Source: Chloroflexia bacterium | GTDB taxonomy: Bacteria > Chloroflexota > Chloroflexia > Thermomicrobiales > CFX8 | Direction of reading: 5' to 3' | DNA: 34,810 nucleotides | NCBI GenBank assembly: GCA_030431755.1 | Contig: JAUIIK010000046.1 | Location: 1-34,810 of the forward strand | Shown: positions 1 through 34,810 of the stretch, in pieces | How positions within the stretch are numbered: the stretch's first letter is position 1 | Layout: each line of letters opens with the position of its first letter | Position numbers and translations under genes: made by a program | Notes under the pieces: model-generated | Database searches by the model: none | Seen by the model: the letters and a program-made list of their open reading frames with translations, nothing else | What the model was told of the DNA's origin: nothing

Positions 1-120
1 ACGATTCAGCGGAGATCAGCCCCGTCGAGAATCTCGACTCGACTGCCGCCTCGCTCAGATTAGGCACCATCGCTGACGGCGCTCCGCCAACTGGCGCGGG
101 GTATACGTGCCTACGGCCCC

Positions 121-390
121 TTGCGTACAGTGCAGCGGATCGGTTCACTTGAGCGCTTCTCGGGTAGTGAGCTGCCAGAAGTCGCACGGACGCTAGGGTC
201 GCTCGGCGGCATTGCGATACTTGCAAGAGATGAACTCAACGACATCCGACTCGAGCAACTGCGGACCGGCCTCATGCAGTCCGACAACCCACCCGCCATA
301 GTTGTCAAAGACCGACATGCCGCGTCGGAAGAGCAGATAGAAGCGCTCCTTGAACCGGGCGATGTCGGGCTCTTCATTGATGGTCCATGA
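121..390 (+). CDS. Doubtful small hypothetical ORF or gene remnant
   Basis: A TTG-initiated frame of 89 codons; the same frame is open back to a stop at 61-63, so a coding remnant could begin near 64. The translation has a protein-like composition, with alternating hydrophobic and charged residues and an ending FIDGP, rather than the Arg/Ser-rich look of most shadow frames in this DNA. I do not recognise a family. No good ribosome binding site precedes the TTG. The frame ends inside a perfect tandem duplication of GATGGTCCAT (379-398). It could be a small gene, the tail of a decayed gene entering from the left, or chance. Confidence is low. Confidence 0.28.
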   Translation: MRTVQRIGSLERFSGSELPEVARTLGSLGGIAILARDELNDIRLEQLRTGLMQSDNPPAIVVKDRHAASEEQIEALLEPGDVGLFIDGP

Positions 391-398
391 TGGTCCAT
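379..398. repeat. Tandem duplication of a 10-base unit
   Basis: GATGGTCCAT occurs twice head to tail (379-388 and 389-398). It covers the end of the doubtful ORF at 121-390. Removing one copy would still give a stop (TAG) in that frame, so the duplication does not explain the ending. Confidence 0.8.
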
Positions 399-418
399 AG
401 TATCTGAGGTGCGCCTAT

Positions 419-442
419 TGGGATATGTCGCCTACGATGCCG
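419..442 (+). repeat. Direct repeat, copy 1
   Basis: TGGGATATGTCGCCT (419-433) plus nine more bases match the segment at 1057-1080 at 21 of 24 positions, in the same orientation and 638 bases apart. The two copies could be ends or footprints of a lost mobile element, or members of a dispersed intergenic family; the window alone cannot decide. Confidence 0.6.
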
Positions 443-896
443 CAAGCACGTTCTGGATTGTGTCGGTGCGGCTGTTGAGTCCACTGTGTAGCACTGCGAG
501 CCGACCGAATCTGGGCGTCACCAACGAGAGAACGGCATGATCCCCCCCGGCTTGCATCGAAATTGGCGATCTCTCGCGGATCAACTTCATCACTATCCAC
601 AGCGGGATCGAGATCAATACCGGGCGAAGATGAACTCACTCGATTCACCTACTCCGGCGCAAGTACCTTAGCGGAGGCTTAGCAGAGCAGACGGATCTCG
701 ACGTTCTGGAGAGTCATCTGCGAATTAGCTGGAACCGGTGATCTTAAACTCCACGATTCATGCGTCAGGTTAGGCATAGGACAGGAAGGCTGTGTCCATG
801 CTCTCCACCGCGCGCCGCCATCCGTCGAAGACTGTCACGGCCGCTGCGTTGCGGTCGATCACCGGCACCTGCGCCGGCGGGCGGCACGCTCGCAAC

Positions 897-932
897 AAGA
901 TCCCTCGGGCGCAAAGCCTTTCTCGGGATGAC
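897..932. repeat. Dispersed intergenic repeat-like segment
   Basis: The segment has GATCCCTCGGG on the left and TCTCGGGATGAC on the right, separated by about ten bases. On the other strand it reads as the GTCATCCCGAG...GAGGGATCTT pattern that recurs between genes in many bacterial genomes. ATCCC at the left end can pair with GGGAT at the right end. Membership in such a family is recognised from its general pattern and was not verified by a search. Confidence 0.45.
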
Positions 933-1056
933 TACGGTGTTGCTGTGGTGTCTGCGGAATGGCGCTGCGTGCCAACCGAATCCGGGAGCCGTGCGAGCGA
1001 TCGACTTTCTCCGCAACACGTGACCATTTGAGAATGCTCGGTAGCCCATGGACATC

Positions 1057-1080
1057 TGGGATATGTCGCCTGCAATGTCG
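1057..1080 (+). repeat. Direct repeat, copy 2
   Basis: Second copy of the repeat at 419-442 (21 of 24 bases identical, the first 15 perfectly). It lies just downstream of the dnaE stop codon. Confidence 0.6.
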
Positions 1081-1095
1081 GACAGCGGCTCGCCC

Positions 1096-4000
1096 TTACG
1101 CAGGCTGAAAGGCCACCAGCACATCCTCGCCGGCTGCGTCGCCTGCCGCTGCAATTGGAGCGCCCAGGCAGTCTGCCACGGCGTTCGCAACATCGTCACA
1201 CCAGTCGATCCGCGATCCCGCACGAATCGCGCGCCGGCGGCCACCGAGCGAGAAGACCAGAATGATCTCGTCGTCGCCCGGGAATGTCGCAATCAACGTC
1301 GAGAGGCGCTGGAGCGTCGACCATGAGACATCCTCAAGCCCGACCACTACCCGCCGACCCTCCGGAACAACGACGTCAACGTCCGCGTCGGGTTCATCAT
1401 CGGAGATCGGCTCGACCTCATCGACGACGATCTGAATCGCGTCGTTGCGCTCCTCGACACGGCCCTTGATAACAAGCGCGCGATCCTCGAACAGATGCTC
1501 GGAGACCTTGTCGAACGTCGAAGGAAACACTACGCACTCAACCGACCCGCCGAGATCTTCAACCGTGAGTATCGCCATTGAGCGGTTCGTCCGAGTCACG
1601 ATGCGACGGACGCCCGTGACGAGCGCCAGCAGACGCGTGTTGCGATTGACACTCTCCATGTCGAGATCAGCAATGCTCTCGAAGGTCAAACCACGTCGCC
1701 GCGCTGCCTGCTGGATATCGCTCAACGGATTCTCAGATAGATAAACGCCGACGAGCTCCTTCTCCCAGGCCAGTAGCGTCTTTTTCGGGATTGCAACAAC
1801 GTCCTGATCCAGTTCGATCGCCACCTCGGGCTCGTCTTCCAGCCCGCCGAAGAGACCGATTTGACCGCGCTCAGCCGCTTTCTGCTCCTGTTGTGCAGCG
1901 GCGAGGATCCGGTCAAGCGACGCGAGCATCGCAGCGCGCTCCCCGAGCGCATCACACGCACCGCCCTTGATCAGGCTCTCGAGCACGCGTTTGTTCATCC
2001 GACGGGCATCAACTGACTTGCACAGATCGAACAGCGAGTCGAATTGCTTGCCCGGTTTCGCTTCACGGGCCTCGACCAGCGCTTCGACCGCGCCTTCACC
2101 AACATTCTTTATGTCAGATAACCCGAAACGAATTGCCCGCGCGCCGTCATCGAGCTGCTGGACATTGAACTTGACGCCGCTCTGATTCACATCCGGCTCG
2201 AGTACCGAGATATCGAGCTTCATGCATTCGTTGATGGCCGCCGCGATCCGGGCCTGTGCGCCGGATGGGTGGTTCTGCGCCAGCCGCAGCACAGCAGTCA
2301 TGTACTCCGCTGGGTAGTTCGCCTTGAGGTAGGCCGTCTGGTACGAAATCGTTCCGTAGCAGACGGCGTGAGCCTTGTTGAAGGCGTAACCGGCGAACGG
2401 CTCGATCAGGCTGAAGATTAGCTCGGCATCCTCGGTCGAATAGCCGCGCTCGTTCGCGCCCTCGATGAACCGCACACGCTCCGCGGCCATCTTCTCGACG
2501 ATCTTTTTACCCATCGCCTTCCGCATGATGTCAGCTTCCCCGAGCGTATAGCCTGCGAACTGCTGGGCAATGAGCAGCACCTGGTCCTGATAGACGATGA
2601 CGCCATAGGTCTCGTCAAGAACTTCGGCCAGATCGGAATGCGGATAGCTAATCTCTTCCTCACCGTGCTTGGCTTTGCAATAACGCGGGATATGCTCCAT
2701 CGGGCCGGGCCGGTAGAGCGCGACCATCGCTGCGAGCTCGGCAACCGAGCCAGGTCGGAGCTGGCGGATGTACCGCCGCATACCAGCACTTTCGAGCTGG
2801 AAGACGCCGAAGGTCTCTCCGTCGGCAAGCATCGCGTAAGTTGCTTCGTCCCCGTCCGGAAGTTCGAGCGGGTCCAGAAGCTCCCCGCGCTGCTCGCTGA
2901 TGATATCCACGGCCTCGCCCAAGATGGTGAGATTTGAGAGGCCGAGGAAGTCCATCTTGAGCAAGCCGATCTCGCCGACGGTCTCCATCGGAAATTGCGT
3001 TGTCGGTAGCGAGTTGTCGTCGTCGCTGCTGCGGGGCGCGCGCTGTAGCGGCACATGGTCGATCAACGGGTCCCGGCTGATGACAACGCCGGCTGCGTGG
3101 GTGCCGGCATGGCGCGCAATGCCTTCCAGGCGCTTCGCCCGGTCGATGAGCGTCGCAACCTGCGAATCCTCGTCGTACAGCTGCTTCAGGTCCCGGCTCT
3201 CGTCCAACGCCCGGTCGAGCGTCATATTGAGCACCGAGGGAATCATCCGGGCAATCCGATCAGCGTCACCGTGCGACCAACCGCTGGCGCGCGCAACGTC
3301 ACGCACGGCGGCCTTCGCGCCCATTGTCCCGAAAGTGATGATCTGGGCGACGCGGTCGTGGCCATACTTCGTCGCTGCATAGTCGATCATCTCCTGCCGC
3401 CGGTTGTCTGCGAAGTCGAGATCGATGTCCGGCATCTCGCGCCGCTCGAGATTCAGGAAACGCTCGAAGACCAGGCGGTTTTCCATCGGGTCGATGTCCG
3501 TGATCCCGAGCGTATAGAGGACGATGCTCGCCGCCGCCGATCCACGCACGCCCAGCGGGATCTTCTGCTCACGCGCATACTGTGCGAAGTCGCGGACGAT
3601 GAGCATGTACTCCGGAAAGCCAGTTTCTTCAATGACATGGAGCTCGTAGTCGAGCCGCTGCTGGATCTCCTCGGTCACATCGCCATAGCGGTCGCGGAGC
3701 CCGGAATTGCACAGTTCGATCAGATGCTGCTGCGCCGTGTAGTTCTCGGGGAGATCCGGGTTCGGCAGGTTCAACCGTCCAAAATCCAGATCGAACACAC
3801 ACCGCTCGGCAATTGCGACCGTATTCTCAATCGCGCCTGGGAGGTGCCCAAAGAGCGCTTCCATCTCCGCCGGGGACTTGAAGTACATCTGATCGGAGGA
3901 CATCTTCATGCGGTTAGGGTCGTCGAGGGTGCGGTTTGTCTGAATGCAGATCAGGAGCTCCTGAATGGCCGCGTCATCCTGATTCAGATAGTGGACGTCA

Positions 4001-4605
4001 TTTGCCGCAACTAGCGGCAGATCGAGACGCTTCGCCAGTCGTACCAGGTCCGGGTTGATCTGATCGTGCTCCGGGATGCCGTGATCCTGGATCTCGACGT
4101 AGAAGCGGTCCTTCCCGAACATCTCAGCAAGCGTCCCGGCCAGCTCTTCCGCCTTTTCGGGCTCGCCGTTGAGCAGGTGGTTCGAGATCGGCCCCGCCAG
4201 ACAAGCTGAGGTGCAGATCACGCCCTCCTTATATTGATCGAGCAGATCCAGGTCGAAGCGCGGTCGATAGTAGAAGCCCTCGAGGCTGGCGCGTGACGTG
4301 AGCTTCAGCAGATTCGAGTAGCCGGTCGCATTCTCCGCAAGCAGCACCATGTGATAGGGACGGCGGTTCTCGCGGTCCTGGATGCCGTTGCGAGCCATGT
4401 AGCCCTCGACGCCCAGGACAGGATTCAGTCCGTGAGCTCGCGCAGCCTTGTACCAATCGAGCACGCCATACATGACCCCGTGGTCAGTGATTGCCACATG
4501 CTTCATTCCATACTCGACGGCGCGCTGCATGTACTCGTTGATGCGCCCAAGCCCGTCGAGCAGCGAATACTCTGTGTGCAAATGCAAATGCGCGAATTCA
4601 GTCAC
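1096..4605 (-). CDS. dnaE: DNA polymerase III subunit alpha
   Basis: The replicative polymerase catalytic subunit, 1169 aa, a full DnaE1-type length. The N-terminal PHP domain (about 1-210) keeps the metal-site positions: H8, H10, H42, E67, H85, C135, D203 and H205. The polymerase core has PDIDLDF near 392-398 (D394, D396) and the third catalytic Asp in KMDFLGL (D552). A helix-hairpin-helix and an OB-fold follow in the C-terminal part. The start is GTG at 4603-4605, preceded by AGGAG with six bases between. An intact PHP site suggests metal-dependent proofreading within the subunit, as is known for thermophile DnaE proteins; this is inferred. No DnaQ or other replisome gene is adjacent. A 16-base palindrome lies in its leader. 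Confidence 0.97.
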   Translation of the reverse strand: MTEFAHLHLHTEYSLLDGLGRINEYMQRAVEYGMKHVAITDHGVMYGVLDWYKAARAHGLNPVLGVEGYMARNGIQDRENRRPYHMVLLAENATGYSNLLKLTSRASLEGFYYRPRFDLDLLDQYKEGVICTSACLAGPISNHLLNGEPEKAEELAGTLAEMFGKDRFYVEIQDHGIPEHDQINPDLVRLAKRLDLPLVAANDVHYLNQDDAAIQELLICIQTNRTLDDPNRMKMSSDQMYFKSPAEMEALFGHLPGAIENTVAIAERCVFDLDFGRLNLPNPDLPENYTAQQHLIELCNSGLRDRYGDVTEEIQQRLDYELHVIEETGFPEYMLIVRDFAQYAREQKIPLGVRGSAAASIVLYTLGITDIDPMENRLVFERFLNLERREMPDIDLDFADNRRQEMIDYAATKYGHDRVAQIITFGTMGAKAAVRDVARASGWSHGDADRIARMIPSVLNMTLDRALDESRDLKQLYDEDSQVATLIDRAKRLEGIARHAGTHAAGVVISRDPLIDHVPLQRAPRSSDDDNSLPTTQFPMETVGEIGLLKMDFLGLSNLTILGEAVDIISEQRGELLDPLELPDGDEATYAMLADGETFGVFQLESAGMRRYIRQLRPGSVAELAAMVALYRPGPMEHIPRYCKAKHGEEEISYPHSDLAEVLDETYGVIVYQDQVLLIAQQFAGYTLGEADIMRKAMGKKIVEKMAAERVRFIEGANERGYSTEDAELIFSLIEPFAGYAFNKAHAVCYGTISYQTAYLKANYPAEYMTAVLRLAQNHPSGAQARIAAAINECMKLDISVLEPDVNQSGVKFNVQQLDDGARAIRFGLSDIKNVGEGAVEALVEAREAKPGKQFDSLFDLCKSVDARRMNKRVLESLIKGGACDALGERAAMLASLDRILAAAQQEQKAAERGQIGLFGGLEDEPEVAIELDQDVVAIPKKTLLAWEKELVGVYLSENPLSDIQQAARRRGLTFESIADLDMESVNRNTRLLALVTGVRRIVTRTNRSMAILTVEDLGGSVECVVFPSTFDKVSEHLFEDRALVIKGRVEERNDAIQIVVDEVEPISDDEPDADVDVVVPEGRRVVVGLEDVSWSTLQRLSTLIATFPGDDEIILVFSLGGRRRAIRAGSRIDWCDDVANAVADCLGAPIAAAGDAAGEDVLVAFQPA

Positions 4606-4627
4606 AAGATGCTCCTGGGAAGACTTC

Positions 4628-4643
4628 TCGGCGTCGACGCCGA
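4628..4643. promoter_or_regulatory. Perfect 16-base palindrome in the dnaE leader
   Basis: TCGGCGTCGACGCCGA is fully self-complementary and lies 22 bases upstream of the dnaE GTG start. It could be an operator or a leader hairpin. GC-rich DNA makes chance palindromes more likely, so the role is uncertain. Confidence 0.35.
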
Positions 4644-4752
4644 CACCTGACGAAGACTCGATTGACGCCGCCGACCAATCCTACCGCTGGACCCAGGTAA
4701 GGAGCTCCGGATCGGCGCTGCGCTTGTAAAACGGATACGAGAGCTAGCGAGC

Positions 4753-4776
4753 GCGGCGGCCGGTACCGGCCGCCGC
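4753..4776. terminator. Strong GC palindrome after the XRE regulator
   Basis: A perfect 24-base palindrome (two 12-base arms centred on GGTACC) begins just downstream of the regulator stop codon at 4785-4787. It would form a very stable hairpin in that transcript, but there is no T run after it, so it is either a U-less terminator, an mRNA-stabilising hairpin or a protein site. Confidence 0.45.
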
Positions 4777-4784
4777 CTCATCTG

Positions 4785-5231
4785 CTAGTCGGCGTTGGCG
4801 GCCGAGGTCATCACCGACGGGGCTGGCTGCCAGCCGGTTACTGCGCGCTGCGCTTGACGAAGCGCCATGCGGATTGCGCTGCGAAGGTCCTCGCGGACAT
4901 CGCCCGGCAGGGTGCCGTCGTTCAGCACCGCATAGACCTCGCTGACGATCGGTTCGTCAGCGAGCAGGTTCTCGACCTTCAGCGGCAAGAAGCCGGCGGC
5001 GGCGAGCAGGTAGTCGCGATCAATGTCAGCCAGCCCCATCGCGTCGCCGAGGCTCAGGACTGCGTCACGCGTGGGGGCTCTGCTATCACTCTCAAGTCTG
5101 CTCACGTAGGAATGGTCGTAGCCAGCGCGGGCTGCCAGGCGGCTCTGCGAAAGCCCCGAGGACTCACGCGCCTGACGCAGCGCGGTGGCGAAGTTCACAT
5201 CGGTTTGCCGGGAGATTGCCTGGGTCAACAC
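4785..5231 (-). CDS. XRE-family helix-turn-helix regulator
   Basis: A 148-aa DNA-binding protein. Residues about 13-68 form a typical Cro/C1-type HTH: an ALRQARESSGLSQ helix, then LAARAG, then the recognition helix YVSRLESDSRAP. The remaining 80 residues form a hydrophobic/acidic region (LLAAAGFLP and a later RSAIRMALRQAQRA helix) that may mediate dimerisation or ligand sensing; I do not recognise it. The start is GTG at 5229-5231, with AAAGGGG six bases upstream. The upstream DNA holds palindromic elements (5316-5338) that could be its own operator; autoregulation is an inference. The target genes are unknown. It stands alone between dnaE and the one-carbon operon. Confidence 0.85.
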   Translation of the reverse strand: MLTQAISRQTDVNFATALRQARESSGLSQSRLAARAGYDHSYVSRLESDSRAPTRDAVLSLGDAMGLADIDRDYLLAAAGFLPLKVENLLADEPIVSEVYAVLNDGTLPGDVREDLRSAIRMALRQAQRAVTGWQPAPSVMTSAANAD

Positions 5232-5315
5232 TTGCGGCCCCTTTCAGGAGGTACTCGCGGTACACGCAACCCCTCCTCGCCTCGGGGTGTTCAGTCTTGG
5301 ACAACGCTCCTGCGC

Positions 5316-5338
5316 TGTGTTGTCAACAGCCTAACACA
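5316..5338. promoter_or_regulatory. Nested inverted repeats upstream of the XRE gene
   Basis: TGTTGTCAACA (5318-5328) is a perfect odd palindrome. Overlapping it, TGTGTT (5316-5321) and AACACA (5333-5338) form an inverted repeat with an 11-base spacer. On the minus strand the palindrome contains TTGACA, a consensus -35 element directed toward the XRE gene, although no clear -10 follows. This fits an operator overlapping a promoter. Confidence 0.45.
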
Positions 5339-5368
5339 TAGGTGACTGGCGGGCAAGTCGCGCGCAGT

Positions 5369-5377
5369 GTATCCACA
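5369..5377 (+). promoter_or_regulatory. DnaA-box-like 9-mer
   Basis: GTATCCACA differs from the consensus TTATCCACA at one base. A second, inverted 9-mer lies 57 bases downstream (5435-5443). Two boxes are too few to call an origin. Confidence 0.3.
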
Positions 5378-5407
5378 GGATTCACCGACGCGCCAGAGTG
5401 TCGCCAG

Positions 5408-5427
5408 CTATGCGCCACTATGCGCCA
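5408..5427. repeat. Tandem 10-base repeat CTATGCGCCA
   Basis: Two perfect adjacent copies (5408-5417 and 5418-5427), between the two DnaA-box-like sequences. One helical turn per unit puts both copies on the same face of the DNA, as in a binding site for a protein. Confidence 0.6.
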
Positions 5428-5434
5428 GCGCAAC

Positions 5435-5443
5435 GGTGGATAA
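5435..5443 (-). promoter_or_regulatory. DnaA-box-like 9-mer, inverted
   Basis: GGTGGATAA on the plus strand reads TTATCCACC on the minus strand, one base from the DnaA-box consensus. It faces the box at 5369-5377. Confidence 0.3.
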
Positions 5444-5582
5444 GCGCCGGAACAACCCGCTGGCAGGTCATCAACTTCCTGCTTGATCGCCCGTCTCAGG
5501 GCAACGTCGCGCTTCGTGACGCGACTGGCGCCGCGCTGTTCATAGGTAATCAAGGCCGGACCGAGACCTCAATTCGCCAACC

Positions 5583-5610
5583 TTGGATCGCCCGCCTACG
5601 GTGCTATACT
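5583..5610 (+). promoter_or_regulatory. Promoter of the fchA-folD-fhs operon
   Basis: TTGGAT (-35, 5583-5588) and TATACT (-10, 5605-5610) are separated by 16 bases and lie about 35 bases before the fchA start. This is a good sigma-70-type match and would give a short leader of about 25-30 bases. Confidence 0.65.
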
Positions 5611-5644
5611 CGCCTGTCGTTTTGACTGGAGTTGGGAGTTGTGT

Positions 5645-6304
5645 GTGGGCGCTAGCGAAACTGGTGATTGCCGGCCGCCATTGGGAAGTCGGAGTGTCGA
5701 AGAACTAGCTGCGCATATCGCCGCGCCGCGCCAGCACGTCGGTGGCGGCTCCGCCGCTGCTGCGTCGGGAGCACTCGCGGCGGCCTGTGCGGAGCTAGTT
5801 GTCACGCTCTCGATCCGGCGCTCGACGCCGGCCGACGCCGCCGAGCAACTGCGTGGCTGGCAGAGCCGGCTGAAGGAGCTCCAGGCAGAACTCCTTGCGG
5901 CCGGCGACCACGATGAGGCCGTACTAGCGGAACTCATGGCTGCCTACAAAGCGCGCGCTACCGACCAGGAACAGCACCTGACCGCCGCCGCAAGGAGCGT
6001 CCTGGCAATTGCCGCGCTTGCCTCCGAGGTCGGCACAATCGCCGCGGCAGCGGTCGATTTTGCCTCCCGCTTCACCGTCAGCGACCTGGGCGCTGCAGCG
6101 ACTATCGCCCGCGGCGCGACTCAAGCAGGGCTGATGACAGCAGAGATCAACATCCAGATGCTCGCTGAGCTGGACAACGCCCCAACGAGTGAGGTGGCCG
6201 AGCTCCGCGAGGCCCATTGCACAATCGACGAACGATCGCAGGTTGCCGCCGATCGCGCTATCGCTGGAACGCGGGCACGCCTGAACCCCGGAGGCGCGCC
6301 ATGA
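5645..6304 (+). CDS. fchA: Methenyl-tetrahydrofolate cyclohydrolase / cyclodeaminase family
   Basis: A 219-aa all-helical protein of the formiminotransferase-cyclodeaminase C-terminal family. These enzymes interconvert methenyl- and formyl-tetrahydrofolate or deaminate formimino-tetrahydrofolate. The glycine-rich motif HVGGGSAAAASG near residues 32-43 is the family hallmark, and the length matches stand-alone FchA. I chose GTG at 5645 because GGGAG ends six bases before it; a TTG at 5639 in the same frame abuts that site. The gene overlaps folD by four bases (ATGA), so the two are probably translated together. With folD and fhs beside it, cyclohydrolase is more likely than histidine-degradation cyclodeaminase. 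No formiminotransferase domain is present. Confidence 0.85.
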   Translation: MGASETGDCRPPLGSRSVEELAAHIAAPRQHVGGGSAAAASGALAAACAELVVTLSIRRSTPADAAEQLRGWQSRLKELQAELLAAGDHDEAVLAELMAAYKARATDQEQHLTAAARSVLAIAALASEVGTIAAAAVDFASRFTVSDLGAAATIARGATQAGLMTAEINIQMLAELDNAPTSEVAELREAHCTIDERSQVAADRAIAGTRARLNPGGAP

Positions 6305-7170
6305 CCATGACTGCAAGATCACTTGAGGGAAAAGCAGTTGCGCTTGAGTTATCCGAGAGGGCGCGTGACGAATTAGCCGAGATCCGGGCGCAGCACAATG
6401 TCACGCCTGCGCTAGCGATCGTGCGCGTCGGCGACGACGAGAGCTCGGTCGCCTATGAACGCTCGATATCTCGCACAGGCACTCGCGCCGGCATCGTTGT
6501 CGGAGCGGAACACCTCGCCGAATCCGCCACCGCCGACGAACTTGCGGCGACAATCGAGCGGCTGAACCGCGACCCTGCTATCCACGGTGTCATCGTGCTC
6601 CAGCCGCTCCCCGCCCATCTGTCACGCTTTGCGGTCGCCGACGTCGTTTCACCGGCTAAAGACATCGACGGAATAACGACCTACAACGCCGGCCGCCTCT
6701 TCCACGATGACTACGACGTCCTCGCGCCCTCGACCCCCGCCGGCGGCATGGCGTTGCTCAAGCACTACGAGATTCCGTTGAGCGGCCGGCACGCAGTCAT
6801 CGTCGGACGCAGCTCAGTCGTCGGCAAGCCAATGGCGATGATGATGCTGGCAGAGAACTGTACAGTGACGATCTGCCATTCGCGCACATCGGACCTCGCC
6901 ACGCTCTGTAAACAGGCCGATATCCTGGTCAGCGCCGTCGGACGCGCGAACATGATCGATGAGCGCTTCGTGAAGCCCGGCGCGGTCGTTGTCGACTTTG
7001 GCGTGAATTTCGTTGACGGCAAGATGACCGGCGATGTGGACGAGCAAGCGGTCGCGCCGGTAGCCGCCGCGCTTACGCCGGTCCCGGGAGGAACCGGCCG
7101 TGTTACGACAATGGTGCTCGTCCGCAACACCATCCGCGCCGCCCGCCAGGCACTGGACGCGGCACAATAA
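6301..7170 (+). CDS. folD: Methylene-tetrahydrofolate dehydrogenase, FolD family (cyclohydrolase residues lost)
   Basis: A 289-aa FolD-family enzyme that oxidises or reduces methylene-/methenyl-tetrahydrofolate with NAD(P). Seen: the folate-domain KDIDG motif (120-124), the nucleotide-binding loop VGRSSVVGKPMA and the C-terminal PVPGGTG. The usual Tyr-x3-Lys catalytic pair reads Y52-ERS-I56, with an ATA codon at 6466-6468, so the lysine is isoleucine. The usual VQLPLP motif reads VLQPLP, putting Leu where the catalytic Gln normally sits. Both residues serve the cyclohydrolase half-reaction in bifunctional FolD, so this protein is probably a dehydrogenase only, with adjacent FchA taking the other step. 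It starts at ATG 6301, inside the fchA stop, with GGAGG upstream. Confidence 0.93.
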   Translation: MTMTARSLEGKAVALELSERARDELAEIRAQHNVTPALAIVRVGDDESSVAYERSISRTGTRAGIVVGAEHLAESATADELAATIERLNRDPAIHGVIVLQPLPAHLSRFAVADVVSPAKDIDGITTYNAGRLFHDDYDVLAPSTPAGGMALLKHYEIPLSGRHAVIVGRSSVVGKPMAMMMLAENCTVTICHSRTSDLATLCKQADILVSAVGRANMIDERFVKPGAVVVDFGVNFVDGKMTGDVDEQAVAPVAAALTPVPGGTGRVTTMVLVRNTIRAARQALDAAQ

Positions 7171-7230
7171 TAGAAGCCGTCGCTGCGGCTTGGAAAAGCA
7201 AAGAGCCCGAATACCCGGATTGGATCACAG

Positions 7231-8922
7231 ATGCTGACAGACATTGAAATCGCCCGCGCCGCGACACTCCTACCGATTGATGAGGTCGCCGCGAATCTTG
7301 GACTCCAACCCGACGAGGTCGAGCTCTACGGTCGCTACAAGGCGAAGATCAAGCTTGATGCGATTGCCAACCGCGCCGACGCGCCACAGGGCACCTATGT
7401 GATCGTCACCGCAATTACCCCAACGCCGCTCGGCGAAGGCAAGACAACCACCACAGTGGGACTCGGCCAGGCATTGCACAGGCTCGGCAAGAACTCCATC
7501 ATCGCTATCCGGCAGCCATCACTCGGGCCCGTGTTCGGCATCAAAGGCGGAGCGGCGGGGGGCGGCCACTCCCAGGTGATTCCGATGGAGGACTTCAATC
7601 TGCATCTGACTGGCGACAGCCACGCGGTCACAGCCGCGCACAATCTCTGCGCGGCATTTCTCGACAATGCGCTATTTCGCGGCAATAAGCTGAACATTGA
7701 TCCGGAATCCGTGATGTGGCGCAGGGTCATCGATGTCAACGACCGCGGCCTGCGCGATATCGTCACCGGTCTCGGCGCAGGCAACGGCCTCGTCCAACAA
7801 ACCGGCTTCGACATCACTGCCGCCTCCGAGATTATGGCCATCCTCGCCCTCACGACTAGTGTCCAGGACCTGCGCCAGCGCATCGGCCGGATCGTCGTTG
7901 CATTTACCTACGACGGCAAGCCGGTGACCGCCGAAGACATCGGCGCGGCTGGCGCCATGACGGTCCTGATGCTCGACGCTATCAAACCCAACCTGATGCA
8001 GACGCTCGAAAACTCCCCGGCCCTCGTCCACGCCGGCCCCTTCGGCAACATCGCTCACGGCAACTCCTCAATCCTTGCCGACCAGATCGGTTTGAAAGTT
8101 GCGGACATCCTGGTTACGGAGGCAGGGTTTGGGGCAGACCTGGGCGCGGAGAAGTTCTTCAATATCAAGTGCCGCGCCTCGGGCCTCCGCCCATCGGTCG
8201 CGGTGATGGTGGCAACCATCCGAGCGCTCAAAGCGCACAGCGGCCGCTACCGGGTGGTCGCCGGACGCGACCTGCCGCCCGAGATGGTGACGGAGAACCT
8301 CGACGCGATTCGCGAAGGTCTACCGAATCTCACGAAACAGATCGAGAATGCGAGGCGGCACGGGGTCCCAGTTGTCGTCGCTGTCAACCGCTTCCCTGAC
8401 GACACCGACGCCGAGGTTGAGCTCGTGCGCAAGGCCGGGCTGGACGCCGGCGCAGTCGATGTCGCCGAATCGAACGTCTTCGCCGAAGGTGGCGCGGGCG
8501 GTGAAGCGCTTGCACAAGCAGTGCTCAAGGCGGCCGAAACACCGAGCGGTTTCAATTTTCTGTACGACGCTGAAGCGCCGATCAAGGAGAAGATCGAGGC
8601 GATTGCGACCGAGATCTACGGCGCGGGCTCAGTCTCATACTCCCGTGGCGCGAACCGGGCGATCCGCCGGTTCACCGATCTCGGCTATGACAATCTGCCC
8701 ATCTGCATGGCCAAGACCCATCTCTCGTTGAGCGGCGACGGCTCGCTCAAGGGACGCCCTGAAGGTTTCGATCTGGCAATCCGCGAAGTGCGGGCGTCCG
8801 TGGGCGCAGGGTTCATTTACCCCATCGTCGGGACGATGCGCACCATGCCCGGCCTCGGGAGCTCGCCCGGTGGACTCGATGTCGATATCGATGAGGACGG
8901 CAACATCGTCGGGCTCTTCTAG
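7231..8922 (+). CDS. fhs: Formate-tetrahydrofolate ligase
   Basis: A 563-aa enzyme that condenses formate with tetrahydrofolate at the cost of ATP to give 10-formyl-tetrahydrofolate in the cytoplasm. The length is normal for the family (about 557). The nucleotide loop TPLGEGKTTTT lies near 65-75, and family signatures GPVFGIKGGAAGGGHSQV and EAGFGADLGAEKF are present. The ATG at 7231 has only a weak upstream Shine-Dalgarno (GGATTGGA). It is the last gene of the one-carbon operon, 60 bases after folD; that gap contains a small AGCCG/CGGCT hairpin. The three enzymes together take formate to methylene-tetrahydrofolate, or run in reverse. Nothing here tells which direction dominates. Confidence 0.97.
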   Translation: MLTDIEIARAATLLPIDEVAANLGLQPDEVELYGRYKAKIKLDAIANRADAPQGTYVIVTAITPTPLGEGKTTTTVGLGQALHRLGKNSIIAIRQPSLGPVFGIKGGAAGGGHSQVIPMEDFNLHLTGDSHAVTAAHNLCAAFLDNALFRGNKLNIDPESVMWRRVIDVNDRGLRDIVTGLGAGNGLVQQTGFDITAASEIMAILALTTSVQDLRQRIGRIVVAFTYDGKPVTAEDIGAAGAMTVLMLDAIKPNLMQTLENSPALVHAGPFGNIAHGNSSILADQIGLKVADILVTEAGFGADLGAEKFFNIKCRASGLRPSVAVMVATIRALKAHSGRYRVVAGRDLPPEMVTENLDAIREGLPNLTKQIENARRHGVPVVVAVNRFPDDTDAEVELVRKAGLDAGAVDVAESNVFAEGGAGGEALAQAVLKAAETPSGFNFLYDAEAPIKEKIEAIATEIYGAGSVSYSRGANRAIRRFTDLGYDNLPICMAKTHLSLSGDGSLKGRPEGFDLAIREVRASVGAGFIYPIVGTMRTMPGLGSSPGGLDVDIDEDGNIVGLF

Positions 8923-9182
8923 CCGTCGCGATGTAAATCAAACACACGGCGCAGCCGATGGAACTGGCCTGCAAGCAGTCGCCGGTTGGTTGGGGCTACA
9001 ACGCGGTGCGGATCATGAACAGATCATGAACCTGGTCCCCAACGGACCACATCTACGCATGCACGTCCTGGACCGGCCGCCATACGATTCGTTGCGTGAG
9101 CGCAGGCTGATCCGACAAGCGTGACCGACTCCCCGAGTGACGGGCAGTCGAACTGACGCGAGCATATCTCATGTTGCGGGGG

Positions 9183-9253
9183 CTGGGGAGCAGGGATTCG
9201 AACCCCAACTTTCTGATCCAGAGTCAGACGTCCTACCGTTAGACGACTCCCCA
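9183..9253 (-). tRNA. tRNA-Gln (anticodon CTG)
   Basis: On the minus strand a full cloverleaf forms: acceptor TGGGGAG/CTCCCCA, anticodon stem TCTGA/TCAGA around loop CTCTGGA (anticodon CTG) and T-loop TTCGAAT. The discriminator is G. The CCA end is not encoded. The flanking 8923-9182 stretch after fhs shows no gene, only an imperfect GATCATGAAC duplication near 9010-9030. Confidence 0.95.
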
Positions 9254-9278
9254 TCGTCTGGCGCAAAGCGCGACGAGA

Positions 9279-9284
9279 AGTATA
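9279..9284 (-). promoter_or_regulatory. Probable -10 element for tRNA-Gln
   Basis: TATACT on the minus strand, 25 bases before the tRNA 5' end. No convincing -35 element accompanies it, so the call is tentative. Confidence 0.4.
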
Positions 9285-9340
9285 GGCCAAACTCGCGTTC
9301 CAACGCCACCTACCGTCTATGACCTTCGTCACAGTCTCGG

Positions 9341-10555
9341 TCAACTCGCCGGTGTGAACTCGAGCTCCCCTGGCGCAGTCAGCACCGCCAGGCCCAGGCC
9401 CCGCAGCGCATCGTGATCCGCAAGCTCACGGTCTGTCGCTGTAACGAAGAGCTGGCAGCCAATGGTGCTGATCCGTGCAAGGAGATCCTCGCGATGAACT
9501 CCGTCGAGTTCGGACAGCACATCATCGAGCAACAAGGCTGGCCGGGCGTCAATACGCCCCGTCATGAACTCAATCTCCGCGAGCTTCAAGGCAACGATCG
9601 CCAAGCGCTGTTGGCCGCGGGAACCAAAGCGCTGGATAGGCCTGCCGCCGAGCAGCAGCTCCAGGTCGTCGCGGTGCGGACCGACGGTGGTGACGCCGCG
9701 CGCGATATCCTCCCGTAGTGCCGCCTGCATCGCCGACTCGAGCACGACAGCGACTCTCTGACTCAGACTGCGAACGTCACCGCCGGATTCGGCAAGAGAC
9801 GCCCACCACTCCGGCGGCTGATCGAGCGTCGAGGCATAGCGCACCGACAGCTCAGCGGGGAAAGCCGCGATCTCCCGGAACATCTGCGCCGCATGATCTG
9901 CAATCGTGCGCGCCGCAAGCACCCGCGCAGTGATCAGATATGCCCCGAGCGCTACGATCTGGTCGTCCCAGTAGCCGAGCTCGTTGCGGTTGCCCTGCCC
10001 GGAGGCAATGGCCTTGAGCAATGAGTTGCGGTGCGTCATCATCCGCCCGTGACGCGACAGATGCCGCATGTACTCGCGGTCAGTCTGCGACAACGCGACA
10101 TCGAGGAACCTGCGACGGACGCTTGGCGACCCAATGACAAGGTCGAGGTCTTCCGGCGAAAATGAGACCGTCGGAAAGAGGCCAACCACATCGGCCGCCT
10201 TGCGTGGCGCATCGCCAACTCGCAGCAGCTTGCGCGTCATATTGCCATTGGTTCGCTCGATGAAAATATCGACCTCCGCGGCAACCAGCGGTGATTCGAC
10301 ATCCCCTTGGACCCGCGCATACGGTCGCGTTGCAAGCTCGATGCCACTTTCGTGGTGGATCAGGTCGGCGTCGAGGACGCCTTTGCGCGACCGCGTCGTA
10401 GAGAGCAGCAGCAACGCTTCGATGATTGACGTCTTACCGGACCCATTCGGACCGGCAATGCGTAAGCCGCCATCGTCGAGCGCAAGCTCAACGTGCCGGT
10501 ACACGCGAAACTCATCGAGTAGGAGTCGCCTGAGCGTTACCGCTTCAACTGTCAC
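9341..10555 (-). CDS. recF: DNA replication and repair protein RecF
   Basis: A 404-aa SMC-like ATPase that helps load RecA at gaps with RecO and RecR. Walker A GPNGSGKT lies at about 35-42. The ABC signature region FGSRGQQRLAIVALKLAE and a Walker B ALLLDDVLSELD lie in the C-terminal third, in family order. The start is GTG at 10553-10555. It follows dnaN on the same strand after a 15-base gap, the classic dnaN-recF pair. The usual upstream dnaA and downstream gyrB are not here; the gene is followed instead by a tRNA. Confidence 0.96.
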   Translation of the reverse strand: MTVEAVTLRRLLLDEFRVYRHVELALDDGGLRIAGPNGSGKTSIIEALLLLSTTRSRKGVLDADLIHHESGIELATRPYARVQGDVESPLVAAEVDIFIERTNGNMTRKLLRVGDAPRKAADVVGLFPTVSFSPEDLDLVIGSPSVRRRFLDVALSQTDREYMRHLSRHGRMMTHRNSLLKAIASGQGNRNELGYWDDQIVALGAYLITARVLAARTIADHAAQMFREIAAFPAELSVRYASTLDQPPEWWASLAESGGDVRSLSQRVAVVLESAMQAALREDIARGVTTVGPHRDDLELLLGGRPIQRFGSRGQQRLAIVALKLAEIEFMTGRIDARPALLLDDVLSELDGVHREDLLARISTIGCQLFVTATDRELADHDALRGLGLAVLTAPGELEFTPAS

Positions 10556-10570
10556 GCCATCAACGGGTCA

Positions 10571-11713
10571 CTAGTTTGCGCCAATCACCATCGGCATGAT
10601 GACGTGGACGAACTGGTCGTCGTCGATGGGCCGGAACACGCCGGCAGCGTTGGGCCCCTGTAGCTCCAGCGCGATCGAAGGGCTATCTAGCACCGAAAGC
10701 ACATCTGATAGGTAGCGTCCATTGAATGCGACTTCGAGCTCGGTGCCCTCGATCTGTGCATCAAGCTCGTCACGATTGTCACCGGTGTCCGCCGCCGTCG
10801 CCGTGATCGTCAGCTTCCCGATCCCGTCGTCGCCACTGGCGGGATCGAGCGCGAACTTGATGACGTCGTTGTTCGAGCGGGCGAAGATCGCCGCTCGTCG
10901 GGTCGCGTCAAGCAACACCTCCCGCGAGATCACCGAGCGGGTGTTCCAGGCCTGCGGGATGATCTGCCGCAAGTCCGGAAAGGTTCCGTCGATTAATCGC
11001 GTGACAAGCATCACGTCGGGCAGATCCACCACCATCTGAGCCTGGTTCGGCGTGATGCGAACCTCCGCCTGCTCCTGGCTATCCGCGAGGATTCGGCCTA
11101 TCTCCTGCATGCTCCGGGCCGGCACAACGATTGAGAGTGGCTCGTCGAACTCGCCTGCCATCGGCATCTCGCGGAAGGACATGCGGAATCCGTCGGCCGC
11201 CGCAAGCGCCAGCACATCGCCTTTGCTCTCGATGTGTACGCCGGCAAGCACCGGCCGCGAATCGTCGGTCGCGGCGGCAAACACTACCTGCTCGATCGCG
11301 TTCCGGAACTCGCCACAGCCGACTGCAAACTGCATGCCTGCCGCGGAGTCGGGGGCGATCGCCGGAAAATCATCCGCATCCTGACCACGCACATGAGCCT
11401 GCGTCAAGCCCTGCTTGACCAGCATCGTCGTCGGGCCGGAGTCCTCGAAAAGCTCAATCTCGCCGGATGAGAGCGTCGAGACGAAATCGCTGAGCACCCG
11501 TGCCTGGAGCGCCGCTTTACCCGGCTCGTCGATCCGTGCCGGAATGCGACAGACGATGCCGCGCTCGAGATCAGTCGCAGACACAATGAGCTCGTCGTCG
11601 GCAGTTTCGATGAGATAGTTGCCGAGCACCGGCAAGGTCGTTCGTGACGCCACCGCCCGTCCAGCAATTGACAAGGCGCGTTGCAGATTTTCCTGGAGAC
11701 AGGTGACTCTCAC
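10571..11713 (-). CDS. dnaN: DNA polymerase III sliding clamp (beta subunit)
   Basis: A 380-aa beta clamp of normal length, which forms a dimeric ring around DNA and tethers the polymerase. The N-terminus MRVTCLQENLQRAL and the C-terminus ending VIMPMVIGAN (the usual pMRL-type end, here divergent) fit three clamp domains. The start is GTG at 11711-11713, with AAGGAG nine bases upstream. Transcription probably begins at the extended -10 element at 11758-11766. It is followed by recF. The absence of dnaA upstream means this locus cannot be called the replication origin. Confidence 0.96.
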   Translation of the reverse strand: MRVTCLQENLQRALSIAGRAVASRTTLPVLGNYLIETADDELIVSATDLERGIVCRIPARIDEPGKAALQARVLSDFVSTLSSGEIELFEDSGPTTMLVKQGLTQAHVRGQDADDFPAIAPDSAAGMQFAVGCGEFRNAIEQVVFAAATDDSRPVLAGVHIESKGDVLALAAADGFRMSFREMPMAGEFDEPLSIVVPARSMQEIGRILADSQEQAEVRITPNQAQMVVDLPDVMLVTRLIDGTFPDLRQIIPQAWNTRSVISREVLLDATRRAAIFARSNNDVIKFALDPASGDDGIGKLTITATAADTGDNRDELDAQIEGTELEVAFNGRYLSDVLSVLDSPSIALELQGPNAAGVFRPIDDDQFVHVIMPMVIGAN

Positions 11714-11757
11714 GTTGGCAGGCTCCTTAGTGTCCGTACACCCTGAAATGGACCCGG

Positions 11758-11766
11758 ATTATAACA
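11758..11766 (-). promoter_or_regulatory. Extended -10 promoter of dnaN-recF
   Basis: On the minus strand the sequence is TGTTATAAT, a perfect TATAAT with the TG extension. An upstream -35 is weak, as is normal for extended -10 promoters. It lies 45 bases before the dnaN start. Confidence 0.65.
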
Positions 11767-11767
11767 C

Positions 11768-11796
11768 TTGACTCTCAGGAATCGCAGCAGTAGAAT
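11768..11796 (+). promoter_or_regulatory. Promoter of the divergent 72-aa gene
   Basis: TTGACT (11768-11773) and TAGAAT (11791-11796) with a 17-base spacer, 42 bases before the ATG at 11839. It is back to back with the dnaN promoter. Confidence 0.7.
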
Positions 11797-11838
11797 AAAC
11801 TAGAACATGCGTTCGGTATTGAGGACGGGAGCCCGACG

Positions 11839-12057
11839 ATGCTCGATCAGTACACAGAACAACCAGCGCCACCCGACTCGACGTTGATAGATGACCCTGC
11901 ACGTGCCATACGCTTGTTGGAGCAACGCCTCGAGCGTGGTTGGGGAGTCATCGCGAACGCCGAGCTGCGCGGCGAACCGGTTGCTGCCCTCTACAGCCAC
12001 TTCGAGGATCTCCTGCGCCAGTATGAGGCGCTCTACGATCAGCACGCCGCAGCGTGA
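11839..12057 (+). CDS. Small conserved-looking hypothetical protein
   Basis: A 72-aa acidic, soluble, helical protein with no membrane segment or cysteine. It has an amphipathic stretch ARAIRLLEQRLERGW and a second helix FEDLLRQYEALYDQHAAA, which may form a two-helix coiled coil. A good ribosome binding site (GGGAG, eight bases before ATG) and a near-consensus promoter argue that it is real. I recognise no family. It is divergent from dnaN and precedes a class V aminotransferase by 87 bases. Confidence 0.75.
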   Translation: MLDQYTEQPAPPDSTLIDDPARAIRLLEQRLERGWGVIANAELRGEPVAALYSHFEDLLRQYEALYDQHAAA

Positions 12058-12076
12058 AGTGCGCCACATCGGCGCG

Positions 12077-12125
12077 CAATTGACCTGCCTGCCAGCTAGC
12101 TGCTAGTCTCCGCCAATTGACCTGC
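12077..12125. repeat. Two direct copies of CAATTGACCTGC
   Basis: The 12-mer occurs at 12077-12088 and 12114-12125, just before the aminotransferase gene. Each copy contains TTGACC, which resembles a -35 element; no good -10 follows either. They could be a duplicated promoter segment or an activator site. Confidence 0.5.
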
Positions 12126-12144
12126 GTGCAAGCGAGGAATGGCA

Positions 12145-13326
12145 ATGACTAGCTACGATCTCCAGGGAGTGCGCTCCCAACTCCCGATTCTCAATGAGTG
12201 GACCTACATGAACACCGGTACCGTCGGTATCATGCCCGATCCGGTCTTTGAGCAGCTCACCGATATCATGCGGCACTACGAGCAGGGCGGCCACACGGCC
12301 CAGGCCGACGCCGTGGCTGGGGCCGAGTCCGCCAAAGAGGCGCTGGCTGGCTTGCTCAACGTTGCCTCGGCGGAGATCGCGCTCAATCGCAACGCAACAG
12401 ACGGTATCAATCTCGTCGCGGCGACGTTCCCGCTCAAGCCAGGCGATGAAGTGATTACTTCGACCGAAGAGCACCCTGCCATGATCCTCCCGCTGCTCGC
12501 GGCCTGTGAACGGGGCGGCGCAACCTTGCGATTCGCCGAATTCACTCCAGACGCCGAGCAGCTTCGGGCGAACATTTCGCAGGTTCTGACCGACAAGACG
12601 CGGCTGATTGCCATCAGTCACGTTTCATGCGAGACAGGCACGCGGTTGCCGGCTGCAGCGCTGCGCGAGATCGTCGGACCCGAGGTCGCAATTCTGATCG
12701 ACGCCTCGCAATCGGTTGGCCAGTTCCCGGTCTCGATCCCCGAGCTCGAGGCGGACTTCGTCATTGGCAATGGCCACAAGTGGTTGGCCGGTCCGAAGGG
12801 CAGCGGCTTCGCCTGGGTCTCGCCCTCCTCGGAACACCTCGTGCCGCCGGCCTACGTCGCCAGCGACTCATTCGATCCGAGTTGGACACGCGCGTACTAC
12901 CAGACCGACCCCGCGCCGGCGCTCAAGTTCGCGGACGGTGCGAGCCGCTACGAGTTCGGAACCCGCATGTGGCATCTGCACGCGGGCCTCGCGGCGTCAA
13001 TCGAATACCAGGCCAATTTGGGCTGGGACGCTATCTTCGCGCAGGTAGCGGACACCTCTGCAACGGTGAAACATGAACTCGCGGCGCTGCCGGGCGTCAC
13101 GGTACATACACCAGCAAGCTGGGAGCAGTCGTCGGGCCTCGTCACCTTCTCGATTGAGGGCCACACTGGCGTCGACCTTGCGGGAACGCTCTGGAATGAC
13201 TACCGCATCGCTCAACGCCGGGTGGAGTCGCCTTCGGCGGTACGTGTCTCGTGCGCCTATTTCACCGACGACGAAGACATCTCCAAACTTGCCGGAGCCG
13301 TCCGCAATATCGCGAGCGGAATCTGA
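12145..13326 (+). CDS. Class V aminotransferase (cysteine desulfurase / EgtE-like fold)
   Basis: A 393-aa fold-type-I PLP enzyme. The PLP aspartate is in ILIDASQSVGQ (about D186) and the Schiff-base lysine in GNGHKWLAGPKGSG (about K212). The N-terminal YMNTGTVGIMP and the EEHPAMILPLL segment match isopenicillin-N epimerase / hercynylcysteine-sulfoxide lyase-like members. I chose ATG 12145 because GAGGA lies six bases upstream; an in-frame ATG at 12139 is too close to it. The substrate cannot be read from the sequence: no SufU, SufE, egtB or egtD neighbour is present. True cysteine desulfurases carry an active-site Cys loop near the C-terminus, which I do not see. A short non-coding gap (13327-13549) follows. 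Confidence 0.85.
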   Translation: MTSYDLQGVRSQLPILNEWTYMNTGTVGIMPDPVFEQLTDIMRHYEQGGHTAQADAVAGAESAKEALAGLLNVASAEIALNRNATDGINLVAATFPLKPGDEVITSTEEHPAMILPLLAACERGGATLRFAEFTPDAEQLRANISQVLTDKTRLIAISHVSCETGTRLPAAALREIVGPEVAILIDASQSVGQFPVSIPELEADFVIGNGHKWLAGPKGSGFAWVSPSSEHLVPPAYVASDSFDPSWTRAYYQTDPAPALKFADGASRYEFGTRMWHLHAGLAASIEYQANLGWDAIFAQVADTSATVKHELAALPGVTVHTPASWEQSSGLVTFSIEGHTGVDLAGTLWNDYRIAQRRVESPSAVRVSCAYFTDDEDISKLAGAVRNIASGI

Positions 13327-13549
13327 GCAATACGGGGAGTGCCTCGACCGGAAGTTGCGCATCACGGGAGAAGCGGCGAGACACTAGTCGGTTCAATCCC
13401 CTGGAGTGCCACGACCGCCCAGCAATTGCGTCGATTGGATGCTGTGTTGCCCAGGCGGCACGCGCTGCATCCACAGCTGCGTTGGACCGGGCGCAGCGAC
13501 CACAGATTGCTCGCGCAGCTCGCGAGCAGCGGACCCGGATGCGCGCTTG

Positions 13550-14212
13550 CTAGACGGTGTCTACCAGCCGCCCGAACCCATCGTCCCAGAAGAGGCGATT
13601 GTGAAACTCCAGGTTCCAGCCACTTTGGCTCCATCCCTCTTCCTCGCGAGAGAAACAGGTCACGCCGCAGTTGCCCAGCTTGAGCGCGTGCCGCGCCTGC
13701 GGGTCCATGCCGAGTAGCTCCGTCATCATGGTCCGAATCGTCCCGCCATGTGTCACGACCGCAATCTCGGCCTCAGGCTGATCGCCCTGTGTGACGTCGG
13801 CGATAAACGCCGTCGTCCGCTCGACTAGGTCCGCCAGCGATTCACCACCCGGCGGAGCTGCGCCGTCGACGCTGAAGACGCCACGGCCCCAGCTCTCACC
13901 CACCCCATGGCTGCGGAGAACCGCCTGGAAGTCGCCGTATGCGACACCCTGCAACACGCCGTAGTGCATCTCGCGCAACCGCGCATCCGGCTCAACGGAG
14001 ATGTCACGGCCGCCGGCAATGTGCTCAGCAGTGTGGAAAGCTCGCTTGAGGTCAGAGGCGAGGATCCGTGCAAACGGAACACGCGCGAGCGCTCGAGCGG
14101 TAGCCTCAGCCTGCCGTCGGCCAACATCGGTCAACTCGGTGTCAAGCTGCCCCTGAAAGATTCCATTGATATTATGTTCAGTTTCGCCGTGACGAATGAA
14201 CCACAACCGCAC
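13550..14212 (-). CDS. Histidine phosphatase family protein (phosphoglycerate mutase-like)
   Basis: A 220-aa phosphatase with the RHGETEHN catalytic motif (His8) at its N-terminus and the second histidine in VVTHGGTIR. Related enzymes include cofactor-dependent phosphoglycerate mutase, broad phosphatases and alpha-ribazole phosphatase; the length and the GIFQGQLDTELTDVGRRQA segment fit a phosphatase better than a glycolytic mutase. The GTG start at 14210-14212 gives the standard VRLWFIRHG beginning and lies seven bases after the upstream cyclophilin stop. The same frame extends to a TTG at 14251, inside that gene. It is the last gene of a three-gene operon. Confidence 0.88.
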   Translation of the reverse strand: MRLWFIRHGETEHNINGIFQGQLDTELTDVGRRQAEATARALARVPFARILASDLKRAFHTAEHIAGGRDISVEPDARLREMHYGVLQGVAYGDFQAVLRSHGVGESWGRGVFSVDGAAPPGGESLADLVERTTAFIADVTQGDQPEAEIAVVTHGGTIRTMMTELLGMDPQARHALKLGNCGVTCFSREEEGWSQSGWNLEFHNRLFWDDGFGRLVDTV

Positions 14213-14219
14213 CGCTGCG

Positions 14220-14933
14220 CTAGTTCCGCACGATTTCGATGTTGGTGACAAAGACCGGTTCCACCGGCTTCGAAGGTTCGCCCGTCTCGCTCGCCGTCAC
14301 TTCAACCGCGGCGATCTGGTCAACCACTTCGATTCCATCCGTCACCTCGCCAAAGATCGTGTAGGCCTTGTCCAGGCGGCCGGTGAGATCGTCGAGGACG
14401 ATAAAGAATTGCGATCCGTTGGTGTTCGGACCGGCGTTTGCCATCGCCAGGGTGCCCTTGGTGTAGTCGCGGACGATCGCCTCGTCATTGAAGCGGTAAC
14501 CAGGGCCGCCACGACCGGTGCCGGTCGGATCGCCGGTCTGGATTACAAACCCGCTCAGAATGCGATGAATCGGCACATTCTCGTAGAACCCTTCATCCGC
14601 CAGAAAGACGAAACTGTTTACCGTGTTCGGCGCTTCATCTTCGAACAGGTCAACGACGATCTCGCCATGGTTCGTCTCGATGCGGGCTTGATAGTCCACA
14701 CCATTCTCAAGCATCAACGCCGGCGGCGTATCCCACTGTTGCAAGTCCTCAAATCCCTTCGTCGGCGGCGCGTCGGCCGCAATACTCTCATCAGGCTCTG
14801 TGGCCGTGGCCGTCGCTGTATTGCGCGGCGGCTCCGTCGGCGCAGCGTCGGGCTCCCCGTCACCGCAGGCCGCGACCATTGCCGCCACGCATGCCAATGC
14901 GGCAACCCCAGCCGCGAGCCGTCTAATCGCCAA
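14220..14933 (-). CDS. Cyclophilin-type peptidyl-prolyl isomerase, lipoprotein
   Basis: A 237-aa secreted folding catalyst. The N-terminus has two arginines, a hydrophobic stretch and a lipobox VAAC (Cys23), then a Thr/Pro/Glu-rich linker, so it is probably lipid-anchored outside the membrane. The cyclophilin domain (about 80-235) carries IHRILSGFVIQTGDP, GTLAMANAGPNTNGSQFFI and the FGEVTDGIEVV segment. The TTG start at 14931-14933 overlaps the end of the HD-domain gene by 11 bases. A divergent C-terminal insert (VEVTASETGEPSKPVEP) replaces the usual short loop. Confidence 0.9.
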   Translation of the reverse strand: MAIRRLAAGVAALACVAAMVAACGDGEPDAAPTEPPRNTATATATEPDESIAADAPPTKGFEDLQQWDTPPALMLENGVDYQARIETNHGEIVVDLFEDEAPNTVNSFVFLADEGFYENVPIHRILSGFVIQTGDPTGTGRGGPGYRFNDEAIVRDYTKGTLAMANAGPNTNGSQFFIVLDDLTGRLDKAYTIFGEVTDGIEVVDQIAAVEVTASETGEPSKPVEPVFVTNIEIVRN

Positions 14934-15510
14934 CTGCCGCGCCCTGAGACGCCGCGAGGCCCAGCTCCGCTGATATCGGCTTCAGCCCCTCGATGACCGT
15001 GACAATGTGCGCGTCGAAATCCACGCCGAACACCTCGGCCGCATGACGCATCTCATCCCGGTCGACCGCGCGGGCGAAGGCCTTGTCCTTCATCTTCTTC
15101 TTCACAGAACGCGGCTTGACATCGTCCAACGATTTAGACGGTCGCACCAACGCGACCGCAACGATGAAGCTCGGCAGCTCGTCAACCGCCGCGAGCGCCT
15201 TTCGCAGGTTCGTGTCGCGTGGGACGGCTGTGTGCTCGGCGTGGCTCAGAACATCTTGAATGATCTCTTCCGGCACGCCTTTCTCTCGGAGAATTGGCGC
15301 GCCATCCTGCGGATGCTGGTCAAGTGTCGGGTGGATCTCGAAGTCGAAATCGTGGATGAGCCCGACAAACCCCCAGCGTTCCTCATCCTCGCCGAGCCGC
15401 CGAGCGTACTCACGCATCGACGCCTCGACTGCGACGCAGTGTCGAATCAAGGCCGGACTCTCAACATACTCATCGAGAATCGCCCTGGCGTTCTCGCGTG
15501 TTATCTCCAT
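14923..15510 (-). CDS. HD-domain phosphohydrolase family protein
   Basis: A 195-aa metal-dependent HD protein. The residues are in order: H24 (LIRHCVAVE), the HD pair H53-D54 (GLIHDFD), H90/H93 (SHAEHTAV) and D110 (AAVDELP). Small proteins of this type hydrolyse nucleotides or phosphoesters; the substrate is unknown. The segment SKSLDDVKPRSVKKKMKDKAF is basic. The ATG is at 15508-15510. It is the first gene of the operon with the cyclophilin lipoprotein and the histidine phosphatase, and lies 47 bases downstream of queA on the same strand, so read-through from queA is possible. Confidence 0.85.
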   Translation of the reverse strand: MEITRENARAILDEYVESPALIRHCVAVEASMREYARRLGEDEERWGFVGLIHDFDFEIHPTLDQHPQDGAPILREKGVPEEIIQDVLSHAEHTAVPRDTNLRKALAAVDELPSFIVAVALVRPSKSLDDVKPRSVKKKMKDKAFARAVDRDEMRHAAEVFGVDFDAHIVTVIEGLKPISAELGLAASQGAAVGD

Positions 15511-15557
15511 ACCTACCGCACCATTCAGCTATGTTGTCGTGCCAAACCGCACCCATC

Positions 15558-16601
15558 CTACACAATCAGCATCGCGTCTCCGAATGAATAGAAACGATAG
15601 TCGTGGTCGATTGCGTGGCGATACGCGCTCCGCATGAGCCTGTTGCCGGCGAATGCTCCGATCATCAGGAGCAGCGTCGTGCGCGGCAGATGAAAGTTCG
15701 TGATCTGGGCACCAACCGCATTAAAGGTGTATGGCGGGCGTATGTAGATCGACGTTCTCCCGGTCAACGCCGCGGCAGTATCGCTACTACCGGCGACTGT
15801 TTCAAGCACCCGCGTCGTCGTCGTCCCGACGCTCACGACCCGACGCCCGGCAGCTCGCGCCGTCACAACGTCTCGCCAGGTTTCAGCGGGCACCGAATAC
15901 CACTCCGAGTGCATCCTGTGCGACGCGACGTTGTCAGTGGTGATAGGCCGGAATGTGTCTATCCCAACATGCAACGTCAGGCGCGCGAACCTGATACCGC
16001 GGCTGCGACACCGCTCAATCAATCCCTCGGTAAAGTGCAGTCCGGCAGTCGGCGCTGCCGCCGAGCCATCACGATCCGCATAGACGGTCTGGTAGCGTTC
16101 GCGGTCGTCGCCAGTCGCCACGCGACGGATATATGGAGGGAGCGGCGTTTGGCCATATGCGTCCACTACAGATTGCGCGTCAAGCCGAACGAAGCCAAGA
16201 TCGCCGGAGCGTCCTTCGAAGCAGACGCGTCTGTCGCTGTCACGGCCATCGCGATCCAGGACAATGAGCTCCTCACCCACTCTCAACCTCGCGAGCGGCC
16301 GGACCAACGCTCGCCAGCGCCGCTCCTCCCGCTCTTCAAGTAGCAGAATCTCAACGCGTCCGCCGCTCGAACGGCGTGCGGCAATCCGCGCTGAAACCAC
16401 ACGGGAGTCGTTCACGACGATCAGATCACCAGGTGCGAGAAGCTCTGGGAGGTCTCGAAATCGATAGTCGGTCAATGCACCGCGTGCCCTATCGACAAGC
16501 AGCAAACGAGACGCATCACGCGGTTCGGCCGGCTCCTGTGCGATCCGTTCCGGGGGCAGCTCGTAGTCCAGGAATGGCGCATCAGCGTCCGATGCGCCCA
16601 C
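15558..16601 (-). CDS. queA: S-adenosylmethionine:tRNA ribosyltransferase-isomerase
   Basis: A 347-aa enzyme that transfers the ribosyl part of SAM to 7-aminomethyl-7-deazaguanine in tRNA, making epoxyqueuosine. Signature segments: LDYELPPERIAQEPAEPRDASRL at the N-terminus, DLIVVNDSRVVSARI, AAPTAGLHFTEGL and TNFHLPRTTLLLMIGAF. The length matches the family. The GTG at 16599-16601 sits directly before the conserved N-terminus; the longer frame to 16742 would run into ruvB. It follows ruvB by 16 bases, a common gene pair. No tgt or queG is in the window. Confidence 0.95.
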   Translation of the reverse strand: MGASDADAPFLDYELPPERIAQEPAEPRDASRLLLVDRARGALTDYRFRDLPELLAPGDLIVVNDSRVVSARIAARRSSGGRVEILLLEEREERRWRALVRPLARLRVGEELIVLDRDGRDSDRRVCFEGRSGDLGFVRLDAQSVVDAYGQTPLPPYIRRVATGDDRERYQTVYADRDGSAAAPTAGLHFTEGLIERCRSRGIRFARLTLHVGIDTFRPITTDNVASHRMHSEWYSVPAETWRDVVTARAAGRRVVSVGTTTTRVLETVAGSSDTAAALTGRTSIYIRPPYTFNAVGAQITNFHLPRTTLLLMIGAFAGNRLMRSAYRHAIDHDYRFYSFGDAMLIV

Positions 16602-16617
16602 CGCCGCCTGGCATTGA

Positions 16618-17658
16618 CTAGTTGGCTTCAAAGAGGCTCGGTTGCTGCGACGCGTCGCCCGCCTGTGGCGGCTCCAACCCGAGATGTGCATAGGCCCGAT
16701 CCGTGATGACCCGACCGCGCGGTGTCCGCCTGAGAAATCCAAGCTGGATCAGGTAGGGCTCGTAGACATCCATAATCGTATCCGACTCTTCGCTCGTTGC
16801 CGCCGCGAGCGTGTCGATACCGACCGGTCCACCATCGAACTTCTCAACAATTGCCAGCATGATCTTGCGATCGACGTCATCCAGCCCAAGCTCGTCGACG
16901 TCCAGCAGTTCCATCGCGTCGTTGGCGACCTCGCGCCGGATCTCGCCATCGGCGCGAACCTCGGCGTAGTCTCGTGCACGCTTGAGCAGCCGGTTCGCGA
17001 CCCGTGGCGTCCCGCGCGAACGTGTGGCAATCTCCGCCGCGCCATCGTCGAGAATCGGCACGCCAAGGATGCCGGCAGAACGCGTCACGATCTCCTGCAT
17101 CGCTTCATCGTCGTAATACTCAAGCCGGAACACCGCTCCAAAGCGGTCGCGCAACGGCGAGGTCAGCAGCGCAAGCCGCGTCGTTGCGCCGACAAGCGTG
17201 AATCTCGGCAGGCTCAAGCGCATCGAGCGTGCCGCCGGCCCTTTCCCGAGCACGATGTCCACCGCGAAGTCCTCCATCGCTGGATAGAGCACTTCTTCGA
17301 CGATGCGGCTCAAGCGGTGGATCTCGTCGATGAATAGCACGTCGCCCGGCTTCAGATTCGTCAAGATCGACACGAGGTCGCCCGGACGCTCGATCGCCGG
17401 ACCAGAGGTCATCCGCACATTGACCCCCATCTCCGCGCCAATGATCGATGCGAGCGTCGTCTTGCCCAGCCCCGGTGGCCCGTAGAGCAACATGTGGTCA
17501 AGCGCTTCGCCGCGTGCCAGCGCTGCCTCAATGAAGATCGACAGCGTATCCTTGACCCGTTCCTGCCCGATGTACTCGGCGAGGCGTTTCGGCCGCAGGC
17601 TCAACTCGGCAACGGCATCCTCTTCCATCTGTTTGCCGCTGACTACTCGGCCGCTCAT
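16618..17658 (-). CDS. ruvB: Holliday junction branch-migration helicase RuvB
   Basis: A 346-aa AAA+ motor that drives branch migration with RuvA. Walker A GPPGLGKT is at about 60-67, Walker [11 protein letters not shown] at about 106-115; a sensor region and the C-terminal winged helix ([12 protein letters not shown]) follow. The ATG at 17656-17658 is the chosen start, with AGAAGG eleven bases upstream; a GTG at 17670 in frame lies too close to that site. An extended -10 element lies 43 bases upstream. RuvA and RuvC are not in the window. It is the promoter-proximal gene of ruvB-queA, and perhaps of the HD-domain operon below. Confidence 0.97.
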
Positions 17659-17700
17659 TGCTGCTCGCACCTTCTATCGTCGCTTCGAGACATGCCGTAG

Positions 17701-17709
17701 AGTATATCA
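17701..17709 (-). promoter_or_regulatory. Extended -10 promoter of ruvB-queA
   Basis: On the minus strand the sequence reads TGATATACT, a TG extension followed by TATACT, in the gap between the upstream glycosyltransferase stop and ruvB. No clear -35 element is present. Confidence 0.55.
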
Positions 17710-17728
17710 ATCGAACCAGAACATTTGT

Positions 17729-19246
17729 TCAGTCTCGCGACCCATCGGGCCGGAGATCAGGCACGCTCCTGCGCGCAACCACGGGCTTGCCGCAGCGCCG
17801 GCACGACCAGGATGCATCGAGCCCCGCGCCACACTGCGGACAAGCCACACGAGCCAGCAGCCGCTCCGACGGCCGGCGCCTCTCCGTGGCTCGTGACCGG
17901 TCCAACCCAAGCCCGACAATGGCGTCGCCTAGCGACTCAAGCGCCGCGCTGGTCTGACCCAACCCAAGCTCAGCGACCGCGCGTCCGGCGACAGCATAGA
18001 CGCTCGTGGACGCCGCCGCCTGCGGCGCCGGCAGCACAATCGCAAGCGGAGGTTCGGCCGGAGTCGCGGCCAGACCCGGAAACCGCGATCCGTATGCACC
18101 AGACAGAACCTCTCGATACCCGTCGACCATGTTCACCATGGAGTGTCGCTTCAGGACGAACTCACGCGCGGCGTGGCCGGCGTCTTCCCGCAGCCCGGCA
18201 TCGTCTGCTAGCGCTTCGAGCAAGCGCGCAAGGACCCCGATCTCGTGCCCGTCAACCGGGATCTTCAATCCCACGCCGGGAGGCAGCTCCGCGCTTGCGC
18301 CAGCGTCCGAAACGATCACCGGTAGTCCCGCGCCGAGCAACCGCAACAGACTCGCCGATGTTTCGCCGGCAGTCGGGTAGCGCAGGTTGACGCAGGCGTC
18401 CAATGCCGAAGCGAGGACTCGGGCCGTGCGGTCGTCAACGTACCCGAGCTGACGCACATGGCTACGGAGGCCCAGGATCTCAATCTCGCGTGTCAGGAGC
18501 TCGCCATCGGATCCGGTTCCGGCAAGCACAAGCATCGCGTCCGGGCGTGTCGCGATGAGCCGTCGCAACGCCCGCAGGACGACCGGCAGCCGCTTGTTCG
18601 GATTGACATGCGTGATCGAGCCGATGACGAACGCTGACTCCGACAATCCCAGCGCCGCGCGTGCAACGTCGCGCTCGATGGTCGCCGGTGTCGGAATCCC
18701 CATAGGGACGATGAAGACTGGCGTGTCGGGCACAAGGCTCCGAACCTGCGCGGCCGCGTGCTCATTGTGAACGACGACAGCCCGCGCGGAGCGCACGAAG
18801 GGCTCGACCAGTGGGAAGCGGTCGATGTTCTCGATTGATTGACCGGCGAGAATTGCCCGTCCAGCCGCAACCCCGGCGTCGCCATATTCAGCTTGTAGAT
18901 CACGCCAGTACTGCCGTTCTCGACCGGTTCTTAGTGCTCGGCCCGCAAGCGCATGGTGCAAGAAGACATCGTGAAGCACGATGATTGACGGGACAGCGTG
19001 CGCGAGGTCGAACGCTCGGTCGTGGAATTGGCTGTTGCCCAGGTGCAGCACCGTCGGGACATGCGGGTCTAGATTCCCAGGATCAAGCTGCTTGACCGTT
19101 CTGTAACTGGAGAGTGACGAGCCGGTCTCGACCACTGCGTCAACGTGCCATGTGCCATCGACGGCGGCGAAGATGTCAGCCGTATAGTTGGCGATGCCCG
19201 TCCTCAACGGCGGATGCGGGCTCACCCATTGCAGCCTGGGGTTCAA
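17729..19246 (-). CDS. GT4-type glycosyltransferase with C-terminal zinc ribbon
   Basis: A 505-aa protein. Residues about 1-390 form a GT-B glycosyltransferase of family 4: N-terminal GIANYTADI, then SITHVNPNKRLPVVLRAL and the donor-site region YPTAGETSASLLRLLGAGLP with its EX7E-like spacing. A linker with low-complexity Ala/Pro follows (about 395-465), and the tail has C469-x2-C472 and C482-x2-C485 followed by SVPDLRPD. This resembles the Trm112-type zinc ribbon, which usually ends in a GIPDLRP segment. GT4 enzymes with such a tail are unusual in my experience. The start is TTG at 19244-19246, which overlaps the stop of the next GT4 (TTGA), with AGGTAGGA upstream. It is the last gene of the glycan operon. 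Confidence 0.88.
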   Translation of the reverse strand: MNPRLQWVSPHPPLRTGIANYTADIFAAVDGTWHVDAVVETGSSLSSYRTVKQLDPGNLDPHVPTVLHLGNSQFHDRAFDLAHAVPSIIVLHDVFLHHALAGRALRTGRERQYWRDLQAEYGDAGVAAGRAILAGQSIENIDRFPLVEPFVRSARAVVVHNEHAAAQVRSLVPDTPVFIVPMGIPTPATIERDVARAALGLSESAFVIGSITHVNPNKRLPVVLRALRRLIATRPDAMLVLAGTGSDGELLTREIEILGLRSHVRQLGYVDDRTARVLASALDACVNLRYPTAGETSASLLRLLGAGLPVIVSDAGASAELPPGVGLKIPVDGHEIGVLARLLEALADDAGLREDAGHAAREFVLKRHSMVNMVDGYREVLSGAYGSRFPGLAATPAEPPLAIVLPAPQAAASTSVYAVAGRAVAELGLGQTSAALESLGDAIVGLGLDRSRATERRRPSERLLARVACPQCGAGLDASWSCRRCGKPVVARRSVPDLRPDGSRD

Positions 19247-20283
19247 CGTCCTACCTCACCTGCCGGGCCGAGGAGCGCCTCTACAACGTTGTCCCAGGTC
19301 AATCCCCGCGTCGACCGTTGACCGGTCTCACCGTGACGCTGTGCGATACCGGCGTCCACATAGCGGTTGATCGCCTGTGCCAGTGCAGCGGGTGTGAGCG
19401 CCGTTACCTGCCCGGAGACCTCGTGCTCCACGAACTCGAGCACGCCACCCGAGTCCGGCGCGGTGACAACCGGTTTGCCCGCAGCCAGCGCCTCGACCGC
19501 GACATAGCCATAATCCTCGTCAATAGGCGCGAAAAAGACCGCCCGGCAACGCCGCATCAGGTCCGCAAGGGCTGCGTCCGAAACACGGCCGAGAAACTCG
19601 ACACGCTGCTCGATACCAAGCTCCCTGACCCGCGCTTCGAGCACTCCCCGCTCTGGTCCGTCGGACGTGATCTTCAATGTCAAGCTCTTGTCAACCTGAG
19701 GCCAGGCGTCAACGACTGCGCCGATGCGCTTCAGGGGATCTATGCGTGAAGCACTCAGCACGAACGGTTCGTAGGCTTCCGCATACAGATCTCGATCCTG
19801 AACCGGAGGATAGAGCGCCGCAGCGTCGAGTCCGTTGAACTCCGCCAGCCTCGACGCAACATTCTTGCTAATCGCGAATTGACGCTTGCACTCGCCAATG
19901 CCGACACCGTCAATCCGAAAGACCGCGTCGCGAATCTCACCGTGTTGTGGTCCAAACTCCGTGTGTGTCGTGCCATGCAGATCGTAGGCCTGGCGGTGCT
20001 GGTGAACCAGCCATAGCACCTTGTTCGGGTGCCGCACCGCCCAGGTTGGGAACTTTGTGCAGATGACGGCGTCAACCGCGCGGCCATTGACGCTCGTGAG
20101 ATCGAGCATGCGCCATGCCAGCGCCGTGTCGAGCAGTCGCTCAGGTGGATTCCACTGCAGCGGCAGCGCGACGATCTCTGCCTCATGTCCACGTTCAACG
20201 AGGGCGCCAACGAGACCATGCGCCAGGACCTCGGCGCCGCCGGTGACGAACGGAATCTGCGTGTGAAGCACAAGCACTCTCAT
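19243..20283 (-). CDS. GT4-type glycosyltransferase
   Basis: A 346-aa retaining GT-B glycosyltransferase. The N-terminal acceptor domain begins MRVLVLHTQIPFVTGGAE (the glycine loop). The donor domain contains ASRIDPLKR, then EDYGYVAVEALAAGKPVVTAPDSGG, the usual nucleotide-sugar binding segment with its two glutamates. There are no membrane segments, so it acts on the cytoplasmic side. The ATG at 20281-20283 overlaps the stop of the coiled-coil gene. Substrates cannot be deduced. The HQHRQAYDLHGTTHTEFG region suggests a short-lectin-like acceptor loop seen in exopolysaccharide GTs; this is only an impression. Confidence 0.9.
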   Translation of the reverse strand: MRVLVLHTQIPFVTGGAEVLAHGLVGALVERGHEAEIVALPLQWNPPERLLDTALAWRMLDLTSVNGRAVDAVICTKFPTWAVRHPNKVLWLVHQHRQAYDLHGTTHTEFGPQHGEIRDAVFRIDGVGIGECKRQFAISKNVASRLAEFNGLDAAALYPPVQDRDLYAEAYEPFVLSASRIDPLKRIGAVVDAWPQVDKSLTLKITSDGPERGVLEARVRELGIEQRVEFLGRVSDAALADLMRRCRAVFFAPIDEDYGYVAVEALAAGKPVVTAPDSGGVLEFVEHEVSGQVTALTPAALAQAINRYVDAGIAQRHGETGQRSTRGLTWDNVVEALLGPAGEVGR

Positions 20284-20663
20284 TGAGCGTCACGTTGCTG
20301 TTTATTGACACTAGCTTGATGCATATTGCGAGTTATTGCGTGTATCTGCGCCTCTAATTCGTGTAATGCCGCTAGTACTGCAAGATTGTAGGCGTTTTGC
20401 TGCTCGACGATCGGATTGATGTACCATCGCAAGAGGATACGCATCGCACGTTTCCCGAGTACCTCGACCCGCCCGAGCACCGGCCAGCTTGGCGTGATGC
20501 CCCAGTGTGCCTGTACTTCTAGCTGCCGCCGCACCTCGGCTAGCGCGCGCTCAACGTCTCCGCCCCCCTGAGCAGTTGGCACACGCTCTACTTCAGCGCG
20601 AATGGCGTCAACCGCCGCCGCCGTGCGTGCCTGCGCCTGTTTCGCATCAGCCTCAGCGATCAC
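20280..20663 (-). CDS. Small coiled-coil protein of polysaccharide loci
   Basis: A 127-aa protein, mostly helical. The N-terminal half is an Ala/Glu/Arg coiled coil (ADAKQAQARTAAAVDAIRAE and ERALAEVRRQLEVQA). A conserved-looking middle, LGKRAMRILLRWYINPIVEQ, is followed by QNAYNLAVLAALHELEAQI. The WYxxPIVxQQNxxN pattern also occurs at the start of larger glycosyl- or methyltransferases in cell-envelope clusters, from family memory; here it stands alone. It may be a partner subunit or a membrane-surface anchor (the MRILLRWYI segment is amphipathic). The GTG start at 20661-20663 overlaps the upstream GT4 stop by four bases (GTGA). Confidence 0.8.
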   Translation of the reverse strand: MIAEADAKQAQARTAAAVDAIRAEVERVPTAQGGGDVERALAEVRRQLEVQAHWGITPSWPVLGRVEVLGKRAMRILLRWYINPIVEQQNAYNLAVLAALHELEAQIHAITRNMHQASVNKQQRDAQ

Positions 20664-21913
20664 GCTACCTCGATTCCAATGATCCGTGAGAATCCGTCAG
20701 CAATACGCTCCAGCACCTTATCCCAGGTGTATTTCTCGCGTACCTTAGCGTAGCCTGCCTCGCCCATGCGTTTGCGGAGCGCAGGCCGTGTCGCAAGCTC
20801 GCGCACTGCGGAGGCGAGCGCCGCACGGTCACCGAACGGGACAAGCCGGCCGTCAATACCATCGCTAATCACTTCAGCAACAGCTCCGACGTCCGCCCCA
20901 ATCACCGGCACGCGTTCGGCCCAGGCTTCAAGGTAGACGATCCCAAACGACTCTGTGCGCGACGGCAGCACGAACAGATCAGCCTCTCGAAACAACTGTG
21001 CCTTCACCTCGTTCGCGACGACTCCCAGCACGTTGATCCAATCGCACTCGGCAGCGCCGCTCTGCGCTAACCACTCGTCGAATGCAGACAATGACGGGCC
21101 GATGAGCACCAACCGGTGCCGCATGCCTTCGGCGGCCAACTGCATCGACGCGGCAACGACGTCGGGAGTGCCCTTGTCATGCGCCATCGCCCCGGCGCAG
21201 AGGATCGTGAGCTCCCGGTCATCGTTGCGTGTGTCGCAGGTCATGTGCGCTGGGAGCTCGACGCCAGCGCCGGCCACGACGATCGATCCCGGCCGTGCGC
21301 CTATCTCGCACAGAAAGCGCGCCTCGAACTCGGTGAGCGCGATGATGAGATCCGCGTGCCACAAGAGCGCCCGCTGATGGGGCATCGACACGTAGCGCCG
21401 GGCCACGTCGTCGTCCTGGCGGCCAACATGCGCAAACGGCAGGAGGACAAACGGAACATCCATCTCCGCTGCCGCAGCCGCCGCAACCTGCGGGAGCCCT
21501 TCCAATCCCAGGTTTGCCGCGACAACCACATCGGGCCGTGGGTGATCAAGAATGGCTGTCGCAAGTCCAGGGACATGTGGCAATCTGGCCGCGGCGGCAG
21601 CAAATGGCTGCGGAGTGTGTAGCGCCCGGCTCGCCTCGCCCATGAGTCGCCGTCCTCCCTGGAACAGTACCGGGGCCATGGGAGGATGAGCGACCGGCAA
21701 GCGCCGGATATCAACGCCATTGAGCGTTTCCGAGGACGCGCAACCGACGGATCGCTTGCGTGCATCCCAGAAGTACTCCAGGTCGTAGGCGTCCGTCGTG
21801 ACAACACGTGCGCCCCACCCGCACGCAGCGAACCACTCTGCAAGCGCCTGTATGTAGGCCTCGGAGCCACCATGGAACGGATGATAGCGGTGGTTGACGA
21901 GGACGGCCTGCAT
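20660..21913 (-). CDS. GT4-type glycosyltransferase
   Basis: A 417-aa GT-B enzyme. The N-terminal VNHRYHPFHGGSEAYIQ holds the acceptor-side glycine loop; the donor domain has ILCAGAMAHDKGTPDVV, and the signature PSRTESFGIVYLEAWAERVP with the EX7E pair. Soluble, no signal peptide. The ATG at 21911-21913 lies five bases after the TPR gene stop. It is the first glycosyltransferase of the coupled locus and overlaps the coiled-coil gene by four bases. The donor sugar is not deducible. Confidence 0.92.
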   Translation of the reverse strand: MQAVLVNHRYHPFHGGSEAYIQALAEWFAACGWGARVVTTDAYDLEYFWDARKRSVGCASSETLNGVDIRRLPVAHPPMAPVLFQGGRRLMGEASRALHTPQPFAAAAARLPHVPGLATAILDHPRPDVVVAANLGLEGLPQVAAAAAAEMDVPFVLLPFAHVGRQDDDVARRYVSMPHQRALLWHADLIIALTEFEARFLCEIGARPGSIVVAGAGVELPAHMTCDTRNDDRELTILCAGAMAHDKGTPDVVAASMQLAAEGMRHRLVLIGPSLSAFDEWLAQSGAAECDWINVLGVVANEVKAQLFREADLFVLPSRTESFGIVYLEAWAERVPVIGADVGAVAEVISDGIDGRLVPFGDRAALASAVRELATRPALRKRMGEAGYAKVREKYTWDKVLERIADGFSRIIGIEVA

Positions 21914-21918
21914 ACCGC

Positions 21919-22500
21919 TTACGGCGTGGCGGTTGCGTCAGCCGCGTCAAGCTCAGCAAGCCGTTCTTCGGCCTGCCCTGCGATCACGGACTCCGGGTCG
22001 CGCTCGATCGCAATCAGGTACCACTCGCGGGCTGCGTCCTCATCAGGCTCGGGTTGTTGCTGGGCGATCTGACCAAGGTAGTACGCCGGGCTCGGACTAT
22101 TCGGCAGCAGTTCCAGCGCCCGCTCAAGCTGTACACGGGCGTCCAGGAAGCTCCCGCCACGGTAGAGCGCGATGCCGAAAGCCAGCCGGAGGTTGCCATC
22201 ATCCGGTCGTCCGGCGGTGGCGCGCTCGTAGAGTGGAACCGCCTCGGTGATATTGCCCTGGTTCGCGTAGATGTTCGCCAGAATCGCGGCTGCGCCGGCG
22301 TCGTCGGGATTCTCGGCGACCTGAGTCTCCAACTCCGCCTGCTGTCGTGCCGCTTCATCAATCGGCAACGTATCTTCTTCAGGGCCGGAACTGAATATCG
22401 ACCCGCCGAAGACGACAAGCGTCCCGAGCACCAGAAACACCACCATGACGATGGCAAAAATCGTAAACGACTTTGATGGACCACCCCGTCGAGACGCCAC
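21919..22500 (-). CDS. Membrane-anchored TPR protein
   Basis: A 193-aa protein with one N-terminal transmembrane helix (about 12-34, IFAIVMVVFLVLGTLVVFGG) after a basic segment, so an N-in/C-out anchor is likely. An acidic linker and at least two to three TPR-like repeats follow (AAAILANIYANQGNITEAV, LRLAFGIALYRGGSFLDA, PAYYLGQIAQQQPEPDEDA). TPRs mediate protein contacts, which suggests an assembly role for the glycan locus or a link to c-type cytochrome-like scaffolds; the first is favoured by context. I chose GTG at 22498-22500 with GAGGA just upstream; a TTG at 22516-22518 in frame has no such site. It precedes three glycosyltransferases. Confidence 0.82.
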   Translation of the reverse strand: MASRRGGPSKSFTIFAIVMVVFLVLGTLVVFGGSIFSSGPEEDTLPIDEAARQQAELETQVAENPDDAGAAAILANIYANQGNITEAVPLYERATAGRPDDGNLRLAFGIALYRGGSFLDARVQLERALELLPNSPSPAYYLGQIAQQQPEPDEDAAREWYLIAIERDPESVIAGQAEERLAELDAADATATP

Positions 22501-22589
22501 GCAATCCTCGTTTCGCAACTGCGCTCATACGCCGGCCCGGACCGGCCCCAACTCGTCACGCTCAAGCCTACTCCAAAGCGGCTCGGCGC

Positions 22590-22619
22590 TTTACGCTATC
22601 GCTGTTGGCATGCTACAAT
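22590..22619 (+). promoter_or_regulatory. Promoter of the tRNA-Leu / rnpB / tRNA-His cluster
   Basis: TTTACG (22590-22595) and TACAAT (22614-22619) with an 18-base spacer, 20 bases before the tRNA-Leu 5' end. The -10 is a five-of-six match. No second promoter is obvious before rnpB (22727-22768). Confidence 0.6.
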
Positions 22620-22639
22620 TCTCCGGTTGAGGCCTTCGC

Positions 22640-22726
22640 GCCGAAGTGGCGGAACCGGAAGACGCGCTACGTTCAGGGCGTAGTGCCCGTAAGGGCGTGT
22701 GAGTTCGAATCTCACCTTCGGCACCA
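22640..22726 (+). tRNA. tRNA-Leu (anticodon CAG)
   Basis: An 87-base class II tRNA with long variable arm. Acceptor GCCGAAG pairs with CTTCGGC; the anticodon stem CTACG/CGTAG encloses TTCAGGG (anticodon CAG); the variable arm is TGCCCGTAAGGGCG; T-loop TTCGAAT. Discriminator A with CCA encoded at 22724-22726, unlike the other tRNAs here. Confidence 0.97.
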
Positions 22727-22768
22727 CCGGCGGCTTGCAAGCCTGGCTTGCAATGTACGTTAAGAATT

Positions 22769-23108
22769 GACGATCATCGAACGGGCGGTCGCTGGCCATC
22801 GGCCAGAGGAAAGTCCGGGCTGCGAAGAGCAGGGTGCCTGGTGAAAGCCAGGGTGGCGGTTCCGGTGACTGCCAATAGTCCAGATCGGCGGCGGGCTTCG
22901 GCCCGTCGAGAGCAACAGAGACCAATGCTGCCAGGCAACTGGGCAGAGTGAAAAGGGCAATCCTCCCCGCAGCAATCCCAAGTCGGCCAGCATTCGAGTT
23001 GCTCGCTCGGAGGCCAGGTCGGGAGCAGGCGCAACCCGCGCCCGGCGATCACTTCGCCGAGATAGATGACCGCAAGAAACAGAACCCGGCTTACGGTTCG
23101 ATGTCGTC
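22769..23108 (+). ncRNA. rnpB: RNase P RNA
   Basis: The catalytic RNA that matures tRNA 5' ends. The two universally conserved core segments are present: GAGGAAAGTCCGGGCT (22806-22821) and ACAGAACCCGGCTTA (23079-23093), which form helix P4. Outer ends GACGATCATCGAAC (22769-22782) and GTTCGATGTCGTC (23096-23108) pair as helix P1 with one bulged T. Total about 340 bases, a normal size. I do not assign type A or C by eye. It lies 42 bases after tRNA-Leu and six bases before tRNA-His, on the same strand. Confidence 0.96.
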
Positions 23109-23114
23109 GATGAT

Positions 23115-23188
23115 GGTGCCTCTAGCTCAATAGGTAGAGCACTGGTCTGTGGAACCAGTGGTTACGGGTTCGAGCCCCGTGAGGCACC
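23115..23188 (+). tRNA. tRNA-His (anticodon GTG)
   Basis: Acceptor GTGCCTC pairs with GAGGCAC; an extra encoded G at 23115 pairs with the discriminator C at 23188, the usual G-1 of tRNA-His. Anticodon stem CTGGT/ACCAG encloses CTGTGGA (anticodon GTG). T-loop TTCGAGC. CCA not encoded. Confidence 0.97.
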
Positions 23189-23241
23189 CTACCCTCACTA
23201 ACGAGTCGCCCAGGTCGCGGACAATGCGTGTCCACGCCTGT

Positions 23242-23270
23242 TCGACAGCCTTGTGTGCCTGCGATAGGAT
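23242..23270 (+). promoter_or_regulatory. Promoter of tRNA-Arg
   Basis: TCGACA (23242-23247) and TAGGAT (23265-23270) with a 17-base spacer, 13 bases before the tRNA 5' end. Confidence 0.5.
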
Positions 23271-23283
23271 TCCTCTCGCAATC

Positions 23284-23356
23284 GCCCTCGTAGCTCAATG
23301 GATAGAGCACTTGTCTTCGGAACAAGGGGTTGGGGGTTCGAGTCCCTCCGAGGGTA
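23284..23356 (+). tRNA. tRNA-Arg (anticodon TCG)
   Basis: Acceptor GCCCTCG pairs with CGAGGGT (a terminal G-T pair). Anticodon stem CTTGT/ACAAG encloses CTTCGGA (anticodon TCG, for CGA/CGN codons). T-loop TTCGAGT. Discriminator A; CCA not encoded. Confidence 0.96.
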
Positions 23357-23415
23357 CCGTCGCGCGTGTGCACAGTACGCGCATTCATTCTTGAGTCGGT
23401 GTGGTGAGCAGCTTG

Positions 23416-24597
23416 ATGCGCGCTTCGATAATCTCCGTTGGATCTGAGATTCTTCGCGGAACGCTCCTCGACACCAACGCCCAATACTTCGCGCAAGAAC
23501 TCCACGCGCTCGGCGCATCGGTAGCTCAGATCACGCAGGTTCCCGATGAGCTTGACGCGATCACTGAGGCACTTGCATCGGTATGCGCGCGATCAGCCGT
23601 CGTGGTTATGTCGGGCGGCCTCGGCCCGACCGACGACGACCTCTCCCGCGAGGCTGTCATCGCCCTCACCGGCGAGTCACCTACGATCAACACGACAATC
23701 GTCGACGAGATCCGGGCGCGTTTCGAACTGCGTGGCGACGCGATGCCACAGCGCAACGAGAAGCAAGCGTGGCAGATTCCCTCAGCGCGCATCGTGCCAA
23801 ATCCGCACGGCACCGCCCCGGGCTGGATCGTGAGCCACGGAGAAGCGACAGTCGTCTTACTGCCAGGGCCGCCGCGCGAGAACCGCCCAATGTGGGTCGA
23901 CGAAGTGCGTGGAAGCCTGGCGAGGCTTATGTCAAACACAGCGATCGTAAGCAGAACAATCAAAACGATCGGCATCGGCGAGTCTGCCGTGGCCGACCGC
24001 CTGGCTCACCTGATCGCGCGAGGATGGCCGGAGATCGCCACCTACGCAAAGCGCGACGGTGTGCATGTGACAGTCACCGCCAGTCAACCCGATCTCAATG
24101 CCGCCGACGCAGCCGTGCGTGCCACGATCGCCGCTATCGTCGACGAGCTCGACGGCTGGGTGTATGGCTATGGCGACGATTCTCTGGCGGGCGCGGCAAC
24201 TCAGCAACTCGCCGCAGCAGCCGCGAAGCTCGCCCTCTGGGAAGCCGGAACCGCCGGGGTTGTAACGAACATGCTGATGTCGGATCCACAGTCAGCCGGC
24301 GTCGTCGCGGACGCTCGCGTCTGGAACGCCGGCGATACATCGGCGCGCGAGCTTGCGCGCGCCGCTACGCGCGAGTCGGGCATCGGCATCGCGGCGGCCG
24401 TCGTTGTCAACATCTCCGATGAGAGTCAGAAAGTGACCGACGGCGCGGTAGAGATCGCGCTCGCCCACGCCGGCACGATCATCGACGACACAGCCAACGT
24501 CCGCGGCGCGCCCGAGGAGATCCGCCGCCGCGCGGCGCTTCTTACCGCCGAGTTTCTCTGGCGTGAGCTGCGGAGCGCGGCAGGTCTCCTGAACTAG
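23416..24597 (+). CDS. cinA: CinA-family protein with a degenerate deamidase domain
   Basis: A 393-aa two-domain protein. The N-terminal molybdopterin-binding/COG1058 domain (about 1-165) is well conserved: RASIISVGSEILRGT and MSGGLGPTDDDLSREA, linked in the family to ADP-ribose/NADH pyrophosphatase-type activity. The C-terminal PncC domain (NMN deamidase in intact members) begins near 265, but the AESCTGG active-site motif reads WEAGTAG (275-281), so the nucleophilic Ser is Ala, and the later GIAGPGG-type loop is absent. It is therefore probably inactive as a deamidase. ATG 23416 gives the standard start; GTG 23401 is possible. The last 56 bases overlap the convergent GT2 gene. Confidence 0.88.
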   Translation: MRASIISVGSEILRGTLLDTNAQYFAQELHALGASVAQITQVPDELDAITEALASVCARSAVVVMSGGLGPTDDDLSREAVIALTGESPTINTTIVDEIRARFELRGDAMPQRNEKQAWQIPSARIVPNPHGTAPGWIVSHGEATVVLLPGPPRENRPMWVDEVRGSLARLMSNTAIVSRTIKTIGIGESAVADRLAHLIARGWPEIATYAKRDGVHVTVTASQPDLNAADAAVRATIAAIVDELDGWVYGYGDDSLAGAATQQLAAAAAKLALWEAGTAGVVTNMLMSDPQSAGVVADARVWNAGDTSARELARAATRESGIGIAAAVVVNISDESQKVTDGAVEIALAHAGTIIDDTANVRGAPEEIRRRAALLTAEFLWRELRSAAGLLN

Positions 24598-25588
24598 TCC
24601 GCTGCTGCCACCCGGTCTTCCACAGCCGGCCGTTACCGTCGCGTCGCACGCGCCAGAGCAGACCCGCTGGATAGCCCAGCATCTTCGCAACGTCGCCGAG
24701 CACGATCTGCGCTGTAGCAAGCGCCAGGGCACTGCCAAGTGATCCGCCGGACCTTGACTCACGCGATCTACGCCGGATGCGCTTGAACACCTTCAACAGG
24801 TGCGCGGCGCCGGCCAGCGCGAGCAAGCCGAGCTCCCGCGGACGGCGGCGGGCAACAATGAGCGCCGCCACCCCATACGACGCGTAGCGAATGCAGTGCC
24901 GTGCGAAGAACAGTCCCGCCTTGCCATCGCCACGCGCGTAGGCATAGTACTGTCGAAAGAACGAGCGCGGCCCCCGCCTCGGCATGAATCGGACGATTGC
25001 GTCCCGCGCTGTCACCTGCCGCGCGCCTGCACGCCGCAGCTGGAGGTCAAACACGAGATCTTCGCAGTAGTCCAGCCACTCCGGATAGCTGAAGCCCGCT
25101 TCAAACCAACGTCGCCTGACCGCTACCGAGCGGCTCGAAGGGAGAAAGCGATCCTCGTCAATCTCCTCGGCATCTGGCAGGGTGGCTGCCGCGAGCGCGT
25201 AGGTCCACCGATCAGGCGTCTCCGGGCGAAAGAACCCGGCGGAGACATCTACATTCGGCGACAACTCGAACGGCGCGATGAGAGACGCGAGCCAATCCGG
25301 TTCGGCCACGGTCCCGGCATCGGTAATCGCAACAACGTCCCCGCTAGCGCTCGCGATGCCGATGTTCCGTCCGGTTGAGATATTCGCGCCGGGCGCGGAG
25401 AGAATGCGTATCGGGAACGGTAATTGCGTTGAGCTCAGTAGTTCGAGCGTTCCATCAGTGCTGCCGCCATCGACGATCAGGCACTCGTCGGGCAAGCGGG
25501 TCTGCGCCGCAAGTCCATTGAGCCAGCCCGGCAGGCTGCCATACTCGTTGAGTACCGTTGCGACGACGCTGACGCTCGTTGCGCTCAT
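24542..25588 (-). CDS. GT2 family glycosyltransferase
   Basis: A 348-aa GT-A enzyme. N-terminal VSVVATVLNEYGSLPGWL, VDGGSTDGT (nucleotide-binding Asp), GANISTGRNIGI and ITDAGT (metal-site region) are typical of family 2. The C-terminal third is rich in Arg with one or two hydrophobic stretches (YGVAALIVARRR and LGLLALAGAAHLL), so it may be membrane-associated. The tail of about 25 residues reads through sequence that encodes the end of cinA on the other strand and is not family-like. ATG at 25586-25588 overlaps the ybeY stop (ATGA). It is the last gene of the yqeY-pgpH-ybeY operon. Confidence 0.88.
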   Translation of the reverse strand: MSATSVSVVATVLNEYGSLPGWLNGLAAQTRLPDECLIVDGGSTDGTLELLSSTQLPFPIRILSAPGANISTGRNIGIASASGDVVAITDAGTVAEPDWLASLIAPFELSPNVDVSAGFFRPETPDRWTYALAAATLPDAEEIDEDRFLPSSRSVAVRRRWFEAGFSYPEWLDYCEDLVFDLQLRRAGARQVTARDAIVRFMPRRGPRSFFRQYYAYARGDGKAGLFFARHCIRYASYGVAALIVARRRPRELGLLALAGAAHLLKVFKRIRRRSRESRSGGSLGSALALATAQIVLGDVAKMLGYPAGLLWRVRRDGNGRLWKTGWQQRTSSGDLPRSAAHARETRR

Positions 25589-26040
25589 GGCTGTCGCTGT
25601 CCCATTGTGCGAGCGAGCGCGATCAGTTGCGCCTGGCGGTCCAGCATTGCCCGGCGAGCATCGTCGTTCTGGTCGTCCCAGCCGACGAGATGCAGCAGGC
25701 CATGTACCGCCAGGAAGACGATCTCGTCGCGCCAGTCATGTCCCGCAGCCGCGGCCTGTGACCGGGCGACATCCAGACAGATTGCAATGTCCCCGTCGAC
25801 GACTCCCGCGCGTGTATCACCAGACGGAAAAGTAATAACGTCCGTCGGGCCCGGATCGTCCATGAACCGCTCGTGGAGGTTGCAGATCTCATCAACGCCC
25901 ACAATCAGGACCGTGACCGTGCCAAACCGAACGCGCTCAGTCGTCTCGATGACACGAGCGATCAGGCCGATCTGCTCAGCCAGTGACCGCAGTACCGCTG
26001 CACCGAGGCCGCACCCGGCTGATTGCTCGACCGCAATCAC
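25585..26040 (-). CDS. ybeY: Endoribonuclease YbeY
   Basis: A 151-aa rRNA maturation and quality-control protein, by family. The zinc-site helix reads HGLLHLVGWDD: H113 and H117 are present, but the third ligand, normally His ten residues after the first, is Asp123. The upstream PTDVITFP motif is intact. The conserved Arg of the usual LNxxYR segment is Met here (LHERFM), a variation seen in some branches of the family. GTG at 26038-26040. It lies ten bases after pgpH, the usual neighbour. Confidence 0.92.
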   Translation of the reverse strand: MIAVEQSAGCGLGAAVLRSLAEQIGLIARVIETTERVRFGTVTVLIVGVDEICNLHERFMDDPGPTDVITFPSGDTRAGVVDGDIAICLDVARSQAAAAGHDWRDEIVFLAVHGLLHLVGWDDQNDDARRAMLDRQAQLIALARTMGQRQP

Positions 26041-26049
26041 AGCTGAAGT

Positions 26050-28251
26050 CTAGTTAGCAGATGGCGCGGCCGCCGGTTCGGCGACTGCGGGCTCATCCTG
26101 ACGGCGGTCAGGCACGCGCTCCGGATACTCGAGTCGCGGATGGTAGATGCCTTCGAGTATCTGGATGAACGAAGTCTCGATCACTTTGAGATCGCTAAAG
26201 GTGAGCCGGCACTCGTCGAGCTGGCCCGCGTCCACGCGTGCGCGGATAATCCCATGAACGAACTCTACCAACCGTTCGGACTCGCTCTTGCGGTCACCAT
26301 CCGCGGCATTCTCGAAGAGCTTGCCGCTCTGGGCCATCGACCGCACCGCGGCTTCTACTGAGTCCGCCAACATGATGATCGCAGCTTCCCGCGTCTGCGG
26401 CTTTGGTCCAGGATAGGTGAAGTCCGCCGGATCGACATCCTCATTCGCTTGCATAGCCTTGCGGTAGAAGAACTCGACCCGTGTCGTGCCGTGGTGCTGC
26501 GCTATGACGTCGACAATCGACTGCGGCAGGCGCTGTTTCTTAGCCATCCGGACACCGTCCCGCGTGTGGTCGATGATGATCTGGGCGCTGACGTGCGGGT
26601 CGAGCCCGTCATGAACGTTCCCTATGTTCGCCTGATTCTCGATGAAGAACGTCGGATGCTCCATCTTCCCGATATCGTGGTAGAGCACGGCGACACGCGC
26701 AAACAGCGGGTCCGCGTCCACGGCCGCCGCCGCCGCCTCTGCCAGATTGCTGACGATAATCGAGTGGTGATAGGTGCCTGGGGCTTCCTGGGCGAGGCGC
26801 TGCAAGAGTGGTTGACGAGGATGGGCCAGCTCATGTAGCTGGAGATTCGTGAGAATGCCGAAGATCGACCCCAGTACACTGAAGGAGAGGAACGTGATCG
26901 ACGCTGCGAGCGCGCCCGACAACGCCGTCTCGATCAGAATGCGCCCGGCCGTCGCCCCGTCGAAGCCGCCGGAGATGAGCGAGATGCTCAACCCCACAGC
27001 AAAGGTCGCGACTGCAACCGCGATACCGGACCAGACAAAGTCAATCGTGCGGTCCGCGCGATGGATGACGACTGCGCCGGTCAGCCCGGCGATGAAATAC
27101 AAGAGCGTCAATTCAAGCGACAACCCGGTGATTACCCCGGCGTACAGCGCGATGAAGACCGCGACCACCGTCGCAAATTGAATGTTTACGAGGATAGCCA
27201 GCAACATCGCGGACGCGGCGATGGGGAGCATGTACTGAATGTCCGGTTGCGGCAGGAGCACACGCGCCGCAATGACTGGCCCCAATACGACGATCGCCAC
27301 GAGGATCAGCTGCCGATTGCGCCAGACAGCCTCGCCAAAGAGGAACAGGTAAGCCGTCAGCGCGACGGTCAACACGACCATCATCGCTGCGACACCGAAG
27401 CTCTCGTCCGAGTCCAGCTGGCTGCGGAGCAGCCCAAGCGCCTCCAACGCTTCGATGTCGCGCTCAGTTATCGCATCTCCATCGCGAACAATCGCCTGGC
27501 CGGCCTTGACCGAAACAGTGACCGGCTCAACGGCGTCGATTGCCGCTTGCCGCGTTGACTGCGTCGCCTCGTCGTCGATGAACACGTTTGGACGCACGAA
27601 CGCCGAGGCAATCGCCACAGCGAGATCCTGCTGAGTCGTCGTCAGGAAGGACGAAACCTCGCGGTCGAGTCCCAGCCTCGCAGCCTCCACTCCATCGCTT
27701 TGAAGCTCGTTGCTCATCGTCTCGTCCACGAGACGTTGTGCCTGTGTCCGGATTTCCGTCCACGAGTTAGGCGAGATCTGGACCAGTAGAGCCGACTCCT
27801 CGTCGGTTAGCGCTGGCAGCGCCGACTGCACGATCTCGATCTTCTCAGCCTCAGGCGCGCTGGATTCTCGCACCTCAGTCGCACTGCTCAGAAAGCTCCC
27901 GAGATCGCCAAGCGCATCCTCGCGCACTTCAGGATCGTAGGACTTGACGATGTTGTTGACATCCGACCCGGCCTCGCGCCGGGCTTCCTCAGTCCGGAGA
28001 TCGCTGACATAGGAGACATCGCCCTCCGCCTTGTAGGTTTCCTGAGCGATATCACCAGCCTGGAGCACAGTTTCGCCAGGAGTCCAGTTGATGAAGACTG
28101 CCGCCGTCGTCACGGCAGAAACTGCCAGCATGAAGATTGCCAGCCGCAGCACATCCTTCAACGTCCCGCGATCACCTGCAATCGGCTGGTCGAGGAAACC
28201 GCCGTTACCCTTGCCGTTTGGTTTTTCGGTCCCGGTCACCGTGCTGACCAC
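26050..28251 (-). CDS. pgpH: 7TM-HD phosphodiesterase (PgpH family, cyclic di-AMP)
   Basis: A 733-aa membrane protein. An N-terminal transmembrane helix (36-53), a large extracellular sensor domain (about 54-283), about seven transmembrane helices (about 285-465) and a cytoplasmic HD domain (470-700) follow in family order. HD motifs: GTYHHSIIVSNLAE, LYHDIGKMEHP (H525-D526), then HTRDGVRMAKK and AQHHGT. Related proteins hydrolyse cyclic di-AMP; this specificity is inferred from family. GTG at 28249-28251. It follows yqeY by 36 bases and precedes ybeY; phoH, often next to it, is not in the window. Confidence 0.93.
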   Translation of the reverse strand: MVSTVTGTEKPNGKGNGGFLDQPIAGDRGTLKDVLRLAIFMLAVSAVTTAAVFINWTPGETVLQAGDIAQETYKAEGDVSYVSDLRTEEARREAGSDVNNIVKSYDPEVREDALGDLGSFLSSATEVRESSAPEAEKIEIVQSALPALTDEESALLVQISPNSWTEIRTQAQRLVDETMSNELQSDGVEAARLGLDREVSSFLTTTQQDLAVAIASAFVRPNVFIDDEATQSTRQAAIDAVEPVTVSVKAGQAIVRDGDAITERDIEALEALGLLRSQLDSDESFGVAAMMVVLTVALTAYLFLFGEAVWRNRQLILVAIVVLGPVIAARVLLPQPDIQYMLPIAASAMLLAILVNIQFATVVAVFIALYAGVITGLSLELTLLYFIAGLTGAVVIHRADRTIDFVWSGIAVAVATFAVGLSISLISGGFDGATAGRILIETALSGALAASITFLSFSVLGSIFGILTNLQLHELAHPRQPLLQRLAQEAPGTYHHSIIVSNLAEAAAAAVDADPLFARVAVLYHDIGKMEHPTFFIENQANIGNVHDGLDPHVSAQIIIDHTRDGVRMAKKQRLPQSIVDVIAQHHGTTRVEFFYRKAMQANEDVDPADFTYPGPKPQTREAAIIMLADSVEAAVRSMAQSGKLFENAADGDRKSESERLVEFVHGIIRARVDAGQLDECRLTFSDLKVIETSFIQILEGIYHPRLEYPERVPDRRQDEPAVAEPAAAPSAN

Positions 28252-28287
28252 GATCGAGTCCTTCAGTGAATGCTGGCGGTAGCTGGT

Positions 28288-28785
28288 CTATGAGGTCGGG
28301 GATTCGACGCTTTCGGCACGCCGCCGCAACGCAGCCGACGCAAGCTGACTCACGAGGCGGTTGTCCGCTCGTCCTCCAGTTGCCTCGATCACTGCCGGCA
28401 TGAGGGTCCGCATATCAGCCGGACCTGTCAAACCGAGCTCGTCGATCTTGGCGACGACAACCCGCTCGAGTTCGTCGGCCTCCAGCGGCTTCAGGTCATT
28501 GGGCAAGTACGTCAGCAATATGTCAAGCTCAAGCCGCTCTTTGCCGGCGAGGTCTTCGCGTCCGGCTTTCTCGTAGGCGTCGATAGAATCACGTCGCTGC
28601 TTGATCTGGGCCTGGACGACTTCAACCTCGTCGTCTGCTTCAAGCTCGCGCTGGAGCTCAATCTGACGATTCTTGAACGCCGACCGCAGCAAGCGCACGA
28701 CATCGCGCCGATCGGTATCGCCAGCCTTCATGGCGGTCTTGAGATCCTGGATGAGACGGTCCGAAATCGACGTTGACACTTCCAT
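28288..28785 (-). CDS. yqeY: YqeY / GatB-like domain protein
   Basis: A 165-aa helical protein whose domain also ends GatB and GlnRS, where it contacts tRNA. It starts at SISDRLIQDLKTAMKAGD (D-rich), then RRDVVRLLRSAFKN, and ends in a C-terminal half with the GRADNRLVSQLASAAL segment. I chose ATG at 28783-28785, which has AGAGGA just upstream; the open frame continues upstream to 28914, through the promoter. It is the first gene of the yqeY-pgpH-ybeY-GT2 operon. Confidence 0.9.
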   Translation of the reverse strand: MEVSTSISDRLIQDLKTAMKAGDTDRRDVVRLLRSAFKNRQIELQRELEADDEVEVVQAQIKQRRDSIDAYEKAGREDLAGKERLELDILLTYLPNDLKPLEADELERVVVAKIDELGLTGPADMRTLMPAVIEATGGRADNRLVSQLASAALRRRAESVESPTS

Positions 28786-28825
28786 CGTCCTCTCGCCTGT
28801 TCGAGCGGCCCCCTCACAGGCTCCT

Positions 28826-28854
28826 CGGTAGGCGTCTGTACAATCGGTAGGCGA
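28826..28854. repeat. Two TCGGTAGGCG boxes in the yqeY leader
   Basis: Perfect 10-base direct copies at 28826-28835 and 28845-28854, 19 bases apart (about two helical turns), between the yqeY promoter and gene. The position over the transcript start and early leader fits a repressor or mRNA-binding site. Confidence 0.55.
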
Positions 28855-28860
28855 AACGGA

Positions 28861-28890
28861 ATTATACGAATCGCGACCAGCCACGGTCAA
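28861..28890 (-). promoter_or_regulatory. Promoter of the yqeY-pgpH-ybeY operon
   Basis: On the minus strand TTGACC (28885-28890) and TATAAT (28861-28866) are separated by 18 bases: 5/6 and 6/6 consensus matches. It fires toward yqeY. Confidence 0.75.
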
Positions 28891-28942
28891 TGACGGGCAG
28901 AGCGGCCCGCGCATAGAACGCGTAAGGGACGAAAGTCAAGCC

Positions 28943-29782
28943 ATGCCAGAGCTTCCCGAGGTCGAGACAGTCTGCCGAACACTCCGTGAACCGTTGGTGG
29001 GGCGCACGATTTCCGCCGCGGTCGTCACCTGGCCGCGGACGGTCGAGCCACTTGATCCCGGCGACTTCACCGCACGAGTCTCCGACGCGACCGTCGACGC
29101 AATCGAACGCCGCGCCAAGCTCATCGTCGCCCGGCTCTCGACCGGCGACACCCTCACAACACACCTCCGGATGACCGGCAAACTCCTCTACACCAGGCAC
29201 GGCGCAACGCCGCCCGAGGAGCCTGAGCGCCATCTGCGTATCGCTTATGAGCTCGACAATCTGGACATGCTCGAGTTCTTCGACGCACGCAAGTTCGGAC
29301 GCGTGCGGCTTCATACGGCCGAGGAGTGGGACGATGTTTCCGCCAGCTACGGACCGGAGCCGCTCGATCCCGACTTCACCAGTGACTGGCTCTATCAGCG
29401 GCTGCGCGCGACGACGCGGCAGATCAAGCCGCTGCTGCTCGATCAGAAGTTCATCGCCGGGATCGGCAACATATACGCTGACGAGGCGCTATTTCTCGCG
29501 CGCATTCACCCCTTGAAGCCGGCGAACACGATCTCGCGTCGCAAGGCGGAGGCGCTCCATCAGGCAATAGTCAGCGTCCTAAGCCAGGCGATCGCCAATG
29601 CCGGAACGACACTGCGCGACTATCGTTCCGGCAGCGGCGCTATCGGCATGAACAAGCCCAACCTCAATGTATATGGCGCGCCGCCCGGCACACCGTGTCC
29701 GCGCTGCGGCGCGCGTCTCAAGCGGCTCGTCGTCGGGCAACGCGGAACTACGATTTGCCCGCGCTGTCAACGTCTCCGTTAG
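28943..29782 (+). CDS. mutM: Formamidopyrimidine-DNA glycosylase
   Basis: A 279-aa base-excision repair enzyme for 8-oxoguanine and ring-opened purines. N-terminal PELPEVETV gives the catalytic Pro2/Glu3 pair. Also seen: the LRMTGKL segment, FDARKFGR and GIGNIYADEALF in the helix-two-turn-helix. The C-terminal zinc finger has CPRCG and CPRCQ about 20 residues apart. Normal length for the family. ATG at 28943; ribosome binding site weak (GGACGAAAG). Its stop overlaps the convergent threonine-synthase-like gene by four bases. Confidence 0.97.
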   Translation: MPELPEVETVCRTLREPLVGRTISAAVVTWPRTVEPLDPGDFTARVSDATVDAIERRAKLIVARLSTGDTLTTHLRMTGKLLYTRHGATPPEEPERHLRIAYELDNLDMLEFFDARKFGRVRLHTAEEWDDVSASYGPEPLDPDFTSDWLYQRLRATTRQIKPLLLDQKFIAGIGNIYADEALFLARIHPLKPANTISRRKAEALHQAIVSVLSQAIANAGTTLRDYRSGSGAIGMNKPNLNVYGAPPGTPCPRCGARLKRLVVGQRGTTICPRCQRLR

Positions 29783-31029
29783 GCCTCGTTCGCGTACCAG
29801 TTGTCGATGACGTCGGCGACATCCCCGGCCCCCGGTGTCAGCACCGGATAGTCGCCGTCGACGAGATCGACATGCTTGAGCCCGGAGCCGGTCCCGAAGA
29901 TGATGACCTCGTCCGATTCCGATAGGAACCCGGATTCCCGCAGTTGACCGGTTGCCGCGACACAGGCGCCGACCTCTGGTGACATGTGCATGCCTTCGAC
30001 CGACGATATCAGCTGGGTCGCGGCAAGCAAGTCCTCATCCGTGACGGCAATCGCCGTCCCGCCGCTGGCGCGCACCGCGTCGAGGATCAGGTAGTCACCA
30101 ATCGCCACCGGCACCCGCACGCCGGGCGCGATCGTTGTGGCGTTCTCCCAGAGCGGCGCATGCCGTTCGCCATCCTCATAGGCCTTGACAATCGGCGCGC
30201 AGCCGGTCGATTGGACAACGACCATCTTCGGCCGCTTGCTGCCAATGAACCCCATCTGTTCGAGCTCGTCAAAGGCCTTCCACATGCCGACGATGCCGGT
30301 TCCTCCGCCTGTCGGATAGATGACGGCTTCCGGCACACGCCAGCCGAGCTGTTCGACGATCTCGTAGCCCATCGTCTTCTTGCCCTCAGCCCGGTACGGC
30401 TCCTTCAACGTCGAGACGTCGAACCAGCCGCGGTCAGCCGCGTGGGCGTTGACAATCGCGCCGGCGTCGTTGATCAGACCGTCGACGAGGAAGACCTTGG
30501 CGCCGAGCGCCCGGCACTCGCGCTTGAACGTCTCCGGCGCGTCCTCTGGCATGAAGACATAGGCGTCCATCCCACCGCGCGCTAGGTATGCGCTGGCCGC
30601 AGCCGCCGCGTTGCCGGCGGAAGGCAAGGCGATCGCTTTGACGCCAAGCTCCCGCGCACGTGAAACCGCCGCGCCGAGGCCGCGCGCCTTGAAGGAGCCG
30701 GTCGGATTGCGCCCTTCGTCTTTGACCAGCAAATTGGGAACACCGAGCTGCGCGCCGAGGCGTGACGCGTGAAGCAGCGGCGTGCCGCCCTCGCCAAGCG
30801 TCAAACGGTGCTCCTCGGCCCGCACCGGCATGACCTCAGCGTAGCGCCAGAGATCCCATGCGCGACGTTGTAGCGACTCCTTGGTCAAGGTGGTGGCGGC
30901 GCGCTCAAGGTCATACTCGACCAGGAGCACCTTGCCGTCCTCCGGGTCCACGGTTAGCAACTGGTCAGGGTCGTAGGACTTCCCCGACATCGAACCGACG
31001 ATTGACGTCATAGCGCTCTCGAACGCCAC
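29779..31029 (-). CDS. thrC: Threonine synthase-like PLP enzyme
   Basis: A 416-aa fold-type-II PLP protein. Seen: GEGGTPLL, the Schiff-base lysine in NPTGSFKARG (about K114), PSAGNAAAAASAYLARGG, YPTGGGTGIVGMWKAF (phosphate cup) and GSGLKHVD near the end. These match threonine synthases (O-phosphohomoserine to threonine), though a different fold-type-II lyase cannot be excluded. The usual short N-terminal cysteine motif before EYDLE is missing: that position reads DPEDGKVLLVEYDLE. I chose GTG 31027-31029, which has GGAGG four bases upstream; the frame opens further to 31107. Divergent from tRNA-Gly, no other threonine gene nearby. Confidence 0.85.
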   Translation of the reverse strand: MAFESAMTSIVGSMSGKSYDPDQLLTVDPEDGKVLLVEYDLERAATTLTKESLQRRAWDLWRYAEVMPVRAEEHRLTLGEGGTPLLHASRLGAQLGVPNLLVKDEGRNPTGSFKARGLGAAVSRARELGVKAIALPSAGNAAAAASAYLARGGMDAYVFMPEDAPETFKRECRALGAKVFLVDGLINDAGAIVNAHAADRGWFDVSTLKEPYRAEGKKTMGYEIVEQLGWRVPEAVIYPTGGGTGIVGMWKAFDELEQMGFIGSKRPKMVVVQSTGCAPIVKAYEDGERHAPLWENATTIAPGVRVPVAIGDYLILDAVRASGGTAIAVTDEDLLAATQLISSVEGMHMSPEVGACVAATGQLRESGFLSESDEVIIFGTGSGLKHVDLVDGDYPVLTPGAGDVADVIDNWYANEA

Positions 31030-31100
31030 ATTTCCTCCCTGCAAGATTCCGTGCTGTCGTTGCGCTGCCCGCCGACCGAGGGTCCGCCTCTCGGCGCTGA

Positions 31101-31129
31101 TGGACACGCGGCGCAGGCGGCACTATAAT
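31101..31129 (+). promoter_or_regulatory. Promoter of tRNA-Gly
   Basis: TGGACA (31101-31106, 5/6) and TATAAT (31124-31129, 6/6) with a 17-base spacer, 15 bases before the tRNA. Confidence 0.8.
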
Positions 31130-31144
31130 GCAATCGTGAGCTAC

Positions 31145-31217
31145 GCGGGTGTAACTCAGCTGGAAGAGTGTCTGCTTCCCAAGCAGAATGTCGTGGGTTC
31201 GAGTCCCATCACCCGCT
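31145..31217 (+). tRNA. tRNA-Gly (anticodon CCC)
   Basis: Acceptor GCGGGTG pairs with CACCCGC; anticodon stem TCTGC/GCAGA encloses TTCCCAA (anticodon CCC); T-loop TTCGAGT. Discriminator T; CCA not encoded. The tyrosine integrase begins 147 bases downstream, so the tRNA 3' end is the likely attachment site of the element. Confidence 0.97.
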
Positions 31218-31224
31218 CCCCCAG

Positions 31225-31255
31225 ACCCGTTTTCCGCATGGGAATCGGGTTTTTT
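31225..31255 (+). terminator. Rho-independent terminator after tRNA-Gly
   Basis: ACCCG (31225-31229) pairs with CGGGT (31246-31250), with further partial pairing of TTTTCC and GGGAAT inside, followed by a run of T (31250-31255). Confidence 0.8.
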
Positions 31256-31364
31256 CATGCCTGCTAGTGGGACGTTTTCGTGTTGGACTAATGCCACAGC
31301 GCATGACGACACTATAACTCCTACAGAAATAAACATGGGCATGGCCATACGAGGGGACCAAAGG

Positions 31365-32297
31365 ATGAGTCGAAATCGGGCACTCGCTGTCGATCTCACA
31401 GGATTGCCAGTGGACTTCAGACTACTGGCAGAATCTTGGCGCTTGGCACTGATGGCAGAGAACAAGTCTCCGCGCACGGTCGAGACCTACTTATCCAGCC
31501 TGACGAAGTTCGTAGAGTTTCTGGAGACTCGCCGCATGCCAGTCGATCCGGCTGATGTCACTGGCGAGCACGTTCGAGAATTCATCGCAGACCAACTCGC
31601 CAACTGGAAGCCGACGACGGCGCACGTGAGATTTCGAAGCCTTAAGACCTTCTTTCGCTGGTGCCTCCAAGAAGGTGAAATCGAAGCTGATCCGATGTCT
31701 CGCGTAAAGCCACCCAAGCTCCCAGACGAGCCGCCAGAGGTGCCGTCCGAGGTGGAAGTCAAGAAGCTGCTGAACGCGTGCTCTGGAGGCGATTTCACTG
31801 CTCGCAGAGATACGGCTATCGTCCGGTTGCTACTCGATACGGGGATGCGTGTGGGGGAGTTAGCCGGGATCGCCCTGGATGACCTCGACCTTGCTAGGGG
31901 TGTCGTACTTGTCAGAGGTAAGGGAGCAAAGGTGCGACTGTGCCCGTTGGGACGGAAGGCATCAAGGGACATTGATCGCTATCTCCGCATCCGCCGTCGA
32001 CATCGCGATGCGGAACTGGAGAATCTCTGGCTTGGTCATGGCGGACCGATGAAGTCCAACGGCATTTATCAGGTCATCCGAAAGCGCTCGAAACAGGCAG
32101 GCGTCGAGGGCATCCACCCGCATAGCTTCCGTCACCTCTTTGCCTCCCAGTGGCTCAGTGAAGGCGGCAACGAAGGCGACCTGATGTTATTGGCAGGTTG
32201 GAGCACGCGGGACATGCTAGACCGCTATGGACGCGCTACAGCTGCCGATCGCGCCCGAGAAGCCCACAAGCGTCTCAGTCCCGGAGATCGGCTCTAA
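31365..32297 (+). CDS. Tyrosine recombinase / integrase
   Basis: A 310-aa XerC/D-like integrase. An N-terminal SAM-like core-binding domain (about 15-115, with [19 protein letters not shown]) precedes the catalytic domain. Catalytic residues seen: R162 (TGMRVGEL), K187 (GKGAK), H253 and R256 (HPHSFRH), W279 in the His/Trp position, and Tyr288 (MLDRYGRAT). I chose ATG 31365, with GAGGGG eight bases upstream; the open frame reaches back through the tRNA to 31188, which is not coding. Its stop overlaps the next ATG by one base (TAATG). Beside tRNA-Gly, it probably mediates integration of the element, although a dimer-resolution role is possible. Confidence 0.93.
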
Positions 32298-32704
32298 TGC
32301 CGCTCAAAGCGCGATTGAGCGCCAATAGGCTGACAGTCCGTTGTGGTCGACGAGGATGTCAGGGAGCGTTCGGCGAGGTGTATTCCTCCGGCGATATACG
32401 CTACTTCACCTTCGACCCCGGTTGGACCGAAGATGACGCTGGCGTCTGGCGATTAGGGCAACACAACCGCAAGCGATGGCAGCGTGGCTACCGTCCCCGC
32501 CATCGACGTCCGATGCCAATCGGACACGGACTAACTCGGAGAGGCAAAGGAGACACACGCGGTCGTCACCCGGAGACAATTACATTCAGCTTCCCCGCCC
32601 GGATGGAGTGTCCAGATCCGCAGTGCGGCTTCATCAATGAACTAGAAGCGCCGACGCTAGACGTTGCGCCGCGTCCTCTTTTCGAGGTGTGGGATGTCGA
32701 CTAG
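32297..32704 (+). CDS. Element protein with a split zinc ribbon
   Basis: A 135-aa basic protein. Two CX4C pairs, C16-C21 (CGRRGCQ) and C105-C110 (CPDPQCG), are separated by about 83 residues rich in Arg, Gly, Trp and Tyr (YFTFDPGW, QHNRKRWQRGYRPRHRRPMP). The pairs probably join to bind one zinc. I do not recognise the family; a DNA- or RNA-binding role is a guess from charge. It starts at the integrase stop (TAATG), so it is likely translated with the integrase, as is usual for recombination-directionality or accessory proteins of such elements. Confidence 0.75.
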   Translation: MPLKARLSANRLTVRCGRRGCQGAFGEVYSSGDIRYFTFDPGWTEDDAGVWRLGQHNRKRWQRGYRPRHRRPMPIGHGLTRRGKGDTRGRHPETITFSFPARMECPDPQCGFINELEAPTLDVAPRPLFEVWDVD

Positions 32705-32814
32705 TAGGGGCGTGGCCGCTGTGGCAGAATTTCTCTAACTAAACTTGATTGGTCGACGGACGGCCTTCCCTCTGCAAAACGCCTACGGGCGGCAGGGTAG
32801 GAAGGTCGTTTCCT

Positions 32815-33114
32815 ATGTCCGCAATCTCTGAGCGTCCAGACCGGTGCAAGACCCGTCGCTACGATTCTGCCGACATGAGGCGACGCGGAAAGCTCGGCGC
32901 TCACGTCACCCACAGCTTGCACGACAGTCGTGAACTGACAGCCAACGCCCGAGCCGCATTCTTGGCTCGATTTGAAGCGCAAGTCGATCCCGAAGGCCTG
33001 CTTGATCCGGCGGAGCGGCAACGGCGCGCCGATCACGCTAAACGCGCCTACTTCCAGCGGTTGGCACGCAAAAGCGCACAGACTCGCCGTGCCAAGAAAG
33101 AGGCGAGGGCGTGA
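32815..33114 (+). CDS. Small basic hypothetical protein of the element
   Basis: A 99-aa protein, highly charged and helical. Segments: RRGKLGAHVTHSLHDSRELT, ARAAFLARFEAQVDPEGLLD, then RQRRADHAKRAYFQRLARKS. The FxVDPEGxLxPxERxRRAxxAxxAYFxRLxxKS pattern resembles uncharacterised proteins next to replication genes in actinobacterial integrative elements, from memory. ATG 32815 has GGAAGG nine bases upstream; the open frame extends to 32749. Its stop overlaps the PrimPol GTG (GTGA), which suggests coupling. No function known. Confidence 0.75.
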   Translation: MSAISERPDRCKTRRYDSADMRRRGKLGAHVTHSLHDSRELTANARAAFLARFEAQVDPEGLLDPAERQRRADHAKRAYFQRLARKSAQTRRAKKEARA

Positions 33115-34379
33115 GGCGCGAAACCCCGGCGGGCAACCGGGGCAGCGCAAAGGAACTGATTGAGAATGACGCGAAGAGTGTAGCACGGGGTTCGGCATTG
33201 CCGATAGTCACAGGTGATATTCCTCGCGAACTACAAAACCTGCCGCGATGGACTGGCTACCAGTTTGGGCTGCGTGAAAATGGACGACTCGCAAAGATAC
33301 CAACGACGGAGTCGGGCTTTCCCTGCGACTCCACATCCTCAGCCAATTGGCTTCCGTTTGATCGTGCATACGCGAACTGGACGACGGCTCCGAGGGAATC
33401 GAACGGCGGCATCGGCATCCAACTGCCGAATGACCACATCGTGATCGACTGCGATGACACACGCGATCCCGTGACGGGAGAGTTGAAGCAGTGGGCGCAC
33501 GAACTCGTAAAGATGTTCGATTCCTACACCGAAGTCAGTGTATCTGGATGCGGGATTCATATCTGGGTCCGGGGCGATTGGAAAGGGATTGATGAATGGT
33601 CCGGTATCGAGGTCAAGCGCGGATCGTTTGTTGCAGTCACCGGGCTCCGCCTCCCAGATGTGCCACGAACTATCGAACGTCGACAAAAGGAGCTAGATGC
33701 CCTAGAACGGAGTGAACGCCACATGGTTAGCGCCCGATTCGTCCGTGACCGAAGATTCCGACAACTCTACAAAGGCAGCGTGACGCCTAGCCGTTATCGA
33801 AGTCGAGAGCACGCAGATGATGCCTTCGTGTTGTCCCTATTCTGGCTCCTACGGGAGCGTGAGGCCGTTGAACGAGCACTCAGGAGGAGCGGACGATACC
33901 GCACAAGATGGGATCGGCCAGTCGAGGGGCAAACGTATTTCGATCTCCTCCTCGATACTGCTCAGGCGCTCTACCTAGAGGCCAGCCGTGAACAGCATCT
34001 GGCCGACCTCCGAGACCCTGTAAGGTGGCTCCAACGTGCTGGCAAGCGAGTGACGAAGACGCGCCGTATCGTGCTTGAAGCCATGACCGGTTGCGACGCG
34101 CCGATTTGGCCAGCCGTACTTGCTCATATGACCGGTCTGACTGCGGATGCGGTGAAGGCTTGCTTAGCTGGGCTTCGAGATATTGGCGTCGTTGACCAAA
34201 GTTCCGAAGGTTGGCAGCTCCCCCTAAGACCCCCCACTCTAATAGCGTCTTCGAGACACTCTTATCCACACTCTGACAACTCAGTGGTGATTGCTCTCGA
34301 ACGGCATCGGCAACGCCGGGACGTCGAAGCCGAAGCCCAGCACGCCGAATCACAGATCATCGAAAGGATGAGCGAATGA
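33111..34379 (+). CDS. PrimPol-type replication protein of the element
   Basis: A 422-aa protein. Residues about 36-180 match the bifunctional primase/polymerase (archaeo-eukaryotic primase) domain: PRWTGYQF at the N-terminus, motif I IDCDD (D113, D115), motif II SGCGIHIWVRG (H150) and motif III GIEVKRGSFVAVTG. Residues about 200-290 resemble the helical domain that follows PrimPol in NrS-1-type phage polymerases (DAFVLSLFWLLRE, RRSGRYRTRWDRP). The C-terminal 320-370 looks like a winged helix. No helicase domain is present in frame, so a separate motor is likely used. Start GTG 33111 with GAGGCGAGGGC upstream. Confidence 0.8.
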   Translation: MRRETPAGNRGSAKELIENDAKSVARGSALPIVTGDIPRELQNLPRWTGYQFGLRENGRLAKIPTTESGFPCDSTSSANWLPFDRAYANWTTAPRESNGGIGIQLPNDHIVIDCDDTRDPVTGELKQWAHELVKMFDSYTEVSVSGCGIHIWVRGDWKGIDEWSGIEVKRGSFVAVTGLRLPDVPRTIERRQKELDALERSERHMVSARFVRDRRFRQLYKGSVTPSRYRSREHADDAFVLSLFWLLREREAVERALRRSGRYRTRWDRPVEGQTYFDLLLDTAQALYLEASREQHLADLRDPVRWLQRAGKRVTKTRRIVLEAMTGCDAPIWPAVLAHMTGLTADAVKACLAGLRDIGVVDQSSEGWQLPLRPPTLIASSRHSYPHSDNSVVIALERHRQRRDVEAEAQHAESQIIERMSE

Positions 34380-34708
34380 AAGTCACACGTCGAAAACTTC
34401 AGACCCAACTTGCTGAGATCGAACGCAAACGAGCCGAAGCCATCGCCGCGTTGTACGAGGATGGCAAGCCGGTTTTCGTCGACCACGAGGACCGCGTCGG
34501 TCGAATCGAGGCCAGATTTAGGCAGCAGACAAGGGAGCTGCAATCGCAAGCGCTCGAATCAGCAAGAGCACTTGAACAGGCAGCAAGCGACGGTGACATC
34601 GTTGACACCTACGGCCAGGGAGCTGAGTCCACCCTAAATATCGCGTCCCTAGCCGAAATGTTGCTCGCGGACCTTCAGACTGAGGGTAATGTCCCCGGAA
34701 GTGTGTAA
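34376..34708 (+). CDS. Coiled-coil hypothetical protein of the element
   Basis: A 110-aa protein. An N-terminal coiled coil (RKLQTQLAEIERKRAEAIAA), then a central helix (RIEARFRQQTRELQSQALES) and an acidic C-terminal tail. No recognisable enzyme motif, cysteine or membrane segment. ATG 34376 overlaps the PrimPol stop (ATGA), so it is probably a partner of the replication protein. I do not recognise it. Confidence 0.72.
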   Translation: MKVTRRKLQTQLAEIERKRAEAIAALYEDGKPVFVDHEDRVGRIEARFRQQTRELQSQALESARALEQAASDGDIVDTYGQGAESTLNIASLAEMLLADLQTEGNVPGSV

Positions 34709-34795
34709 ATAGGAGAGATGGGGGTTGACGGAGTCAGCCACCGGGTGGTTCTCATCGGAAGAGAGCAATCGACCGATGAAGAAAGGACCACGACG

Positions 34796-34810
34796 ATGGC
34801 TGATGAGTTG
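34796..34810 (+). CDS. Start of a further element gene, cut by the window edge
   Basis: ATG 34796 begins MADEL with GAAAGGA eight bases upstream. Only five codons are in the window. Another ATG at 34777 in a different frame lacks a comparable ribosome binding site. Confidence 0.4.

Follow-up and report, generated by a model that had tools for sequence, protein, structure and literature searches.

A universal catalytic Lys is found at the heart of FolD. In work attributed to Aluri et al. in 2016, FolD of Clostridium perfringens is said to act as a dehydrogenase only and FchA as the cyclohydrolase, and both proteins were reportedly required to replace E. coli FolD. Yeast Mtd1 (1edz), a monofunctional dehydrogenase of the same family as the FolD studied here, is very distant from it (E 2.5e-7).

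In E. coli FolD, the K54N variant has undetectable cyclohydrolase activity and ~19% of the dehydrogenase left, and Q98H keeps ~1% of the cyclohydrolase and ~8% of the dehydrogenase (PMC5688156). In addition, carolacton binds the FolD Lys, and K54N is no longer affected by it (PMC5688156). In Acetobacterium woodii, monofunctional proteins occur where that of Moorella is bifunctional, as mentioned in a passage of PMC9124964 that cites Ragsdale and Ljungdahl 1984. Acetogens and Clostridium already offer examples of such a split system.

Here, we compare these systems with a locus of a Chloroflexia bacterium (GCA_030431755.1), located in a 34,810-nucleotide stretch, contig JAUIIK010000046.1, hereafter named the window. 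Bifunctional FolDs (E. coli, human MTHFD1, A. baumannii 4b4u) share with the window FolD the fold, both domains, and the active-site Tyr and Asp. In contrast, the window FolD has Ile for Lys, Leu for Gln, and PGGTGRVT for PGGVGPMT.

The acetogen type was represented by genome G394, where the gene order is fhs-fchA-folD-rnfC2-metV-metF, with a metV of 205 aa. Cluster II of A. woodii contains the same genes, with a MetV of 205 residues (PMC3315566); since the two match gene for gene, we infer that G394 is A. woodii or a near copy. In the FolD of G394, Ile occupies the Lys site and Gln-Leu is replaced with Phe-Gln (FQPLP). As the A. woodii dehydrogenase is reported to be monofunctional, an enzyme with the same substitution as the window FolD would thus have been purified and reported as dehydrogenase-only. 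As in the window, fchA is directly 5' of folD, fhs belongs to the cluster, the Lys site is Ile and the Gln site is shifted (FQPLP there, LQPLP in the window). Unlike in the window, fhs is upstream, and rnfC2-metV-metF of acetogenesis come next in the cluster. This FolD, presumed to be that of A. woodii, is a distant relative of the window FolD. Two features of the monofunctional acetogen type, a Lys-less FolD and a standalone, linked FchA, are found in the window.

Results

The window FolD lacks the catalytic Lys and the helper Gln

The folD gene (6301-7170, + strand) encodes a 289-aa protein, predicted to be a dehydrogenase only, in which PF00763 and PF02882 both exceed the Pfam cut-off. Ile56, encoded by ATA (6466-6468, +), occupies the site of the catalytic Lys (E. 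coli Lys54). This assignment, first made in a sequence-only reading, is borne out by the translation and by a HMMER alignment, gap-free in this region, with the Lys of the solved FolDs 4b4u, 3l07 and 3p2o. The same alignment places the window V-L-Q-P-L-P against V-Q-[LH]-P of the three structures, again without gaps, and agrees with the reading that VQLPLP is permuted to VLQPLP (6595-6612, +), with Leu100 at the Gln site (E. coli Gln98). The further claim that all other FolD motifs are intact stands for Tyr52 (E. coli Tyr50; 6454-6456, +), Lys120, Asp121 and Asp123 of KDIDG (6667-6669, +), which are kept and invariant in 18/18 relatives, as is Ile56 itself. It fails for a loop of the folate site, where translation and alignment give PGGTGRVT (7084-7107, +) instead of PGGVGPMT, with Arg replacing Pro in this C-terminal loop. 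GR is common to the window's family, and sister genera are altered otherwise (GA, GV). Overall, two marks of bifunctional FolD, the catalytic Lys and the Gln of VQxPxP, are absent, and two others, the Asp of KDVDG and the helix Tyr, are present. Among the matches listed, the NCBIfam 'bifunctional' FolD models are the best for the window FolD, yet it remains under their own cut-offs.

An AlphaFold2 model, computed from the 18 relatives, has a mean pLDDT of 91.8 and has FolD 4b4u as best PDB match (TM 0.91). Ile56 is positioned inside helix 47-63; the corresponding E. coli helix bears Tyr as well as Lys (PMC5688156).

Three motif changes close to the folate site, together with the drop of E. coli dehydrogenase to ~8% in Q98H (PMC5688156), could indicate that FolD is decaying or re-purposed and that neither activity matters. 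We give this next to no probability. The gene is the sole folD of the genome (97% complete), in which a genome search found no second FolD; its open frame is clean, both Pfam domains are present, the model is confident, and the operon and the remaining residues are conserved across the class. The sequence-only reading had likewise considered that the gene is not decaying.

Chance or misalignment at the Lys site was also considered and ruled out, given the gap-free structural homologues and the class-wide fixation of a non-Lys residue, in most cases Ile or Leu.

folD overlaps an fchA-type gene and is followed by fhs

The gene order in the window is fchA-folD-fhs. The fchA-type gene (5639-6304, +) encodes 221 aa from a putative TTG start and matches PF04961 with 87.9 bits (cut-off 24.5). 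Its stop overlaps the folD start in an ATGA (6301-6304, +; folD ATG 6301-6303, fchA TGA 6302-6304), and a GGAGG inside fchA (6290-6294, +), six bases ahead of the folD ATG, is likely the ribosome-binding site of folD. The PF04961 match and the overlap agree with the earlier description of a separate, coupled cyclohydrolase-type gene upstream. The third gene, fhs (7231-8922, +), encodes a 563-aa formate-tetrahydrofolate ligase (PF01268, 840 bits; NF010030, 802 bits, cut-off 652). Adjoining frames on the - strand (9341-11713) are recF-like and dnaN-like, as judged from their translations alone.

The window FchA is the single PF04961 protein found by the genome search. Pfam identified PF04961 alone in its 221 aa, with no formiminotransferase domains (FTCD). 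By its PF04961 domain it is a protein of the FchA/cyclodeaminase fold. It matches 1o5h and 7vg4, a methenyl-THF cyclohydrolase, by phmmer, and a profile built from its relatives reaches 1.5e-58 against 7vg4. It scores 48.2 bits against NF045657 (curated cut-off 275), so it is homologous to the curated equivalog but far from it, and the usual PTPGGG and NVxIN forms are missing. Because of this divergence and the loss of the usual motifs, its own activity is not certain.

FchA is divergent in families f1 and f4 of the window's order (window 5639-6304, L082-L088, L126-L128), where PF04961 scores are ~55-113 bits as compared to ~180-220 for most of the class. This divergence goes in step with the extra FolD changes.

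Lys state of FolD and presence of FchA go together

The class was searched in 158 genomes (FolD in 141, PF04961 in 141), the phylum in 151 genomes spread over Chloroflexota, and the class of a clostridial locus in 118 genomes; 14 genomes behind named records were added. FolD sequences were read from about 250 genomes, chosen partly by ourselves and including related, hence non-independent, genomes. FolD Lys state was counted against PF04961 per genome, excluding G332, which has a gap at the Lys site. FTCD proteins were called fused or long from the length of the open frame; formiminotransferase domains are confirmed by Pfam in L111 and visible in the sequence of L199.

All 71 Chloroflexia genomes read have a Lys-less FolD, exclusively so in 70 (Ile, Leu, Val or Ala at the site), while one draft adds a Lys-bearing copy. 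FchA is present in 60 of the 70 and absent from 8, and 2 have a fused FTCD alone; the mixed genome has FchA. This answers the check proposed in the earlier reading, namely whether the Lys change co-occurs with fchA within the phylum: it mostly does. In the other Chloroflexota, 36 genomes with Lys-less FolD have FchA and 1 does not. Lys-bearing genomes of the same group are without FchA in 25 cases, have a fused or long FTCD in 13 and a standalone match in 4; two genomes of mixed Lys state are both without FchA. Clostridia show the same pattern: FchA accompanies Lys-less FolD in 39 genomes (absent from 1), and is missing from 39 genomes with Lys-bearing FolD (present in 2); one mixed genome has FchA. 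Finally, FchA is absent from 13 more Lys-bearing genomes, clostridial and from other groups. An fchA immediately 5' of folD on the same strand is seen at about 95 of the loci that we read, some of which overlap one another; within the order to which the window belongs, many loci of sufficient length also have fhs 3' of folD.

Taking all rows together, the residue at the Lys site is Lys in 100, Ile in 91, Leu in 26, Ala in 23, Val in 13 and Gln in 3. The Gln site is Gln in 99/100 Lys-bearing rows but in just 71 Lys-less rows; Gln being near-universal with Lys and often gone without it, its loss looks like a later relaxation. Gln loss is present in the window's order and in many clostridial enzymes, while VQMPLP or VQLPLP is retained by the majority of the other Chloroflexota. 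These sequences point to a Lys loss that is old and spread across the phylum, and to a later, separate loss of Gln.

L321, L322 and L323 (in G400, G344 and G372) are clostridial FolDs in which Gln takes the place of the Lys, and their genomes have an unlinked FchA. Several Chloroflexota have an additional FolD copy, not linked, of a second Lys-less type (PGGLGPLT, LLPLP), observed at L227, L229, L230 and L232-L236.

These data also bear on the possibility that FolD retains a useful cyclohydrolase activity through another residue, such as Arg58 or a water placed by Asp123 and Tyr52, FchA adding capacity or serving formimino-THF metabolism. Asp123 and Tyr52 are indeed kept, and a basic residue at +2 from the lost Lys is nearly always there. 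However, most normal FolDs carry this basic residue alongside Lys, so it is not a replacement. Moreover, E. coli K54N is devoid of detectable cyclohydrolase (PMC5688156), the site accepts Ala, Leu, Val, Ile or Gln alike, as expected for an irrelevant side chain, and the presence of FchA tracks the Lys state. Retention of the activity is therefore quite improbable, and loss of the cyclohydrolase step from FolD remains the preferred interpretation.

Exceptions to the pairing

Lys-less FolD occurs with no PF04961 match in the Chloroflexia drafts G002, G062, G074, G095, G126, G132, G142 and G152 and, outside the class, in G187 and G337. A second search of the FchA-less genomes, using a profile made from divergent FchAs, gave no gain except for G157, an apparent ninth Chloroflexia case, where part of an FchA is located at the end of a contig. 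In near-complete genomes of the class, FolD is found in 90/93 and FchA in 89/93; as FchA is absent about as often as FolD, assembly gaps can account for most FchA-less drafts. Relatives with the Lys change and no fchA, which the sequence-only reading had named as evidence against its proposal, are thus rare (8/71 Chloroflexia, all drafts), but family f14 is likely a true exception. Its FolD (L123, L154, L354, L355) is Lys-less, with KDVEG replacing KDVDG. No standalone FchA was found in f14; the family has at most a fused FTCD, present in most of these genomes, and the C-terminal domain of this protein is an FchA homologue. At two of its loci, L154 and L355, fhs is directly 3' of folD.

Conversely, a Lys-bearing FolD and a standalone PF04961 protein coexist in G173, G228, G242 and G249, where the matches are weak and unlinked, and in G359 and G371. 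These proteins may serve formimino-THF metabolism. The normal FolD found in G100, a family member, comes from a 3.7-kb contig, possibly a contaminant.

The Lys was lost repeatedly

A careful tree of 53 FolDs, built without the Lys and Gln sites and their neighbouring columns, requires no fewer than 3 changes of Lys state (bootstrap 5-95% range 3-3); a larger, quicker tree gives five. Only 4 independent pairs were available for a paired comparative test. Deep support being modest and this test underpowered, the safe statement is that there were about three or more changes. The Lys-less groups are Chloroflexota with FchA, clostridial FolDs with FchA, three of which are Gln-bearing, and a tandem pair in G209 and G259, made up of a Lys-less FolD and, after it, a Lys-bearing one. 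The tandem loci are L176:511-2370 (G259) and L178:550-2367 (G209). The phylum-wide PF04961 search found no FchA in G209 or G259. From its sequence, the tandem looks like the same functional split, reached via duplication.

Most Lys-less FolDs of Chloroflexota form one clade, as expected if Lys loss and FchA were old lineage marks that coincide through common descent and not through function. Yet the association recurs in a separate Lys-less clade of Clostridia, and the third loss immediately adjoins a Lys-bearing FolD. This makes coincidence by descent highly improbable.

Discussion

Our main interpretation, to which we give a probability of roughly 0.88, is that the window FolD is a dehydrogenase only, that FchA is the cyclohydrolase and that Fhs is the ligase. 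Gene order and residues are directly visible in the window, and the co-occurrence extends over two phyla with repeated origin; all of these support the division of labour that the sequence-only reading had proposed, with the activities of FolD and FchA as its predicted part. FolD would oxidize methylene-THF to methenyl-THF, or catalyze the reverse, and would no longer perform the second step, the addition of water, since this step is driven by Lys, here replaced with Ile, and assisted by Gln, here replaced with Leu. FchA, which has a different fold, would take over the step between methenyl-THF and formyl-THF, while Fhs would join formate to THF.

In the lineage of the window, FolD (Lys, Gln and PGGVGP loop lost) and FchA (motifs lost) could have drifted jointly, with an obligate complex passing methenyl-THF straight between the two active sites; we consider this unlikely. 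The third motif change, the ancient, phylum-wide Lys loss, the later Gln loss and the precedent in acetogens and Clostridium are points that the earlier reading did not contain.

Two points may be new, namely how widely the split extends within Chloroflexota and how Lys loss pairs, repeatedly and almost exclusively, with another source of cyclohydrolase: we found no paper stating either in the literature covered, which mostly excludes subscription journals. With few exceptions, a single FolD residue forecasts whether a bacterium has a separate cyclohydrolase. Pathway annotation could therefore drop the 'bifunctional' label for Lys-less FolDs. In addition, since carolacton needs the Lys (PMC5688156), Lys-less FolDs are predicted to be insensitive to it.
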